Assembly (NCBI RefSeq): GCF_002846555.1
Contig: NZ_PJMS01000001.1
Coordinates: forward strand, 5,291,501-5,355,500
Length of the DNA: 64,000 bases
Direction of reading: 5' to 3'
DNA from: Aquimarina sp. MAR_2010_214
GTDB taxonomy: Bacteria; Bacteroidota; Bacteroidia; Flavobacteriales; Flavobacteriaceae
Shown here: positions 1-64,000 of the stretch, in pieces
How positions within the stretch are numbered: the first letter of the stretch is position 1
How the letters are laid out: each line of letters begins with the position of its first letter
Made by a program: the position numbers and the translations under genes
Notes under the pieces: generated by a model
Told to the model about the DNA's origin: nothing
Database searches by the model: none
What the model saw: the letters and a program-made list of their open reading frames with translations, nothing else

Positions 1-162
1 GTTTTAGTGTTTTTTATATGGTCTTATAAGCAATCTAAAAAACATAAAATCAAACCTGTGTATGTTGTTTGGTTACTTACACTACTTTTTGGTTTAGCAG
101 GAGGTTTCCCTTTATTCTTATATCTAAGAGAAAAAACAATAAAAAATCATTTGAAGTTATGA
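1..162 (+). CDS. C-terminal end of a membrane protein (partial)
   Basis: Frame 1 is open from the first base to a TGA at 160-162 and encodes 53 residues. They hold one clear hydrophobic segment (around VVWLLTLLFGLAGGFPLFLY) flanked by basic residues, so this is the last transmembrane helix and short cytosolic tail of a membrane protein that starts outside the window. The stop overlaps the start of the next gene in an ATGA arrangement (159-162), so the two genes are probably translationally coupled. The family cannot be told from this fragment. Confidence 0.6.
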   Translation, partial: VLVFFIWSYKQSKKHKIKPVYVVWLLTLLFGLAGGFPLFLYLREKTIKNHLKL

Positions 163-1040
163 AAATCACAAATAAAACGAAGGTATTCTTCTTCTTGGTG
201 CTATTATATATCACAAATACCACAGCACAATCGTATGAAGTTTTGTATACTAAGCAAATTAACAATTCAGATAACATCTTCGTTATTAATGAACATGGGA
301 AGTCAAAACAAATCACAAATCATCCAAGGAAGGATAGTAGTCCAATGATGTCCCCAGATGGTAATTTCATTGTCTTTACTTCTGAGCGAGTTGGTTGGTG
401 GAAGATTTGGTTTTTAGATGTCAAAAAGAACGAGTATAGACAACTAACAAACTCTAGTACGGCAGAACATAGTCCGTCTTGGTCTGCAGATGGAAATCAT
501 ATTCTTTTTGTCTCTTCGAGAACTGGTAATAATGAAATTTTTTTAATGGATAAGAACGGAGAAAACTTAAAAAACCTCACTAATAATGGTAAATCGGATG
601 TAATGCCGTTTTGGGGAAAAGATAATATGATATACTATTCATCAGAAATTAATGGCGTTTATCAAATTATGCGAATGCATTCTGATGGTTCTCAAAAAGA
701 AAAGTTGACAAAGAATAAAGGAGATAAATTAATGCCACAACTATCTAATGACGTTAAAAGAATACTCTATTATGGAAATGCTGACGGGAATATGGAAGTA
801 TATATAATGACTATAAATGGTAATAAACATAAGAAAATTACTAATCACCCCTTAATAGACATGAGACCAAAGTGGTCGTCAGACGATAAAAAAATAGTGT
901 TTGAACGTGGAAATAAGAGAGATAATCATCATATATATATAATGGATGCAAATGGAGAAAATGTGAAGCAACTTACATTTTCAAATTATAATTATGCAGC
1001 ATCTTTTATTTCAAACAATGTAAAATTATTAAAGAAATAG
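159..1040 (+). CDS. TolB-like WD40/PD40 beta-propeller protein
   Basis: Secreted protein of 293 residues. A signal peptide (MKITNKTKVFFFLVLLYITNTTAQ) is followed by repeated PD40-type blades with the pattern SPDGNxIVFTSxR, SWSADGNHILFVSSRTGNNEIFLMDKNG and WSSDDKKIVFERG, as in the TolB propeller. A start at 69 is possible in the same frame, but the ATG at 159 is chosen because it gives a clean signal peptide and the ATGA overlap with the preceding membrane gene. Family members bind proteins or ligands in the periplasm; no enzymatic motif is visible. The coupled membrane gene suggests the two act together at the envelope. It is not the TolB of a Tol-Pal operon, since no tol genes are nearby. 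Confidence 0.75.
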   Translation: MKITNKTKVFFFLVLLYITNTTAQSYEVLYTKQINNSDNIFVINEHGKSKQITNHPRKDSSPMMSPDGNFIVFTSERVGWWKIWFLDVKKNEYRQLTNSSTAEHSPSWSADGNHILFVSSRTGNNEIFLMDKNGENLKNLTNNGKSDVMPFWGKDNMIYYSSEINGVYQIMRMHSDGSQKEKLTKNKGDKLMPQLSNDVKRILYYGNADGNMEVYIMTINGNKHKKITNHPLIDMRPKWSSDDKKIVFERGNKRDNHHIYIMDANGENVKQLTFSNYNYAASFISNNVKLLKK

Positions 1041-1117
1041 TACTCATACCCTCTTAGGGTGGTGACATAAAATTTTTGTCCATAAATACTAAATGAATTT
1101 ATTTAGAAGTTTTCAAA

Positions 1118-1222
1118 ATGGTTAAACATATATCAAAATCAATTGATCTGAAGATATTAAAAGAAAAAGTTAATGACGCTATAAAAAAAGGGTTAAAATC
1201 ATTGAGATTATATTTTTCATAA
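1118..1222 (+). CDS. possible very small protein (34 aa)
   Basis: A short reading frame starting ATGGTTAAACAT and ending TAA encodes a basic, helix-prone peptide (KSIDLKILKEKVNDAIKKGLKSL). No family is recognised. It lies in an AT-rich gap between the propeller gene and the next small gene, so it could be chance. Kept only as a weak candidate. Confidence 0.2.
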   Translation: MVKHISKSIDLKILKEKVNDAIKKGLKSLRLYFS

Positions 1223-1327
1223 ACAATAATTAAGAACTAAATCATTTAAATAAAGTATTGATTTTAACTATATCACAATTAATTAGCCTTCTCAAACGTT
1301 TTATACATTTAGTAAAAAAATAATAAA

Positions 1328-1564
1328 ATGAAACTTGAAAGTATAAAAACGGAAATATATAATAAATTGAAAAACAAACTCAATCAACTTAAAGTCACTA
1401 CTGATGAAGATATAAGGAGTTTTGTTATTACCGTATGGTGGGATAAGGTAAATTATGAAGCTCCAAATGTTTATGAAAATGAAAAGACATTTAGAGGCAA
1501 AAAAAAAGAATTAGCTACAATTTATAATAATCAAATAACACCCTTTATAGAACAAAATTTATAA
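1328..1564 (+). CDS. hypothetical protein, 78 aa
   Basis: Small soluble protein with no signal peptide or membrane segment. It begins with a charged helical stretch (MKLESIKTEIYNKLKNKLNQLK), has a central VITVWWDKVNYEAP segment and ends with another amphipathic stretch. The start sits behind an A-rich leader (AAAAAAATAATAAA), typical for this group of bacteria. A good hairpin terminator follows 40 bases after the stop, which supports a real transcription unit. No family is recognised and the neighbours give no functional hint. Confidence 0.5.
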   Translation: MKLESIKTEIYNKLKNKLNQLKVTTDEDIRSFVITVWWDKVNYEAPNVYENEKTFRGKKKELATIYNNQITPFIEQNL

Positions 1565-1600
1565 AACACCCTTTGATTATATCAATCCATCTTTACAATT

Positions 1601-1637
1601 CTCTTAACCTGCTCCTAGTTAAGAGTTTCCTTTTTTA
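1601..1637 (+). terminator. intrinsic terminator after the 78-aa gene
   Basis: CTCTTAAC (1601-1608) pairs with GTTAAGAG (1618-1625) around a 9-base loop and is followed by TTTCCTTTTTT. This ends the transcript of the preceding small gene. Confidence 0.65.
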
Positions 1638-1745
1638 TGTTTAGCGCACATAATATTTAAGCTTTTATTCTTACTCACAAAAAGGAACTAATTTTCAATA
1701 ACTTCTTTTGATACTCAATGAATAATCAAAAAAGAAGATTAAATT

Positions 1746-1789
1746 TGGACTATACAATTGATGCATTTTTAACATAATTAAATAGTCCA
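1746..1789 (+). promoter_or_regulatory. inverted repeat, likely operator of the MocR-type regulator
   Basis: TGGACTAT (1746-1753) and ATAGTCCA (1782-1789) form an exact 8-base inverted repeat whose right arm ends one base before the start codon of the regulator. MocR-family proteins such as TauR bind sites with a CTGGAC core, so an autoregulatory site is a reasonable reading. The binding itself is inferred. Confidence 0.45.
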
Positions 1790-1790
1790 G

Positions 1791-3212
1791 ATGTTACGTC
1801 CTTGGAAACTTCAAATCAAAATAGACTTTAAGGTTGAAACCCCTATTTATATACAAATAGTCAATGCAATAATCGAAGCCATAAAATCGGGGAAATTACA
1901 ATACGGCACTGCACTGCCAGGAAGTAGAAAACTTGCTGAATTACTAAATGTAAATCGCAATACTGTTGTTAAGGCATTGGGTATTTTGACCGTTGAAGGT
2001 TGGTTGATATCTAAGCAACGTAAAGGAGTTTTTGTAGCAAGTGACATTCCTGAAATAGGTAGTAAAACTAAGGTTTTAAACCCCTCCAAATACTATAAAA
2101 AAGAGCAGACACCTCTTGAAATTATTTTTGACGATGGTATCCCTGATAGTAAAATGGCACCAATGGAAGAATTATCCCGAGCCTATAGAAGGGTTTTTAA
2201 TCAAAAATCCAAATGGAAATTAATGGGGTATTACAATGAATTAGGGACATTGGAATTTCGGGAAGCCATTGCACAAATGTTGAGCTTTAAACGAGGGTTG
2301 AATATAGCTACAGATCATGTTGCTATTACTCGTGGAAGCCAAATGGCAATGTACCTTGCTGCACAGGTGCTCTTTAGTAAAGGTGATGCCGTAATTGTAG
2401 AAAATCCGGGATATATTCCTGCTTGGAAAGTTTTTGAAAAAGCAGGTGCTACCGTAATTCCTGTACAAACTGATAACGAGGGTATCCGAATAGATGAAAT
2501 AGAAACTATCTTAAATAACAACCTGAATGTAAAGGCGGTTTTCGTAACACCACATCACCAATACCCAACTACAGTAACCATGAGTTTAGTACGTAGACTG
2601 AAACTAATCGATCTTTCTAACACATTTGGTTTTACTATAATAGAAGATGATTATGACCACGAATTTCATTTCGAACAACGTCCAGTATTACCTATTTCGA
2701 GCCATAAAGAAATACAAAACTATATCTATATTGGCTCTATGAGTAAAGTGGTGACTCCTGCATTACGTATGGGGTATTTGGTAAGTAATACTGATTTTAT
2801 AAATAAAATTAGTGATTTACGAAAAATAATAGATGTTCAAGGAGATATTATCATGGAACTTGCTGTATTAGATTTGATACGTTCTGGTGATATTAGAAGG
2901 CATTTAAAAAGAGCCACTTCACATTATAGGAAAAAACGAGCCTATTTTAAACAGTTATTAGAAACACACTTAGCAGATAAAGTTACTTTTGAAGTGCCCA
3001 AAGGTGGGCTCGCATTTTGGATAAAACCCAATAAAAAAGTGAATAATAAAAAATTTCATGAAAGCCTTTTGAAAAGAAATGTTGATATTATAACCACTAA
3101 TAACTTCGGTAATAAAAGTAATAAGAATATTAGTGGTCTACGTATAGGGTATGCCTCTTTATCTTCTGAAAAACTTAAAAAAGGTTTGATCGAAATAGGT
3201 AAACTCTTATAA
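1791..3212 (+). CDS. MocR/PdxR-family regulator (GntR HTH plus aminotransferase domain)
   Basis: 473 residues, the usual size for MocR proteins. Residues about 10-75 form a GntR winged helix (PIYIQIVNAIIEAIKSGKL, LPGSRKLAELLNVNRNTVVKAL). Residues about 105-470 are a fold-type I aminotransferase-like domain with the ITRGSQMAMYLA substrate/cofactor region, the PHHQYPTTVTMS loop, EDDYDHEFHF and the PLP lysine in YIGSMSKVVTPALRMGY. Members sense PLP or an amino compound and switch genes for vitamin B6, taurine, GABA or related metabolism. No divergent metabolic gene is present, so the target is unknown; an inverted repeat just upstream suggests autoregulation. A YggS-type PLP-binding protein lies 3.6 kb downstream, but a direct link is only a guess. 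Confidence 0.88.
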   Translation: MLRPWKLQIKIDFKVETPIYIQIVNAIIEAIKSGKLQYGTALPGSRKLAELLNVNRNTVVKALGILTVEGWLISKQRKGVFVASDIPEIGSKTKVLNPSKYYKKEQTPLEIIFDDGIPDSKMAPMEELSRAYRRVFNQKSKWKLMGYYNELGTLEFREAIAQMLSFKRGLNIATDHVAITRGSQMAMYLAAQVLFSKGDAVIVENPGYIPAWKVFEKAGATVIPVQTDNEGIRIDEIETILNNNLNVKAVFVTPHHQYPTTVTMSLVRRLKLIDLSNTFGFTIIEDDYDHEFHFEQRPVLPISSHKEIQNYIYIGSMSKVVTPALRMGYLVSNTDFINKISDLRKIIDVQGDIIMELAVLDLIRSGDIRRHLKRATSHYRKKRAYFKQLLETHLADKVTFEVPKGGLAFWIKPNKKVNNKKFHESLLKRNVDIITTNNFGNKSNKNISGLRIGYASLSSEKLKKGLIEIGKLL

Positions 3213-3455
3213 AACTGATTAATGTTTTAGTCTTTTCAAAGTTGGATTCTGATTACTCTGGCAATCTTATGATTGGGTAAATTATCTAAAAGATTAAAAC
3301 CCTTCAATTTCTTCACTGGTCTACTCCTTATTAAAAAAACTGGATCACTTCGATAGAATGAAACCAATCTATATTTGTCACCGAATGAAATCATTACTAT
3401 TAATAACCCTTACAAACTATTATCCAAAATAGAAGTAAAAAAAACTTTTCAAAAA

Positions 3456-4409
3456 ATGAAAAAAGTTATAAAATCAGTTCTTGGAACTCTCATTTGCATT
3501 ACAATGTTATGTACAAGTTGTAGCTCAGACGAAAAACTTCCAATACAACCTGAAACAATAGTCCCCGAGACTCCAGAAACACCTGAGACTCCAGAAACAA
3601 CAGAAACACAAATTATTAATATCCAAATGGGATCTTCTAATGAAATAATAGGAGATATGGATATCCAAGGAAAGTTCTTGTATTTTGCAACAGTCGAGAA
3701 TATTTATAAATTAGACCTTACTGTTTCTCCAAGTATTCCAGAATTAATAACTAAAGTTGAAGATCCACCGATAGCAGTAACTGCAATCAACAATACATTG
3801 TTTTATATTCCTTTCTGGATGTACGAACTTAGATCTATAAACATTAGTAAACCAAATGATAAGCATGTTACAAACAACATCCAGGGCGTAATAGAATCTT
3901 CGATAACAAAAAACAAAGATGAACTGTTTTACGTATCAGGAAGATCTACAATGGACCATAAAGCTAGTTTTTATCGAAGAAAAATAAAAAAAGATAGCCC
4001 ATCTACTCTAATTACAACAATAGAATATGTTATCCCCAAGAATTTGGTCGTTGAAGGCGATTACCTATATTTTACAAATGAAAGGGAAATACTAAAAATA
4101 AATCTTACAGAACCTTCACCAAAACCAACGCTTTTATATACAATGTCTGAAGTTAGTGGTTTTTCAGGTATTGATCATATTGATGGGTTAGCTATACATA
4201 AAGAGCACCTATACTTCAGTCAAGGATGGAACAAAAATCTTTATCGTTTAAACTTGAAAAACAGTTCTCTTGCTCCAGAAATAATTCTTTCTGATGAAAA
4301 CTGTTGTGATGATGGTTATGCTAATGGCTATGAGGAGTTAATAGTTAGAGAAAATAAACTGTATATGAGACAAACCAATAGATACAGTTTACTGGTTTTA
4401 GATTTATAG
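3456..4409 (+). CDS. propeller-like lipoprotein with Pro-Glu-Thr repeats
   Basis: 317-residue predicted lipoprotein. The ATG at 3456 is chosen over the in-frame ATG at 3375 because it begins a typical lipoprotein signal, MKKVIKSVLGTLICITMLCTSC, with the lipobox Cys followed by SSDE. Next comes a low-complexity linker (PETPETPETPETTET), encoded by near-identical DNA units that could vary in number. The rest has repeated blade-like segments (YFATVENIYKLDL, LYFTNEREILKINL, LYFSQGWNKNLYRLNL), resembling DUF5050 or similar propellers. Role unknown; presumably surface or periplasmic binding. It stands alone, with the MocR gene upstream and a repeat/IS region downstream. Confidence 0.6.
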   Translation: MKKVIKSVLGTLICITMLCTSCSSDEKLPIQPETIVPETPETPETPETTETQIINIQMGSSNEIIGDMDIQGKFLYFATVENIYKLDLTVSPSIPELITKVEDPPIAVTAINNTLFYIPFWMYELRSINISKPNDKHVTNNIQGVIESSITKNKDELFYVSGRSTMDHKASFYRRKIKKDSPSTLITTIEYVIPKNLVVEGDYLYFTNEREILKINLTEPSPKPTLLYTMSEVSGFSGIDHIDGLAIHKEHLYFSQGWNKNLYRLNLKNSSLAPEIILSDENCCDDGYANGYEELIVRENKLYMRQTNRYSLLVLDL

Positions 4410-4789
4410 TATAACTAGGCACCTAGGAACAGAAAAAGCTTCTGATTTTCATGTATTGTATAAGATGTGTGTCAAAGCCTTAATAAATGATTTAAAATTC
4501 TCTTATGTATAGTCATTTTTAAAATTACAGATGGCTACAAAATTTCTAATTACAAAAAAATTAGAAACTTTCATCCCTAATAAAAAAGGATGGATATATG
4601 TTTTATAATGATAACCCGTTGTGCATTTGTGAAAAACATTGTAAAAAAAGCGTCAATTCGAGTGGTTTTTCGAAATAGAATGAAGAAAAATTGTATCGAG
4701 AATAGCTTTTTTAATTCAAAATTCTATTCTCGATACACATCTTCCTTCGGTCGAAGCACTCCTTTAGACTTGCATAATTATATTTATTG

Positions 4790-4960
4790 AAATAAAAAAG
4801 AGCAGAACTTAAGTACACTAATAACACTCAGAAGGGTAAACTTCATAGTTCGATTTAGACTTAAGTTCTTTCTTTCATCAACAATCTCTAATAGAAATTC
4901 GGGATTTTAAGCCCATTATCAAGGAGTCGAGTTATGATGAAAATGCTCTTTTCATTCAGA
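4790..4960 (+). ncRNA. candidate bridge RNA of the IS110 element
   Basis: The non-coding left end of IS110-subgroup elements encodes a bridge RNA that pairs with target and donor DNA. Here AGAACTTAAGT (4804-4814) pairs perfectly with ACTTAAGTTCT (4859-4869), enclosing a 44-base internal loop, followed by further weak stems before the transposase. The loop holds ACACTC (4824-4829) and GTTCGA (4848-4853), which resemble the left (GCACTC) and right (complement of TCGAATTG) sides of the insertion site. Ends of the RNA are not defined. Confidence 0.5.
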
Positions 4961-4971
4961 GAGGTAAAATT

Positions 4972-5955
4972 ATGAAAAGTATTTATTTAGGAATTGACAT
5001 TAGTAAAAAAACATTAGATATTTGTTTAGTTGATCAGAAATCAGAAGCATTCTTTAAGATTGAAAATAAAATCAAAGCGATTAAAAAACTCTTTAAGCAG
5101 ATAACTACTTTAGATGCTGAGATCTTTATTGCAATGGAAAATACTGGTCTTTATAATTATAATTTATATGAAGTTTTGAAGGATTATTCATTTAATGTTT
5201 ATGTGATCGATCCTAAGCACATTAAACGAAGCATCGGTTTAGTTCGTGGTAAGAATGATAAAGTTGATGCTAAGCGCATTGCTACTTTTATTGAAAGGAA
5301 CTATCAAGATTTTGATTGCTGGAAGCCCACAAGTGAGGCTGTACAAAATATAAAAATACTGATGAGCCAACGTAGACATAAGGTAAAAACTAGACAGGCT
5401 ATTAAACAACAAAATAAGGAGCTTAAAACAGTTAAAAGGACTAAAATAATAAGTTCCTCAATGAAAATCAATTTAAAAGAAATTGAGCAGATTAATAAAC
5501 ATATAGCGGCTATAGAAAAATTGATTAAAGAGGAGATAGCTAATGATTCTGTTTTGGAAAAGGACATAGAACGTATCAGAACTATACCAGGAATAGGATC
5601 AGTTACAGCTTGGACTTTAGCTGTGAAAACTGATGGTTTTGTGCGATTGACTAATCCGAGAAAACTAGCTTGTTTTGCTGGCGTTGTTCCATTCGAACAA
5701 CAAAGTGGAACAAGTCTAAAGACAAAACCAAGAGTATCAAAAATGGCGGATATGCAACTTAAATCCGTGCTCCAAATGGCAGCTATGAGAGCAGTAAGAA
5801 TGGATAACGATCTTAAACACTTTTACTTGAGAAAAGTAGAAGAAGGTAAGAACAAAATGAGTGTACTCAATGCTGTTAGAAACAAACTAATACATATCGC
5901 AATGGCATTAATAAAAAACAAATCTTTTTATGAAAACCGTTTGGTATTGTCATAG
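4972..5955 (+). CDS. IS110-family transposase (DEDD recombinase)
   Basis: 327-residue bridge-RNA-guided recombinase. The N-terminal RuvC-like DEDD domain shows YLGIDISKK (Asp9), AMENTG (Glu56) and KNDKVDAKRIA (Asp96, Asp99). A coiled middle part (about 125-185) is followed by the Tnp_IS110 C-terminal domain with RTIPGIGSVTAWTL and CFAGVVPFEQQSGTS, whose serines (245/248) include the expected nucleophile. Length and motifs are intact, so the element may be active. The start is the ATG after AGAGAGGTAAAATT. The gene ends only about five bases before the inferred right end of the element. Base composition is not obviously foreign. Confidence 0.92.
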   Translation: MKSIYLGIDISKKTLDICLVDQKSEAFFKIENKIKAIKKLFKQITTLDAEIFIAMENTGLYNYNLYEVLKDYSFNVYVIDPKHIKRSIGLVRGKNDKVDAKRIATFIERNYQDFDCWKPTSEAVQNIKILMSQRRHKVKTRQAIKQQNKELKTVKRTKIISSSMKINLKEIEQINKHIAAIEKLIKEEIANDSVLEKDIERIRTIPGIGSVTAWTLAVKTDGFVRLTNPRKLACFAGVVPFEQQSGTSLKTKPRVSKMADMQLKSVLQMAAMRAVRMDNDLKHFYLRKVEEGKNKMSVLNAVRNKLIHIAMALIKNKSFYENRLVLS

Positions 5956-6057
5956 AAATCGAATTGACGAATTTCGAATTAAAAAATCTCAAATGCACAA
6001 CGGGTTAATGATAATATAATTTTATATATTCTCTCATTATAAAAAATAAAAAGAGGA

Positions 6058-6768
6058 ATGGCTATACATGAGTTAACACTAAATACAACAGAAACATCTA
6101 TTGAATTAGATAAAATACATTTAAGTGCAAGTAACAAAGAAAAGCTAAACCAGCTACTAAAAGAATTTAGTCATGCGGAAGTATTAAAAAAATATAAGTT
6201 AGCTGTAGATCATAAATTACTATTATACGGAGACACAGGTTGCGGAAAAACAACAACCGCTAAAGCCATAGCGCAATCACTCAACAAAAAAATATTAATT
6301 CTCAATTTGGGAGGTGTTATAGATTCTCGATTAGGACAAACTGCAAAAAACATTGCAGAAGTTTTTAAAAAAGCGTCACGAGAAAACGCAGTTCTATTTT
6401 TAGATGAATTTGATTATATCGGTAAAATTCGAGATTATGACACTAAAGATTCTGGAGAAATGAAAAGACTTGTCAATACTGTGATTCAATTAATTGACCA
6501 ATTACCTAATAATACATTATTGATTGCAGCTACTAACCATTCTAGTATCATCGATAATGCATTATTAAGACGATTTCAACTCAAACTTGAGTTTGAAATG
6601 CCTACTAATAGCGAATTAGATATTTATTATGACACTTTATTAATGCAGTTCCCTAAAGAGTTTAGAGGTTTAGATCGCCAGTATAACTTATCTTATGCAG
6701 AAGCAAAAGACATTGCGTTAAGAGCTATTAAGAATAATATCATAGAAGCCGAGGAAGCAAATAATTGA
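6058..6768 (+). CDS. orphan AAA+ ATPase
   Basis: 236-residue single-domain AAA ATPase. Walker A is GDTGCGKTT (Lys64), Walker B is AVLFLDEFD, sensor 1 is IAATNH and the arginine finger lies in ALLRRFQLKLEF. The architecture matches small stand-alone AAA proteins that often act with a protease or other effector encoded beside them, but no such partner is here: the upstream side is occupied by the repeat/IS110 insertion and the downstream gene is a YggS homologue, 49 bases away. Possibly the survivor of a broken two-gene system. The start codon is only one base from an AGAGG-like sequence, too close for a good ribosome site. Confidence 0.75.
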   Translation: MAIHELTLNTTETSIELDKIHLSASNKEKLNQLLKEFSHAEVLKKYKLAVDHKLLLYGDTGCGKTTTAKAIAQSLNKKILILNLGGVIDSRLGQTAKNIAEVFKKASRENAVLFLDEFDYIGKIRDYDTKDSGEMKRLVNTVIQLIDQLPNNTLLIAATNHSSIIDNALLRRFQLKLEFEMPTNSELDIYYDTLLMQFPKEFRGLDRQYNLSYAEAKDIALRAIKNNIIEAEEANN

Positions 6769-6817
6769 TTCACTAAAAAAACAAAACCGTTTAAAATATG
6801 ATAATGAACTAAAATTT

Positions 6818-7552
6818 ATGGAACATATCGTTAATAATTTAGAAATCATCCATAAAAGAATAAAACATGCCTGTAAAAAAGCAAATAGAACCTCAGAAAA
6901 TGTTCGTCTATTATTGGCAACAAAAACGGTAGATACCAATAAAATAAAGTTTGCTTTACAACAAGGAGAATCACTTATTGGAGAAAATAAAGTACAAGAA
7001 TTAAAACAGAAATCTAACGCCTTAAAAGACATACACCCAGAAGTTCATTTCATTGGGCATTTGCAATCCAATAAAATCAAGGAAGTTATTAAGTGGGCTA
7101 GTTGTATAGAGTCTATTGATAGGCTTTCTGTCGCTCAAAAACTACAGCAACGCTTAGCTCTAGAAGAAAAAGAAATAGATATCTATATTCAAGTAAACAC
7201 TTCTTTTGAAGATAGTAAATTTGGGGTTTCCCCAGACCAAACAATTGAATTAACAAAAGAAGTTGCTAAACTTAAAAATATTCATATCAAAGGCTTAATG
7301 ACCATTGGCTTGCTAAGTTCTGAATCTACCGAAATACGAAAATGCTTTCAGTGTTTAAAACAACTTCAACAAAAAATTAAAACATTACATATTCCGAATG
7401 TGGAAATGAATGAATTATCAATGGGAATGAGCGGTGATTTAGAAATTGCTATTGAGGAAGGTGCTACCATTGTTCGAGTAGGAACTGCTATTTTTGGTGA
7501 ACGAATTTATCCTGATAGTTATTACTGGAATGAAACAAAAAGTGACATTTAA
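6818..7552 (+). CDS. YggS/PLPBP-family PLP-binding protein
   Basis: 244 residues, full length for the family. Visible signatures are LLLATKTVD (PLP lysine 36), [28 protein letters not shown] and [28 protein letters not shown] (phosphate-binding end). Family members are non-catalytic single-domain TIM barrels that buffer pyridoxal phosphate and keep amino-acid pools in balance. It follows the AAA gene at 49 bases on the same strand and may share its transcript. The stop codon overlaps the left end of an attC-like inverted-repeat structure, which is unusual for a housekeeping gene and suggests that this copy may have moved as a unit. Confidence 0.9.
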
Positions 7553-7623
7553 CGGCATATAATCCGCAACCAAATTTGCGTCTTTATAGAAGACGGAATA
7601 CTAAACTGAAATCGCCGTTGAGT
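7547..7623 (+). other. attC-like imperfect inverted repeat after the YggS gene
   Basis: ATTTAAC (7547-7553, fits RYYYAAC) overlaps the stop codon, and GTTGAGT (7617-7623, fits GTTRRRY) ends the structure. AACGGC pairs with GCCGTT, and the apex is a hairpin CGTCTT-TATAG-AAGACG (7579-7595). Stem ends and apex pair while the stretches between do not, as in integron recombination sites. No integrase is visible in the window, so this could also be a different palindrome family. The rest of the gap to 7755 shows nothing else. Confidence 0.3.
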
Positions 7624-7755
7624 TATAACAGAATCGCTTCCGAGTTTCGGAAATTATCAGTTTTTCAGGAAAAATCTAACACCGCATATTTTCTATAATA
7701 GAAACATGATTCCAATCTACACCTCTAGCCTATTTATATTTTCACCACACACAGT

Positions 7756-9660
7756 TCAAAACTCATACCTCACAAAAGCCTCTATGGCAGCATAATCGGC
7801 TAACCCTAAGGCATTGTATTTCTGAGCGGTATCCCTATTTCGCTCTTCTGCCCGCATCCAGAATTCTCTTGAATCTTCTCCTTGAAACATTACTCCATCT
7901 TTTTGTGATTGATGGCAAAAAATGGCATGTCGTTTTTTTAGCACTTGATCCGGACTCATGGGCACAGCCATTTCAATTTCATGAATACCCCATTCGTGCC
8001 ATGCACCTCGGTATAACCAAACCCAACAATCTTTCATATACGGCTCTGTTTTTAACTGCTCTAAAGCTGCAAATAAAGCATCTAAACATACTTTATGCGT
8101 TCCGTGTGGGTCTGCCAAATCACCTGCCGCATAAATCTGATGTGGTTGTATTTCTTTTATTAGCTTACACATAATGGCAATATCTACTTCTGATAGTTTG
8201 TCTTTTTTTATTTTACCTGTTTCATAAAATGGTAAATCTAAAAAATGAACATTACTATCGTTTAATCCCAAATAGCGTGTTGCCGCAAATGATTCACTTC
8301 TTCTGATTAGTCCCTTTAATTGTCGTATTTCTATAGTATCGACAATATATTCATTTGCAGTAGACAACGTATCAATAATTTTTTGAGTTACTGTTGAGTC
8401 TGAATTCAATTTTTGACTTACTTCTGCAAATTTTAAAGCTTCTTGATTTGATACAGCTATATTGCCTGATGTTTGATAAGCCACATGAACTTCGTGACCT
8501 TGCTCAACTAATCTATCAAAAGTTCCTCCCATAGAAATCACATCATCATCGGGATGTGGACTAAAAATAATGACTCTCTTTTTGGCTGGATTTGCTCTCT
8601 CGGGCCTATTAGTATCATCTGCATTAGGCTTACCTCCAGGCCATCCCGTAATAGTGTGCTGTAATTTATTAAACATTGTAATATTCAAATCATAAGCAGA
8701 ACCTTCTTGCGCTAATAACCCAGACATACCATTATCGTTATAATCTTTATCTGTTAAGCTTAATATGCTTTTTTGGGTTAATTCGCATAGCCAGATAATT
8801 GCTTTATTCTTTAATGCTTCTGTCCATGCTAATGAACTAACCAACCAAGGTGTTTTATTTCTGGTTAATTCTGATCCTGCCTCGGTATCTAATATAAAAG
8901 TTGTGTTTTGGTGGTTTTGAAGGTATGTTGCAGGTACATGAGAAGAAACATCTCCTTCTATAGTTTCTTTGATAATTGTTGCTTTGTGCTGCCCCCATCC
9001 TAACAATACAATACGTTTTGCTGCTCTTACTGTAGCAATTCCCATAGTTATAGCTTTTCTAGGAACATTTTCTATACCTAAAAAAGAAGGAGCTGCATCC
9101 ACCCGGGTGATATGATCCAATGTTATCATTCGTGTACCAGAATTATAATGAGATCCTGGTTCATTAAAACCTATATGACCTGTTCTTCCTATACCTAATA
9201 ACTGAAAATCTAATCCACCTGCTTCTTTAATTTTCATTTCATAATCAATACAATATTGATAGAGATCATCATTATTTATTTTTCCATCGGGGATATGAAC
9301 ATTTTCGGGAGATATATCAATATGATCAAATAGATGTTCATACATGAAGTAATAATAACTCTGTATATTTTCTATATCCATTGGATAATATTCATCTAAA
9401 TTGAAGGTTATCACATTTTTAAAACTTAAACCTTCTTCATGATGCATTCTCACTAATTCTTCATATACCTTAATCGGAGAAGAACCAGTAGCTAATCCTA
9501 AAACGCATTGTTCATTTTTTTTCGATTTTTCTTTTATAAGATTTGCTATTTCTGTAGCCACTACTACAGAAGCTTCATTCGAATTTTTAAAAATTACGTT
9601 ATGTATTTTCTCAAATCTTGTTTCTTCAAATTGACCTGCCGGTTTATAATTAATATTCAT
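7756..9660 (-). CDS. nagB: glucosamine-6-phosphate deaminase fused to PIG-L/LmbE deacetylase domain
   Basis: 634 residues with two parts. Residues about 15-275 are NagB: LGLATGSSPIKVYEEL, FNLDEYY and LLGIGRTGHIGFNEPGS, which open and deaminate GlcN-6-P to fructose-6-P and ammonia. Residues about 360-600 carry the zinc-deacetylase signature IIFSPHPDDDVISMGGTF and DPHGTH of PIG-L/LmbE proteins, which remove acetyl groups from GlcNAc-type sugars. This fusion is common in Bacteroidota. It is the last gene of the glycan-utilisation operon, 41 bases after the symporter, and would feed imported aminosugar into glycolysis. Whether it prefers glucosamine or galactosamine phosphate cannot be seen. Confidence 0.9.
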   Translation of the reverse strand: MNINYKPAGQFEETRFEKIHNVIFKNSNEASVVVATEIANLIKEKSKKNEQCVLGLATGSSPIKVYEELVRMHHEEGLSFKNVITFNLDEYYPMDIENIQSYYYFMYEHLFDHIDISPENVHIPDGKINNDDLYQYCIDYEMKIKEAGGLDFQLLGIGRTGHIGFNEPGSHYNSGTRMITLDHITRVDAAPSFLGIENVPRKAITMGIATVRAAKRIVLLGWGQHKATIIKETIEGDVSSHVPATYLQNHQNTTFILDTEAGSELTRNKTPWLVSSLAWTEALKNKAIIWLCELTQKSILSLTDKDYNDNGMSGLLAQEGSAYDLNITMFNKLQHTITGWPGGKPNADDTNRPERANPAKKRVIIFSPHPDDDVISMGGTFDRLVEQGHEVHVAYQTSGNIAVSNQEALKFAEVSQKLNSDSTVTQKIIDTLSTANEYIVDTIEIRQLKGLIRRSESFAATRYLGLNDSNVHFLDLPFYETGKIKKDKLSEVDIAIMCKLIKEIQPHQIYAAGDLADPHGTHKVCLDALFAALEQLKTEPYMKDCWVWLYRGAWHEWGIHEIEMAVPMSPDQVLKKRHAIFCHQSQKDGVMFQGEDSREFWMRAEERNRDTAQKYNALGLADYAAIEAFVRYEF

Positions 9661-9701
9661 TTTTCTTCTAATTATTTCAACAATCTTTTTTAAATTCTAT
9701 T

Positions 9702-11516
9702 TTATAATATATTAGCTTTAATCTTACCCCATATTTTTATAAGTAAGTACCCCGAAACAATAGCTATTTCAGTCAATATCAGAGCGTAAGTTGTGTATCC
9801 ATATATCCAATATCCTGTGGCAAACATGATGCTATATATTAATACGCACCCCAATAACATTGCAAGAATACCGAAAGGTACACTCCATCCTTTTGAGGTA
9901 TTTTTTAAGATAATTTTCTCTTCTTTTGCTTGATCAACTATGTGATTCCACCCAGGACCTCCTGGTTGTGTCTTTTTATAAAAATCACGTAACACTTCTT
10001 TACTTTCTGGCTGAGTTACATAAGTAGCTATCAACCAAATAGTAGTGGTTAGAAAAACGACTATCGGAAATTCTGACCAATCTGGAAACACTCCATTTTC
10101 TGCATCAAAAAAATAGACACCTGCTGGTGTTAATTTCAATACTAAAGAAATGATTCCTGAAGCAAACATCGCTGTAATTTCACTCCAAGCATTAATACGC
10201 CACCAAAACCAACGTAAAATAAATATTAAGCCTGTTCCTGCTCCAAAAACTAATAGTACTTCAAACAACTGTAACGCATTTTGTAAAAGTAATGCTAAAA
10301 GTGCACTAAATACCATCAATATTACTGTTGCAATTCTACCTACTGCCACCAATCGTTTCTCTGAAGCATTTGGGTTAATTTGTTGTTTATAGAAATCATA
10401 AACAATATAAGAAGACCCCCAATTTAATTGCGTAGAAATGGTACTCATATATGCGGCCACCAAAGAGGCTAATACTAAACCTAATAATCCACTTGGTAAT
10501 TTGGTTAGCATGGCAGAATAGGCCAAATCATGACCTAGTTTATCTGTTGTTATATTTGGAAAAGCTTCTTGTATACTTGCCAGGTCTGGAAATATCACTA
10601 AAGATGCCAACGCTACAATAATCCATGGCCATGGACGTAATGCATAATGAATTATATTAAAAAAGAAGGTTGCTCCTATAGCATGATTTTCATTTTTGGC
10701 AGCCAACATTCGTTGTGCGATATAGCCACCGCCACCAGGTTCTGCTCCAGGATACCATGAACTCCACCATTGTACAGCTAATGGTATTATTAGTAAGGTG
10801 ATTATAGCATGTTTATCATTAAAATCAGGAAGTATCGATAGCTTATCTACCACATGTTCATTTGTAATTAAAGATTTTATACCTCCCACTTCTGGCAAAT
10901 TAACCAAATAATATGCAGCACCAATGGCACCCCCCATAGCAACAAAAAACAATATAAAATCGGTATAAACCACACCTTTAAAACCACCAATTGCACTAAA
11001 TGTAACCGTTATCAACCCTGCACTAATTACTGTTTGCCAAGGTTCTAAACCTAACATGATACCTCCTATTTTAATAGCAGCCAAAGTTACCGAAGACATG
11101 GTAATAACATTAAAAATAACACCAAGATATATGGCTCTGAATTTTCGTAAAAACTTTGCTGGTTTACCACTATAGCGCAATTCATAAAACTCTAAATCTG
11201 TGCTTACATTTGATTTTCTCCACAATTTGGCATAAACAAATACAGTTAACAAACCTGTGATCAAAAATGCCCACCAAACCCAATTACCAGATACTCCGTT
11301 TGTTCTTACAATATCAGTTACCAAATTGGGAGTGTCGGTAGAAAATGTCGTAGCAACCATAGATAAACCAAGTAACCACCATGGCATATTTCTTCCTGAT
11401 AAAAAAAACTCTGATGAATTTTTCCCTGATTTTTTAGACACCCAAATACCAACAAATAAAGTGATCACAAAAAATGCAATTATTAATACATAGTCAAAAG
11501 TACTTAGTGATATCAT
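9702..11516 (-). CDS. sodium:solute symporter (SSS family)
   Basis: 604-residue inner-membrane transporter with about 13-14 hydrophobic segments starting at residue 7. The N-terminal part (FFLSGRNMPWWLLGLSMVATTFSTDTP) and GGFKGVVYTDF are SSS/LeuT-fold signatures as in SGLT-like carriers. It should carry a sugar or aminosugar into the cytosol with sodium. It lies between the sugar-activating genes and the NagB fusion in the same orientation, so its substrate is probably the monosaccharide released from the target glycan. A 334-base gap containing a MITE-like repeat separates it from the gene upstream, so it may have its own promoter. Confidence 0.88.
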   Translation of the reverse strand: MISLSTFDYVLIIAFFVITLFVGIWVSKKSGKNSSEFFLSGRNMPWWLLGLSMVATTFSTDTPNLVTDIVRTNGVSGNWVWWAFLITGLLTVFVYAKLWRKSNVSTDLEFYELRYSGKPAKFLRKFRAIYLGVIFNVITMSSVTLAAIKIGGIMLGLEPWQTVISAGLITVTFSAIGGFKGVVYTDFILFFVAMGGAIGAAYYLVNLPEVGGIKSLITNEHVVDKLSILPDFNDKHAIITLLIIPLAVQWWSSWYPGAEPGGGGYIAQRMLAAKNENHAIGATFFFNIIHYALRPWPWIIVALASLVIFPDLASIQEAFPNITTDKLGHDLAYSAMLTKLPSGLLGLVLASLVAAYMSTISTQLNWGSSYIVYDFYKQQINPNASEKRLVAVGRIATVILMVFSALLALLLQNALQLFEVLLVFGAGTGLIFILRWFWWRINAWSEITAMFASGIISLVLKLTPAGVYFFDAENGVFPDWSEFPIVVFLTTTIWLIATYVTQPESKEVLRDFYKKTQPGGPGWNHIVDQAKEEKIILKNTSKGWSVPFGILAMLLGCVLIYSIMFATGYWIYGYTTYALILTEIAIVSGYLLIKIWGKIKANIL

Positions 11517-11580
11517 TATGTCTTTTTAAATTTATAATTTATTGTAATATTCTAAAGCTTTTTATTAAATGGTCATAGCT

Positions 11581-11786
11581 GTTGCGCATTTTTACATTTT
11601 TTAATCTAAAATTCGTCAATTCTAGTGCTTCGACCGTAGGAAGAAGTATATCGAGCCCTTCGACACGCTCAGGATGACAAGAATTTTGGGTCAAAAAAGC
11701 TATTTTCGATACACTTTTTCTCCATTTTATTACGAAAAACCACTCGAATTGACGCTTTTTCCTACAATTAATCAAAATGCACAACG
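11581..11786. repeat. MITE-like repeat, copy 2
   Basis: About 206 bases with terminal motifs GTTGCGCATTTTT (11581) and AAAATGCACAAC (complementary, ending 11785), subterminal CGTCAATTCTAGTG and CACTCGAATTGACG, and a central palindrome CCTTCGACACGCTCAGG (11657-11673). Read as protein on the minus strand it gives the CHPERVEGL phrase known from widespread Bacteroidota intergenic repeats. It matches the repeat at 4606-6014 and has an unoccupied GCAC-TA-GAATTGACG site where the other copy carries the IS110. It sits between the nucleotidyltransferase and symporter genes. Confidence 0.75.
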
Positions 11787-11850
11787 AATTAATCATATGT
11801 AATTCTTAACGGCTTATAGATCATTAATGCTTCCTATAGGTTGCATTTTA

Positions 11851-12723
11851 TTAATCCCAGCTTAATTTAGAATAATGTTTGCTTAAATACTTCTTTACTG
11901 CAACTATATCATCTTTTGCCGTTAAATCTGGTACATGTTCAGAAAAAGGTATTCCTATGGCTTCTTTCGGATGTTCTTTTAACATGTTTAAAAGAACTGT
12001 TGGTAGTTCTTTTTCATTTCTTTCTGGATGAACAGGACAGTTTTTTAAATAAGGATAAATAGTAGTTCCACTAAATTTAAAAGCATTCATACTAACTCGT
12101 AATTTACCTTCTTTATCTTTATAGTTATTTACCTCTGCTTGAGGTGGTTTTTCAATAATATCTAACAAATGATTTGTTTCATCTAGTTTTGCAAGTGCGA
12201 AACGTGAAATTCGTTCTGAAGAAAACTCCATCGTATCTCTATCATAACTAATAAAAGCATTTTGGCTTGATGTAGCTCTTAATGCATATAACGCATCTGA
12301 GGAATATAAGTTATCACTATTACACACTGTATAATAACCTTTGTTCAATTCGGGGTATTGCTCAACAGCCTGAAATAATGCATCTGCTGTACCAAATGGT
12401 TTTACTCTTCCTTCAGGAATATATTGAATCGCAAAAGATATGCTAAGACCGTGAAAGTCATTATCCTTATCATTATCGCCATAAAACTTTTTAAATAATT
12501 CACCTTGTTCACTTATGATGATATAAATCTTTTTATAGCCTGCAAGTTTTGCATTATATAGCAGATAATCCATGAGAGGGCGTCCATTTGGACCAACACC
12601 AATAAGGCCTTTACTTCTTTTATTTGCTTGTTCAATTTCTTCATCGCTTAAGTCTTGGAGTGAAGTTTGTTTCTTCATTCGGGATGAAGCACCACCCGCT
12701 AAAATTATTAGGTTTCTATGCAT
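11851..12723 (-). CDS. sugar-phosphate nucleotidyltransferase
   Basis: 290 residues with the N-terminal nucleotidyltransferase signature LIILAGGASSRMKK, a PLMDYLLYNAKLAGYKKIYIIIS acceptor-subdomain start, FGTADALFQAV and YYTVCNSDNLYS with the metal-binding Asp. The enzyme would join a sugar-1-phosphate to a nucleotide. The ATG at 12723 (MHRNLIIL) is chosen; longer readings from 12795 run into the preceding gene and add residues unlike the family. It is 28 bases downstream of the GHMP kinase, so kinase and nucleotidyltransferase probably act in sequence on the sugar released by this locus, for example to a UDP-sugar. Substrate not determinable. Confidence 0.8.
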   Translation of the reverse strand: MHRNLIILAGGASSRMKKQTSLQDLSDEEIEQANKRSKGLIGVGPNGRPLMDYLLYNAKLAGYKKIYIIISEQGELFKKFYGDNDKDNDFHGLSISFAIQYIPEGRVKPFGTADALFQAVEQYPELNKGYYTVCNSDNLYSSDALYALRATSSQNAFISYDRDTMEFSSERISRFALAKLDETNHLLDIIEKPPQAEVNNYKDKEGKLRVSMNAFKFSGTTIYPYLKNCPVHPERNEKELPTVLLNMLKEHPKEAIGIPFSEHVPDLTAKDDIVAVKKYLSKHYSKLSWD

Positions 12724-12751
12724 TCGATAATTTATTTTTTGTTTACAATTT

Positions 12752-13867
12752 TTAGAGTATTCTTGCTCCAGGATCAACCTCAACCAGGTAAGCATCTTTT
12801 CCTCCTGCTTTTATAATTTCATCAATAACTTGTTGTTCTTTACCTTCTGGAGCAATAGCAACAATACTACCTCCTCTACCAGAGCCAACAATCTTTGCTC
12901 CATAAGCACCAACTTTTAATGCTCCTTCGATCATATGATCAATTTTGGGTAGTGTTATTTTTAGAAGATCCCTTAAAATAGTATGATGTTGATTCATTAA
13001 TACACCTATTTTTTCTATATCTAAATGATCTTTTTTAAATTCTGTAAGTGCTTTTTTGGTTATATCATGATTTGATACAGCTGCATAAAAGAAAGGTTCT
13101 AATCTATCTGGCAGATGATGAGATAATTTTTTTATATCTTTTTTTTCGACATTTTCTATATTAAAATTTTCATGATACATCGCCAATGTATGTATAGCTT
13201 GCCAAGCATTTTCTTTTAATTCATTTAAAACACCAATTGTTTCTTTTGGGATACCAGATTCTCCTATAATTAGTCCAGGTATTGGGCGATCAAATAACTC
13301 ATATGAATTATTCTCTCCAGTTTCCAAATACATGATATTCCCCAGGCCAATACTATATTGATCCATTTTTCCTCCAGGGTTTCCGTGTTCTAAAACTTCG
13401 GCTTCATATGCAATTTGTGAAATAAACTCTGGTGTGATTTTATGGTCAGCTCCAAAAGCTTCTAATAAAAACTGAACCCAGGACACTACTACTGCCGAAG
13501 AACTAGAGGTACCAGCATTTATTGGTAGATTTCCAGAAATTGTGATATCATATCCAACATTAGGAATGCAATCGTATCTTCTCAACACTTTTAGTGCTGA
13601 TAATAAGTGATCTCCTTTTTCAACAAATCTAATTTCATCACAAACATTGATACTTCTTTTTTTACCAATATCCGGTGTATTGATATTAAAGGTTCTTTCT
13701 TTATTTTTAAAAGCAGTTAATTTAATATGTCTGTTTATGGCACATGCTATTACTGGCAGACCCAGATAATCTTGATGGTCTCCAAATAGGCATGTTCTCC
13801 CTGGGGCAAATGAAATCAATTTATTTTTCCTGTTAACTTTATTCAAAATCATGTTATTATAATCCAT
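12752..13867 (-). CDS. GHMP-family sugar kinase (galactokinase-like)
   Basis: 371 residues. All three GHMP motifs are present: FAPGRTCLFGDHQDYLG (galactokinase-type signature), PINAGTSSSSAVVVSW (ATP-binding loop) and GAKIVGSGRGGSIVAI (motif 3). It should phosphorylate a sugar, probably at C1. The start MDYNN at 13867 is preferred to the ATG at 13888 because AAAGGAG lies nine bases upstream, a rare clear ribosome site in this genome. With the GH109-type enzyme in the locus, N-acetylgalactosamine or galactose is a plausible substrate; this is inference. It is coupled closely to the nucleotidyltransferase downstream. Confidence 0.82.
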   Translation of the reverse strand: MDYNNMILNKVNRKNKLISFAPGRTCLFGDHQDYLGLPVIACAINRHIKLTAFKNKERTFNINTPDIGKKRSINVCDEIRFVEKGDHLLSALKVLRRYDCIPNVGYDITISGNLPINAGTSSSSAVVVSWVQFLLEAFGADHKITPEFISQIAYEAEVLEHGNPGGKMDQYSIGLGNIMYLETGENNSYELFDRPIPGLIIGESGIPKETIGVLNELKENAWQAIHTLAMYHENFNIENVEKKDIKKLSHHLPDRLEPFFYAAVSNHDITKKALTEFKKDHLDIEKIGVLMNQHHTILRDLLKITLPKIDHMIEGALKVGAYGAKIVGSGRGGSIVAIAPEGKEQQVIDEIIKAGGKDAYLVEVDPGARIL

Positions 13868-13887
13868 ACATTTTATCTCCTTTAGCA

Positions 13888-13927
13888 AAATAAAGCCTCT
13901 GAATAATATTTAATCATCAAAGGCTTT
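13888..13927 (-). terminator. hairpin between the DUF3472 gene and the sugar kinase
   Basis: AAAGCCTCTGA (13892-13902) pairs with TCAAAGGCTTT (13917-13927) with one wobble, and the minus-strand transcript then reads ATTTTGC. It ends just before the GGAG ribosome site of the kinase. It may end or attenuate the glycan-uptake transcript, separating it from the sugar-activation genes. Confidence 0.5.
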
Positions 13928-14052
13928 TCAAATCAGCTAACTCAACAAATATTTTAAAGTTTTAGTTTGGTTAAAGTGATGTCATATGTTTTATATATTT
14001 TGTTTTTATAATATTCTATATCCCACCTCAACCTTTATAATTTTAATTATCG

Positions 14053-15408
14053 TTACTTATTTTTTAATGCCCCTAAACCAGGTAGTTGTGAAAAATCTAC
14101 ATCTGGTTTTACACCATTTGCTGTTCGAGAAAACTCAGTATTCATAGTTGTATTATCATCAAAAAATCCGCAGTTTTTCAAGTAAAATGAGTTTCCATCT
14201 ACACCACCTGCATAATCAAGTCTAGCCTCTTTCCTAGCGGTTGCATCAGCAGTAAACTTGGCATTCGTTAATTCGTGCCATTGCCCCTGGGTATCATATA
14301 CCCATTGATTTGCGTATTTTCCTTTTCTTGAAATAAAGCCTGTATGTGTTCTGAAATTTTCTAAAAATGAATAAAACCCTTTTAAATATGTATTTGTATG
14401 TGGTCTTCTAAAACTTGCAATTAATTTCCACTCACCTTCTTCTGGGGCATAGAAATATGCTGTGTAATCTGTAGAATTATTGACTGAGGGTTCTCCTTTT
14501 AATAAAAATTTATATGTATTTTCAGGTTTCCAATCAAACACCTTATAGCTCTGTCCTCCAGAACCTTCTCCTCCAAAACTTCCACCTGTCACTCCTTCAC
14601 CTTTACCTAAAAGAATTATTTTATAGTCATCTGGAATTGTACTTGGATCATCAGTAACAAATGGGCTCCATACAGAAAATAATATTCTCCTTTCGGTATC
14701 CGAATTAACTTGAATTCCAAAATATCCTTCTCCAAAACCATTTGCCATAAAATAGGACCCAACCACATCTTCTCCTTTAGGTATTGTAACCTCGTTATAG
14801 AAATATATAACATCCTTATTTTCTGGCATTTTATAAGTTAAATGAACAGAAGGTCCTCTTCTTCCAAAATGAAAGCTAAAGTCATTCGGCACAAATGAAA
14901 CACCACTAGTTGTTGCCGGTCCACCGATAAAAACTTTGTTGATATCTCCTATGTATTCGCCTGTTTTTTGAAGTCCTTGAATTTCAATAAAATTATATCC
15001 CGATTTAGTTATATCAAACATCCCTATTTCAACATTTTTATAAGTTGTATTATCAATAACTATATCTTTTGTTGTATTACCTACTGTTACTCTAATAGTT
15101 GATGGCCCTGTTTCTGATTTAATATTTAAACCAAGATGTAATTCACCTGTTAATTTTGTATGAAAATAAACACGAATAACATCATCTAATGATGTCCAAT
15201 TATGAATACCAGAATCATGGATTAAAACAGCATCCTGCTCTGTACTATTAACTACCCAACTATTAGCTCCTGGAGGAATAGTTATTGATAGGTCTAATTG
15301 ATTATTACTTTCGGGGTTAACAGATTTTTTATCCGAACTACATGCCAATATGCAAATGCACATCAATAAAAACAAGATTTTATAAATTGATTTTTTATAC
15401 TTTTTCAT
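14053..15408 (-). CDS. DUF5077/DUF3472 lipoprotein
   Basis: 451-residue lipoprotein: MKKYKKSIYKILFLLMCIC followed by the lipobox ILAC and SSDKK. Residues about 35-165 resemble the DUF5077 beta-sandwich (IPPGANSWVV, FHTKLTGELHLGLN), and residues about 175-420 the DUF3472 domain (PNDFSFHFGRRGPSVHLTY, the FMANGFGEGYFGIQVNS segment, GGSFGGEGSGGQS, RTHTGFISRKGKYANQW). Such proteins accompany SusC/SusD loci and are thought to bind or process glycans at the surface; no reaction is established. It is 23 bases downstream of the FG-GAP protein, and a hairpin follows it. Confidence 0.75.
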   Translation of the reverse strand: MKKYKKSIYKILFLLMCICILACSSDKKSVNPESNNQLDLSITIPPGANSWVVNSTEQDAVLIHDSGIHNWTSLDDVIRVYFHTKLTGELHLGLNIKSETGPSTIRVTVGNTTKDIVIDNTTYKNVEIGMFDITKSGYNFIEIQGLQKTGEYIGDINKVFIGGPATTSGVSFVPNDFSFHFGRRGPSVHLTYKMPENKDVIYFYNEVTIPKGEDVVGSYFMANGFGEGYFGIQVNSDTERRILFSVWSPFVTDDPSTIPDDYKIILLGKGEGVTGGSFGGEGSGGQSYKVFDWKPENTYKFLLKGEPSVNNSTDYTAYFYAPEEGEWKLIASFRRPHTNTYLKGFYSFLENFRTHTGFISRKGKYANQWVYDTQGQWHELTNAKFTADATARKEARLDYAGGVDGNSFYLKNCGFFDDNTTMNTEFSRTANGVKPDVDFSQLPGLGALKNK

Positions 15409-15431
15409 TATTTTATACTCTTCATAATTAG

Positions 15432-18400
15432 TTAGTTAACTTCATATCGTTGATGCTTACCATTATTATTTACCACAATAACAGCTTTCCTTTTTTGAGA
15501 GGTTATTAGCAGCATATTTCTCACATCTTTATCTGCGTAAAATCCAGTTTCAGAGTTTTTTACAGGCTGAAATTCTCCTTTTGAGAGTCCTTTTAGATAA
15601 ACACCTATACCTGCATCTGCACGAGTGGTTTCTACCTCTGTATGATAATTATTTCCTGCCATTAGTAAATCTTTAATATGATCCCCATCAAAATCTTCAT
15701 AAAGAATACTATTAATCGGGGTCATTTGAGCTTCTACAGGAAATGGGGTGAATTCAAAACCAGCGTTATAATTTATAAAAACACCAGACCTAAATTCTGT
15801 AGCTTGATAATGAATAGCTGATTGAAAAGTTTCTCCTATTATTTCCTGAATATCACTATTGGCAAAATCGCTGTACGTTTTTATCCTTTCTTTTAAGTAC
15901 GGTATTTGTTCTGCTGTACAATGCTTACCTCTCACAGGAACTTGCTTCGATTTATAATATTTGGCCAACATAATATCTTCTGTACCATTATTATCAAAAT
16001 CATTTGTATATACGTGAAAGGGTTTTTCTTTTGATGCTTCATGTTTGAAGTTTAATCCTAAATTTCCAGCTATTATATCTTTGTCTCCATCCTTATCGAT
16101 ATCAACGATCAAAACTTTATTCCACCACCCCTTGGTTGACGATAAATCATTATACATTTCTTTTCTAGAAAGCCCTTTTTTATCATTAATAAAAACTTCA
16201 ATACCCATCCATTCTCCGGTAACGATTAGATCCAAATCATTATCGTTATCTATATCATTCCATTCTGCACTAGTCACCATACCAATCTTTTTTAGATCTG
16301 GTGCCAAATCATCTGTTTTATCTATAAATTTTCCATTTTCATTAATTAACAAGTAACTTGTTGGTGCATATGGGTATTTTCCTGGGATTACACGACTTCC
16401 TATAAATAGGTCAACATCTCCATCTTGATCAAAATCTGAAGCTTTTACAATAGAACCAGCAGTATTAATAGGTGGTAATTTCAATTCTGATCGATTAAAA
16501 TTATAATCTCCTTCATTGATATATAATCTGTCTTGTAATAGTGGTGAGTCTGGATCAAACTCGTAACTTCCGCTTACTACATATAAATCTTTATCTCCAT
16601 CATTATCCGCATCAAAAAAACTAGCACTTACATCTTCATACAAACTATCTTTTATAAAATCCTGCACAGGTACATTTTTGAAATTCCCTTCTTGTGAAGC
16701 TATTAATAGTTGTGCAGTTTGGTTATGTGCTCCTCCTATAAAAAGATCTTCTAATCCGTCGTTATTAAGATCTGTTTTTGCTATTGCAGGTCCTGTTTGT
16801 GATAGTTTATGTGGTAATAATAATTGTTTATCAAAATCATTGAAAGAGATTTCAGTATGCTCGAAATCTACCATAGATTCTGTAAAAATTGTATTAGATT
16901 CTGTATTGGTACTTTGTCTTGCTGTTTTAACACTTTTGACGTAATCAATACTTAATGATTGGTTTGCTTTTATATTCGTAAGATGTTGCTTATTCCCATC
17001 AGACCAAATGATCTCAATTTTGGGAACTATATCATCTTTTCCTATCCCAAAATGCAATGTATTCGACATAGAAGAAAGATATCCTCTGGAGTTTATGAGT
17101 TGTCGAGTTAGTACTTTCCCATCATTCATATACATTTTTACGGTTGTTCCAACTCCGAATACATTTTTCTGTAATCCTTTAAAGGTGAATTGTAAAAAAT
17201 TATTATCATTGATTCCTCTTGCATTATTTCTAAGTATCGTTGCATTTTCATCTAAATTATTAGTAACTATATCCAGATCGCCATCATTGTCTAAATCAAC
17301 ATACACCGCACCGTTTGAGAATGTCGGTTTTTCATCTGACCAGTCTTTAGTTATATTATCAAATTTTAGATTTCCTTTATTTTTAAATAAATAGTTAGTT
17401 AATTTTTGTTGGGGTAATTTTTGGGTGAATTCGTAAAAATCTTTTTCTTTTAGGGTATTTCTTTTTTTGTTGATGGTGTTATTAATTTCAATGTTCATAT
17501 CACGATCAACAACATCTCTATAAATACCATTGGTGACATAAATATCGTTTAATCCATCCAAATCAAAGTCCGCAAAAAGCACAGACCAACTCCAGTCTGT
17601 TTGCGCAAGGCCAGACATCTGAGCAATCTCACTAAAAGTACCATTTCCATTATTTAGTTGCATTACATTATGCATGTACTGATAATGATAATCTTTTTTT
17701 ACCATTTCATTAAATCGATCAATAGACATCATAGACATGGTTGTTTTGGATCGAACATGATCTTCTGGGCTCATATCTAAAACCATTAAATCATTAAATC
17801 CATCGTTATTAATATCTCCAATATCGCTTCCCATGCTATAATATGAGATGTGCTTAAAAAGTGTGTTCTTTTTGTCTGAGAAGGTTCCGTTTTTATTATT
17901 TATATAGGCGAAATCAGGTCCGATAAAATCATTAGACACATAAATATCTAGCCAACCGTCATTATTAAGATCTCCTACCTGTGCATTAAGCCCGAAGCCT
18001 AAATCTGGTAGAATTCCTGCTTGTTCTGAAACATCTGTAAAGTTTCCCTTTCCGTCATTATTATATAACTTATCACTACTTCTAAAAGATTGTGTTTCTT
18101 TACTATTCTGAATTTTATCTATATCTAGTATTTTACCTGATAAATCAAACTCGGCTGGAGCATTAGCTATATAAACATCCAGATCTCCATCTTTATCATA
18201 ATCAAAGAATGTAGATGCGATCGATCGATTAGTATCTGCTAATCCATGTTGTTTTGCTTGTTCTGTAAAGGTGAGATCTCCATTGTTTACATATAGCATA
18301 TTGGCAAGTTTCTGATCTCCTTCATACCAACCTGCTCTATTAATATAGATATCTAAAAAACCATCATTATTGATATCGACAACAGATACTGCGGTATCAA

Positions 18401-18752
18401 AACCAGCTCTTTTTTTTATTCCTGCTTTTATGGTAATATCTTCGAATTGAAAATTTCCTTTATTTAAAAAAAGTTTATTATGATAGATATTAGAGGTAAA
18501 GAAAAGATCTTCTAATCCATCATTATTGAAATCGGCTGCGGCTACCCCTCCACCGATATAGATGTATAAATATTTATAATAATGTAGTTGTTCTGATTCT
18601 AATATTTTGTTCTCGAAAGTTACTCCTGTAATCTCTGTTGGTATTTTTGTAAATAATTTCTCTGATGATAATTTATCTATCGGATTCTTACAAGAATACA
18701 AAAAGGTAAACATCAAAAATACAATCCAAATTTTATATATATAAATCCGCAT
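15432..18752 (-). CDS. CRTAC1-like FG-GAP/VCBS repeat lipoprotein with ASPIC/UnbV domain
   Basis: About 1106 residues. The start at 18752 gives MRIYIYKIWIVFLMFTFLYSC, a lipoprotein signal; an in-frame start at 18803 would bury it. The body is made of many FG-GAP beta-propeller blades with calcium-loop repeats such as DFNNDGLEDLFF, DINNDGFLDIYI, DYDKDGDLDVYI and DLDNDGDLDIVTN, interrupted in the middle by an ASPIC/UnbV domain (TVKMYMNDGKVLTRQL, IEIIWSDGNKQHL). Such proteins are frequent partners of SusC/SusD pairs in marine Flavobacteriia and are presumed surface binding or scaffold proteins. It follows susD after a 73-base gap containing a very strong hairpin. Confidence 0.85.
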   Translation of the reverse strand: MRIYIYKIWIVFLMFTFLYSCKNPIDKLSSEKLFTKIPTEITGVTFENKILESEQLHYYKYLYIYIGGGVAAADFNNDGLEDLFFTSNIYHNKLFLNKGNFQFEDITIKAGIKKRAGFDTAVSVVDINNDGFLDIYINRAGWYEGDQKLANMLYVNNGDLTFTEQAKQHGLADTNRSIASTFFDYDKDGDLDVYIANAPAEFDLSGKILDIDKIQNSKETQSFRSSDKLYNNDGKGNFTDVSEQAGILPDLGFGLNAQVGDLNNDGWLDIYVSNDFIGPDFAYINNKNGTFSDKKNTLFKHISYYSMGSDIGDINNDGFNDLMVLDMSPEDHVRSKTTMSMMSIDRFNEMVKKDYHYQYMHNVMQLNNGNGTFSEIAQMSGLAQTDWSWSVLFADFDLDGLNDIYVTNGIYRDVVDRDMNIEINNTINKKRNTLKEKDFYEFTQKLPQQKLTNYLFKNKGNLKFDNITKDWSDEKPTFSNGAVYVDLDNDGDLDIVTNNLDENATILRNNARGINDNNFLQFTFKGLQKNVFGVGTTVKMYMNDGKVLTRQLINSRGYLSSMSNTLHFGIGKDDIVPKIEIIWSDGNKQHLTNIKANQSLSIDYVKSVKTARQSTNTESNTIFTESMVDFEHTEISFNDFDKQLLLPHKLSQTGPAIAKTDLNNDGLEDLFIGGAHNQTAQLLIASQEGNFKNVPVQDFIKDSLYEDVSASFFDADNDGDKDLYVVSGSYEFDPDSPLLQDRLYINEGDYNFNRSELKLPPINTAGSIVKASDFDQDGDVDLFIGSRVIPGKYPYAPTSYLLINENGKFIDKTDDLAPDLKKIGMVTSAEWNDIDNDNDLDLIVTGEWMGIEVFINDKKGLSRKEMYNDLSSTKGWWNKVLIVDIDKDGDKDIIAGNLGLNFKHEASKEKPFHVYTNDFDNNGTEDIMLAKYYKSKQVPVRGKHCTAEQIPYLKERIKTYSDFANSDIQEIIGETFQSAIHYQATEFRSGVFINYNAGFEFTPFPVEAQMTPINSILYEDFDGDHIKDLLMAGNNYHTEVETTRADAGIGVYLKGLSKGEFQPVKNSETGFYADKDVRNMLLITSQKRKAVIVVNNNGKHQRYEVN

Positions 18753-18788
18753 GTTTATGATATAAGGATACTTTATTAAATAGTAAAA

Positions 18789-18818
18789 TAGCATAGACTT
18801 CAAAAGAAGTCTATGCTA
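18789..18818. other. perfect hairpin between the SusD and FG-GAP genes
   Basis: TAGCATAGACTTC (18789-18801) and GAAGTCTATGCTA (18806-18818) form a 13-base perfect stem with an AAAA loop inside the operon. The following minus-strand bases TATTTTACTATT are only weakly T-rich, so it is either a partial terminator or an RNA-stabilising element that lets SusC/SusD be made in excess of the downstream proteins. Confidence 0.6.
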
Positions 18819-18825
18819 CTATATA

Positions 18826-20481
18826 TTAATCATTTTGAATTAATGATGGCTGTAAAATGATCTGTTGTTCTGGGATGAATTCTACAACTCTTGGATGTGT
18901 AGATGGTATTTCAAGAAAAGCATTTGTTCCATTTAAATGCGTACCTGGGTATTTTCTATTCATTGTACGACCATTTCTATATACATCATATCTTCTATGC
19001 CCTTCATATGCCAATTCTAATCTACGCTCTTCTAAAACAACATCTAATATGGTTTTTCCTATTGGAACATTAGCTAATGTATATGTAGGAATACCAGCTC
19101 TTTCTCTAATGATGTTTATATTATCCAAGGCTAACTGATCCGCACCTCTTTTTGCTAAGGATTCAGCTTTGTTTAAATACATTTCTGCTAGACGGGATAC
19201 CATTGGAGACCAAAGATGTATATCATTCTCTTGCAATGATGCTTTCAGAATATAGAATTTTGGGTGTCCATTACGTTTTTTAAGATCAACACCTTTAATA
19301 ACATCCTGTCTACCACCAGTACCATTAAAATAATATACGGTTTTGCCATCTACAATTTCAGATTCTACGGTATATGTATTTCCATTATCTTCAAACGTAG
19401 TTATTCCTCCGCTTTCAGTTGTTCTTCTAAATTCATATGCATATGCATCATTTACCCAATACACAGCAGGGAATTCATTTTGATCACTATCTTTTTCAGG
19501 CTGTGGCTCTATAAATGATTTTCTTGCATCGTCAGGGTTTTTTTCTATTAAATCCAAATATGTTCTCGAAGCATACATCTCACCCCAACCTTTACCTTCG
19601 ACATTGGCATAAAAAGATCCTATGGTATACCAGTCATCTGAGCCTCCTAAAAGATCTGTAGCAGAGCTTAATGTTACTGCAAAAATAGCTTCTTTATTTT
19701 GATCAGGTATTAATGTATTCATTTTAGAAAATTGATCTGTTGAGAGTAAAGCATAATTCCCAGATGCAATAACCTTATCGGCATATTCTTCTGCTCTTAT
19801 ATTATCTTCCTTATATAAATATACTCTGGATAATAATGCTTGTGCAGCTTCTTTTGAAGCAAAAGATGCTCCTTTGTTTACTGTCATCAAAGCTTCTGCT
19901 TTTTCTAAATCATTAATGACTTGAGCATACACTTGCTCTATGGTCTGTCTGTCTGGTCTATCTGTAATATCTGATGTTAACTTAAGTGGTATAGATAGGT
20001 TAGAGGCTCCTTGATTATAAGGTCTTCCAAATACGTTACCCATTTGAAAATATGTAAGCGCTCTTAGATAGTAATTTTCTCCTAATAATTGATCAGTTTC
20101 GACCGATTCTCCTTCTACAATTTTTTCAATAATTACATTACATCCCACCGCAATTTTATAAGAATTACGCCAAAATCTTTCTACTCTAGAATTGGTTTTT
20201 ATGGATTGATAGTTATATAAAAAGAATAAATGATCGGTTGTACCTCCACTAAGGCTTACATTATCTCCGGCATACTCTGATATTCTGTGTAGATCATCTA
20301 CCCAACCGTCAAAACCTTTATCACCTTTTAACAAAGCGTAATTACCAATTGTAGCTGTTTCAATTGATTCTGGATCAGAAAACAATTCATCTACCGAAAT
20401 CTGCTCATAAGGATTCTTTTCTAACTCGCAGGAATGTAGTATAAATGCGATAGCAGGTAGTAGTATTATTAATTTTTTCAT
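18826..20481 (-). CDS. susD: SusD/RagB-family glycan-binding lipoprotein
   Basis: 551 residues with lipoprotein signal MKKLIILLPAIAFILHSC. Features of the SusD family are the N-terminal TPR-like region (ETATIGNYALLKGDKGF, LGENYYLRALTYFQMGNVFGRPY), AAQALLSRVYLYKEDNIRAEEYADKVI, and the C-terminal block with LWSPMVSRLAEMYLNKAESLAKRG, INIIRERAGI, LEERRLELAYEGHRRYD and NP-like end. It forms the lid of the SusC transporter and binds the oligosaccharide at the outer surface. The gene is 23 bases downstream of susC in the same operon. SusD is used here as a family name; starch is not implied. Confidence 0.95.
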   Translation of the reverse strand: MKKLIILLPAIAFILHSCELEKNPYEQISVDELFSDPESIETATIGNYALLKGDKGFDGWVDDLHRISEYAGDNVSLSGGTTDHLFFLYNYQSIKTNSRVERFWRNSYKIAVGCNVIIEKIVEGESVETDQLLGENYYLRALTYFQMGNVFGRPYNQGASNLSIPLKLTSDITDRPDRQTIEQVYAQVINDLEKAEALMTVNKGASFASKEAAQALLSRVYLYKEDNIRAEEYADKVIASGNYALLSTDQFSKMNTLIPDQNKEAIFAVTLSSATDLLGGSDDWYTIGSFYANVEGKGWGEMYASRTYLDLIEKNPDDARKSFIEPQPEKDSDQNEFPAVYWVNDAYAYEFRRTTESGGITTFEDNGNTYTVESEIVDGKTVYYFNGTGGRQDVIKGVDLKKRNGHPKFYILKASLQENDIHLWSPMVSRLAEMYLNKAESLAKRGADQLALDNINIIRERAGIPTYTLANVPIGKTILDVVLEERRLELAYEGHRRYDVYRNGRTMNRKYPGTHLNGTNAFLEIPSTHPRVVEFIPEQQIILQPSLIQND

Positions 20482-20504
20482 ACTATTTATTTTTAAATGT
20501 TTTT

Positions 20505-23453
20505 TTAAAATGATACGTTAACACCTAATGCATAGCGTTTTGGTATTGGATACGTTAACCCGGGACTTCCTGATAAACCAATATTATTAGGATCATCATT
20601 ATCTGGATTACCTGTAACTGCTGGGTCAACACCGCTATACTTTGTAAATGTTAATAAATTATCTCCAGATACATATACACTGAAGTTGCTTATCCCTACT
20701 TTACTTAGCACATTCTGCGGTAAATTATAAGATAATGTAACATTTGTCATTCTTAAATAACTAGCATCTTCTAAATAACGAGACGAACGCTTATTAGAAT
20801 TGTTATTACCGCCTTCAACAGCTAAAGGGTGTGTTGCTATATCTCCCGGCTTTTCCCACCTGTTCCAATCATCTGCTAATACTTGCTGATTAAAGGTAGT
20901 GTAGACTCCGTCTGAGTCAAACAATTCTCTAGCACCATTGTATAGTTTACCTCCTTTAGAGAAATTAAAATTGGTAGAAAGTGATACATTTTTATAGCTT
21001 AGTCTAGAATCAAATCCTCCTATAAAATCTGGTGAGGATGCATCAACAACTTGTAGAGTAGCATCATTCCAATTACTAGTTTCAGTTCGTTCTCCAGTAT
21101 CAGGATCAACAACTTCCCATAGTGGATTTCCATTGTCGGGATCAACACCTAACCATTTTCTTATATACCATGAACTAGAGTCTTCTCCGATTTTAAATAT
21201 TTTGGATCCTCTAGGGATTTCTGTTTGTCCATCGAACAACTCTGTAATTTCATTTTTGTTAAACCCAATGTTAAATCCTAGATTCCATTCAAAATTTTTA
21301 TTTTGTATAACATCGACCGAAATCGCAGCTTCATATCCAGTATTGGTAAGCCCTCCTACATTCTCCCAAAATCCGCTATATCCAGTAACATCAGGCAAAT
21401 TCACGAAGTACAACAGATCAGACGTGTCTTTGTTATAATATTCAAACGTTGCGCTTACCTTATCAAACAATCTAGTGTCGATCGCAATATTTGCTTCATA
21501 CGATTTTTCCCAACTTAAATCTGGATTTCCTAATTGATCTAATACTGCTCCCGGAGTACCAATATATTGTGTATTTAACCTATATGTTCCTTGGTATGGG
21601 TATAAAGATGATGGTCTGTTTCCTACAGATCCATAACTCGCGCGTAATTTAAGTTCATTAATAACATTTCTATTAAAAAAAGCTTCATTATGTATGTTCC
21701 ATCCTGCTCCTATTGAAAAGAAATTACCGTATTGGTCATCTAATCCAAAATTTGAAGCTCCATCTCTACGTATAGAAGCTTTTAGATAATATCGATTGCT
21801 AAACCCATAATTAGCAGATAGAAAAAATGATTGTAAAGCATAATCGTTCTTGAATCCACTTATCTCTCCAGTTTCACTTGCTACATTTAAAACTTCTGTT
21901 CCTGCAACAATACCATTACCCGTTACATCTACATTTTCATATTTATAATCATTATACTCATATCCTCCTAAAGCAGTTATAGAATGCTCTTCGAACACAT
22001 TTGAATATTGTAATGTCTGGGTTGTTAATTTGGTAAATCGCTCGTCTATCCTATCACTTATGCTACCACCAGTGGCTAATCCAGAAATTGATCTGGGATC
22101 TGTGTATGCTTTTGATTTATAGCGATAATATGTAAAATTATTTACTGATTTAAAAACCAGGTTGGGAACAACTTGATACTCAAAATCAAAATTAGAACTT
22201 AGGTTAAATGTATTATTAGAGAAGTAGTTCCATTGCTGATCATGTAAATAATTTCTTTGGTCTCTACCTAACCAATCAGAAGCTTCTTGTGCATTAATTG
22301 GTTTACCTTCTGCATCATAAGGATTATCCCAAGGTAGGTTTAGATACAATTCGTATAAGGGAGCCTCTGCAATTTTGTCTCTGTTATCAAAGCTAAATGA
22401 CAGTTTAGGGCTTATTTTTAAACGTTTCGTAATATCATAATCTAAATTCATTCGATATGTATACCTATCCAATTCATTCCCTCGCAAGGTTCCTGTTTCA
22501 TTGTAATATCCTCCATTGATAAATAGTTTCAGTTTTTCGGTTCCCGAAGTAAATGATACATTTACATCCTTAACAAAACCATCTTGAGTTCCGTTTTCGA
22601 TCCAATCATAATTTCGATCTAATAATTCTGGAGCAAACCAAGGTTGAGAATTTGAGAATTGTGTATGATACTCATATAATTGTCGCGAGTCCATAACTTC
22701 AAATTTCCCAGTATTAAATGTGTTTATAGCTACTCTTGAACTTACACTAATTTCTGACTTACCTGAAGTTCCTCGTTTTGTAGTAACGATAACTACACCA
22801 TTTGCACCACGAGATCCATAAAGTGATGTCGCAGAAGCATCTTTAAGTACGGATATAGATTGAACATCATTTGGGTTAATTATAGGTATACTATGTTGTA
22901 TTACACCATCAACCACCCACAATGGAGTTACTCTACCTCCTAGAGACGAAGAGCCTCGTATTAATATATTTGGCACAGATCCCGGGCTACCACTAGAAGC
23001 TCCTAAACGTACTCCCGCAACTTTTCCTTGTAACATCGTAGTCACATCGGGAGTTGTAACATCTTTTAGTTCTTCTGATTTGATACTCACTATCGATGAG
23101 GTGATTGTTTCTTTCTTTTGTGTACCATAGGCTACAACAATGATTTCTTCTAATTGGCTAACATCTTCTTGTAGGGAAACATCTATTTTTGTTTGATCAT
23201 TTACCACTATTTCTTGTGTAATAAATCCTACATAAGATATTTCAAGAACATCTTTTTCTTTCGTGTTTATGGTATAATTTCCATCAAAATCTGACGTAGT
23301 TCCTTTTGTAGTGTTTTTAATTATAACAGAAGCTCCTACAACAGGTCTGCCTGATGTGTCATAAACTGTTCCCGTTATCGTTTTTTCTTGAGCTAATATG
23401 TTACTTGTAAGAGTACATATAAGGATCAATAGGGTAATCTTTAATTTTTCCAT
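20505..23453 (-). CDS. susC: SusC/RagA-family TonB-linked outer-membrane transporter
   Basis: 982 residues. Signal peptide MEKLKITLLILICTLTSNILAQ, then a carboxypeptidase-D-like regulatory domain (TITGTVYDTSGRPVVGASV, GNYTI, LEISYVGF, residues 24-105), the SusC-specific EEIIVVAYGTQKKE box, the plug domain (LQGKVAGV, VPNILIRGSSSL, SISVLKDASATSLYGSRGANGVVIVTTKRG) and a long beta-barrel ending in LGVNVSF with a terminal aromatic. It imports oligosaccharides across the outer membrane using TonB energy together with SusD. It lies 18 bases after the glycosidase gene, so both are cotranscribed from the divergent regulatory region at 24.8-25.2 kb. Confidence 0.96.
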   Translation of the reverse strand: MEKLKITLLILICTLTSNILAQEKTITGTVYDTSGRPVVGASVIIKNTTKGTTSDFDGNYTINTKEKDVLEISYVGFITQEIVVNDQTKIDVSLQEDVSQLEEIIVVAYGTQKKETITSSIVSIKSEELKDVTTPDVTTMLQGKVAGVRLGASSGSPGSVPNILIRGSSSLGGRVTPLWVVDGVIQHSIPIINPNDVQSISVLKDASATSLYGSRGANGVVIVTTKRGTSGKSEISVSSRVAINTFNTGKFEVMDSRQLYEYHTQFSNSQPWFAPELLDRNYDWIENGTQDGFVKDVNVSFTSGTEKLKLFINGGYYNETGTLRGNELDRYTYRMNLDYDITKRLKISPKLSFSFDNRDKIAEAPLYELYLNLPWDNPYDAEGKPINAQEASDWLGRDQRNYLHDQQWNYFSNNTFNLSSNFDFEYQVVPNLVFKSVNNFTYYRYKSKAYTDPRSISGLATGGSISDRIDERFTKLTTQTLQYSNVFEEHSITALGGYEYNDYKYENVDVTGNGIVAGTEVLNVASETGEISGFKNDYALQSFFLSANYGFSNRYYLKASIRRDGASNFGLDDQYGNFFSIGAGWNIHNEAFFNRNVINELKLRASYGSVGNRPSSLYPYQGTYRLNTQYIGTPGAVLDQLGNPDLSWEKSYEANIAIDTRLFDKVSATFEYYNKDTSDLLYFVNLPDVTGYSGFWENVGGLTNTGYEAAISVDVIQNKNFEWNLGFNIGFNKNEITELFDGQTEIPRGSKIFKIGEDSSSWYIRKWLGVDPDNGNPLWEVVDPDTGERTETSNWNDATLQVVDASSPDFIGGFDSRLSYKNVSLSTNFNFSKGGKLYNGARELFDSDGVYTTFNQQVLADDWNRWEKPGDIATHPLAVEGGNNNSNKRSSRYLEDASYLRMTNVTLSYNLPQNVLSKVGISNFSVYVSGDNLLTFTKYSGVDPAVTGNPDNDDPNNIGLSGSPGLTYPIPKRYALGVNVSF

Positions 23454-23471
23454 ATATTATGATTTAGTGAT

Positions 23472-24830
23472 TTAATATTTACTTTTTATCCAATTATAAG
23501 GTTTACGTTTTACCCACATACCTCTTGTGAAATCGGGAAAATCTTGTGGTTCTCCATTATTTTCTATAGATAATTCTGATAGCGGTGTAATTGAGCTCCA
23601 AGCTGCTGCATCATAAACATCAAGAGGTGGTGCAATATTTTCTTTTGCCGATTCTACAAACGCGTTTAGAACAAAGAAATCCATTCCTCCATGCCCTGCT
23701 CCTGTAGCTAATTCGCCATATTTTTGCCATAAGGGATGATCATATTTTTTGAGCCATTGATCTGCATCATCCCATTGATGTGGTTTTGATTGTCCTTCGA
23801 TATACATTCGACTACCATCAACTTCCCATAATCCATTAGCTCCTTGTACTCTAAACCCTAATGAATAAGGTCTTGGCAAATTACAATCATGTGTTACAAT
23901 GATCGTTTCTCCTTTAGCGGTTTCGATTGTTGTTGTAATAACATCTCCTTGCTTAAATTTCACTTTTGCATTTGGATGCTCTTTCCCACCATGTTTTACG
24001 ATATAGTTATGTAATCCAATAGCTTTTGTTGCATTAGAGCTTAATGAAGTAAAACGATTACCTCTATTAATATCACACATTGTAGCAATCGGTCCTACAC
24101 CATGAGTAGGATACACATCTCCATTTCTTAGCACAGAATGCTGAGTTCTCCATTTGGATTCTGATATTCCTTTCTCTCCAAACTCAACGCCTTTACCATA
24201 GGCAGATTTTCCATCATTTAATTTTACAAAGCGTAAGTCATGCTGATAACCACATCTAAAATGGAGCAATTCTCCAAAAACATTTTGCTTCACCATATTT
24301 AGAACAGCAAGGACGTCTCTACGATAGTTTACATTTTCTAAGATCATTAAATGTGACCCAGTTGCTTCATGTGTATTCACCAAATCCCAACATTCTTCAA
24401 TAGTATTAGCCGCAGAAACTTCTAAACCAGTATATTTCCCTGCTTTCATAGCATCTACAGCCATTTTAGTGTGCCATAACCATGGTGTAGATATTATCAC
24501 TGCATCTACATCCTCTAATTCTAGTAAATTTCTGTAGTCGTGATCACTGTTTCCAAAAACTTTTGGTTTTGAAAAATTAGCTTCATCAATTTTCTTTAAA
24601 GCTATTTTTATTCGTTCAGGATCTATATCACAGATAGCAGTTATATCTATATCTTTTCTATTAAGAGCATTGTTAAAATGATTCATCCCTCTTAATCCAA
24701 CTCCAATAAAAGCTAACCTAAGCTTCTTATCAGTTAAGTTAGTCATCGCTCCAAAAGACAAGTTGGGTAGTAGTGATACACCTGCACTGGCAAGTGCTGT
24801 TTTTTTAACAAAATTTCGTCTAGAATTCAT
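23472..24830 (-). CDS. GH109-type NAD-dependent glycosidase (alpha-N-acetylgalactosaminidase family)
   Basis: 452 residues. A twin-arginine signal (NSRRNFVKKTALASAGVSLLP) sends the folded, cofactor-bearing enzyme to the periplasm. The Rossmann part has LRLAFIGVGLRGMNHF, AICDIDPER, VDAVIISTPWLWHTKMAVDAMKAGKYTG. Later motifs match the GH109 alpha-N-acetylgalactosaminidase of Elizabethkingia closely: LENVNYRRDVLAVLNMV, GYQHDLR, VEFGEKGISESKWRT, GDVYPTHGVGP (catalytic His region), YDHPLWQKYG, GAGHGGMDFF. GH109 enzymes cleave terminal GalNAc (some members other aminosugars) through a redox mechanism with tightly bound NAD. As first gene of the operon it points to a GalNAc-containing glycan. It could instead be a relative with changed specificity. 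Confidence 0.85.
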   Translation of the reverse strand: MNSRRNFVKKTALASAGVSLLPNLSFGAMTNLTDKKLRLAFIGVGLRGMNHFNNALNRKDIDITAICDIDPERIKIALKKIDEANFSKPKVFGNSDHDYRNLLELEDVDAVIISTPWLWHTKMAVDAMKAGKYTGLEVSAANTIEECWDLVNTHEATGSHLMILENVNYRRDVLAVLNMVKQNVFGELLHFRCGYQHDLRFVKLNDGKSAYGKGVEFGEKGISESKWRTQHSVLRNGDVYPTHGVGPIATMCDINRGNRFTSLSSNATKAIGLHNYIVKHGGKEHPNAKVKFKQGDVITTTIETAKGETIIVTHDCNLPRPYSLGFRVQGANGLWEVDGSRMYIEGQSKPHQWDDADQWLKKYDHPLWQKYGELATGAGHGGMDFFVLNAFVESAKENIAPPLDVYDAAAWSSITPLSELSIENNGEPQDFPDFTRGMWVKRKPYNWIKSKY

Positions 24831-25197
24831 TTAAGTTATTTTATTGTTAAACTATTAGAATTCAAATATGACGGATACATTCCTTATTCAAGATGATATT
24901 TTAAGCATTTAGGAGTATTATTTAAGATCTAATGATGACAATGCATATTTTATCCTCCTTTTTGACGAATTAGACTACTTTAGAGGGTGCTCTTCGAGTC
25001 TTCAAAAATCATTTTTAGTGATTTTTATTAATACCTTTAACATTACTTTAAAAGATAGTTGATTATAATTGTTAAAAAATTATAATTAAAATACAAACCA
25101 TAATTATTTAGGAGGCACCTCATATATGTAGTTTTCATATTAATACAATTTATGAGGTATTGTATTATCAAATAATTAAAGTACGGCACTAAAAAGT
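24831..25197. promoter_or_regulatory. divergent regulatory region between the glycosidase and the hybrid sensor gene
   Basis: No gene is seen here. Near the regulator start, TAATACAAT (25141-25149) and ATTGTATTA (25159-25167) form a 9-base inverted repeat, and ACCTCATA (25117-25124) pairs with TATGAGGT (25151-25158). These overlapping palindromes could be sites for the divergently encoded regulator or a leader structure of its mRNA. The part next to the glycosidase is AT-rich and probably holds the operon promoter. Confidence 0.45.
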
Positions 25198-28100
25198 ATG
25201 TTATTAAAAAGGTATGTTATGTTTGGATTAAGAGGCTATTCTTTGTTAGGTATTTTTATATGGTGTGTCTCTTTCTTACACGGTCAAAATCATACAAGTT
25301 TTAGACATCTCTCACCTATAAACGATAACAAATTTGTTATCCCCACTAAAACGGCACAGGGTTCATTTGATAATATTTGGATGTTATGTGCCGATGGAAT
25401 ATTGGTCTATAATGGTTATGATTATAAACTCATTAAAAACAAGATGATTTTTCCGAATATTGATCATAATGATTTTATAAAGAATATGCTTGTTGATCAC
25501 AACAAAAATATATGGGTAACCTCTCAATTTGGATTGATATCAAGATATGTAGCTATAACTAATCAATTTGAAGATATAACTCCTTTGTTACCTAAAAATG
25601 ATGGCATAAGTTCAATTGTTACAAAAAAGGAAAGTATCTGGTTGGCTTCTAAACTTGGTAATATTTACCAATATATTGATTCTAAAATGAACTTTATCGC
25701 TACAATTTCCCATAAGGGTTCTGAAGTCAAGAACATTATAGACATTGATGTATTAAATTCTTCAGAAGTATATGTCGGTACTAACAGTGGTACAATTTAT
25801 AGTTATTCTCTAAAAACAGAACAGGTAACTGAATTAATTGGGCCATTTACTAACTATCCCGGAAATATTATCCTTGCCGCAGATCTTAATAATAAACTTT
25901 GGGTAGGAACCGAAACTTATGGATTATTTGTCTATGACCCTATTAGTAAACAGTTTATAGAAGATTCTTTTTTTGAGCAAGAGAAGTTTAATATCAATAA
26001 AGAGATGTTCTTGTCATTGTTTTGCAGTAAAGATGGATATATGTGGGGAGGAACAGATGGAGGTGGATTATACAAAGTAAATATAAACAGCGGAGAGGTT
26101 GATTTGTTTACACGGCAATATTCCAATGAATTTTCTTTAAGTAGTAATACCATTTTGGACATCAATGAAGATAACCACAGAAATATGTGGATTACTACAA
26201 ACTATGGTAAACTTAATATTCTTCCTAACAGAAATAATAATATTAGATACCACGAAGGCTCTGTTAATAACACACCTCTTAGAGTATTAAGCATTTTAAA
26301 AAGCTCTAAAGATGTTTTATGGATAGGGACAGATGGATCTGGATTAACAAAAGTAACCTATACTACTGACGGAACTACAAAAGAGAAGAGCTACTTTAGT
26401 GACATATCCTTAAATAGAGGATTTTATATTCAATCTATAACAGAAGATAACCTATCAAATGTTTGGTTTGGAACTTATAAGAATGGTTTATGGCATCACA
26501 ATACAAGTAACAATACTTTTCAAAAGATAAGTGTTTATAATTCGAATAAACAGGAAGCAACTGATATAAGAACCGTTTTTTCTGATTCTAAAGGGCGGAT
26601 CTGGATAGGATCAAACCTTTCGATTAACATTTACTCTCCTGATTTGAAACTCATAGCAGTTTTCGACAATAATTCTAAAGGACTAAAAGGCCCTAACACA
26701 GAAAGTATTCTAGAAGATAGAAATGGTATAATTTGGTTAGGACTTTATAATGGGGGATTATTTCAATTTAATGAACATCATACTAATATAAGTAACTCTA
26801 CATTTATTGATTATTCACAAAAAAACAAAAACTACAAAGATGAAATTCGCGCTGTAAAATCTATGGTTCTTGGCAACCCTGGAGAAATTTGGTTAATTAA
26901 CAGATTAGGTAAATTATTAAAATTTAATACTAAAGATAAGACCTATACTACATTTGAACATATAGAATCTATTGGAGAAAAAAGTTTTATAGCAATTCTT
27001 AAAGATAATAATGATGATTTATGGATGAGCTCTAAAAATAATGGTATAAGTCATTTAGATGTTAAGAATCTTGTTCTAAAAACGTATTACGATACTGATG
27101 GACTTCAAGACAATGTTTTTCTACAGAGAAGTAATTTTAAGGATGAACAAGGTCTTTTGTACTTTGGAGGTGTCAAAGGATTAAATAGCTTTGACCCAAA
27201 ACATCTAAATAAAAAAGCATCGAATACCAGATTATATATAAATAGCATAGAAATACTTAACCAACCCGTTTATTCATTATTACCTAATAAAACTACTACT
27301 GGAATAGCTAATACTGAATCTCTAAAACTAAAACATAATCAATCTCATTTTTCATTTAGGTTTTATGCAATAGGTAATATTTTAAACCCAAGTTACTATT
27401 ATACATATAGATTAAAAGGGTTCGATAAAAATTGGATAACCAGCCGATCAGAACGCTTAGCTACTTATACAAATATCCCTCCCGGAAACTACACTTTTGA
27501 GGTTAAAACGGGAACAAAAAAAGGAGTTTGGGAACTTCCCGAAAAAAAAATAGCGATCACAATACAGCAACCTATATGGAATACACCTTGGGCTTACATT
27601 TTTTATCTGTTTATTTTCATACTAGCAATATATGGGGTAAGGCGATGGTACTCCATGAGAAAAAATTTATTTCTAGAAAAAGTTAGTCATAAAAAAGAAA
27701 CTGAATTACACGATTTGAAAATGAATTTCTTTGCAAAAATGTCTCATGAAATTCAGACACCAATTACATTGATCCTTGGGCCTATTGATGACATGTTAAA
27801 AAAGGCCGAAAAGAATGGAAATCTGTTATTAAAACAGCGTTTAGAAATCATGTCATATAACACCAAACGCCTTTCTAAGATCGCACAAGAATTAACACTA
27901 GTTAGAAATAAAGAATTAGAAACCTTAAGATTAACTGTTACCAAAAATAATTTATGTAAAGACATAGAAAATATTTCTATCTCGTTTAAGGAGTTGGCAA
28001 GAAAAAGAAAAATTGATTTTATAGTGAATTGCCCCAAGAACTTGACTGCAACTTGGTATGACAAAGAGAAACTGGAACATGTAATATACAATTTACTCTC

Positions 28101-29313
28101 TAATGCCTTTAAATTTACTCCCAAAGAGGGTAATATTATCTTAAATATCGTACCAGTCAACAATAAAAAGTTCATAAAATTATCTGTTATAGATTCTGGA
28201 CCAGGAATTCCCGATGAAGAACTACAGCACATTTTTAAGCTATTTTACCAATCTGATATCGGTAAAAAAAATAAAGGCACAGGTATAGGATTAGCACTCA
28301 CAAAAGAATTAGTGAATTTACACAGAGGTAAAATCAAAGTTAACTCTAATCCTATAGAGGGTACTACATTTATCATTAAATTTCCAATAACAGAAAATGC
28401 ATATACAGAAACCGAAAGAATCATAACCGATGATACTGAAGAACCTAATAATTTTTCTATAGTAGAAAATAACACTTTAATTAAAGAAAAAGAATTAGAT
28501 CTATCGAAGAAAACTATTTTAATAGTAGAAGACAATTTTGATCTACAAGCTTTTCTAAAAGAGCTTTTACAACTTAAATACAACATCATCATGGCCGAAA
28601 ATGGTGAAGAAGGTTATTATTATGCTAAAAATAATTTACCAGATCTTATTTTAAGTGATATAGTCATGCCTAAACTAGATGGCATAGAAATGAGCAAAAA
28701 GCTTCAAAAAGATCCGGTAACTATGCATATACCCATCATATTACTTACAGCCAAAAATTCTACAAACGCTAAAATATCAGGACTAAAATCTGGTGCTATA
28801 GAATATATCAATAAACCATTCAATACTAATGAATTGTTGTTGAAGGTAAAAAATATTATTTCTTCTAAAGAATATATAATATCAAAATATCGTAAAGAAA
28901 TTATCAGTAGTCCTAAAGTGAAATTAGAAAAATCACAAGACGAAATTTTTCTTGAAAACCTTGTGTCTAACATCAATCTAAGGCTAGATGATGCCGATTT
29001 TAAAATGGAAGAACTTGCTGAATCCTTACACATGGGATATTCTAGTCTTTACCGAAAATGCCATGCATTAACAGGGAATAGTTTAGTTGATTTTGTGCGG
29101 TTGCTTCGTTTAAAAAAGGCTGCTGTTTTAATTACAAAATACGGGTATAATATTTCTGAAGCATCCTTCATGACAGGATTTAATGACCCAAAATACTTTT
29201 CGAAATGCTTTAAGAAATATTTTAAAAAAACACCTATCGCTTTTAAAAAGGAAGCTAATAAAATAGGTGCTATTACTTATCTGAAAAAACATGGAGTAGA
29301 TACTACTTTTTAA
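25198..29313 (+). CDS. hybrid two-component system regulator (HTCS) of the glycan locus
   Basis: 1371 residues, all parts of a two-component pathway in one chain. A short signal/anchor segment (LLGIFIWCVSFLHG) is followed by about 14 ligand-binding Reg_prop blades (residues about 45-700; NIWMLCADGILVYNG, LWIGTDGSGLTKV), a Y_Y_Y domain (about 725-790), a transmembrane helix (about 795-815), HisKA (MSHEIQTPIT, His about 850), HATPase (NLLSNAFKFTP, GTGIGLALTKELV), a receiver domain (DLILSDIVMPKLDG, Asp about 1151) and a C-terminal AraC HTH (about 1265-1360). Periplasmic oligosaccharide binding should switch on the divergent operon. The start could also be the ATG at 25219. Confidence 0.93.
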   Translation: MLLKRYVMFGLRGYSLLGIFIWCVSFLHGQNHTSFRHLSPINDNKFVIPTKTAQGSFDNIWMLCADGILVYNGYDYKLIKNKMIFPNIDHNDFIKNMLVDHNKNIWVTSQFGLISRYVAITNQFEDITPLLPKNDGISSIVTKKESIWLASKLGNIYQYIDSKMNFIATISHKGSEVKNIIDIDVLNSSEVYVGTNSGTIYSYSLKTEQVTELIGPFTNYPGNIILAADLNNKLWVGTETYGLFVYDPISKQFIEDSFFEQEKFNINKEMFLSLFCSKDGYMWGGTDGGGLYKVNINSGEVDLFTRQYSNEFSLSSNTILDINEDNHRNMWITTNYGKLNILPNRNNNIRYHEGSVNNTPLRVLSILKSSKDVLWIGTDGSGLTKVTYTTDGTTKEKSYFSDISLNRGFYIQSITEDNLSNVWFGTYKNGLWHHNTSNNTFQKISVYNSNKQEATDIRTVFSDSKGRIWIGSNLSINIYSPDLKLIAVFDNNSKGLKGPNTESILEDRNGIIWLGLYNGGLFQFNEHHTNISNSTFIDYSQKNKNYKDEIRAVKSMVLGNPGEIWLINRLGKLLKFNTKDKTYTTFEHIESIGEKSFIAILKDNNDDLWMSSKNNGISHLDVKNLVLKTYYDTDGLQDNVFLQRSNFKDEQGLLYFGGVKGLNSFDPKHLNKKASNTRLYINSIEILNQPVYSLLPNKTTTGIANTESLKLKHNQSHFSFRFYAIGNILNPSYYYTYRLKGFDKNWITSRSERLATYTNIPPGNYTFEVKTGTKKGVWELPEKKIAITIQQPIWNTPWAYIFYLFIFILAIYGVRRWYSMRKNLFLEKVSHKKETELHDLKMNFFAKMSHEIQTPITLILGPIDDMLKKAEKNGNLLLKQRLEIMSYNTKRLSKIAQELTLVRNKELETLRLTVTKNNLCKDIENISISFKELARKRKIDFIVNCPKNLTATWYDKEKLEHVIYNLLSNAFKFTPKEGNIILNIVPVNNKKFIKLSVIDSGPGIPDEELQHIFKLFYQSDIGKKNKGTGIGLALTKELVNLHRGKIKVNSNPIEGTTFIIKFPITENAYTETERIITDDTEEPNNFSIVENNTLIKEKELDLSKKTILIVEDNFDLQAFLKELLQLKYNIIMAENGEEGYYYAKNNLPDLILSDIVMPKLDGIEMSKKLQKDPVTMHIPIILLTAKNSTNAKISGLKSGAIEYINKPFNTNELLLKVKNIISSKEYIISKYRKEIISSPKVKLEKSQDEIFLENLVSNINLRLDDADFKMEELAESLHMGYSSLYRKCHALTGNSLVDFVRLLRLKKAAVLITKYGYNISEASFMTGFNDPKYFSKCFKKYFKKTPIAFKKEANKIGAITYLKKHGVDTTF

Positions 29314-29438
29314 TACATAAATGTATCTCAAAAACCTTATCATCAAGTCTTCTTCAATGCCAAAAGCTACACTAATTATAGATAGTAACAGAAGAAGTGT
29401 TTTTTCTTTAGTCGTTTTAATTGTCCACTTCTCAATCT

Positions 29439-29657
29439 TTATTCTTTCCCATTGTACCCCTTTAAAACCCATAAGAATGTAATGATTTCCTGATTTGTTT
29501 TTTTTACAAATTTCATCGATTCCTCAGAAGTCTTATCTTCAAAAAACACACTTTCACTCTCTGGATAAAGTACTCCATTATTTTGTCCTTTCTGGTATAA
29601 AAACAAACTATCTCTTCCTACTTTTAACAATCCTTGTCTCAAAATAATTTTAAACAA
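29439..29657 (-). pseudogene. possible C-terminal remnant of a degraded gene
   Basis: 72 codons without an ATG (TTG at best) read LRQGLLKVGRDSLFLYQKGQ, then GVLYPESESVFFEDKTSEE, then SMKFVKKTNQEIITFLWVLK. The style (hydrophilic strands, FVKN-like and EIITF phrase) resembles the C-terminal beta domain that follows serine-hydrolase or protease modules, but no catalytic part remains upstream. The orientation is opposite to both neighbours. It may be a decayed gene end or a chance frame. Confidence 0.25.
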
Positions 29658-29858
29658 TCATAGCTAAAGCTATTAAGCACAAATAGTATACAAATTTACA
29701 ATAAAATAGTATTCTTATAGTTTTAAGAATATCTATCACTCAGAAATAAACAAATCATTAGCAAGCATTTACATCAATATTTTTATTATTTTAAGTAACA
29801 GACATAAAATACCATAAGCTAAATAAATGATAAAACAGTATTCACTATTAATTATTTT

Positions 29859-29875
29859 TTGCAACTTTGGTGCAA
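29859..29875. promoter_or_regulatory. TTGCAAC-N3-GGTGCAA palindrome before the small His/Cys protein
   Basis: TTGCAAC (29859-29865) and GGTGCAA (29869-29875) are inverted arms with one mismatch. The start codon follows four bases later. The same TGCAAC-N3-GTTGCA layout occurs upstream of the LanB gene (42048-42062). A metal-dependent Fur-family repressor site is one reading; overlap with a TTTGCA-type promoter element is the alternative. Confidence 0.4.
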
Positions 29876-29879
29876 TTAC

Positions 29880-30227
29880 ATGAAAAATAAAAAGACTTTC
29901 TATTCAGTTATTATATTTCCATTATTAACATGGATATTGTTATTAGTGTTTCTTGCTAATCCAATAGTTGAAAGTTTTCATCATCTTATAATTTCACATT
30001 CTAACACTAATTCGATTTCTTCTCATACCGAGTTACATTCTTCTACTCCTAAGTGTGTTGTATGTAATTTTGTAATGAACAGAAAAGTCTTTTACTTTTT
30101 TTCTAATCCATTTACCACAGAGGCTACATTGAAGAGCATCGTGCATTTTACTCCATCTTTGGATGAGTCTATCTATGCATTTGACCTTCTTATTTTCCCA
30201 TTAGCCAATAGTCCTCCTCTATCCTAA
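29880..30227 (+). CDS. small membrane-anchored protein with His and CxxC motifs
   Basis: 115 residues. The ATG at 29880 is used; the frame extends seven codons upstream without a good start. A signal-anchor (SVIIFPLLTWILLLVFLA) is followed by a periplasmic part with the clusters ESFHHLIISHS, ISSHTELHSS and PKCVVCNF. The layout resembles small DUF2946-like proteins that precede metal-related TonB receptors, with a His-rich stretch and a CxxC pair suited to binding zinc or copper. It is the first gene of the plus-strand transporter/receptor run of the lanthipeptide cluster and has a palindrome right before its start. Function unknown; a metal role is inferred. Confidence 0.55.
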   Translation: MKNKKTFYSVIIFPLLTWILLLVFLANPIVESFHHLIISHSNTNSISSHTELHSSTPKCVVCNFVMNRKVFYFFSNPFTTEATLKSIVHFTPSLDESIYAFDLLIFPLANSPPLS

Positions 30228-30389
30228 ACATATTCTTTTGTAGAGGCAGATATGTCTTTCTTTTAACTGTTATAAAATTATGATATTCCTTTTTCCCTAG
30301 GGAATGAATAGGTGTAAAACATAAGTGTCTTACACCTAAAAACCTATATTCAAAATACCTTAAAACCTTAACCAAAAACCAAACTACTT

Positions 30390-31088
30390 ATGTTGCAAGC
30401 AATTGATCTTACAAAAAAATATCATGACCATATCGCTTTAGACAGTTTAAACTTAACCGTAAATCAAGGAGACATTTTCTGTCTACTTGGTCAAAACGGA
30501 GCAGGAAAAACAACAACTATTAACCTGTTTTTAGGCTTTATAACTCCTTCTAAAGGCAAGGCGCTTATAAATAGTGTTGTAGTTCATCAAAATGATAAAA
30601 CAACTAAAAAATCATTAGCATATATACCCGAAGTGGTAATGTTGTATAGTAATTTGACCAGTATTGAAAACTTAGATTTTTTTAGCAGACTTGCTGGTTT
30701 CAAATATTCTAAAGCTGAATTAGAACATTTTCTTACATCTGTAGGTTTACCAACAGCTACTTTTTATAAACGTTTAGGATATTACTCTAAAGGAATGCGT
30801 CAAAAAGTTGGAATAGCCATTGCTATTGCCAAAAATGCTGATGTTTTATTAATGGATGAACCTACATCCGGTTTGGATCCAATAGCCATAAATGAATTTA
30901 CAGAATTAGTAAAAAAATTAGGCCGACAAGGGAAAACTATTCTCATTGCAACCCATGATCTTTTAAACGCAGTAACTATAGGAAACAGAATAGGGATAAT
31001 GCGTCGAGGCAGCTTGATACACGAATTGTCTGATGCCAAAATTAATGCAAACGAGCTACAAAAATTATACTTAAAAACTCTATCATAA
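30390..31088 (+). CDS. ABC transporter ATP-binding protein (exporter of the RiPP cluster)
   Basis: 232-residue NatA-type ATPase. Walker A GQNGAGKTTT, Q-loop region, signature YYSKGMRQKVGIA, Walker B VLLMDEPTSGLD and the H-loop IATHD are all intact. It pairs with the two DUF3526-type permeases that follow (7 and 3 bases apart) to make an ABC-2 transporter. In the context of the lanthipeptide genes it most likely exports the modified peptide or confers self-protection. There is no peptidase C39 domain, so it would not cut the leader itself. Confidence 0.9.
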   Translation: MLQAIDLTKKYHDHIALDSLNLTVNQGDIFCLLGQNGAGKTTTINLFLGFITPSKGKALINSVVVHQNDKTTKKSLAYIPEVVMLYSNLTSIENLDFFSRLAGFKYSKAELEHFLTSVGLPTATFYKRLGYYSKGMRQKVGIAIAIAKNADVLLMDEPTSGLDPIAINEFTELVKKLGRQGKTILIATHDLLNAVTIGNRIGIMRRGSLIHELSDAKINANELQKLYLKTLS

Positions 31089-31095
31089 CAATAGT

Positions 31096-32490
31096 ATGTG
31101 GTCTATTATAGCAAAAAAAGAAATCAAACAACTTATTAGCAGACAGTATTTTATACTATTGAGTATCATTACTTGGTGTACGATAAGCATTTCTGTTTTT
31201 AATGGATTTAAAAATTACCAAAATATAAAACAACAGCAAGAGGATGCCCAAAAGTTATTTCAAAACGAATTATCTGAAAAAGATCGTGATCCACACTCTG
31301 CTGCTCATTTTGGGACTTATATATTCAAACCATTTACCTCTTTAAGTCTTTACGATCCTGGAGTTAATAACTATAGTGGCACTACATACAGAGTAGAAGC
31401 TCATAAACAATCAGAAATGAATTTTTCTAACATTCCTGATACTACTACAATTATGCGTTTTGGGGAACTTCCTGTTAGTACTGTTTTTCAATTATTAATT
31501 CCCTTATTAATTATTTTTATTTCTTTCTCTTCTATTTCAAAAGAAAGGGAAACCGGGACCTTAAAAATTCTTTTTTCTCAAGGTTTACATCATCGCTCTT
31601 TAGTATGGGGAAAAATTTTTGGTAATTACTTTATTATTACACTAATTACTTTACCTGTTTTTATATGTATTCTAATTACAGGAGTATCTAGCACTGAACT
31701 ATTCATTAAAGCTATATCATTTTGTATAGCATATAGTATCTATTTTTTTATAATCACCAGTATTTGCGTGCTTATTTCTTATCAAACTAAAACTTCTAGA
31801 AACTCCTTACTATCACTTCTTTGTATTTGGATTTTATTGTGTGTCATTTTTCCAAAACTTGTTGCTAGCATTGCTGAAACAAAATACCCTCTTATCTCTT
31901 ATCATAAATTTAATAAGCAAATTGATCATGATTTTTCTTTTGGGGTACATGAAGATGGTACATACAATGAGCGAAGAAAAAAAACAGAAACTAAACTACT
32001 TGCTCAATACAATGTAGATAGTATTTCTCATTTACCTATTAATATAGATGGTGCATTATTACAAGCTTCAGAGGATTATAATAGTAAGATCCATCACCTT
32101 CGATCTATTCCTATTTCACAACAAATGGAACGGCAAAAATCCATGTTCAAGATAGCCGCTTTCTTTACTCCTTATATTTCAATACATCAAGCATCTATGG
32201 CTTTTTCCGGAACCGATTTATATCATCATCAGGATTTTCATAAAAACGCCAAAATATATCGTGATGATTTTGTAAAAACATTAAATGCAGAACTTACCAA
32301 AATCCCAAAAAACAAAGAACATACTGTAAGTACTGAATTTTTAAAGAACATGAAAAAATTTAACTATGAGCAACCCTTGATCAGGTTTGTATTCGGTAAA
32401 CAATATCTAGTATTTATCTCTTTCTTTTATTGGTTGGCGCTACTAATATTTCTAATTGAAATTAGTATTAAAAAGAACAATATTCTATAA
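31096..32490 (+). CDS. ABC-2 permease subunit, DUF3526-type
   Basis: 464 residues. One hydrophobic helix near the N-terminus (YFILLSIITWCTISISVF) is followed by a periplasmic stretch, then five helices in the block about 130-260 starting with FQLLIPLLIIFISFSSISKERETGTLKILFSQGL (the ABC-2 coupling region), a large extracytosolic domain (about 265-435) and a final helix (YLVFISFFYWLALLIFLIEI). This arrangement fits DUF3526-containing permeases common in Bacteroidota RiPP and gliding-type loci. It forms a heterodimer with the next gene and uses the ATPase encoded just upstream. Confidence 0.82.
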   Translation: MWSIIAKKEIKQLISRQYFILLSIITWCTISISVFNGFKNYQNIKQQQEDAQKLFQNELSEKDRDPHSAAHFGTYIFKPFTSLSLYDPGVNNYSGTTYRVEAHKQSEMNFSNIPDTTTIMRFGELPVSTVFQLLIPLLIIFISFSSISKERETGTLKILFSQGLHHRSLVWGKIFGNYFIITLITLPVFICILITGVSSTELFIKAISFCIAYSIYFFIITSICVLISYQTKTSRNSLLSLLCIWILLCVIFPKLVASIAETKYPLISYHKFNKQIDHDFSFGVHEDGTYNERRKKTETKLLAQYNVDSISHLPINIDGALLQASEDYNSKIHHLRSIPISQQMERQKSMFKIAAFFTPYISIHQASMAFSGTDLYHHQDFHKNAKIYRDDFVKTLNAELTKIPKNKEHTVSTEFLKNMKKFNYEQPLIRFVFGKQYLVFISFFYWLALLIFLIEISIKKNNIL

Positions 32491-32493
32491 AAC

Positions 32494-33930
32494 ATGAAGA
32501 CTATTTTTTTATTTGAATGGAAAAAATTGATCCGAACACCTTTCAATATTTTACTTCTACTATTCTATATCAGTTTAGGAATCTATAGTATTCACTATGG
32601 AAATAGTGTCACAAAAAAACAGATGCTAGCTATTCATGATTTAGAAAATTTATACGAAGAACAAGTTAAAACCACTATTGGCTATTTTAATGCAGATACT
32701 ACTATTACTGAAAATAAGACTTCATATCATAAAGCTATCCAACCAATTTGGATAGAACATCTAGTTAAGCCTGTTGCTACATTTCGTCCGAATTCTTTTT
32801 CATCAATGGCTATTGGTTATAGGGATGTACTTCCTTTTTACAAAGAAATTTCTACAACAGATAACTCTCTACATATCTATCAAACGGATATTTCAAATCC
32901 AGAAATATTAGCCGCAGGTAATTTTGATTTATCCTTTGTAATTATCTACTTGATTCCTTTACTAATAATAGTTTTCTGCCATAATATAATTTCTGAGGAA
33001 AAAGAACAAGGAACATATACTATACTTAAACTACAAAGTAATCATCTTCGAAAAGTACTCTCATACAAATTACTATTTAGGTTCCTACTTATTATAATAC
33101 TTACTTGTATTCTAAATACAATTGCTATCTATAGTGCTCCATCATCTACTCCTGTAGCTATTCTGGATTTTCTATGTTGGCAATTTGTAGCGATATGCTA
33201 TTTATTTTTTTGGTTTGTTATTTGTTATGTACTGATCTCATTTCAGAAAAACTCTGTAGTCACGTCTTTATATATGACGGGAACATGGCTATTATTAAGC
33301 ATTATTATCCCTTCACTTTTCATTTTTTATATTGACGTTTTGTATCCTATTGGGATAAAAGCCGATATGGCATCTGAAAAACGAAAGATCAAAGAAAGTG
33401 TTTGGAATCTTGAACCTAAAGTGCTCATTAAAAAATTTCGCGATCATCATCCAGAATATGGATTAGAAAATCCCAATGATACTTTAAAATATAGTGCGAA
33501 ACATTTTGTTGCCTATTATGAAGAACTCGAAAATCAACTTGCACCTATAGCCAAAATTCACAAAGACAAGGCTAATAAACGGAAAAAATTAATATCTAGA
33601 CTTTCAGAATTTGTACCCACTTTAAAAGTTCAAAAAACATTAAATCAAATTGGCAGTACTGATTTTAAGAGTTATACATACGTTGAAGAGTCTACATTTT
33701 CTTTTCAGGAAAAATGGAAAAAATTTATTTATCATTTCATCTTCAATGATAAACACGTACAGGTAAAAGACTACTTAACAATGCCTAAATACGCTTTAGG
33801 TAATTTACAAAAACCATATAAAGAAATTTTAATAAGTGTAGTAGAACTCATCCTACTCACTCTCATTTTAATCTTCTTACAAAGATACTTAACACTCAAA
33901 CCTAACAAACATTTAAAATTTAAAAAATGA
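32494..33930 (+). CDS. ABC-2 permease subunit, DUF3526-type (second)
   Basis: 478 residues, same topology as the preceding permease: an N-terminal helix (TPFNILLLLFYISLGIYS), an ABC-2 block with VIIYLIPLLIIVFCHNIISEEKEQGTYTILKLQ, further helices to about residue 290, a charged external domain and a C-terminal helix (LISVVELILLTLILIFLQ). The pair is probably a heterodimer from an old duplication. The stop overlaps the start of the TonB receptor by four bases (ATGA), so transporter and receptor are translationally coupled, a strong sign that they serve the same molecule. Confidence 0.82.
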   Translation: MKTIFLFEWKKLIRTPFNILLLLFYISLGIYSIHYGNSVTKKQMLAIHDLENLYEEQVKTTIGYFNADTTITENKTSYHKAIQPIWIEHLVKPVATFRPNSFSSMAIGYRDVLPFYKEISTTDNSLHIYQTDISNPEILAAGNFDLSFVIIYLIPLLIIVFCHNIISEEKEQGTYTILKLQSNHLRKVLSYKLLFRFLLIIILTCILNTIAIYSAPSSTPVAILDFLCWQFVAICYLFFWFVICYVLISFQKNSVVTSLYMTGTWLLLSIIIPSLFIFYIDVLYPIGIKADMASEKRKIKESVWNLEPKVLIKKFRDHHPEYGLENPNDTLKYSAKHFVAYYEELENQLAPIAKIHKDKANKRKKLISRLSEFVPTLKVQKTLNQIGSTDFKSYTYVEESTFSFQEKWKKFIYHFIFNDKHVQVKDYLTMPKYALGNLQKPYKEILISVVELILLTLILIFLQRYLTLKPNKHLKFKK

Positions 33931-36065
33931 ACAAGTTCAGTTTAATTCTTCTATTAATCATAGTAAACTCTGTAAATGTCTGGGGACAAGTACCAAAACA
34001 AAAAGAGGATTTAGAAAAAGAAAAAAAAATCAATGTACTGCCAGATGTAATCATCACCGAAAATAAACGGAAGGTAAAAAATGACACGACCTCTTCTACC
34101 TTAAAAATAGGCGTGCCGTTAATAGAAATTCCTCAAAATATTATTAGTGTATCTGCTGCTCTTTTAAAAGAGCAAGGAGCATTTGTTTTAAAAGACGCTG
34201 CTCGTAATGCAAGTGGTGTATATTTTGGTCTAAATAATGATGTCTTTGATGGCGCAGGTAATTTATACTTAAGAGGTTTTACTCAAAACGGGATTTTCAG
34301 AAATGGCCTTCCTAGCGGAAATTTTAGAGGATCTCAAGACGATGAAGCTGTAATAGATCGAATAGAATTTATTAAAGGCCCCGCAGGTTTTTTAGGTTCT
34401 AAAGGTGAAGCTGGCGGGAAAATTAATATCGTCACAAAAACACCCGGGAATTCTAGGATTATAAATGCAACCTTAACCGGAGGTAGTTATAATTTTTATA
34501 GAGCAGCAGTCGATCTAGGTTCTATTGTGAAAGAAAAAGGGTTTTCTTATCGTTTTAACGCTGCGTATAATTATCAACAATATTTTGTAGATATCATGAA
34601 GATGCACAAATTTATTATCGCACCGGTTATACAGTACAATTTTAGTAAACGCACTTCTATTTTAGCAGAATATGTCCTAAATAATCAAAATGCTATTGCC
34701 GGATCCACTTTTACCAAATTTTTTCCTACAGATAAATTATTAACCGACGATAGAAGGGCTAATTATCTGGCAGACCCTGGATTACCAAACTCTACTTCTA
34801 AAGCGCAAAATGCACGACTGGTACTTAATCATGAATTTAATGATAACTGGAAGATGACACACCAATCTTCATATTCTAAAACACCCGCAGATACCTGGTC
34901 TTTCTTATCTGAAGAAACATACAATGCTGTAGGTTTTGATGAAAATGGAAGAACAAATAGGTTAGCATGGAATTCTTTTACAAATAGTGAAACATTATCG
35001 ACTCAGTTTTTTGTGAACGGAAAATTTAAAATCGGAAAAAAAATAAAACATCACGTGTTAGTCGGAACTGAGTATGCTAGATCAAAAGATTCTACATATC
35101 AGAGTTTTGGTCTTAAATCATTTTTATTTGATATCAATAATCTACAATATGGTCTAGACAGAAACGAACTTTTGGATCAAGAAGCATTTTTAATTTACAA
35201 GTCCGACAATAATTTTTTAGCAGCATATCTCTATAATAATATAAAAATTGGCAAAAGATTGATTGTAGATTTTGGAGGGCAATATACGTATAACGAAAAC
35301 AAAACTATTTTCAATACAGAGGCTGCGACTACCTTTGATCAAAAAGCGTTCACCCCAAGAGTTGGTATAACCTATATGATAGACAAAAACACATCTGTCT
35401 TTGCACTGTATGATGAAAGTTTTGTTCCCAAAAACGGCCAGGATAAGCAAGGTAATCTATTTAAGCCAATACGCGGACAGGATAAAGAAATAGGAATTAA
35501 AAGAAACTGGTTTAATGGATTGTTATCTACTTCGGTAACTGCTTTCAATATTTCTAGAAACAATATGACTACTCAAGATCCTACTGATCCATTATTCAGC
35601 GTACAACTAGGGCAAGTTGTAAACAAAGGTATTGAAGTTGATGTTATAGGAAATATTACCAAAAATATATCTATATCTGCAAATTATGCATATACCAAAG
35701 GAACAATAACTAAGGACACAAATCCTGCTATTGTAGGGCAACTTTCTTCTTTCTCTCCTAGAGAACTTATCAATAGTTGGGTGCGCTATACATTTCCTGC
35801 AAATGTATTCCCTGGTTTTAGTTTAAGTCTTGGGAATACTTCTATCGTAAAAAGAGCAACAAATACTGTAGATGCTTTTCTTCCAGATTATTCCAAATTT
35901 GATGGATCTATTGCATATACGAGAGGGAAATTCACGACTAGATTACTACTAGACAACCTTACCAATAAACGATATATTCTAACAGGAGATATATATGAAG
36001 GTAATGCATATTATACAGAAGGAGCTCCTTTTAATTTCAAAATTTCGTTAAGTGTTAAGTTATAG
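33927..36065 (+). CDS. TonB-dependent receptor, siderophore type
   Basis: 712 residues. Signal peptide MNKFSLILLLIIVNSVNVWGQ, a plug (about 60-170: IPQNIISVSAALLKEQGA, NLYLRGFTQNGIFRNG, IDRIEFIKGPAGFLGSKGEAGGKINIVTKTPG) and a 22-strand barrel ending in FNFKISLSVKL. It lacks the carboxypeptidase-like N-domain of SusC proteins and matches the FhuA/FecA siderophore group. Directly coupled to the ABC exporter and followed by the lanthipeptide precursor, it may take up the peptide, perhaps as a metal complex, or serve in sensing or immunity. The uptake role is inferred from gene order. Confidence 0.88.
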   Translation: MNKFSLILLLIIVNSVNVWGQVPKQKEDLEKEKKINVLPDVIITENKRKVKNDTTSSTLKIGVPLIEIPQNIISVSAALLKEQGAFVLKDAARNASGVYFGLNNDVFDGAGNLYLRGFTQNGIFRNGLPSGNFRGSQDDEAVIDRIEFIKGPAGFLGSKGEAGGKINIVTKTPGNSRIINATLTGGSYNFYRAAVDLGSIVKEKGFSYRFNAAYNYQQYFVDIMKMHKFIIAPVIQYNFSKRTSILAEYVLNNQNAIAGSTFTKFFPTDKLLTDDRRANYLADPGLPNSTSKAQNARLVLNHEFNDNWKMTHQSSYSKTPADTWSFLSEETYNAVGFDENGRTNRLAWNSFTNSETLSTQFFVNGKFKIGKKIKHHVLVGTEYARSKDSTYQSFGLKSFLFDINNLQYGLDRNELLDQEAFLIYKSDNNFLAAYLYNNIKIGKRLIVDFGGQYTYNENKTIFNTEAATTFDQKAFTPRVGITYMIDKNTSVFALYDESFVPKNGQDKQGNLFKPIRGQDKEIGIKRNWFNGLLSTSVTAFNISRNNMTTQDPTDPLFSVQLGQVVNKGIEVDVIGNITKNISISANYAYTKGTITKDTNPAIVGQLSSFSPRELINSWVRYTFPANVFPGFSLSLGNTSIVKRATNTVDAFLPDYSKFDGSIAYTRGKFTTRLLLDNLTNKRYILTGDIYEGNAYYTEGAPFNFKISLSVKL

Positions 36066-36077
36066 AGAAATGTTGTT

Positions 36078-36108
36078 AATTAAAATGCAACTAAGTTGCG
36101 TTTTAATT
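36078..36108. terminator. 14-base inverted repeat, terminator-like, after the TonB receptor gene
   Basis: AATTAAAATGCAAC (36078-36091) pairs with GTTGCGTTTTAATT (36095-36108) with one mismatch and a TAA loop. The A-stem-T form fits a bidirectional intrinsic terminator. Its core TGCAACTAAGTTGCG also resembles the palindromes at 29859 and 42048, so a regulator site is possible too. Confidence 0.5.
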
Positions 36109-36128
36109 AATTCTTGCTTATTTTTAAA

Positions 36129-36164
36129 TGTTGCAACAAAATGGGATAAGCCAACCCCATTTTT
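36129..36164 (+). promoter_or_regulatory. leader of the precursor gene: TGTTGCAACA palindrome and hairpin
   Basis: TGTTGCAACA (36129-36138) is a perfect 10-base palindrome. It is followed by AAAATGGG (36138-36145) pairing with CCCATTTT (36156-36163) and a further TATT, a terminator-like hairpin ending 27 bases before the precursor start. It could act as an attenuator in front of the peptide gene. Confidence 0.4.
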
Positions 36165-36190
36165 ATTAGGCATAATTTAAAATTAAAAAC

Positions 36191-36382
36191 ATGAAAAATT
36201 CAAAAAGCAAATTAACATTAGATGAGTTACAAGTAGAGAGTTTTGTAACCAGTATCAGCTCTGAAGTATCAAAACATATTGCTGGAGGTGTTTTAGCACA
36301 CCCTACCCACACAGGCGCAACAGATCGTCATGCAGGATGTACTTGTGCAAATCGAGTACAAGGTCCAGCCTTTGATTTATAA
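36191..36382 (+). CDS. pinensin-like class I lanthipeptide precursor
   Basis: 63-residue precursor. The leader MKNSKSKLTLDELQVESFV (residues 1-19) and TSISSEVSKHIAGG (20-33) has the KLTLDELxVESFVT phrase typical of Bacteroidota (pinensin-type) class I lanthipeptides and ends in a double-glycine motif. The predicted core (34-63) contains four Thr (39, 41, 44, 51), two Cys (50, 52), three His (37, 40, 47) and no Ser, so at most two methyllanthionine rings can form. Split dehydratase and LanC-like genes face it 26 bases downstream on the other strand. The core composition is unusual for a membrane-active lantibiotic and would suit metal binding; that part is inference. Confidence 0.85.
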   Translation: MKNSKSKLTLDELQVESFVTSISSEVSKHIAGGVLAHPTHTGATDRHAGCTCANRVQGPAFDL

Positions 36383-36388
36383 AATTTT

Positions 36389-36427
36389 ATGCGGGTTATT
36401 GTTATATTTAGCCCGCATATTTTTTTG
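36389..36427. terminator. bidirectional terminator between precursor and LanC-like gene
   Basis: ATGCGGG (36389-36395) pairs with CCCGCAT (36412-36418), followed by ATTTTTTTG. The loop contains the stop codon of the minus-strand LanC-like gene. It ends both converging transcripts. Confidence 0.7.
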
Positions 36428-38366
36428 CTTCTACAAAATTCTGTTCCATAAAATATTTTAGCTGTTGTATAAATTTTTGCTGTAGTATTTCTTCATTATT
36501 TGTTTCTAACTTCCTTTTTAGTAACTCTATTACATTATAAAGCGTTCTTGGCCTTTTCAAAATATCGAGTAAAAATGCACTTGATTGACTAATAGGGAAT
36601 TCGTAAACGTGATGTCTACCTAATCTTAATAGCACATTATAATCACCTTTATTATCATATTGGTTTTCTAAACAAGCCTTTTTATCTGATTGTGCCCATT
36701 GCCATTCACAGTTTACTATCTTAACATGTCTACTTATCTGAAATTTATATTCATGAAATATGCTAAAATCCTGACTCTCAAATTTGGACAATTGTTCTCT
36801 AAAAAAATCTCTTTTATGTTCTCTATATATATTATAATTGACATTGATATGCATATCAATGATTATACTTTCTAGTTTAAAAATATCCATAGCCATCCTC
36901 TTTTTTTCTTCATCCAAAACTTTGATCAACCCTAAAATCTTTCTAGAGAAACCTCGACTATTAAATCCATTATACCCACTTTCATAAACTTTGTCTACAC
37001 AAATACCATTATTTTCTAAAAACCAAATAGTACGTTCTAAATATTTCTCATAAATACTCTTTTTAAAACTTGCCAAAGTAATTTTGCTTTCAGGTGGTAA
37101 TTGTTTTTTTGATTTAATTTTTGGCAGCAGTATAGAATCTATATTTTCATTTAATAGTTGTAAAAACAAATGTCCTATCCCTGAGGTACCAACTAGCAAA
37201 GCAGGATCTGATTTATTTGAGTACCATCCTGATCCATAAAAACTGTTACTCTCTCTATAGTCAATTGCTTTTTTCGCTAAGTTTTTAGCTTCTTTCATAA
37301 ATGATTCCTCTTTTAGAACTCGAGAGGTAGTGAGTAATAACTCTATCCATGAACCCAAACCTGTACTCAATGTATAATTGGGTATATCCTTCTCTTTTTC
37401 TATATCAGAAATTGTATTAGACACTGCCCTTATTGCAGAAATTTTATGTCTTTTCTTTTTAAGGATTGTATACGCATTACACCTTGAAAGTCCTATTCCT
37501 GAATTACCATGTGCCCAGGCATTCATACTTTTTTCATTTTCTAAATAGTACGATAGCCCCTGTTCTAAAGCTAAGTCTTTTATTTCGGGATTATCAGAAA
37601 CTCGCATATCTACCCAGGAAGCTAAAGATACGCTGTAGTACTCATCTTCAAACGCAAAAGCTTTTTCTGCGACCCATTTTAATTCTGAATAATCTAAAGC
37701 CTCTCCTACTTCTAATAAAACATGTGCAATACCACATGTACCATGGGACATTCCTATTAAACTATCTATGGTACCACTAACATAACCCCATTTGAGTCCG
37801 TATTTTGAGATACGGGCATTCCTTATTAATCTTTCTACAAGTACTCGAATAACACTTTCCTGTTCAGGGTCTTGGGTATACGTATACAGTAAAGTTATTA
37901 CAAAAAGATTTCCGGCATTTCCGCTTAACAGATCATCCAATTCAACCTTATCAATGATTCCGTTTTTAAGACTCAAAAACAAGGCATTAGCTGTTTCTAA
38001 ATCTGAAGGATTTCCTGAAACCTCATACAGTTTAATCAAAGTATAGATAACTCCAATTGTTCCTGTATAAAAAGTATAATATTTAATGGGCAATGTTTCT
38101 ATATGAGAAACTGTCCAGGCAATACTTTTTTTTGCTATTTGTAAGTATTCTTCATTGTTAGTATACTTATATAAGGAAATAAAGAATAAGGAAATTCCTG
38201 AAACTCCATTATAAATTTCTTCATTAACCTGATTATAAAAATCTCCATAAGGTTCTTTATGTAGTGTTTCCCAAAACAATCCATTTTCGTCTTCTTTTGA
38301 AGCTTTAATCAATTCTTCTGCAATCCATAAGACCTCATCATGTATACATTTTTCTATTTCATTCAT
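36408..38366 (-). CDS. LanC-like protein with C-terminal extension; zinc ligands missing
   Basis: 652 residues. Residues about 1-420 are a LanC-type alpha/alpha barrel with repeats YNGVSGISLFF, TGTIGVIYTLI, GNAGNLFVI, GMSHGTCGIAHVLLE (His208), AWAHGNSGIGLSRC and LLVGTSGIGHLFLQ. In cyclases such as NisC zinc is held by Cys of WCxG and by Cys-His of CHG; here these are Ala285 (WAHG) and Leu391-Val392 (LVG), so zinc-based cyclisation looks impossible or altered. The rest (about 430-652) is an extension whose end (YNVLLRLGRHHVYEFPISQ, SSAFLLDILKRPRTLYNVIE) resembles a PqqD-like leader-binding (RRE) winged helix. It overlaps the dehydratase C-domain gene by eight bases and probably binds the peptide with it. 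Confidence 0.78.
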   Translation of the reverse strand: MNEIEKCIHDEVLWIAEELIKASKEDENGLFWETLHKEPYGDFYNQVNEEIYNGVSGISLFFISLYKYTNNEEYLQIAKKSIAWTVSHIETLPIKYYTFYTGTIGVIYTLIKLYEVSGNPSDLETANALFLSLKNGIIDKVELDDLLSGNAGNLFVITLLYTYTQDPEQESVIRVLVERLIRNARISKYGLKWGYVSGTIDSLIGMSHGTCGIAHVLLEVGEALDYSELKWVAEKAFAFEDEYYSVSLASWVDMRVSDNPEIKDLALEQGLSYYLENEKSMNAWAHGNSGIGLSRCNAYTILKKKRHKISAIRAVSNTISDIEKEKDIPNYTLSTGLGSWIELLLTTSRVLKEESFMKEAKNLAKKAIDYRESNSFYGSGWYSNKSDPALLVGTSGIGHLFLQLLNENIDSILLPKIKSKKQLPPESKITLASFKKSIYEKYLERTIWFLENNGICVDKVYESGYNGFNSRGFSRKILGLIKVLDEEKKRMAMDIFKLESIIIDMHINVNYNIYREHKRDFFREQLSKFESQDFSIFHEYKFQISRHVKIVNCEWQWAQSDKKACLENQYDNKGDYNVLLRLGRHHVYEFPISQSSAFLLDILKRPRTLYNVIELLKRKLETNNEEILQQKFIQQLKYFMEQNFVEAKKYAG

Positions 38367-39255
38367 CTATATTATTATTCTCTAAACATTTATACAATAA
38401 ATACACAAGGAAAGCTTCGTCTGTATTTATAATTCCCAGACGGTTATGCGTCATATGCATAAAACTAGTTGCGATACTTGACTCTATAGATAAGTTGAGT
38501 TGTTTATTACTATATCTCTTACCTACATCCTTATTTTCTAAATAATATGTATTTAACACAATATCTTCAGGAGCACTGGTTTTAATATCTTTTAAGAATG
38601 TACAAACAGCAAATACCATTTGTTGTTTATATATATCAAATTTTTTGGAAAATTCTGAAAGAAAAAATTGTTGCTGTTCTTCTTCTGGTTTTGAAATATC
38701 ATATAAAGAAGGAAGCCATTCCTGAATAAAAAACTTACAGGTTTTTTTCATATCTTCATCACTGAAACCCATACTTACGAAGGAAATCAAATGCATTTTT
38801 ATTGCTAAAAAAAAAGCTGTGTTATCTTTCCAGTTTTTAGAATATTGCAGTAAACTCTTCAAGGCAACTTCAGAACAGGACTCAAATTGTAATTCTGCTG
38901 CACTAATTACCTCCATACCTCCATACCTATCTACTTCAGGAGTATACTCAACAAGTCGAATACCGCTATTTGGACATCCTTTGTCTGTTACTAAACTATT
39001 TTCTTCAAAATAGTATGCTTCTCTTTCCTCTTGCAGTCTCTTTTTCCATTTTCTTTCAACATTTTTTTTTACCAATAATCTTAATCGTATATGTGGCCCA
39101 TCTTCGTAATATCTTATAAAAAAATATCTCAACAACTCTTTTTCAAGCTTCATTTTTTCTAAAAAAGGTTGAACAAACTCAATAAGAAATTCATTTGCTG
39201 ATTTCTCATGAAACAGATATGCAGAAATCCATATGTGCTGATCTACGTTTACCAT
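38359..39255 (-). CDS. lantibiotic dehydratase elimination domain (SpaB_C / thiopeptide-type protein)
   Basis: 298 residues with the SpaB_C signature: WISAYLFHEKSANEFL at the start, YFFIRYYEDGPHIRLRL, EYTPEVDRYGGMEVISAAE and a C-terminal helical region. It is the glutamate-elimination half of class I LanB, which turns glutamylated Ser/Thr into dehydroamino acids; in NisB both halves are one chain, here they are separate genes. It starts three bases after the glutamylation-domain gene and overlaps the LanC-like gene, so the three are one translationally coupled modification unit. Confidence 0.88.
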   Translation of the reverse strand: MVNVDQHIWISAYLFHEKSANEFLIEFVQPFLEKMKLEKELLRYFFIRYYEDGPHIRLRLLVKKNVERKWKKRLQEEREAYYFEENSLVTDKGCPNSGIRLVEYTPEVDRYGGMEVISAAELQFESCSEVALKSLLQYSKNWKDNTAFFLAIKMHLISFVSMGFSDEDMKKTCKFFIQEWLPSLYDISKPEEEQQQFFLSEFSKKFDIYKQQMVFAVCTFLKDIKTSAPEDIVLNTYYLENKDVGKRYSNKQLNLSIESSIATSFMHMTHNRLGIINTDEAFLVYLLYKCLENNNIDE

Positions 39256-39258
39256 GTC

Positions 39259-41964
39259 TTATTTAAAATACCATTGCACCAAAAGTTCATTAACCGGTTG
39301 TTCTTTTAATATTTCTGTATCGGGAGACATCTCTTCAAAATAAATATATTCCTTAGCTCTTTTAAGTAGTTTATTCCATAATACTATTAGTAACGGAGTA
39401 TCAAATCGAATATATTGTGGTTTATAATCATCTGCTGCTCCTTCTCCTTTTGTAGCTGAATTTGCACGCAGATATAAAAAAATCTGATTCGGAAGATTAT
39501 GTTTTTGCCTCCAATGGTTAATGCTTAAAAAATAATCCGCATCACTTTGTTGTTCTCCTTTTTGAGGGATAGATGTTGTAAGTACCGACCATCTTCTTCT
39601 TTTTAGAATGATCTGTTTGTTATATACTAATCTGGGGAAATAATAAATTTCACGTTTGGGAGATCGTTCCTTATCATCAAATAATAATTCTTGAACAGCC
39701 CTTTGTATAGGTCTAAAACTTACTGATTGATCTGGAGAAAAACATGCTAGAAGCTGGTACAATTTTGATCGATGATCCAAAGACTGGAGGCATAAATCAA
39801 ATGGTAAAATTCGTTTTCCGCTAATAGAATGTTTTAAACATACTTCTTCACTATTTTTATCATAATAAACCAGAATATCTTTTACTGCAATTTGAGAATC
39901 CATCGGTAAACTGGTATGCCCATCCGGGATTTTAATTTCATAATCTAACAAAGGTGGATGAGAATTTGCGTTAAAATAAGAGCCGTCACTTAACTCCATA
40001 AACAAAACACCTTTAGAGTTTTGTATATTAAACATTTTCAAATCTCCAGAAACTTCTGGGTCAAAAAGGTGTAAGAATCGACCAACAGCTCTTCCCAAAC
40101 CCTGAGAAACACTATTTATTACTGCTTGAAAATTGCCTTTATTATGAAACACTTGTGTAAACATTGCTCGAGAAACCAGAGTCGTTTTTCTATGTGTTTT
40201 CCATTGTTTTAACATGGTATAGATCATTTCTTGATCTATACATATTTCTGTATCAGCTTCATTAATTGCCGGTTTTATAATCTGTTTAAAATCTTCAATC
40301 CATTTGCGATACGTATCATTATAATTTTCTTGATGTTTATCAAGGTATTCATCGCTTTCTTTATGATCCTGTTGTGGTTTTTTTATATGCGTATAATAAA
40401 GTTCATAAAAATCCAGGAGATTTGTTTCTGAATTTTCACCATATTGATTTAAATAAAAAGACTTTATTCTATTTCTTTCCTCTTGAAAACTATCTAAAGG
40501 CTGCAATAATTTGATAAGGCAGTTTACATCTTCTATGATTTTTGTAAGCAGAACCTTACTCACTTTTCCTCTATTTTCAATAAAACTATCTTCATATATT
40601 AGTTTTTCTGTAGTAAGAGATGGAAGTATATATGGATGTTTTCTAAATTTTTCTGTATCAAATATTTTCTTATACTGTTCCTTATAGTCTTTATAGTCTT
40701 TTTTGAAAATATTCATGCTTTCTAAAAAAAACTCAAATAGCACATTAAATTCCTGAAACATTTCCTCTAGAATTATACTCCTCTTGTTCGTATTAGAACT
40801 CGCATACATTTCACAACAAGTACTTTGTTTTTCTAAAACTGATATTGTTTTTTTCAGAGCATGTGAAGGGCTATCAATTTTTCTAAGAAAGCTTAATAAT
40901 TTCAAACTCCAATCCGGATCTATTCCTGAAGTTTGAAAATCAAACTCTAAAAGACCAATTTCAATAAGTTTCAATATATACTCCTTAATTTGGCGGGAAT
41001 TCCCTTCTATAGATTCTTGTAGCTTTTCTATAAACTCATGCATTCGTATAGAACCGCTTTCTTTTACAGTCTGCAACAGTAATTTTATGCTACCTGTATT
41101 CGCAATACTTTGAAAGGATTCTAGATTGTGAAAATTAATAAGAAAAGATATTTTCTTATCCTTTTCATGAATAGTTGGATTGAGCTGAAGGTATAACTGT
41201 TCGTTAATTTCTGGATCTAAAACAAGTAACCTTTTTAAATAATCAAATATATCATTATTCAGTCTTATTTTACTACATACCTCTCCCCTTGCAAGTGTAT
41301 ATACGTCTTCTTTTTCGACTAAATCACATAGTCCTAAATGTGTAAACGTACTAAAAGGAGAAGTCTTAAAATACATTCTGGTCATGTACCTTAATAAACT
41401 ATATTCTAATCTTGCTTCTTTTTTTCCATAGGACGACATTTCCTTTTTAAGAAATGTATCTAATTGGGTATAAAAAACTTTACTCGATAATCTAACTCCT
41501 TTTTGAAAAAGCTCATTTCTTGATAATTCTCGAATTATAGTCCGATATGTTATACTATTTCTTTGATAGTTATTTTGCCATTCTAGAAGCAGCTCCTCTT
41601 TCTTATGTTTTACAGAAATATATGCTTCAAATTCTTTTTTGTTTTTTGTACTTAATAGCTTCAGAAGTTTATCTCTATCATGAAGACTAATATTTCTAAA
41701 ATTGTAAATATCTCTTTTTATATTTATAAAAAACTGTTTTTCGGTAGATGTATGTGCATCTTTTACTGCGGTATGTAGATAATTACAAATCTTATCTCTT
41801 AAGATGTCACCCTCTACTCTTAAGGTATTCATTTCTCTTACGACACTATCTACTTCATCACATTTAAGGTGCTCAAATTCCGAATGATGCCCAGAAGCAT
41901 ATCGTATAAAAGAATATGGGAAAATTTCAAATTCCTCTAAATTATCTGTATTATTTTCTTTCAT
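39259..41964 (-). CDS. lantibiotic dehydratase N-terminal (glutamylation) domain, split LanB
   Basis: 901 residues, matching the Lant_dehydr_N region only. Conserved segments include SFIRYASGHHSEFEH at the start, YMTRMYFKTSPFSTFTHLGL, RLNNDIFDYLKRLL, VSRAMFTQVFHNKG and VYNKQIILKRRRWSV, where the positively charged part binds glutamyl-tRNA. It uses Glu-tRNA to activate Thr/Ser side chains of the precursor. The elimination domain follows as a separate gene. It is the first gene of the minus-strand modification operon; upstream lie an 84-base leader and the palindrome at 42048-42062. Confidence 0.88.
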   Translation of the reverse strand: MKENNTDNLEEFEIFPYSFIRYASGHHSEFEHLKCDEVDSVVREMNTLRVEGDILRDKICNYLHTAVKDAHTSTEKQFFINIKRDIYNFRNISLHDRDKLLKLLSTKNKKEFEAYISVKHKKEELLLEWQNNYQRNSITYRTIIRELSRNELFQKGVRLSSKVFYTQLDTFLKKEMSSYGKKEARLEYSLLRYMTRMYFKTSPFSTFTHLGLCDLVEKEDVYTLARGEVCSKIRLNNDIFDYLKRLLVLDPEINEQLYLQLNPTIHEKDKKISFLINFHNLESFQSIANTGSIKLLLQTVKESGSIRMHEFIEKLQESIEGNSRQIKEYILKLIEIGLLEFDFQTSGIDPDWSLKLLSFLRKIDSPSHALKKTISVLEKQSTCCEMYASSNTNKRSIILEEMFQEFNVLFEFFLESMNIFKKDYKDYKEQYKKIFDTEKFRKHPYILPSLTTEKLIYEDSFIENRGKVSKVLLTKIIEDVNCLIKLLQPLDSFQEERNRIKSFYLNQYGENSETNLLDFYELYYTHIKKPQQDHKESDEYLDKHQENYNDTYRKWIEDFKQIIKPAINEADTEICIDQEMIYTMLKQWKTHRKTTLVSRAMFTQVFHNKGNFQAVINSVSQGLGRAVGRFLHLFDPEVSGDLKMFNIQNSKGVLFMELSDGSYFNANSHPPLLDYEIKIPDGHTSLPMDSQIAVKDILVYYDKNSEEVCLKHSISGKRILPFDLCLQSLDHRSKLYQLLACFSPDQSVSFRPIQRAVQELLFDDKERSPKREIYYFPRLVYNKQIILKRRRWSVLTTSIPQKGEQQSDADYFLSINHWRQKHNLPNQIFLYLRANSATKGEGAADDYKPQYIRFDTPLLIVLWNKLLKRAKEYIYFEEMSPDTEILKEQPVNELLVQWYFK

Positions 41965-42301
41965 AATTATTTAAAATATCTTAGGGCTATGCTTATATTT
42001 TTTAGTTCAAAAATTTATTATGAAAAAAATAAATCAAACAACTTTTATGCAACTATGTTGCAATATAGGAATTGTTTTTTGAAAGTGAAAATGCATGGAA
42101 TAAGCTCTCAGTCATGAAGTAGATTCCCTGTTCTTAAACCGCTTCATTACCCTGAAACGGGAGGTAAGGCTTAAAATGTTAATCTCTTAAGAAAATAAAC
42201 TATACCTTTTGTGAAATTGATATTTATATTCATAGCTATTCACTAATTTTACAATACTCTTTTACTTAATATGCTAATAAATGATTAAGTTTGCGACAAT
42301 T
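41965..42301. other. 337-base divergent gap between lanB and the Fur-family gene
   Basis: It holds the TGCAACTATGTTGCA palindrome, a structured stretch at 42097-42167 (GGAAT/ATTCC, ATGAAG/CTTCAT, TTACC/GGTAA pairs) and, at 42286-42293, TAAGTTTG, an exact TAnnTTTG -7 element for the Fur-family gene. No coding sequence is seen. Confidence 0.5.
42048..42062. promoter_or_regulatory. TGCAAC-TAT-GTTGCA perfect palindrome upstream of lanB
   Basis: Six-base arms with a three-base spacer, lying 84 bases upstream of the lanB start and 240 bases upstream of the Fur-family gene. The same layout, with one mismatch, lies before the His/Cys protein (29859-29875) and after the TonB receptor gene (36086-36100), so it is a candidate site of a shared regulator, most simply the adjacent Fur-family protein. 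Confidence 0.5.
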
Positions 42302-42757
42302 ATGGATAAAGAATTTACTAGTCTTTTAGAGAAACATCAGTTAAGAAAAACAGCACCACGTTTATCTGTACTTTCTATTTTAAAATCAAGAAAAACAGCT
42401 ACCTCGCAACCTGAGCTTGAGGCAATGATTGGAAAAGATGTAGATAGAGTTACTTTATATCGAATCCTTAAAACTTTTGAAGAAAAAGGAATCATTCATA
42501 AAATACTGGATCTTAACGGAACTGCTAATTATGCCATTTGTGAATCTTCCTGCAACGAGCATGATCATAAAGATAATCACGTACATTTTAACTGTACTGT
42601 GTGCTTGGATATTTATTGTTTAGAGAATTTACAAATTCCAAATATTAAAATGCCTTCAGGTTTTGTTCCTCATACTACAAATCTTATTGTTTATGGTATA
42701 TGTGAAAAATGTTCTGAAAAAGCTGAACAATATGTAAATTCTAAAAGCAATAAATAA
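42302..42757 (+). CDS. Fur-family metal-responsive repressor
   Basis: 151 residues from the ATG at 42302; an in-frame ATG at 42281 is less likely because a TAAGTTTG promoter element covers its first codons. The winged helix (LRKTAPRLSVLSILKSRKTATSQPELE, DRVTLYRILKTFEEKGIIHKI) is followed by a dimer/metal domain with CNEHDHKDNHVHFNCTVC, DIYCLENL and CEKCSEK, giving two CxxC pairs for a structural zinc and several His/Glu/Asp ligands for the sensing metal. Fur, Zur and PerR cannot be separated by eye; the ligand pattern and the palindromes in the neighbouring cluster make Zur or Fur plausible. It would link the lanthipeptide cluster to metal supply. Confidence 0.82.
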   Translation: MDKEFTSLLEKHQLRKTAPRLSVLSILKSRKTATSQPELEAMIGKDVDRVTLYRILKTFEEKGIIHKILDLNGTANYAICESSCNEHDHKDNHVHFNCTVCLDIYCLENLQIPNIKMPSGFVPHTTNLIVYGICEKCSEKAEQYVNSKSNK

Positions 42758-42914
42758 TTATACTTAAAAAAAGTAAAATGTAGCTGATAAGTAATGGTTT
42801 GCAAAAAATAATTTTCGGTCCTTTGACGAGTATAAAATTTACACATTAAAATACTGACTATCAGACCAAATTCATTTTGTAAACAAAACTTTAACAAGGA
42901 AAAATTTGCATTAC

Positions 42915-42932
42915 TAGACGACTGGTCATACT
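42915..42932. promoter_or_regulatory. TetR operator 1 (own promoter)
   Basis: TAGACGACTGGTCATA with core GACTGGTC (42920-42927), just after an AAAATTTGCA -7-like element (from about 42902) and 25 bases before the TetR start. Placement over the transcription start fits autorepression. Confidence 0.65.
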
Positions 42933-42954
42933 TTTGTCATCCCTAATTAAAATA

Positions 42955-43551
42955 ATGTCGAAAACCATAAAACATGAAACCAAAGCTGATTTCCTTTTAG
43001 AGAAAGGGATTGAAATCATTTGGTCTAAAGGTTATAATGGCACTAGTGTGAACGATATTGTTAAGGCTGCAGATGTCCCTAAAGGTTCTTTTTATTTTTA
43101 TTTTGATAGTAAAGAAGATTTTGTAATTAAGGCTTTAGACAAGTATTTTGCGACACAAGTTAGTCCTGCCCTAGCGATTTTACGTGATCAATCATTTTCT
43201 GCAAAACAACGTCTGATTAATTTTTATGAATACAGAATTGAAGTAGTAAAAAAAGAATTAGAATGCAAAAATGGATGTATGGCCTGCAATCTAAGTAATG
43301 AAATGGCCGAACATAATGAAAACATACGAGAGGCTGTTTTAGCAAAACATGGTAAAATAAAAACAGAAATTATTGCCGTTGCTTTAGAGGCTCAAAAAAA
43401 AGGGGAAATAGACTCTTCGATTGATATAGTAAACATGGTAGAATTTATTGAAGATGCCGGAAAAGGAGCAATGACAACCATGAAAGAAACTCAAAGTGCT
43501 TATCCAATGGATAATGTAATGAATATGACCATGAAGTTGTTTTTAAAATAA
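42955..43551 (+). CDS. TetR-family repressor
   Basis: 198 residues from the ATG at 42955 (a TTG at 42934 in frame is not preferred). The N-terminal helix-turn-helix reads ADFLLEKGIEIIWSKGYNGTSVNDIVKAADVPKGSFYFYFDSKEDFVIKAL, the standard TetR signature. The C-terminal ligand domain has a CKNGCMACNLSNEMAEHNENIREAV stretch common to regulators of lipid or small-molecule efflux. It precedes a RND/MMPL exporter operon, and four near-identical GACYGGTC sites (one before itself, three before the exporter) indicate that it represses both. The inducer is unknown. Confidence 0.9.
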   Translation: MSKTIKHETKADFLLEKGIEIIWSKGYNGTSVNDIVKAADVPKGSFYFYFDSKEDFVIKALDKYFATQVSPALAILRDQSFSAKQRLINFYEYRIEVVKKELECKNGCMACNLSNEMAEHNENIREAVLAKHGKIKTEIIAVALEAQKKGEIDSSIDIVNMVEFIEDAGKGAMTTMKETQSAYPMDNVMNMTMKLFLK

Positions 43552-43568
43552 TTTTTTTTAATGACACA

Positions 43569-43586
43569 TAGACGACCGGTCAATTA
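43569..43586. promoter_or_regulatory. TetR operator 2
   Basis: TAGACGACCGGTCAATTA, core GACCGGTC (43574-43581, a perfect palindrome), 18 bases after the TetR stop codon and upstream of the exporter operon. Confidence 0.65.
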
Positions 43587-43649
43587 TTAACATTTTAACA
43601 ACTTTAAAATATGATGTAAACTATAATGTAGCAAATTAATCTAATAAAA

Positions 43650-43668
43650 TAGTCGACTGGTCAATTAT
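43650..43668. promoter_or_regulatory. TetR operator 3
   Basis: TAGTCGACTGGTCAATTAT, core GACTGGTC (43655-43662), 81 bases downstream of operator 2, roughly eight helical turns. Confidence 0.65.
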
Positions 43669-43754
43669 ACTATTCAAAAAAATAGTAAAGACTATGTCCA
43701 ATTATTTATATCGAAATCGTCTAAACATAAAAACTCACAATAATCAGTACCAGA

Positions 43755-43790
43755 TAGATTTGCAACATCTAGAAGTCGACTGGTCAACTA
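43755..43790 (+). promoter_or_regulatory. exporter promoter with TetR operator 4
   Basis: TAGATTTG (43755-43762) is an exact TAnnTTTG -7 element. AAGTCGACTGGTCAACTA follows at 43773-43790 (core 43778-43785), 13 bases before the exporter start codon. The arrangement repeats that of operator 1. Confidence 0.65.
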
Positions 43791-43802
43791 ACAACTAATA
43801 AT

Positions 43803-46190
43803 ATGAATGCACTAAAAAAAGCAAGTAACGCTACTAATGCGTTTGCAAAAAAATGGGCAGAATTTGTAATCAAATTCAAATGGCCTGTATTAATTACCAC
43901 ATTAGTTATTGCAATGGGGCTAGGTTCGCAGGGTAACATGGAGTTTGATGGTGATTATCACGTATTTTTCAGTGAATCTAACCCAGAACTTGAAGCTTTT
44001 GATGCCTTGCAGGACAAATACACTAAAGATGACAATATTGTTATTGTACTCTCCCCCTCTAATGGTGATATATTCACCAAAGAGAACTTAATTGCTATTG
44101 AAGAACTCACCGCCGAAGCCTGGAACACTCCTTACTCTTCTCGTGTAGATGCGGTAACAAATTTTCAGCATACAAGTGCACAAGGAGATGATCTATATGT
44201 AGACGATCTATCTTATGAATCAGCTTCCAAAACCGATTCAGAAATTAAAACGATTAAAGAAAAAGCACTAAAAGAACCTCTTTTGGTAAATCGTTTACTT
44301 AATGAAAAAGGAAGTGTTACTGCTGTTAATATAACGGTACGGCTACCAGGAAAAGATAGCTCCAAAGAGATTCCAGAAGTAACTGCTTTTATTAGAAAAT
44401 CAATCTCTGATTTTCAAGAAAAATATCCAAATTTCCAGATACATTCATCTGGATTAGTACCTCTTAATACTGCATTCTTCGAATCCTCAATGAGAGACAT
44501 GATGTTAACTCTAATTATGTTGATTATTGTGATCTTAACCACATTAATTCTTACCAGAAACTTTTTTAGTACGTTAGCAACTTTAATTGTTGTGCTATTC
44601 TCTATTATGAGCGCAATTGGTTTTGTTGGGATTATGGGGATCAAGCTCACTCCTCCATCTTCTGTTTTTCCTACAATGATATTAACATTGGCTGTAGCAG
44701 ATAGTATTCATATTCTGATCACTATGCTTCAAAAAATGCGTAAAGACGGGTATACAAAAAAAGATGCTCTTATCGAATCCATGCGTCTTAACTTCATGCC
44801 GGTTTTCATCACTAGTTTAACCACTGTTATTGGGTTTTTAACTATGAATTTTGGAGATGTACCTCCGTTTTGGGATCTAGGAAATATTACTGCTTTTGGG
44901 ATGACAATGGCTTTTTTCTATTCTACTACGGCATTACCGGCACTTATGGCAGTTCTACCTGTAAAAGTTAAAGAAAAGAAAGATGCTTCTATAGAAAAAT
45001 CAAGCTGGTATACTAATCTTGGAGTTTTTGTGGCAAAACAACCTACAAAACTTGCAATAATCTCTTTAGTTGTAATTGGTGCCTTTACATTTTTGGCTAC
45101 AAAAAATCGATTTAATGATGAGTTCATCAACTATTTTGATGAAACAGTACAATTTAGAAGTGACACCGATTATATAAGCAAAAACTTAACCGGAATTTAT
45201 AATGTTGAATTCTCTGTTGGAAGCGGAGAAAGCGGAGGAATCAATAATCCCGAATATCTTAAGAAATTAAATGATTTCGAAGACTGGCTTAATCAACAAC
45301 CCGAAGTGATACATGTAAATGCATTTAGTGAAGTTGCCAGAAGGGTAAATCGATCAATGCATGGAGATAATGAATCTTATTATAGGGTTCCTAATAATCG
45401 TGAAGAAGCAGCACAATATTTACTACTATACGAACTTTCTTTACCATTCGGATTAGACCTCAACAATCAAATTAATGTAGATAAATCTGAAAGTAGGGTG
45501 ACTATAACACTACAGAATATATCTAGTGCCGAGATGATTGCTTTTTCAAAAAGAGCCGAAAAATGGTTACAGGATAATACTCCAAAACCTATGCATACTA
45601 TTGGAGTAAGCCCTACTCTTATGTTTTCTAAACTAGGTTTTAGACAAGCCGATAGTATGCTTAAAGGAAATATCATTGCGCTAATATTGATCTCTCTCGT
45701 ATTAATGTTCGCACTAAGAAACTTTAAACTTGGACTTCTAAGTATCATCCCAAATGTCACTCCGGTTTTTATTGGATTTGGATTTTGGGCAATGTACAAA
45801 GCTCAGATTAATACAGGAATGGTTATCGTTTTCGGAATGACGTTAGGAATAATAGTAGATGATACTGTTCATTTTATGAGTAAGTTCTTAAGGGCTCGTA
45901 GAGAATTAGGCTATGACGCCAAACAAGCAGTCATCTACGCTTTTGAAACCGTTGGAAAAGCATTGGTAACCACCACAATTGTACTCCTTGCAGGGTTTGC
46001 AGTATTATCCACTTCATCATTTGCTTTAAATAGCTATATGGCGAGAATTACAGTTATCATCATCCTGTCGGCCTTAATTATCGACTTTATACTACTGCCT
46101 TCGCTACTAATTCTTATTAGTAAAAAAGATAAGATTATATCAGAAACACCTGTGAAAGAATTAGAACCACAAATGCAACTTGATAAATAA
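43803..46190 (+). CDS. RND/MMPL-family exporter
   Basis: 795-residue inner-membrane pump with 12 helices in two halves: helix 1 (WPVLITTLVIAMGLG), an extracytoplasmic loop domain starting EFDGDYHVFFSESNPELEAFD, helices 2-6 (MLTLIMLIIVILTTLILTR, LAVADSIHILITMLQKM), then the repeat with a second loop and helices 8-12 (MTLGIIVDDTVHFMSKFLRARRE). The two DSIH/DDTVH helices carry the proton-relay Asp residues typical of MMPL pumps. It likely moves a lipid or hydrophobic compound to the outer membrane together with the LolA-like and barrel proteins encoded next. Expression is controlled by the TetR repressor. Confidence 0.9.
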   Translation: MNALKKASNATNAFAKKWAEFVIKFKWPVLITTLVIAMGLGSQGNMEFDGDYHVFFSESNPELEAFDALQDKYTKDDNIVIVLSPSNGDIFTKENLIAIEELTAEAWNTPYSSRVDAVTNFQHTSAQGDDLYVDDLSYESASKTDSEIKTIKEKALKEPLLVNRLLNEKGSVTAVNITVRLPGKDSSKEIPEVTAFIRKSISDFQEKYPNFQIHSSGLVPLNTAFFESSMRDMMLTLIMLIIVILTTLILTRNFFSTLATLIVVLFSIMSAIGFVGIMGIKLTPPSSVFPTMILTLAVADSIHILITMLQKMRKDGYTKKDALIESMRLNFMPVFITSLTTVIGFLTMNFGDVPPFWDLGNITAFGMTMAFFYSTTALPALMAVLPVKVKEKKDASIEKSSWYTNLGVFVAKQPTKLAIISLVVIGAFTFLATKNRFNDEFINYFDETVQFRSDTDYISKNLTGIYNVEFSVGSGESGGINNPEYLKKLNDFEDWLNQQPEVIHVNAFSEVARRVNRSMHGDNESYYRVPNNREEAAQYLLLYELSLPFGLDLNNQINVDKSESRVTITLQNISSAEMIAFSKRAEKWLQDNTPKPMHTIGVSPTLMFSKLGFRQADSMLKGNIIALILISLVLMFALRNFKLGLLSIIPNVTPVFIGFGFWAMYKAQINTGMVIVFGMTLGIIVDDTVHFMSKFLRARRELGYDAKQAVIYAFETVGKALVTTTIVLLAGFAVLSTSSFALNSYMARITVIIILSALIIDFILLPSLLILISKKDKIISETPVKELEPQMQLDK

Positions 46191-46219
46191 TAAATAAAAA
46201 CAAAAAAGAATCTATTAAT

Positions 46220-46993
46220 ATGAGAACATTAATTTTAGCTGGACTTGCTGTACTAAGTATTGCAACTTTAACAGCACAAAATGCAGAAGAACGAGGTTTG
46301 CAAATTGCTAAAGCAGCAGATCAGGCAGATCAAGGTTTCAATAGCTCTATTGTAAATCTAAAAATGACCTTGAAAAATAAAAATGGACAAACCAGTGAAC
46401 GCTTATTAATCACTCGAACTCTGGAACAAACAACAGACGGAGACAAATCACTGATTGTTTTTAATAGTCCAAAAGATGTAAAAGGAACTTCGACATTAAC
46501 TTTTACTCATAAAATTGGAGCAGATGATCAGTGGCTTTTCTTACCTTCAATCAAAAGGGTAAAAAGAATTTCTTCTAATAATAAATCCGGCCCTTTTGTA
46601 GGTAGTGAATTTGCATACGAGGATCTTTCTTCGCAAGAAGTAGAAAAATACGGTTATAAATTTCTAGAAGAAAAAGGAAGTTCATTGATCGTAGAACAAG
46701 ATCCAGTTGATCCAAAATCTGGTTATACAAGAAGAATTGTTACTTACAATAAAGATAAAAGATATCGAATAGAAAAGGTTGAATTCTATGATCGCAAAAA
46801 TTCACTACTAAAAACACTTAACTACAGTGATTATAAATTATATAAAGGAAAATTCTGGAGAGCATTAACCCTTCATATGGTAAATCACCAAAGTAATAAA
46901 GAAACCGTGTTAAAATTTAGTGACTATAATTTTGAGGCAGCACTTGCCGATGAAGATTTTACGCAAGTTGCTCTTAAACGAGCAGGGCGATAA
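46220..46993 (+). CDS. LolA-like outer-membrane lipoprotein-sorting family protein
   Basis: 257 residues. Signal peptide MRTLILAGLAVLSIATLTAQ, then a LolA/LolB-like half-barrel: SIVNLKMTLKNKNGQTSERLL, LIVFNSPKDVKGTSTLTFTHK, DDQWLFLPSIKRVKRISSNNKSGPFVGSEFAYEDL and VEFYDRKNSLLKTLNYSDYK. Proteins of this group commonly sit beside MMPL pumps and are thought to pass a hydrophobic cargo through the periplasm. It is 29 bases after the exporter and ten bases before the small membrane protein, so it belongs to the same transcript. Confidence 0.85.
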   Translation: MRTLILAGLAVLSIATLTAQNAEERGLQIAKAADQADQGFNSSIVNLKMTLKNKNGQTSERLLITRTLEQTTDGDKSLIVFNSPKDVKGTSTLTFTHKIGADDQWLFLPSIKRVKRISSNNKSGPFVGSEFAYEDLSSQEVEKYGYKFLEEKGSSLIVEQDPVDPKSGYTRRIVTYNKDKRYRIEKVEFYDRKNSLLKTLNYSDYKLYKGKFWRALTLHMVNHQSNKETVLKFSDYNFEAALADEDFTQVALKRAGR

Positions 46994-47003
46994 ATCTACA
47001 TAC

Positions 47004-47386
47004 ATGAAATACACAAGGCTCAGTTTGTTATATACTATAGTGGTTCTTTTGGCTACTGGTTTTTATTATTATCACAACCTGGTCTTGTGTTTTCTATTAT
47101 GCAAAGTAATACCACATACCCATCTGAACTTGCAAATTTATTAGGAATGGTATTTTTAGGATTTGGGTTTTTGATGATTCTTATTTATAAGTATCAGGTT
47201 CAAAAAATATACAAATGGACCATAGTAATACGAATCTTTTTTAGCCTTTGCTCAATTGGACTGTATTACGTGTATCAAAATCCGTTTTTTATTGCTTTAC
47301 TTTTTATCATCCTTATTGGAATATTGATCACAGTTCTTGGTCTGGTTAAAGATCAGGAAACAAAACAACTAATACATGAAGATTAA
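47004..47386 (+). pseudogene. small membrane protein broken by a one-base frameshift
   Basis: The N-terminus reads MKYTRLSLLYTIVVLLATGF from the ATG at 47004, then shifts frame near the T run at 47060-47064. The rest continues in another frame as LLLSQPGLVFSIMQSNTTYP and SELANLLGMVFLGFGFLMIL up to the TAA at 47384-47386. Joined, it is a normal protein of about 127 residues with four helices. Adding one T to the GGTTTTTA run restores the frame, so this is a single-base deletion or a sequencing error in a homopolymer. It lies between the LolA-like and barrel genes and overlaps the latter by 11 bases. Family not recognised. Confidence 0.7.
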
Positions 47387-48584
47387 ATTTATCTATTATA
47401 TAATTCTCCTACTATGCATTGGTAATACAGTATATGCTCAAAACGAAAAACCTAAAAAGGTAAACCATGATTTTGAGTTAGAATTAGAAGGAGAATATCG
47501 TTATTTCTATGATGATGCTCTTTTTGAAGATCAGGAAGATCATTTTCCTTCTCTGGCAGTACGACCAGAATATAAAGCCGAATGGAATGCTGGATATGAA
47601 AGTATTAATTTTAAAGGTTTTTTTAGATTAGATGTTGATGAAGAACGAACGCATTGGGATATACGTGAGCTATATTATCAAAAAGCTAAAAACAACTGGG
47701 AATTTAACCTTGGGCTTAAAAAGGTCTATTGGGGTGTAGCCGAAAGTAATCATCTGGTAGATATCATTAATCAAACCGATGCTGTTGAAACTTTTGATGG
47801 TGAAGAAAAATTAGGCCAACCTATGGCTCAGTTTACATGGATTACTGAAAAATTTGGAACTTTTGATTTTTTTTACCTGCCTTATCACCGTAAACGTACT
47901 TTTTCTGGTAAAAAAGGGCGATTACGGTTTCCAACTGCTATTGACAAAGATGAACTGAAATATGAAAGTAGCGCTAAAGAATGGAGGCAAGATGTTGCTT
48001 TTCGTTGGAAACATTATTTTGATATTTTTGATATTGGCATCTCTCATTTTTACGGAACCGGAAGAGAGCCTCTTTTTGTATTTGATACCACAGGAAATAT
48101 CAACGCCTTTTACCCAGTAATACATCAAACAGGCTTAGATCTTCAAATTACCCATGATGCATTTTTATGGAAATTAGAATCTATTTATCGCAATGCAGAT
48201 GCTCAGGATTTCTTTGCTATGGTAGCTGGACTCGAATACACATTCTCTAATATTGATGGGAATGGACTTGATATAGGTATTTTGGGTGAGTATCTGTACG
48301 ATGAACGAGACGAATTGACACTAAATGCATTGCAAAATGACATATTCTTTGGAAGTCGCATTGCTTTTAATGACACTCAGGACACATCAATACTAATTGG
48401 AGGAATTGCTGATCTAGAATCTAGTACGACAATTTTTAGCCTTGAAGCTTCAAGGCGTTTTGGTAGTAGCTGGACTGCAGCAATTGAAGCCCGTATTTTT
48501 AATGAAATAGATGATAATGAATTGATATTATCAAATTTTAGAGAAGATAGTTTTTTCAGAATTTCTATTTCAAAATATTTCTAA
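47376..48584 (+). CDS. outer-membrane beta-barrel protein of the RND operon
   Basis: 402 residues. Signal peptide MKIKFIYYIILLLCIGNTVYAQ, then alternating amphipathic strands (FELELEGEYRYFYDDALF, INFKGFFRLDVDEERTHWDIRELYYQ, WEFNLGLKKVYWGVAESNHLVDIINQ) ending in SFFRISISKYF with the terminal Phe expected of barrels. The KVYWGVAESNHLVDIINQTD phrase recalls DUF1302-type barrels that travel with MMPL pumps and LolA-like or DUF1329 proteins in other Gram-negatives. It probably completes a trans-envelope path for the exported compound. The operon terminator follows at 48610. Confidence 0.75.
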   Translation: MKIKFIYYIILLLCIGNTVYAQNEKPKKVNHDFELELEGEYRYFYDDALFEDQEDHFPSLAVRPEYKAEWNAGYESINFKGFFRLDVDEERTHWDIRELYYQKAKNNWEFNLGLKKVYWGVAESNHLVDIINQTDAVETFDGEEKLGQPMAQFTWITEKFGTFDFFYLPYHRKRTFSGKKGRLRFPTAIDKDELKYESSAKEWRQDVAFRWKHYFDIFDIGISHFYGTGREPLFVFDTTGNINAFYPVIHQTGLDLQITHDAFLWKLESIYRNADAQDFFAMVAGLEYTFSNIDGNGLDIGILGEYLYDERDELTLNALQNDIFFGSRIAFNDTQDTSILIGGIADLESSTTIFSLEASRRFGSSWTAAIEARIFNEIDDNELILSNFREDSFFRISISKYF

Positions 48585-48609
48585 AAAGCAAACATAAAAT
48601 GTGTAAATA

Positions 48610-48645
48610 AAAAAAGCCATCCCTAGTTAACAGGATGGCTTTTAC
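48610..48645. terminator. bidirectional terminator
   Basis: AAAGCCATCC (48613-48622) pairs with GGATGGCTTT (48633-48642), with A and T runs on both sides. It separates the exporter operon from the converging peptidase gene. Confidence 0.8.
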
Positions 48646-48676
48646 AAAAAGTTCAAAGTTTTTCAACAATTAAATC

Positions 48677-49528
48677 TTAATATAAATAGTTTAAAGCAGT
48701 TCTATCTCTGCTACTAAATTCTCCATCTTCACTACCATCGAAACAAGAGATCATAATAGAATCTGTATCTAAACCACTTTGCCCCCACTGATTAGCAGTA
48801 GGAGTTCCTGGAATATGGATAGCTCCTATACCACCAGATCCTTCATTACTATTATCACACCTTCTTTTAGCATAATCAGTATGTCTGAATCCTAAACAGT
48901 GTCCCATTTCATGACCCATTAAATGCTCCATAGCATTGTTACTTAAACTGTTACTACCTGCATTAATCTGAACCCACTTATATGGTCTTCCGCTACTAGG
49001 GAAACCTGCAGATCCACCTGCACCTGAATTACCATTATTATATACCACCATATCAGCATTGGTTGATGCTGAAAAAGATAAGGTAAAATTTAAAGTATTA
49101 TTCAATGCATTATAATTATTGACTGCCCATTGAAGTCCTGTACGCATTTTACTGGTTAAAGCATATCCAGATCCTGTATACCCGATAATCCTAATATTTC
49201 TATTACTACTAGATACCAGATTATTAGTTCTGTACTGCTTGCTACCACTTTCAATTTCTGCCAGTCTTTGTTCTGCCAGATTCTCAATCACCAAAGAAAG
49301 ATCTCCACTTTTTATGACCTCTTCAGATGATCCATCAGGATGCGTTACAGTCCCATATGTGGCTCCAAAATCATTGACTCCAGCATCATGCAATGCTTGA
49401 ATGTGAGCTTTTGAAATTTGTTTTGTAACAGCTTCTGGTTGTATTTCGTTAGAAACTTCTTTTTTTTCACAGGATGTCGTAAATCCTGCAACGATAGCGC
49501 AAAGCGCTAATACTTTGATTTTTTTCAT
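48677..49528 (-). CDS. M57-type (HEIGH) zinc metallopeptidase lipoprotein
   Basis: 283 residues. Lipoprotein signal MKKIKVLALCAIVAGFTTSC followed by EKKE. A propeptide-like part (about 25-105) precedes the catalytic domain, in which AMEHLMGHEMGHCLGFRHTDY provides the HExxHxxGxxH zinc ligands, as in the dual-action HEIGH (M57) peptidases. The C-terminus has SIMISCFDGSEDGEFSSRDRTALNYLY, a Met-turn-like and closing segment. Probably a surface or secreted protease. It is monocistronic; 338 bases of non-coding sequence plus a doubtful small frame lie upstream. Confidence 0.82.
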   Translation of the reverse strand: MKKIKVLALCAIVAGFTTSCEKKEVSNEIQPEAVTKQISKAHIQALHDAGVNDFGATYGTVTHPDGSSEEVIKSGDLSLVIENLAEQRLAEIESGSKQYRTNNLVSSSNRNIRIIGYTGSGYALTSKMRTGLQWAVNNYNALNNTLNFTLSFSASTNADMVVYNNGNSGAGGSAGFPSSGRPYKWVQINAGSNSLSNNAMEHLMGHEMGHCLGFRHTDYAKRRCDNSNEGSGGIGAIHIPGTPTANQWGQSGLDTDSIMISCFDGSEDGEFSSRDRTALNYLY

Positions 49529-49806
49529 TTTAAATAAGTTGAATTTGTGTAGTTATTAAAACTAAAACAGAGTTTTTAAGCTCTATTCTAAATACAATTA
49601 TGTAGAAAACTTTGAACTTTTCTCAATTTTTGCGGTTTGAAGATATAATATTTTTTTTTAAAAATATGTTAATTTATTAAGCTATTCGTTGATAATATGG
49701 TAAAACCGTAAGATTCTTCTAATAAAAAAATTCGATAACTCATTTTTAAATAACAAGAAAATCGATCAAATACACAATTATTTTATCCAATCAATATGTA
49801 AACAAA

Positions 49807-49962
49807 GTGTTAAATTTAGGGATCATCGAGGATGTTAAAGAAAACTTAATTAAACATAAAGAGCGCGAACAAAAGAAGGTTATTTCCTACAATTTAGAGA
49901 ATGTAAAAATAAAAAAACGATATTTTAAATATTTAACAAAAATCAAAGAAGTGTACTTATAA
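49807..49962 (+). CDS. possible small protein (51 aa)
   Basis: A frame beginning at GTG encodes a very charged peptide (LGIIEDVKENLIKHKEREQ, then KKVISYNLENVKIKKRYFKY). It is open further upstream to a stop near 49750 but without ATG. The composition resembles coding sequence, yet it has no ribosome site and no recognised family. Weak candidate or a decayed gene. Confidence 0.25.
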   Translation: MLNLGIIEDVKENLIKHKEREQKKVISYNLENVKIKKRYFKYLTKIKEVYL

Positions 49963-50010
49963 AAAACAATATTAATGTCCAATCTATTTCCATAACATGA
50001 TTTAAGACAC

Positions 50011-50034
50011 AAAAAAAGTCCATAATATGGACTT
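50011..50034 (-). terminator. terminator of clpS
   Basis: AAGTCCAT (50016-50023) and ATGGACTT (50027-50034) with a three-base loop; the minus-strand transcript continues into TTTTTTT (50011-50017). Confidence 0.7.
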
Positions 50035-50066
50035 ATCATTTTAGAACAAATCTAATCTACATTCGT

Positions 50067-50342
50067 TCATACAATTTCTGCACTAAGACCTGCATCTAAT
50101 AATTTAGAACACCGTGGCACTAATTCTTCATAAACACCAGTTTTCACTGTGCATTTTCCTTTATAATGCACTAACATAGCACATTGTTCTGCCTGCACCG
50201 GTGTATGTTCACAAGTATAAATCAAAGTTTCTATAACATGGTCAAATGTATTCACATCATCATTATACAAAACAATCTCGTTATTGCTTTGATCAACAGA
50301 TTTTTCTAAAACTTCTTCTAAAACTTTCTCCTGAGTACTCAT
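50067..50342 (-). CDS. clpS: ATP-dependent Clp protease adaptor ClpS
   Basis: 91 residues. After a charged N-terminal arm (about 20 residues) the fold-defining segments are EIVLYNDDVNTFDHVIETLIYTCEHTPVQAEQCAMLVHYKGKC and the C-terminal EELVPRCSKLLDAGLSAEIV. NDDxNTFDHV forms the N-degron pocket that recognises N-terminal bulky residues and delivers substrates to ClpA/ClpC with ClpP. It follows prmA at 50 bases on the same strand, a common pairing in Bacteroidota, and has its own terminator. Confidence 0.95.
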   Translation of the reverse strand: MSTQEKVLEEVLEKSVDQSNNEIVLYNDDVNTFDHVIETLIYTCEHTPVQAEQCAMLVHYKGKCTVKTGVYEELVPRCSKLLDAGLSAEIV

Positions 50343-50392
50343 AAGGGGGTAATTGTTTTATGCAAATATAACAACTTACAGTATCATATTCA

Positions 50393-51244
50393 CTAATTAG
50401 AAGACAATTTTAACTCATAAGATGCTGCTATCCAATTATTTCTATCTATATTTTCTATAAAATCAAGATGGTTCTTTGCACATTCCTTTGTAATCATATC
50501 TAAATCTTCTTTATAAAACCCACTTAAGAACAATTTTCCATTAGGATTTAGGGATTTTGCGTACTGTTGAATATCATTTAGTAGTATGTTACGATTAATA
50601 TTAGCGATAATAATATCATAGCTTTTCCCTGATAAAAGGGAAGCATCACCTTCATAAGCTGTGATATCTTCACAATTATTACGCTCTATATTTTCTGTGG
50701 TATTTAAATAACACCAATTATCAATATCAATAGCATCTGTAGGCCCGGCACCTCTCATTTTAGCAAGAATTGCCAAAACTCCAGTACCACAACCCATATC
50801 CAATACTGTTTTACCGTTTAGGTCAGTTTTCAAAATATGTTGAATCATCATGTGTGTAGTCTCATGATGTCCTGTTCCAAAAGACATTTTGGGTTCTATA
50901 ATAATATCATATTTTGTATTTGGTTTTTCATGAAATGGTGCTCTTACACTACAAATATCATCTACTACAATAGGATTAAAATTCTTTTCCCATTCTTTGT
51001 TCCAGTTTATTTGCTCTATTTCTTCAATTGTATATTGTATATCAAACTCTCCAGAATTTAACACATAAATACCTTCAATGATATTTTCTTCCCACTCTGT
51101 ATTTTGAATGAACGCATTAACTCCGTCTTCGGTTTCTACAAAGCTTTCAAATCCAACATATCCTAATTCTGCAATTAATATCTCTGTACCCGGTTGTAGT
51201 GGTGAAACCTTAAAATAATACCCAATGTATTTTGTGTTTGACAT
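50393..51244 (-). CDS. prmA: ribosomal protein L11 methyltransferase
   Basis: 283 residues. The N-terminal substrate-recognition domain (about 1-100) is followed by the methyltransferase domain with the SAM loop KTVLDMGCGTGVLAILA, IIEPKMSFGTGHHETTHMM, the DIDNWCYLNT acidic motif and DIIIANINRNILL (the NxxP-like position reads NINR). It trimethylates L11 of the large ribosomal subunit. It lies between the tpiA terminator and clpS and is probably cotranscribed with clpS. Confidence 0.93.
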   Translation of the reverse strand: MSNTKYIGYYFKVSPLQPGTEILIAELGYVGFESFVETEDGVNAFIQNTEWEENIIEGIYVLNSGEFDIQYTIEEIEQINWNKEWEKNFNPIVVDDICSVRAPFHEKPNTKYDIIIEPKMSFGTGHHETTHMMIQHILKTDLNGKTVLDMGCGTGVLAILAKMRGAGPTDAIDIDNWCYLNTTENIERNNCEDITAYEGDASLLSGKSYDIIIANINRNILLNDIQQYAKSLNPNGKLFLSGFYKEDLDMITKECAKNHLDFIENIDRNNWIAASYELKLSSN

Positions 51245-51311
51245 ACTGATCTTTTATTATTTTGCAAAGTTACTCTTTTACCTTAATGTTTACACCAAGG
51301 TAAATCTTAAT

Positions 51312-51346
51312 AAAAAAAGCATCCCATGATAAGGTGGGATGCTTTT
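51312..51346 (-). terminator. terminator of tpiA
   Basis: AAAAGCATCCCA pairs with TGGGATGCTTTT (ends at 51346); on the minus strand the hairpin is followed by seven T. It separates tpiA from prmA. Confidence 0.8.
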
Positions 51347-51363
51347 ATGTATTCTGTTAATTC

Positions 51364-52116
51364 TTAAATAGCGTTTACTATTGCAGTAAAATTCTCTGCG
51401 TCTAATGAAGCTCCTCCTATCAATCCTCCGTCTACATCAGTTTTTGCAAAAATTTCCTGAGCATTATTGGGTTTTACACTTCCACCATATAAGATAGAAA
51501 CCTCATCTGCAGTATCCTGATCATAAGCATTAGCTATAGTTTTTCTAATAAACGCATGCATTTCCTGAGCTTGTTCTGGAGATGCCGTTTCTCCAGTTCC
51601 TATTGCCCAAACGGGTTCATACGCAAGGACTACATTTTTCCAATCTGCTTTATTTATATGAAAAAGACCGTTTTTTAATTGCTGTTCTACAACAGAGAAA
51701 TGATTATCGCTTTTACGATCTTGCAATTCTTCTCCAAAACAGAAAATTATATTCATTTTATGTTGTAGTGCAGTATTAACTTTTTTAGCTAATAATTGAT
51801 CTGTCTCTCCAAAATAAGCTCTACGCTCACTATGCCCCAAAATTACAGTCTCTACTCCAATACTTTTAAGCATATCTGCAGAAATCTCTCCGGTAAATGC
51901 CCCATTTTCTGCTTCGTGCATATTTTGTGCTGCAACGGTAACACCTGATGATCCCAAAGCTTCTATTGCTCCATATAGATTGGTAAATGTAGGCGCTACA
52001 ATTACTTCTGCTTCAGACGATGTATTTAGTTTGGTTTTTAACTCAGATAGTAATGTCTTGGTTTCTGCAAGATTCTTATTCATCTTCCAGTTTCCGGCTA
52101 CAATTTTTTTTCTCAT
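51364..52116 (-). CDS. tpiA: triosephosphate isomerase
   Basis: 250 residues, full length. Catalytic motifs are all present: GNWKMNK (Lys), VILGHSERR (His), AYEPVWAIGTG (Glu and flexible loop) and the phosphate-binding LYGGSVKPNN and GGLIGGASL. It interconverts dihydroxyacetone phosphate and glyceraldehyde-3-phosphate in glycolysis. It is the last gene of a minus-strand run DUF1599 - DoxX - permease - tpiA, with a strong terminator downstream. Confidence 0.98.
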   Translation of the reverse strand: MRKKIVAGNWKMNKNLAETKTLLSELKTKLNTSSEAEVIVAPTFTNLYGAIEALGSSGVTVAAQNMHEAENGAFTGEISADMLKSIGVETVILGHSERRAYFGETDQLLAKKVNTALQHKMNIIFCFGEELQDRKSDNHFSVVEQQLKNGLFHINKADWKNVVLAYEPVWAIGTGETASPEQAQEMHAFIRKTIANAYDQDTADEVSILYGGSVKPNNAQEIFAKTDVDGGLIGGASLDAENFTAIVNAI

Positions 52117-52178
52117 TAATTTAAAATTTATGTTTTTGGTTAATAGTGTGGTTATATATTACTAGGAGTTATAATAAC

Positions 52179-53252
52179 TCAAATCCTAATTCTCGGATCA
52201 AGCCATCCATAAATAATATCGACAAATATATTGATTAGTATGAACATAGTTGCTATCACCAATACAGCTCCCATTATCACAGGAAGATCTGATGTATTTA
52301 AGGCGTTTACAATCTCTTTACCCAATCCGTTCCATCCAAATATATATTCTACAAACACAGCTCCAGCCAGCATAGATGCAAACCATCCTGAAATTGCAGT
52401 AACAACTGGATTTAAAGAATTTTTTAATGCATGCTTCTTTATCACCTGAAACATCGAAAGCCCTTTTGCTTTTGCCGTACGAATATAATCCTGTCCCATT
52501 ACCTCAAGTAATGAATTGCGCATTAGTTGGGAAACAACAGCGAGCGGTCGTATTCCCAATACAATGGCTGGGAGAATTAGATTTTCCCATTGGATATAGC
52601 TTCCTTCTCCAAAATCATCTACTTCATATAAACTACCAGTCATATTTAGATTGGTATATTCTTGTAGTACATATCCAAACAACCAAGCAAAAATAATTGA
52701 ACTAAAAAAAGAGGGAACACTCATCCCTAAGGTACTTAATACCTGAATTAATTTATCTGGCCACTGATCTTTGGTCAAAGCACTTATTACCCCCAATAAA
52801 ACTCCAATAAATATAGCGATACATATAGCAAAAACAGCAAGAATCGCTGTATTAGGTAATGTTTCTTTGATTACGTCACTTACCTTTTTACCATTTTTTT
52901 GCAATGATTCTCTTAAATATGGAAACTTAAGTATCGTAACAACATCTCCTATTTTAAACAGTTGGTTTCCTTTATGTTTTTTAGTATCAAAATACGAAAA
53001 ATCGTCAGGGTTTATGCTATGAAATGATATAGGAGAAAGATCATTTATATAATATAGATATTGCTTTGATAATGGTTTATCGAAACCATATTTCTTCTTC
53101 ACATTTTTTAACTGCTCTTCGGTCTCGTTTTGCCCAAGCATCATCTGAGCGGGGTCACCAGGAAGAATAGTAAACAACAAAAAAATCACAGTTACCACAC
53201 CCAATAAAGTAAGTAATGCATATCCTAATTTATTGATGAGATAACTACCCAT
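52179..53252 (-). CDS. ABC transporter permease, DppB/OppB type (orphan)
   Basis: 357 residues with six helices and the typical peptide-permease pattern: N-terminal YALLTLLGVVTVIFLLFTILPGDPAQMML, then the binding-protein-dependent transport domain with the EAA-like loop MGQDYIRTAKAKGLSMFQVIKKHALKN and the end IYGWLDPRIRI. An insert of about 70 residues after residue 60 is normal for Bacteroidota copies. Its start overlaps the DoxX gene stop by one base (TAATG), so the two are coupled. No partner DppC permease, ATPase or binding protein is nearby, so those subunits must be encoded elsewhere. Confidence 0.88.
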   Translation of the reverse strand: MGSYLINKLGYALLTLLGVVTVIFLLFTILPGDPAQMMLGQNETEEQLKNVKKKYGFDKPLSKQYLYYINDLSPISFHSINPDDFSYFDTKKHKGNQLFKIGDVVTILKFPYLRESLQKNGKKVSDVIKETLPNTAILAVFAICIAIFIGVLLGVISALTKDQWPDKLIQVLSTLGMSVPSFFSSIIFAWLFGYVLQEYTNLNMTGSLYEVDDFGEGSYIQWENLILPAIVLGIRPLAVVSQLMRNSLLEVMGQDYIRTAKAKGLSMFQVIKKHALKNSLNPVVTAISGWFASMLAGAVFVEYIFGWNGLGKEIVNALNTSDLPVIMGAVLVIATMFILINIFVDIIYGWLDPRIRI

Positions 53253-54901
53253 TATTGATTAGAGTTTTCTTTAATTTTTTTTACTTCTTCTAGTGTATAC
53301 ATTTTGTAAGAGATACCTAAAAGGCGTTCACTATATTCTTCTATTGTTTCAGTAAAACCAACTTCTTTTCTTCTCTCATTAACAGATTCGGCATCTTTGA
53401 TTGGCCATATTAGACTGTTTGATTTCAAATTCACTACTTGACTGCCATAAATTTGCTCTAATCCTTGCTGCACTAAATATCGATCTTCCATCATTGCTAC
53501 CGATTTCTTATCCAGTTCTCCTTTTTCTCCAGCTTCTTTTATAAGAGGTAAATATGCTCCAATCTTATCCGAATGTTGAATTACCAACCATGCAGCTATA
53601 TTTGTCCCTTCACCAACCAAAGTTTTACCCGGATAACCATACTTTTTAAAGACTTCTTCTATAAATATTGTATTAGTGCTATCCACTATTTTTTGTTCTT
53701 CCCAAGAAATTTCTCCAGAACTCCTCCCATCTTGATCCAACTTCATAATACTGTCCAACTGTGCTTTTAGTATCAGATTAATTTTAGGTTTTGAAGGGGT
53801 TACTTTTTCCAGATTAAGTTTTTCTGCATCATTCCAATGTAACTTTTTTACTATAGTTCCTTTTTCAAGTTTTACAATACCCGGGTTAGATCGTAATATC
53901 GTTTTCAACGCTGTTTCATCTGTTGTATAAAAATCAAAATCAAGGCTATATTGTTGTTGTACCTGTGCTATATCTTTTGGCGTAGAAGCTGTCAAACCAA
54001 TCACATCGTATCCTTGAGATATCGCTTTATCGGTAACTTTTTTAATTGCATATAACCCCTCGGCTTCACTTTTAGACAAATTATAGGTTACAATTAGTAT
54101 AAGGTTTTCTTTTTCAAGAAACTCTGTTGTATAATCTGTGTCATTTTTTTCTATAGCAAAATCATGAATTGGAGGTTCGTATCCTTCTTTTACAGTTTTA
54201 GTTTCGACCTCAATAAATTTACCTTCTACTTTAGGATAATCTCCACTAGTGGTAACAATTTTTTCCTCTCCGTTAACATCAAATTTCCAGTGATAAGCAA
54301 ATTCTGCTTTTGGAGCTCCTTCTGGAACTTCCATCCCTTCCTGAATATTAACCCCTTCTTTATATGCTCTAAAATCAAAAGCTGGCAAATGCATTAAAAC
54401 ATAATATGCAAAGCCTAAACAAGCAGTAAAAGTTGCAAAAACGACCCATTTATGTATAGCAAAAGGTTTAATCGGTGTTATATATTTTCTTCCAAAGAAC
54501 AGTACTAATATTAAAACCAGTAAAATCACATCTTTCGTAAATGACTCCCAAGGAGTTAAAGGTAATGCATCACCAAAACACCCACAATCTGTAACTTTAT
54601 TAAAATACGCCGAATAAAAAGTGAGAAACGTAAAAAAAGCAATCATTAATAATAATGACCATACTGTAAACTTTGGCAAATATCCCAATAGTAACGTTAT
54701 ACCTAATACGATTTCAAAAATCACTAAAAAAATCGATATTAACAAAGCAAAGGGGATTAGAAATTCTAAGTTTAGCACACCTTCTCCAAAGTATTCCTGA
54801 AGCTTATATGAAAATCCTACAGGATCATTTAGTTTTATAAATCCTGAAAATAGAAAAAGTGCTGCTACAAATATTCTTGAGAAAGAAACCAATATTTTCA
54901 T
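53252..54901 (-). CDS. DoxX-type membrane protein with thioredoxin-like part (BT_3928 family)
   Basis: 549 residues. Residues 1-170 hold four to five helices of a DoxX/MauE-like domain (RIFVAALFLFSGFIKLNDPVGFSYKLQEYFG, FLTFYSAYFNKVTDCGCFGDALPLTPWESF). Residues about 230-350 look like a thioredoxin fold without a CxxC pair (LILIVTYNLSKSEAEGLYAIKKVTDKAISQGYDVIGLTAS), and the C-terminal 150 residues are a charged soluble domain. MauE-like proteins help disulfide or redox chemistry at the membrane; the role here is not established. The DUF1599 - DoxX - tpiA order is conserved in flavobacteria. Confidence 0.8.
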   Translation of the reverse strand: MKILVSFSRIFVAALFLFSGFIKLNDPVGFSYKLQEYFGEGVLNLEFLIPFALLISIFLVIFEIVLGITLLLGYLPKFTVWSLLLMIAFFTFLTFYSAYFNKVTDCGCFGDALPLTPWESFTKDVILLVLILVLFFGRKYITPIKPFAIHKWVVFATFTACLGFAYYVLMHLPAFDFRAYKEGVNIQEGMEVPEGAPKAEFAYHWKFDVNGEEKIVTTSGDYPKVEGKFIEVETKTVKEGYEPPIHDFAIEKNDTDYTTEFLEKENLILIVTYNLSKSEAEGLYAIKKVTDKAISQGYDVIGLTASTPKDIAQVQQQYSLDFDFYTTDETALKTILRSNPGIVKLEKGTIVKKLHWNDAEKLNLEKVTPSKPKINLILKAQLDSIMKLDQDGRSSGEISWEEQKIVDSTNTIFIEEVFKKYGYPGKTLVGEGTNIAAWLVIQHSDKIGAYLPLIKEAGEKGELDKKSVAMMEDRYLVQQGLEQIYGSQVVNLKSNSLIWPIKDAESVNERRKEVGFTETIEEYSERLLGISYKMYTLEEVKKIKENSNQ

Positions 54902-55061
54902 CGAGGTATATATTTATTTTTTCAAAAGGTCAATATAGAATCAATGTAATGACAATTCTGATTACGTGTTCTTTATATTCTGACCATGATATTTTAGTAT
55001 AATTTGCACAAGATAATATGATTAATTCTTGTTCCTTTTAGTTTAACAGTATTTTATAGTT

Positions 55062-55610
55062 CTAATTATTGGTTACTTCACCTAAATGAATCATAGCAAA
55101 CACTGCATAATTAATCATATCCTGATAGTTTGCATCAATCCCTTCACTTACCAATGTTTTTCCTTTATTATCCTCTATCTGCTTTACTCTAAGTAGTTTT
55201 TGAATAATAAGATCTGTAAGAGAACTTACTCTTAAATCACGCCAGGCTTCTCCATAATCATGATTCTTATTCATCATTAATTCCTTGGTAATTCCAATAT
55301 GCTTATCATACAAAATAACGGCTTCTTCTGGAGATAAATCGGGTTGTTCTGCAACTCCTTTCTCTAGTTGTATTAATGCCATTAAACAATAGTTAATAAT
55401 CCCGATAAATTCTGAAACTTCTCCTTCATTCACCTTACGCACTTCATTCTCCTGAAGACTTCTGATTCGCTGTGCTTTAATAAAAATCTGATCGGTCAAA
55501 GATGGTAATCTTAGAATTCTCCACGCACTTCCATAATCAATCATCTTTTGACTAAAAAGATCTCGACAATTACCTATTATTATATCATATTGTGTGGATG
55601 TATCTTGCAT
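55062..55610 (-). CDS. DUF1599 protein
   Basis: 182 residues made of two similar halves: FSQKMIDYGSAWRILRLPSLTDQIFIKAQRIRSLQ (about 15-50) and MNKNHDYGEAWRDLRVSSLTDLIIQKLLRVKQIEDN (about 113-148), each followed by an INYCLMALIQLE / INYAVFAMIHLG helix. It is the tandem DUF1599 fold of Bacteroidota. The function is unknown; the domain is related in style to nucleotide-modifying all-alpha proteins, which is a guess. It is divergent from folP, 168 bases apart. Confidence 0.88.
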   Translation of the reverse strand: MQDTSTQYDIIIGNCRDLFSQKMIDYGSAWRILRLPSLTDQIFIKAQRIRSLQENEVRKVNEGEVSEFIGIINYCLMALIQLEKGVAEQPDLSPEEAVILYDKHIGITKELMMNKNHDYGEAWRDLRVSSLTDLIIQKLLRVKQIEDNKGKTLVSEGIDANYQDMINYAVFAMIHLGEVTNN

Positions 55611-55778
55611 AAAACTGTTGAATTTTGCGTAAATTTCGCTTTAATATGGGAATTAAAAAAATCATATCTAAAGTTTAAAAATAAAAAACACGAAATGACT
55701 ATGATTGAAACCCATACTGATCTGCATCAACACAGGTTTGACTATTGAAAAATGACGCAAACAAATTAAATCTCAAAA

Positions 55779-56603
55779 ATGACAATCAACTGTAAAGGAT
55801 CATTAATTGATTTATCTACCCCCAAAGTCATGGGTATTCTTAACCTGACTCCAGATTCTTTTTATGACGGAGGAAAATATAAAAATGAAGATGAAATACT
55901 ACAACAAGTAGAACAAATGCTAGTAGAAGGCGCTACTTTTATTGATCTGGGCGCTTATTCTTCTCGACCAGGAGCAGACCACATTACCATTGAAGAAGAA
56001 AAAAAAAGAATCCTACCTATAGTATCCTTATTACTTAATAAATTTCCTGAAATCTTGCTATCAATTGATACATTTAGGAGTGAAATTGCAAAGTCGTGTA
56101 TTGAAATCGGGGCTGCATTAATAAATGATATTTCTGCTGGGAATTTAGATAAAAATATGATCCCAACGATAGGTACAATAAGAGTTCCATACATTATGAT
56201 GCACATGAAAGGAACTCCTAAAACCATGAAATCACTAAACCATTATGACAATCTAATTCATGAAATGAATATATATTTTGCAGAAAAAATTGCGGAAGCA
56301 AGAAAACATGGTGTAAATGATATTATTATTGATCCGGGATTTGGTTTTGCTAAAGATACACATCAGAATTTCGACCTTTTAAAAAACCTAAAACTCTTAG
56401 AGGTACATAGTTTGCCTATACTAGCTGGAGTTTCTCGAAAATCAATGATATACAAAACATTAAATAGTGCTCCGCAAGAAGCATTAAACGGCACTACATC
56501 TCTTAATACTATAGCCTTACTTAATGGAGCCACTATCTTAAGAGTGCACGATGTTAAAGAAGCTGTAGAATGTATTCATCTGGTAGATGCTTATTCTAGT
56601 TAG
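55779..56603 (+). CDS. folP: dihydropteroate synthase
   Basis: 274 residues, full TIM barrel. Signatures are VMGILNLTPDSFYDGGKY, FIDLGAYSSRPGADHITIEEE, LSIDTFRSEIAKSCIEIGAALINDISAG, YIMMHMKGTPKTM, DIIIDPGFGFAKDTHQN and LAGVSRKSMIY. It joins p-aminobenzoate and the pterin diphosphate in folate synthesis and is the sulfonamide target. It stands alone on the plus strand, followed by cdaA after 114 bases, an order conserved in the group. Confidence 0.97.
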   Translation: MTINCKGSLIDLSTPKVMGILNLTPDSFYDGGKYKNEDEILQQVEQMLVEGATFIDLGAYSSRPGADHITIEEEKKRILPIVSLLLNKFPEILLSIDTFRSEIAKSCIEIGAALINDISAGNLDKNMIPTIGTIRVPYIMMHMKGTPKTMKSLNHYDNLIHEMNIYFAEKIAEARKHGVNDIIIDPGFGFAKDTHQNFDLLKNLKLLEVHSLPILAGVSRKSMIYKTLNSAPQEALNGTTSLNTIALLNGATILRVHDVKEAVECIHLVDAYSS

Positions 56604-56717
56604 AGGAACTATCAATAAATAAATTCAACTCATCACTATTTTGAATACGCTGTTTTTATACAGTTTTTCAAAACAAGGTTTCACTAATTTTTCTATTTTT
56701 ACAAAAACACCAGACAT

Positions 56718-57494
56718 TTGGATTTAATAAACCTAAGAATATTAGACATCCTTGATATTGTACTTGTTGCCTTCTTATTGTACTATGTCTATAAGTTAGT
56801 TAAAGGTACTGCAGCGATCAATATTTTTATAGGAATAGTTATGATTTATCTGGTGTGGAAACTCACACAATTCCTTGCCATGGAAATGTTGAGTAGCGTT
56901 CTAGGTGAATTTATTGGTGTCGGAATGTTCGCTCTAATTGTAGTTTTTCAGCAAGAAATACGAAAATTTCTTTTAATGATTGGCTCCACTAATTTTGGAA
57001 GAAGACGTAAGTTTCTGAGGCAATTAAAATTTATTAGAGATGCACCAGAAGATAGTGTTACCAACATAACCGCTATCGTAACCGCATGTAGTGAAATGGG
57101 AAAAACTCATACCGGTGCTCTTATTATTATTAAAAGAACCACCTCTTTAGACTTTGTTAAAACCTCTGGAGATGCTATGGAAATACAGGTAAACACTCCA
57201 ATAATCGAAAGTATCTTTTATAAAAACAGCCCTCTTCATGATGGAGCTATGATCATAGAAGACAATAATATAGTAGCCACTAGAGCCATTCTACCAGTTA
57301 CCAACGATAACAGCATGCCTTTACGTTTTGGATTAAGGCATCGTGCCGCTGTAGGGATTAGCGAAAAAACTGATGCTTTAGCCTTAGTCGTGAGTGAGGA
57401 AACTGGCAAATTATCATATATCAAAAATGGGGAATTTGTGATATTTAAAACAGAAGAAGAATTAATAGAAAAAATAAAAAGAGATTTAGCTTAA
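56718..57494 (+). CDS. cdaA: diadenylate cyclase CdaA
   Basis: 258 residues. Three helices (about 8-75: ILDIVLVAFLLYYVYKLVKG, IFIGIVMIYLVWKL, GVGMFALIVVF) anchor a cytosolic DAC domain with SPLHDGAMIIEDN (DGA motif) and LRFGLRHRAAVGISE (RHR motif), which makes cyclic di-AMP from two ATP. The start is TTG: no ATG fits the conserved N-terminus LINLRILDILDIVLVAF. It overlaps the DUF3667 gene by one base (TAATG). No ybbR-like partner is adjacent. Confidence 0.95.
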   Translation: MDLINLRILDILDIVLVAFLLYYVYKLVKGTAAINIFIGIVMIYLVWKLTQFLAMEMLSSVLGEFIGVGMFALIVVFQQEIRKFLLMIGSTNFGRRRKFLRQLKFIRDAPEDSVTNITAIVTACSEMGKTHTGALIIIKRTTSLDFVKTSGDAMEIQVNTPIIESIFYKNSPLHDGAMIIEDNNIVATRAILPVTNDNSMPLRFGLRHRAAVGISEKTDALALVVSEETGKLSYIKNGEFVIFKTEEELIEKIKRDLA

Positions 57495-58276
57495 TGAGTA
57501 ATTTAATGATTATTTCTAATTGTAAAAATTGTGGACAACAAATCGAAAATCATAATTTCTGCCCTGATTGTGGTGCAAAAAAGATCACAAAACGAATTAC
57601 TTTTAAAAATCTGATTTCAGAATTTGTTGATCGCTTTCTTAATTTAGATAATTCATTCATTAAAACATTTATTCATCTATTCACAAAACCTGAAGAAGTG
57701 ATTGATGGTTATATTCATGGACTTAGAAAACGCTATGTAAATGCTTTTGGATATTTTGCAATTACGATAACAATCACAGGAATCTATGCTTTTTTAGTAA
57801 AAGATAGGTTAAAGGAAATTATGTCGTTTGGTGATTTTTCTGAACAACAAGCTGAAATGCAAAGTTCAATTTTCGACACTACTTTTCAGTATCAGTCTAT
57901 AATAAGTTTTTTAATGATCCCGCTACTAGCTTTATTATCCCGACTGGTTTTTTTGAATTATAAAAAATATAACCTAACAGAGCATTTTGTAATCTACTTA
58001 TATGCCTACTCCCATATTGTGGGAACTATGACATTAATTTTACTCCCATTAACTTTTATGGTAGATAACTTTATGTTTGTAGGTATGGTACAATTTCCAG
58101 TGTACATATTTTACATGGCTTATGTTTTAAAGAGGCTTTATCAAATTAGCTTGAAGAAAATCCTAATCAAAACACTACTATTTTTTATCTATGGTGGGAT
58201 ACTTTATATTATTGCAGTAATAGCAGTCTTTGTACTAATGATGATATCGGGAGCCATAGAACTGCCCACCAAATAA
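57494..58276 (+). CDS. DUF3667 membrane protein with zinc ribbon
   Basis: 260 residues. The N-terminus has a two-CxxC zinc ribbon (CKNCGQQIENHNFCPDCGAKK), then the DUF3667 core KRITFKNLISEFVDRFLNLDNSFIKTF, FTKPEEVIDGYIHGLRKRYVNAF and five helices. The function of the family is unknown. Translation is coupled to cdaA through a TAATG overlap. Confidence 0.88.
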   Translation: MSNLMIISNCKNCGQQIENHNFCPDCGAKKITKRITFKNLISEFVDRFLNLDNSFIKTFIHLFTKPEEVIDGYIHGLRKRYVNAFGYFAITITITGIYAFLVKDRLKEIMSFGDFSEQQAEMQSSIFDTTFQYQSIISFLMIPLLALLSRLVFLNYKKYNLTEHFVIYLYAYSHIVGTMTLILLPLTFMVDNFMFVGMVQFPVYIFYMAYVLKRLYQISLKKILIKTLLFFIYGGILYIIAVIAVFVLMMISGAIELPTK

Positions 58277-58292
58277 GAGAGTACCAAACTAC

Positions 58293-60056
58293 TTACTCAA
58301 TCACGTTAGTAAACTGTACCTCGTATAATTTTCTATAATACCCATTTTCGATTTGAAGTAATTCATTATGATTACCTTGTTCTACGATCTTACCTTGATC
58401 CATTACAATAATTTTATCAGCTTTTTTAATCGTTGCCAATCGATGAGCAATAACAATAGAAGTTCTTCCTTTGGTAATCCTATTTGTTGCATTCTGAATT
58501 AGTTGTTCACTATGCGAATCTATCGATGATGTAGCTTCATCTAACACCAAAACACCTGGATTAGTAACATAGGCTCTTAAAAAAGAAATAAGCTGTCGTT
58601 GTCCCGAAGAAAGCATAGCCCCTCTTTCTTTTACATTATAATGATATCCATCAGGAAGGCTCATGATAAAATCATGAATCCCTATCTCTTTTGCAGCTTG
58701 ATACACCTGTTCTTCCAAAATATCTTCATTATTTAAAGTGATATTGTTAAAAATAGTATCTGCAAATAAAAATACATCTTGAAGCACCACAGCTATATGG
58801 CTTCGCAATGATTTTAATTCAATAGTTTTAATATCGATATCATCAATAGAAATTACTCCACTATCTATTTCGTAAAACCTACTCAATAAATTAATAATTG
58901 TAGATTTTCCTGCTCCGGTTGCTCCTACTATTGCTACAGTTTCCCCTACTTCAACATTTAAAGAGATTCCTTTTAATACTTCTTCATTTTCAACATAACT
59001 AAATCGCACGTCGTCAAATGTAATTTTACCTCTTATCTTTTCTAATAGCTGATTTCCTTTGTTTTCAATTTTAGAGTCTGTATCCAAAATAGCAAACACA
59101 CGATTAGCAGCCACCATTCCCATTTGTAATGTATTGAATTTATCCGCTATCTGTCGTAAGGGTCTAAACAAGATTTGAGAGAGTTGGATAAATGCGATAA
59201 CCAACCCTAAGGTAATCTCATCCCCTTGTGCAGCTTTAAGTCCACCAAACCAAACTATTAACCCTATAGTTATAGAGCTAGACATTTCTGCAATAGGAAA
59301 AAATATAGAGTTATACCAAACCGTTTTTATCCAACCTTTCTTATGCTTCTCATTAATTTCTTTAAAATTAGAATATTCGGTTTCTTCCCTTGTAAATAAT
59401 TGAACAATCTTCATTCCGGTAATGCGTTCCTGCACAAATGAATTAAGATTAGAAACTTGCGTTCTCACTTCCTCAAAAGCTACTTTCATTTTCTTTTGAA
59501 AAATCCTTGTTGCATAGACAACTAAGGGCAATACAACAAATACCAGTAATGCAAGTTCCCAACTCTGATACAACATATAGCATAAAATAGCTAACATCTT
59601 TAGCAAGTCACTTATAATCATAAACAATCCTTGACTAAAAATACTGGCTATAGTTTCAATATCACTTACAGCCCTGGTAACCAATCTACCAACTGAAGAC
59701 CGATCATAATATTGTTTTTTAAAGCCAAGCATATGTTCAAACAACTTCACTCTGATATCTCGAATTACTTCTTGCCCCAGCCAGTTAGCAAAGTAGATAA
59801 ATAAGAATTGGGTGATCACATCCAGAAACAAAACTCCCAGCATCAGACAAATGAAATAAATCAATAGTTCTCCGTCCTGAGGAATAATAGTTCTATCTAT
59901 CGTCTCTCTAAGTAAATAAGGATTAATAATTGACAAAATAGCCAACACAATAGCCGAAAAACCTACAAAATAAAAAGTCAGTCGGTAAGGATTAGTATAT
60001 GTAATCAACCGTCTGAAAAGTTTAAAATCAAAAGCTTTACCACTCTTTTCTGCCAT
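58293..60056 (-). CDS. ABC exporter, MsbA/multidrug type
   Basis: 587 residues in one half-transporter: six helices (about 20-320) and an ATPase domain (about 340-580) with GATGAGKSTI (Walker A), VVLQDVFLFADTI (Q-loop), LSSGQRQLISFLRAY (signature), VLVLDEATSSID (Walker B) and IVIAHRLATIKKAD. It acts as a homodimer or with another half; lipid or drug export is likely. Its start lies inside the end of truA (20-base overlap), so it is translated from the same mRNA. Confidence 0.92.
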   Translation of the reverse strand: MAEKSGKAFDFKLFRRLITYTNPYRLTFYFVGFSAIVLAILSIINPYLLRETIDRTIIPQDGELLIYFICLMLGVLFLDVITQFLFIYFANWLGQEVIRDIRVKLFEHMLGFKKQYYDRSSVGRLVTRAVSDIETIASIFSQGLFMIISDLLKMLAILCYMLYQSWELALLVFVVLPLVVYATRIFQKKMKVAFEEVRTQVSNLNSFVQERITGMKIVQLFTREETEYSNFKEINEKHKKGWIKTVWYNSIFFPIAEMSSSITIGLIVWFGGLKAAQGDEITLGLVIAFIQLSQILFRPLRQIADKFNTLQMGMVAANRVFAILDTDSKIENKGNQLLEKIRGKITFDDVRFSYVENEEVLKGISLNVEVGETVAIVGATGAGKSTIINLLSRFYEIDSGVISIDDIDIKTIELKSLRSHIAVVLQDVFLFADTIFNNITLNNEDILEEQVYQAAKEIGIHDFIMSLPDGYHYNVKERGAMLSSGQRQLISFLRAYVTNPGVLVLDEATSSIDSHSEQLIQNATNRITKGRTSIVIAHRLATIKKADKIIVMDQGKIVEQGNHNELLQIENGYYRKLYEVQFTNVIE

Positions 60057-60801
60057 CTATAATATATATATCATTAGGATATTCTACAGCTGTTAAGTAA
60101 AGCCCATGAGCAGGAACCGAATATCCGGCCCGACCACGATCTTCACTTTTAATAATAGCTATTAAATCCTCATTATTTAATTTATGTTCTCCAATCTCGA
60201 TAAGTGTTCCCACAATTGCTCTTACCATATTTCTAAGAAAACGATTGGCCGAAATCTTAAAAACTAATTGATTACCATGATTCTCCCAGGTAGCATTTGT
60301 GATTGTACAATTATACGTTTTTACATCGGTTTTGGACTTACTAAAGCATTTAAAATTAGTATAGTTTAACAGTAATTTAGCAGCTTCATTCATCAAATCC
60401 ACATCCAATGGTTTCTTTAAATAATACGATTTATGAATACTAAAAGGGTCTTTTATTAAAGTAACATGGTATTCATAAGATCTACTCACTGCATTAAATC
60501 GAGCATGAGCATTTTCTTGCACACGATGTATATTCTGGATTGCAATTTCTGCTGGCAAAATTGCATTAAGTTTATATTTCAATTGATCCCGATCTAATAT
60601 ATCACTACAATCAAAATGAGCCATAATTTGTCTTGCATGAACACCAGCATCTGTTCTTCCTGCCCCAACTACATCAATTTTACTTCTTAAAATAGTAGAT
60701 AAAGATTCTTCAAGAACTTCTTGTACAGAAATTGCATTAGGTTGCCGTTGCCACCCATGATACGGAGTTCCGTTATAAGAAAGTTCTAAAAAATACTTCA
60801 T
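60037..60801 (-). CDS. truA: tRNA pseudouridine synthase A
   Basis: 254 residues. YFLELSYNGTPYHGWQRQPNAISVQEVLE at the start, the catalytic GAGRTDAGVHARQIMAHF with its Asp, ARFNAVSRSYEYH and the C-terminal FLRNMVRAIVGTLIEIG are the TruA signatures. It makes pseudouridine at positions 38-40 of tRNA anticodon arms. It overlaps the ABC exporter downstream and is divergent from the phosphoesterase gene. Confidence 0.97.
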   Translation of the reverse strand: MKYFLELSYNGTPYHGWQRQPNAISVQEVLEESLSTILRSKIDVVGAGRTDAGVHARQIMAHFDCSDILDRDQLKYKLNAILPAEIAIQNIHRVQENAHARFNAVSRSYEYHVTLIKDPFSIHKSYYLKKPLDVDLMNEAAKLLLNYTNFKCFSKSKTDVKTYNCTITNATWENHGNQLVFKISANRFLRNMVRAIVGTLIEIGEHKLNNEDLIAIIKSEDRGRAGYSVPAHGLYLTAVEYPNDIYIIDGRKEW

Positions 60802-60982
60802 TCTACTCGCATCTATAATTTTTAACCCAGCTTCTTTACTTAGATTCTGTGGCTTATTTCAAAAGCAATATTCTATTTTTGCATAAAAACTAAGCGCAAA
60901 TATACTTTATAAAACAGAGATAGAAGTTATAGTTCACTTCCTGTTTTTCTATCGTGCGATAACTCAATTTTATTATTCAATT

Positions 60983-61477
60983 TTGAAAAAAATACTTTTA
61001 CTAAGCGACACCCATAGTTATATTGATTCCCGCATATTGCATTATGTTAATGAAGCCGACGAAATCTGGCATGCAGGAGATATCGGAGACCTTAAAGTAA
61101 CCGATGCTATCGAAGCTTTAAAGCCTCTTAGAGCAGTATTTGGAAATATTGATGATGATAAAGCTAGAGCTACTTATCCCTTACACCAAAGATTCAATTG
61201 CGAAGGAGTCTCTGTGTGGATCACTCACATAGGAGGATATCCTCCTAAATACAATATAAATACTCGAGATGAGATTAAATCAAACCCTCCTCAATTATTT
61301 ATCTGCGGTCATTCACATATTCTAAAAGTAATACCAGACAAAAAAAACGGAGTATTGCATATGAATCCAGGGGCAGCAGGTAAACATGGGTTTCACAAAG
61401 TAAGAACAATGCTTAGATTTACTTTGGATTCTGGTAATATCGAAAACCTAGAGGTAATCGAATTAGGAAAAAAATAA
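60983..61477 (+). CDS. YfcE/MJ0936-type metallophosphoesterase
   Basis: 164 residues. All metal-ligand motifs are visible: LLLSDTHSYID, EIWHAGDIGD, AVFGNIDDDKAR, VWITHIGGYP and LFICGHSHI, with NPGAAG near the end. It hydrolyses phosphodiesters; the biological substrate is unknown. The start is TTG, giving the usual MKKILLLSDTHS N-terminus; no ATG lies near. The gene is monocistronic with a strong terminator directly after the stop. Confidence 0.93.
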   Translation: MKKILLLSDTHSYIDSRILHYVNEADEIWHAGDIGDLKVTDAIEALKPLRAVFGNIDDDKARATYPLHQRFNCEGVSVWITHIGGYPPKYNINTRDEIKSNPPQLFICGHSHILKVIPDKKNGVLHMNPGAAGKHGFHKVRTMLRFTLDSGNIENLEVIELGKK

Positions 61478-61506
61478 AACCCGGAGTTGGCATACTCCGG
61501 GTTTTA
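61476..61506. terminator. bidirectional terminator after the phosphoesterase
   Basis: AAAACCCGGAGT (61477-61488) pairs with ACTCCGGGTTTT (61494-61505), about 12 bases with a short loop, serving this gene and the converging DUF4293 gene. Confidence 0.85.
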
Positions 61507-61534
61507 ACGCACTAATACTACTAAGATTTTAGGT

Positions 61535-61945
61535 TTATCGTAATCGATCTACAGATTTTACAAGATTCTCATCCTTTTTAATAGCCTTATTGGCCATTAC
61601 TAATAAAACGATAGAAATAACAGGAATGATCATCCCAATACCTTTCTCTGAAACCTGAGTTCCTCCAGATACCGTTAGTGACCAATAAACAAATACTCCT
61701 AGTAAAATAAAGTTTAATAAGATATTGACACGCCCCAATACAAATTGAAGCTTTCTATTTTTAAATAAAAAAATCGAAATCAGAGATAAAATCGCTGATC
61801 CAAAAAACATTCCTAATAGAAATAATTCTCCTTTAGCATAAAGTTCTACGCCATTAACATCTAACCCATAAGGTAAATACATACAAAGCCCTCCAGAAAC
61901 TGCAGCAGCTAATAAAAGATATATGGTTTGAATTCGTTGTAACAT
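61535..61945 (-). CDS. DUF4293 membrane protein
   Basis: 136 residues with four helices: MLQRIQTIYLLLAAAVSGGL, ELFLLGMFFGSAILSLISIFLF, RVNILLNFILLGVFVYWS and GMIIPVISIVLLVMANKAI, with a RNRKLQ-like charged loop and a basic tail KSVDRLR. MLQRIQTIYLLLA is the family signature. The function is unknown; it is a conserved neighbour of rho in Bacteroidota, from which it diverges here. Confidence 0.9.
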   Translation of the reverse strand: MLQRIQTIYLLLAAAVSGGLCMYLPYGLDVNGVELYAKGELFLLGMFFGSAILSLISIFLFKNRKLQFVLGRVNILLNFILLGVFVYWSLTVSGGTQVSEKGIGMIIPVISIVLLVMANKAIKKDENLVKSVDRLR

Positions 61946-62043
61946 TAATTTTTTTCCTTAGAGAAAAGCAAAAATAAGAGTTTCTTTTTATAAATATGTG
62001 TAAAAAATTAAAAATAAAGTTGTATACTTGCAACACAAAACTT

Positions 62044-62066
62044 GTAACCTTCTCAACTAAGGTTAC
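62044..62066 (+). other. hairpin in the rho leader
   Basis: GTAACCTT (62044-62051) and AAGGTTAC (62059-62066) form a perfect 8-base stem with a 7-base loop. A second A/T-rich stem (GAAAAT/ATTTTC, about 62075-62089) follows before the start codon at 62147. They may take part in autoregulation of rho, known from other bacteria. Confidence 0.5.
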
Positions 62067-62146
62067 TTACCTTCGAAAATAAAATTTTCCTGGATTTCTT
62101 CTTTAGAAAATTTATACCTAAAACGTAAATTATATAACACATTTAA

Positions 62147-63790
62147 ATGTTAGAGATTTCTGAATTAAAAGCAAAAAAGCTTCCTGAATTGCAAGAAATT
62201 GCAAAAACCCTTAACGTACCTAAATTTCGTACCTTAAAAAAATTGGATCTAGTATACCAAATACTGGACTATCAAGCCACAAACCCTAACAAGGTAAAAC
62301 AAGTGGTAACCGAGGATGCATCAGAAAAAACAGATTCTGAAAAACCAAAACCTAATGTTCGTCAAAGAAGACCTCGTGCTCGCAAATCAGACGGGCCTAC
62401 AAATTCTACTAGCAAAGACACCAAAGCTCCTCAAGAACAAAAAAGCGAAGTGACCAAACCACTTCCTTCAGAGGAAACTGTTTCGAAAGCGAAAGAAAAC
62501 AGCGACAAAAAAAGCAAACCTCACCAAAACAGAGACGATAAAAAAGACAACAGAAACAGAGGCAATGATAAGCCTCAACAAAACAAGTCTCGAAACAATA
62601 ATCCTAATAACGCCAATAAAAAAGACAACGGAAATCGCGACAACAGAAATCGGTATAAAGAGCCAGATTTTGAGTTTGATGCTATAATCGAAAGCGAAGG
62701 CGTATTAGACATTATGCAAGATGGATATGGGTTTTTAAGATCCAGTGACTACAACTATCTCTCTTCTCCAGATGATATCTATGTATCACAATCGCAAATC
62801 AGACTTTTTGGACTTAAAACAGGTGACACCGTATTAGGACAAGTAAGACCCCCTAAAGAAGGTGAAAAATATTTCCCCCTTATTAAGGTCAACAAAATTA
62901 ACGGACTTGACCCACAAGTAGTTCGTGACAGAGTTTCTTTTGAGCACTTGACTCCACTATTTCCGCAAGAAAAATTCAATATTGCTGAAAGACAAAGTAC
63001 AATTTCTACTAGGATAATGGATTTATTTGCTCCTATCGGAAAAGGACAACGCGGTATGATCGTATCACAACCTAAAACTGGTAAGACAATGCTACTTAAG
63101 GATGTTGCCAATGCGATTGCTGCTAACCACCCTGAGGTATACCAAATGATTCTTCTTATAGATGAAAGGCCTGAAGAAGTTACTGATATGCAACGTAACG
63201 TAAAAGGGGAAGTAATAGCTTCTACTTTTGACAAAGAAGCTAATGAGCATGTAAAAGTAGCTAACATCGTACTAGAAAAAGCAAAAAGATTAGTAGAATG
63301 CGGTCATGATGTAGTAATCCTATTAGACTCAATCACAAGACTAGCCAGAGCATACAACACTGTTCAGCCAGCTAGTGGAAAAATATTAAGTGGTGGTGTA
63401 GATGCTAATGCTCTACACAAACCAAAACGTTTCTTTGGTGCTGCAAGAAATATCGAAAATGGAGGTTCTTTAACCATTATCGCAACAGCATTAACAGAAA
63501 CAGGTTCTAAAATGGACGAAGTAATTTTTGAAGAATTTAAAGGAACTGGTAACATGGAACTACAATTAGATCGTAAAATCTCTAATCGTAGAATTTTCCC
63601 TGCTATCGATCTTACATCTTCAAGTACTCGTCGAGATGATATTCTGCTAGACGAAACAACTATTCAAAGAATGTGGGTGATGCGAAAATATCTTGCAGAT
63701 ATGAATCCTGTAGAAGCAATGGAGTTTATCAATGAACGTTTTAAGCAAACAAGAAATAATGATGAGTTCCTTATTTCTATGAACGGATAA
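62147..63790 (+). CDS. rho: transcription termination factor Rho with disordered insert
   Basis: 547 residues. Residues 1-45 are the Rho_N SAP-like domain ([19 protein letters not shown]). Residues about 50-175 are a low-complexity region rich in Lys, Asn, Asp, Gln and Arg. Residues about 180-255 are the RNA-binding cold-shock fold ([30 protein letters not shown]). The ATPase part has [17 protein letters not shown] (Walker A), [15 protein letters not shown] and [16 protein letters not shown] (Walker B) and the Q/R loops. It is the hexameric RNA helicase that ends transcription. Similar inserts in Bacteroides Rho cause phase separation and altered activity. Confidence 0.98.
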
Positions 63791-63809
63791 CGACACATTC
63801 ATAAGAAAC

Positions 63810-63850
63810 AACAAAGGCGGCTATCAATATTGATAAGCCGCCTTTGTTGT
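63810..63850 (+). terminator. terminator of rho
   Basis: AACAAAGGCGGCT (63810-63822) pairs with AGCCGCCTTTGTT (63836-63848), and the loop itself is the palindrome ATCAATATTGAT, giving a very long GC-rich hairpin ending in T-rich sequence. Confidence 0.85.
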
Positions 63851-63934
63851 TACCATATTATTTTTATCACTTTTAATAAATAAACTGAAAGCTTTTTGAG
63901 AAAAAATTGACCAAGTACTAAAACTTAAAATATT

Positions 63935-64000
63935 ATGAAAAATACATTATATATAATATGGAGTGTCGTTTTATTATTTTCGAGCTGCCAGAGTAATAGC
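63935..64000 (+). CDS. N-terminus of a lipoprotein (partial)
   Basis: 22 codons from ATG at 63935 to the window end read MKNTLYIIWSVVLLFSSCQS plus NS. The hydrophobic stretch and the FSSC lipobox show a lipoprotein signal peptide. The start follows an A-rich leader (ACTTAAAATATT). The rest lies outside the window, so no function can be given. Confidence 0.6.
   Translation, partial: MKNTLYIIWSVVLLFSSCQSNS

Follow-up and report, generated by a model that had tools for sequence, protein, structure and literature searches.

Putative zinc operators in a pinensin-type lanthipeptide cluster of Aquimarina point to a probable zincophore role

The stretch of DNA analysed here, 64,000 nt of Aquimarina sp. 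MAR_2010_214 (NZ_PJMS01000001.1, positions 5,291,501-5,355,500, forward strand; hereafter the window), carries a gene cluster that by its sequence belongs to the pinensin lanthipeptides. We propose that it is a zinc-starvation-induced class I lanthipeptide system of pinensin type, the product of which is most likely a lanthipeptide zincophore, a reading that we consider probable. The initial annotation had taken the cluster for a metallophore system from its gene company alone. The link to a metal stands, with strong indirect support; the choice of metal that it had left wide is now narrowed to zinc because of the operator, the genes that the operator accompanies, the co-occurrence of the receptor and the loss of the zinc site in the cyclase.

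The cluster is organised as three transcription units: the precursor; LanB1-LanB2-LanC; and a His/CxxC protein, ABC transporter and TonB receptor. Every gene first listed for it (precursor, split LanB, LanC-like protein, ABC transporter, receptor and Fur-family neighbour) was found in the window, but the start of the cluster, initially placed at 33927, has to be moved upstream, where the unit opens at ∼29860. At the head of this import unit is encoded a small protein that contains His residues and a CxxC motif (29880..30227, forward strand), for which the ATG at 29880 is the most likely start, since the listed TTG (29859) overlaps an operator at 29860-29874. The protein has no Pfam or NCBIfam match; phmmer returned a homologue in A. 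muelleri (L054), and by eye a similar His/CxxC ORF likewise heads the unit of Chitinophaga sp. YR627 (L080). On the same strand follow an ABC ATPase (30390..31088; PF00005), two ABC-2 permeases with DUF3526, perm1 (31096..32490; PF12679, PF12040) and perm2 (32494..33930; PF12040, PF12679), and a TonB-dependent, siderophore-type receptor (33927..36065). The receptor matches TIGR01783 (231.6 bits; cut-off 223.5), has the enantio-pyochelin receptor, FhuA and CntO as PDB relatives and shares an ATGA (33927-33930) with the permease gene before it, bearing out the coupling to the ABC gene noted earlier.

The precursor (36191-36382, forward strand) matches the pinensin leader model NF038180 (46.7 bits; cut-off 24), as its first description as pinensin-like implied, and comprises a 33-aa leader ending in GG (36191..36289) followed by the 30-residue core VLAHPTHTGATDRHAGCTCANRVQGPAFDL and stop codon (36290..36382). 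A recount of the residues after GG agrees with the core composition given before (three His, two Cys, two Asp, no Ser) and finds four Thr. The core shows the pinensin pattern [H/E]PTHT..TD with two Cys in an alignment in which pinensin itself is represented through YR627. Among 120 listed precursor homologues, retrieved with a query alignment itself of the [H/E][P/E]THT core type, 86 contain [P/E]TH[T/S], preceded by His in 74 and Glu in 12, and 82 of these 86 have at least three His. A second candidate precursor in the genus (G032) was rejected, the match lying antisense within a 502-aa ORF. The modification genes lie on the reverse strand: LanB1 with the glutamylation domain (Lant_dehydr_N, 39259..41964; PF04738), LanB2 with the elimination domain (Lant_dehydr_C, 38359..39255; PF14028) and a LanC-like cyclase (36408..38366; PF05147, residues 47-411). 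These matches substantiate the split LanB and LanC-like genes claimed at the outset, an arrangement that is also that of the pinensin family (pinB1, pinB2 and a LanC-like cyclase). Divergent from lanB1, and sharing its operator region, is a Fur-family regulator (42281..42757, forward strand; PF01475), one of four such genes in the genome and our candidate Zur.

Each of the three units bears the palindrome TGCAACnnnGTTGCA, which we regard as a putative Zur-type operator: TGCAACTTTGGTGCA (one mismatch, 29860..29874) a few nucleotides 5′ of the His/CxxC ATG, TGCAACTAAGTTGCG (one mismatch, 36086..36100) upstream of the precursor and TGCAACTATGTTGCA (perfect, 42048..42062) between lanB1 and the Fur-family gene. 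No other site with at most one mismatch occurs in the window, and 200 first-order Markov simulations of it gave a mean of 0.05 such sites, none of the runs reaching three. We place weight only on near-perfect sites, because at up to three mismatches the window holds 28 matches against 29.8 expected, which is not above chance; nor did a 17-base pattern at up to two mismatches show any excess in the whole genome (12 and 10 matches, against 13 and 7 for the reversed control). The sites at 29860, 36086 and 42048 went unmentioned in the initial annotation. The flanks of the site at 36086 form a terminator-like hairpin, and a scan flags 36075-36111 as terminator-like, so that this palindrome could serve partly as a terminator. 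That the operator is merely a terminator was rejected, since on reading the sequence no T run follows the sites at 29860 and 42048.

A conserved leader RNA also precedes the precursor (36127..36174, forward strand), with a 5′ palindromic element and a DUF805b-like H-type pseudoknot, ending 16 nt 5′ of the precursor ATG. We discarded the idea of a pinensin-specific riboswitch, since a model built from 29 leaders has matches across the class (20 of 395 genomes); when 12 of the matched loci were compared with Rfam, 10 matched the cis-element DUF805b, six of them above the gathering score. The two without a DUF805b match were L248 and the lanA leader L246, and the window copy had none at E≤10. Folding of the window leader was only mildly better than that of shuffled sequences (z −1.75).

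The identity of the regulatory metal was judged by the genes that the palindrome accompanies, from which we infer, with good support, that TGCAACnnnGTTGCA is a Zur-type zinc operator. In 52 genomes of the genus the exact pattern has 64 forward matches, compared with five for the reversed control (totals added by hand). CobW/COG0523, FolE, MerC, CysS, MacB-like ABC and HupE_UreJ genes are found next to the operator; in the genus, many of the genes beside it encode S8 proteases or lipoproteins and have no part in zinc uptake. The palindrome heads CobW, FolE and MerC genes in the genus and CobW genes in other pinensin-type genomes. Elsewhere in the genome of the window, at L170, a copy with one mismatch heads a run of MerC-FolE-...-CobW-CobW-MacB-type ABC, so that the operator is common to hallmark zinc genes (CobW, FolE, MerC and MacB-type ABC). 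In the genus, 8 of 29 CobW loci have a site no more than 400 nt upstream, the remaining 57,858 nt holding two, and in 20 pinensin-type genomes 12 of 28 do, the remaining 56,219 nt holding six; on sorting by eye, these 12 all belong to the VTVLSGFLG subtype (12/19), with none among other subtypes (0/9). In a Hymenobacter MAG (L101) the cluster itself adjoins MerC, Fur and CobW genes and its operator is perfect. ZnuA failed as a hallmark of the regulon: among ZnuA-family loci of the genus the operator occurs at 1 of 30, with a site that looks like chance, and the ZnuA locus in the genome of the window has none even at up to three mismatches.

An iron (Fur-box) reading was dropped on operator company alone, because the neighbours are zinc-type genes, and among operator company, receptor co-occurrence and cyclase data nothing points to iron or copper, all of it pointing to zinc. 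It is improbable, in our view, that the peptide is expressed during zinc starvation but acts as a metallophore for a different metal, such as Fe, Co, Cu or Ni, as with pyochelin and cobalt import in Pseudomonas aeruginosa. The resemblance of the receptor to siderophore receptors would fit such a role, as would the reported ties of pyochelin and cobalt to PA2911-PA2914 and PA4063-PA4066, both under Zur control (PMC11481552); the gene company of the operator, however, fits zinc, and the cluster LanC lacks a zinc site that its relatives keep.

We compared 51 of 80 loci, the window included (L103-L106 and L108-L132 were left out), counting a receptor as window-like at a phmmer E≤1e-5. A precursor with an [H/E][P/E]THT core is present in 35 and missing from 16. 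Among the 35, a window-like receptor occurs in 33 and the DUF3526 ABC permease in 33; the operator is found somewhere in all 35, and before lanA or the lan unit in 33. By contrast, the 16 other loci, five of which are at most 12.2 kb long, have no such receptor, no DUF3526 permease and one stray operator site. The suggested check on co-occurrence of receptor and precursor therefore came out in favour of the metallophore reading (33/35 against 0/16), and an outer-membrane receptor genetically tied to biosynthesis is what a zincophore system calls for. Counted over 34 of these 35 loci, the true palindrome has 103 sites, against a mean of 1.7 (maximum 15) for 40 permuted palindromes. The receptor gene lies directly upstream of lanA on the same strand in 12 loci. 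These data make it very improbable that an ordinary pinensin cluster merely adjoins an operon for zinc uptake whose receptor is unrelated to it. The ABC/receptor module does occur without lanthipeptide genes (L165, L166), but 33 of 35 loci, which differ in gene order and come from several families, have the same components together with the operator, operators lie on the precursor and lan units themselves and, among the 52 genus genomes, a close receptor and a genuine precursor are found only together and only in this genome.

The cyclase provides a further tie to zinc. In the window LanC, which carries a C-terminal extension of ∼240 aa, Ala285, Ser334 and Thr335 replace the Cys, Cys and His of the triad found in canonical zinc-dependent enzymes. 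The triad is kept in none of the 35 [H/E][P/E]THT loci, compared with 17 of 17 cyclases from the other 16. Receptor, operator and triad loss all fall on a single split of the LanC tree and therefore do not count as independent evidence; the associated traits may reflect one ancient event. Zinc ligands are reportedly also missing from class III LanKC cyclase domains (PMC7268733), whereas the window enzyme is a stand-alone, class I-type LanC, the relatives of which in other clusters keep the triad.

Zinc regulation of the cluster is an indirect but well-supported conclusion, and the following scheme would account for it. In the zinc-replete cell a Fur-family, Zur-like repressor would occupy TGCAACnnnGTTGCA at the three promoters; once zinc is exhausted, the precursor, LanB1-LanB2-LanC and the His/CxxC protein-ABC-TonB receptor unit would be co-expressed. 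LanB would dehydrate core Thr residues and the LanC variant would close methyllanthionine rings; because it has no catalytic zinc site, we propose that the product could still be made without zinc. After cleavage of the leader at GG and export, the peptide would bind Zn(II) with the side chains of its conserved [H/E]..H....D..H residues, and the complex would enter the cell through the TonB receptor. ABC-2 type transporters, to which the window ABC belongs, are usually exporters, and its role here is presumptive. The cluster has no linked C39 exporter PinT; two C39 transporters, the only ones found in the genome, are both unlinked to it, with no operator in their 3.4-kb loci. As NF038180 is a leader model, PinT was not counted as defining for the family. 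Homologous ATPase-receptor-permease modules under the operator beside zinc genes (L165/L166) contain no lanthipeptide genes, so this receptor class can serve other ligands.

An unlikely, though more serious, alternative is that the peptide is an antifungal or antibacterial weapon, released in zinc shortage to kill neighbours through membrane damage rather than metal binding, and so to free their zinc or to compete. The ABC transporter and receptor would then protect the producer, sense the peptide or import it. The exporter-like ABC would suit this role, and pinensins are reported to be active on yeasts and filamentous fungi (MIC 2-4 μg/mL), to be weakly antibacterial (PMC6958371) and to act 'by disrupting membrane integrity' (PMC13060382); 'perception and import' has been suggested for Cpin5321-5324 (PMC10112250). 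It leaves unexplained, however, both the conserved [H/E]PTHT..TD..H constellation and the metallophore-type TonB receptor directly before the precursor in 12 loci.

The HPTHT pinensin family spans Aquimarina, Pedobacter, Chitinophaga, Sinomicrobium, Hymenobacter and Fulvivirga. Extending the zincophore reading to all of it, we lean slightly towards the view that its members are lanthipeptide zincophores with zinc-free cyclases under Zur control, and that the antifungal effect would be at least partly zinc withholding. Lanthipeptides are regarded mainly as antibiotics or signals; one that scavenges zinc, if this is true, would extend the known roles of the class, account for the retention of pinensin genes in Bacteroidota and allow 'the first antifungal lantibiotics' to be explained in a simple way that is open to test. 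That the cyclase lacks its zinc site exactly where the zinc-type operator occurs predicts a zinc-independent stand-alone LanC, and TGCAACnnnGTTGCA can readily be used to trace the zinc regulon in these Bacteroidota.

Pinensins A and B of Chitinophaga pinensis share with the window the leader family, split LanB, LanC-like cyclase, GG leader, HPTHTxxTD core and nearby receptor and ABC genes. The window differs in its longer core (30 aa, with a CTCAN... C-terminus) and in having no C39 transporter PinT. The core of Chitinophaga sp. YR627 is reported to be identical to pinensin (PMC9248904), and its locus has an operator with one mismatch and a LanC without the zinc triad; a genuine pinensin, on this sequence comparison, carries the same features as the window cluster. 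Pinensins, which are characterised by two methyllanthionine rings, were published as antifungal lantibiotics, and the available text mentions neither zinc control nor a zinc-free cyclase; nor did the texts accessible to our literature search link pinensin or lanthipeptides to Zur or zincophores. Chitinocin spectra, according to its authors, differ from those of reported peptides, pinensins included (PMC10239826).

Among metallophore systems, PA2911-PA2914/PA4063-PA4066 and pseudopaline/CntO of P. aeruginosa resemble the window in zinc/Zur control and in a TonB receptor with an ABC transporter, and their import and export parts are described as likewise separate (PMC11481552). CntO and receptors of pyochelin type are among the matches of the window receptor; the P. 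aeruginosa metallophores are small nonribosomal or opine-type molecules, whereas the window product would be a ribosomal thioether peptide. Methanobactin is a RiPP that binds copper. Bufferins are also described as copper-binding RiPPs (PMC12452194). Both are, like the window product, ribosomal peptides with a tie to a metal, but they involve copper and other enzymes, in contrast to the LanB/LanC chemistry and putative zinc control of the window cluster.

Judged by strand, spacing and operators, the system in the source genome (5.98 Mb, a single contig, of which the window covers bases 5,291,501–5,355,500) would form three transcription units. Unit A, on the forward strand, opens with a small His/CxxC protein (29880–30227) and continues with an ABC ATPase and two permeases of the ABC-2/DUF3526 type; the TonB-dependent receptor of siderophore type (33927–36065) closes it, its start sharing an ATGA with the stop of the preceding permease. 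The precursor gene lanA (36191–36382), also forward, makes up unit B; unit C, on the reverse strand, runs through LanB1, LanB2 and LanC from 41964 back to 36408, with a Fur-family gene divergent from it at 42281. These genes, and a precursor leader scoring 46.7 bits against the pinensin leader model (cut-off 24), confirm the initial annotation's observation of a lanthipeptide cluster with a TonB receptor; by the leader criterion the cluster is therefore a member of the pinensin family. The nearest named relative as regards the cluster is Aquimarina muelleri. The window LanC (36408–38366) carries a C-terminal extension of ∼240 residues (about 420–652) covered by no Pfam model, and relatives are similar in length.

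On reading the DNA we noticed that one palindrome precedes all three units. Sites of the 15-base form TGCAACWNNGTTGCA with 0–1 mismatch occur in the 64 kb solely at 29860, 36086 and 42048, whereas 200 first-order Markov simulations of the window gave a mean of 0.05 sites (≤1 mismatch) and three were reached in none. Looser matching carries little weight: the window shows no excess at 3 mismatches (28 versus 29.8 expected), and a 17-base form with 2 mismatches gave 12 and 10 matches in the whole genome, its reversed control 13 and 7. The exact pattern is present in 34 of 52 genomes of the genus, with 64 forward matches versus 5 for the reversed control (table summed). Among other sites in the source genome (15-base form, ≤1 mismatch), those inspected, a subset of all sites, head a TonB receptor–M3 peptidase–HupE unit (21909), a gene for a secreted S8 protease (1172792) and a MerC–FolE–...–CobW–CobW–MacB-like ABC run (L170:14244), or separate a TonB receptor gene from one for an S8 protease (2949307).

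We then compared related clusters. A LanC profile, taken to the best 80 of 183 relatives, yielded 79 loci, of which 50 were analysed with the window. A precursor with an [H/E][P/E]THT core was found in 35 of these 51 loci, from Aquimarina, Pedobacter, Chitinophaga, Sinomicrobium, Fulvivirga and a strain named [Flexibacter] sp., and from MAGs of Sphingobacteriaceae, Flammeovirgaceae and Hymenobacter. A window-like receptor (phmmer E≤1e-5) accompanies 33 of the 35, 20 of these receptors being partial since the locus ends within them; the L101 receptor belongs to a subtype further removed (E 6e-37). DUF3526 permeases are likewise present in 33/35, as is an operator upstream of lanA or the lan unit, and none of the 35 is without a site (106 in 741,655 nt). 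In 34 of these loci 103 real sites were counted; 40 permuted palindromes averaged 1.7 and reached 15 at most. The 16 loci without such a core have no window-like receptor (the only receptors counted), no DUF3526 permease and one operator site in 261,294 nt, absence being weak evidence in the 5 loci of ≤12.2 kb; the nine Bacteroidota (by title) among them have no operator site in 155,674 nt. As for the two [H/E][P/E]THT loci lacking a window-like receptor, L061 has a different TonB receptor behind an operator at the locus edge, and in L091 the contig ends ∼2.2 kb beyond lanA. In 12 loci lanA follows immediately on the receptor gene in the same orientation (gap about 70–130 nt); the remaining 21 carry the permease/receptor unit beyond the lan unit and divergent from it. 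In our 52-genome genus sample, a genuine precursor and a close receptor occur solely together, in this genome, the remaining receptor matches being paralogues at 31–34% identity in two genomes.

The company of the operator points to the metal. CobW/COG0523, FolE, MerC and a MacB-type ABC transporter make up a zinc-starvation set. Of 30 genus operator matches taken as loci for neighbour inspection, genes adjoining the operator encode CobW (L028, L034), MerC (L051, L053), FolE (L050), CysS (L032) and a Fur-family protein (L053), all Pfam-confirmed; an ABC ATPase resembling that of the window adjoins it in L042 and L043, and many remaining neighbours are S8 proteases or lipoproteins. A site with ≤1 mismatch lies ≤400 nt upstream in 8 of 29 genus CobW loci (30 entered, one dropped for want of a motif), the remaining 57,858 nt of these loci holding 2 sites. 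For CobW loci from 20 genomes with pinensin-type clusters the figure was 12/28 (30 entered, two dropped), the remaining 56,219 nt holding 6; all 12 operator-headed proteins are of the VTVLSGFLG subtype (12/19), other CobW giving 0/9 (subtypes sorted by eye). The Hymenobacter MAG cluster (L101) adjoins MerC, a Fur-family gene and CobW, and its operator is perfect. The MacB-type ABC operon PA4063–PA4066 of P. aeruginosa is described as zinc-regulated via Zur (PMC11481552). By inference from the CobW/FolE/MerC/MacB company the palindrome is a putative Zur-type operator, although the ZnuA-family loci of the genus run counter to this: 1/30 has an operator, a chance-like site, and the family seems to lie outside its regulon. 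In the source genome one ZnuA-family protein was found (G000:C1:4996691–4997509; L216), and no operator lies near its gene.

In two other genus genomes (L165:11058–17299; L166:2060–8332) an operator is followed by a homologous module of ATPase, TonB receptor and DUF3526 permeases beside MerC–FolE–CobW; the 19-kb stretches hold no lanthipeptide genes, and a pinensin precursor is absent from both genomes. This suggests that the ATPase–receptor–permease module is part of zinc physiology in its own right; such strains may use other ligands or the peptides of other species. In a candidate second zinc uptake unit of the source genome (L017:6911–12423), an operator (1 mismatch) stands before genes for a TonB receptor, an M3 peptidase and a protein of the HupE/UreJ_2 family. 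S8 subtilisin-like proteases also stand behind the operator in this genome and several relatives (Pfam-confirmed in L016:8309–9727, L015:6548–9810 and L030; by eye or resemblance in L031, L036, L037, L040 and L049), perhaps as zinc-free stand-ins for metalloproteases in zinc shortage.

The core has a ligand-rich constellation and, from its sequence, is a candidate metal binder. Among the best 120 of 147 precursor homologues, 86 have [P/E]TH[T/S], a share that is no test since the query alignment was already of this type. Of these 86, 74 have His just before the motif and 12 have Glu, either of which could be a metal ligand; three or more His occur in 82, exactly two Cys in 78. An alignment of 19 sequences shows no variation at Thr39, His40, Thr41 and Asp45 (window precursor numbering).

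In LanC cyclases the catalytic zinc is normally held by two Cys and one His, the ligands of NisC; their positions were matched here via LicM2, the profile aligning WaHG to WCHG and LstG to LCHG. This triad is incomplete or absent in all 35 LanC proteins of [H/E][P/E]THT loci (Ala-Cys-Ser 17, Ala-Val-Ser 11, Ala-Ser-Thr 3, others 4) and kept in 17/17 from the other 16 loci. One split of the LanC tree (support 0.88) parts the two groups; thus triad loss, core, receptor and operator may date back to one event, and they have been retained together despite proteins now only ∼25% identical and rearranged gene orders. A LanC working in zinc shortage would gain from needing no zinc, and zinc independence is a sharp prediction.

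All 35 loci also share a lanA leader RNA (window 36127–36174), 29 of them matching its model by construction. It consists of a 5′ palindromic element (GUUGCAAC, AUUGCAAU or AUUGCGCAAU) and a candidate H-type pseudoknot (GGGG-AUAAGCCGAAA-CCCC...AGUAGGCAU) 16–26 nt ahead of the ATG (L070 and L099: 73 nt). In class genomes its weaker relatives fit DUF805b (RF02914), an Rfam cis-element that precedes unrelated genes. A DUF805b leader RNA also accompanies another lanthipeptide-like precursor (L249:1501–1700; leader MKLKDLEVKSFTTSLTKTEE..., Cys-containing repeats), which hints at a control common to such precursors.

The initial annotation's metallophore idea stands in part and is sharpened to zinc; a zincophore function is probable. 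On the most likely reading, zinc shortage would free the three promoters; LanB would activate and eliminate Thr, the zinc-free LanC close the rings, and a C39-type transporter cut at GG and export the peptide, which would bind zinc and be returned to the cell by the TonB receptor. The DUF3526 ABC transporter could export the peptide or carry it onward from the periplasm.

The core of Chitinophaga sp. YR627 is given as identical to described pinensin (PMC9248904). In its cluster (L080; precursor end ...AGQSHPTHTVATDDEGHLCTTIICA) one operator (1 mismatch) marks the beginning of PinT, the C39 transporter, another (1 mismatch) heads a His/CxxC ORF–ATPase–permease–permease–receptor–lanA run, and its CobW gene (L204) has a site 111 nt upstream (1 mismatch); our findings therefore hold for described pinensin. 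The C39 transporter is linked in YR627 and, by eye, in the Pedobacter loci inspected, whereas in the window system it is unlinked. Against a zincophore reading, pinensins are described as active on fungi (MIC 2–4 μg/mL; PMC6958371) 'by disrupting membrane integrity' (PMC13060382, citing Mohr 2015), and the portions of the pinensin literature consulted report no metal binding. Pinensin import by neighbouring genes has been suggested earlier (PMC10112250); as far as our searches reach, three findings are new: an operator of zinc type, the coupling of this operator to core type and receptor, and a LanC that has lost its zinc site.
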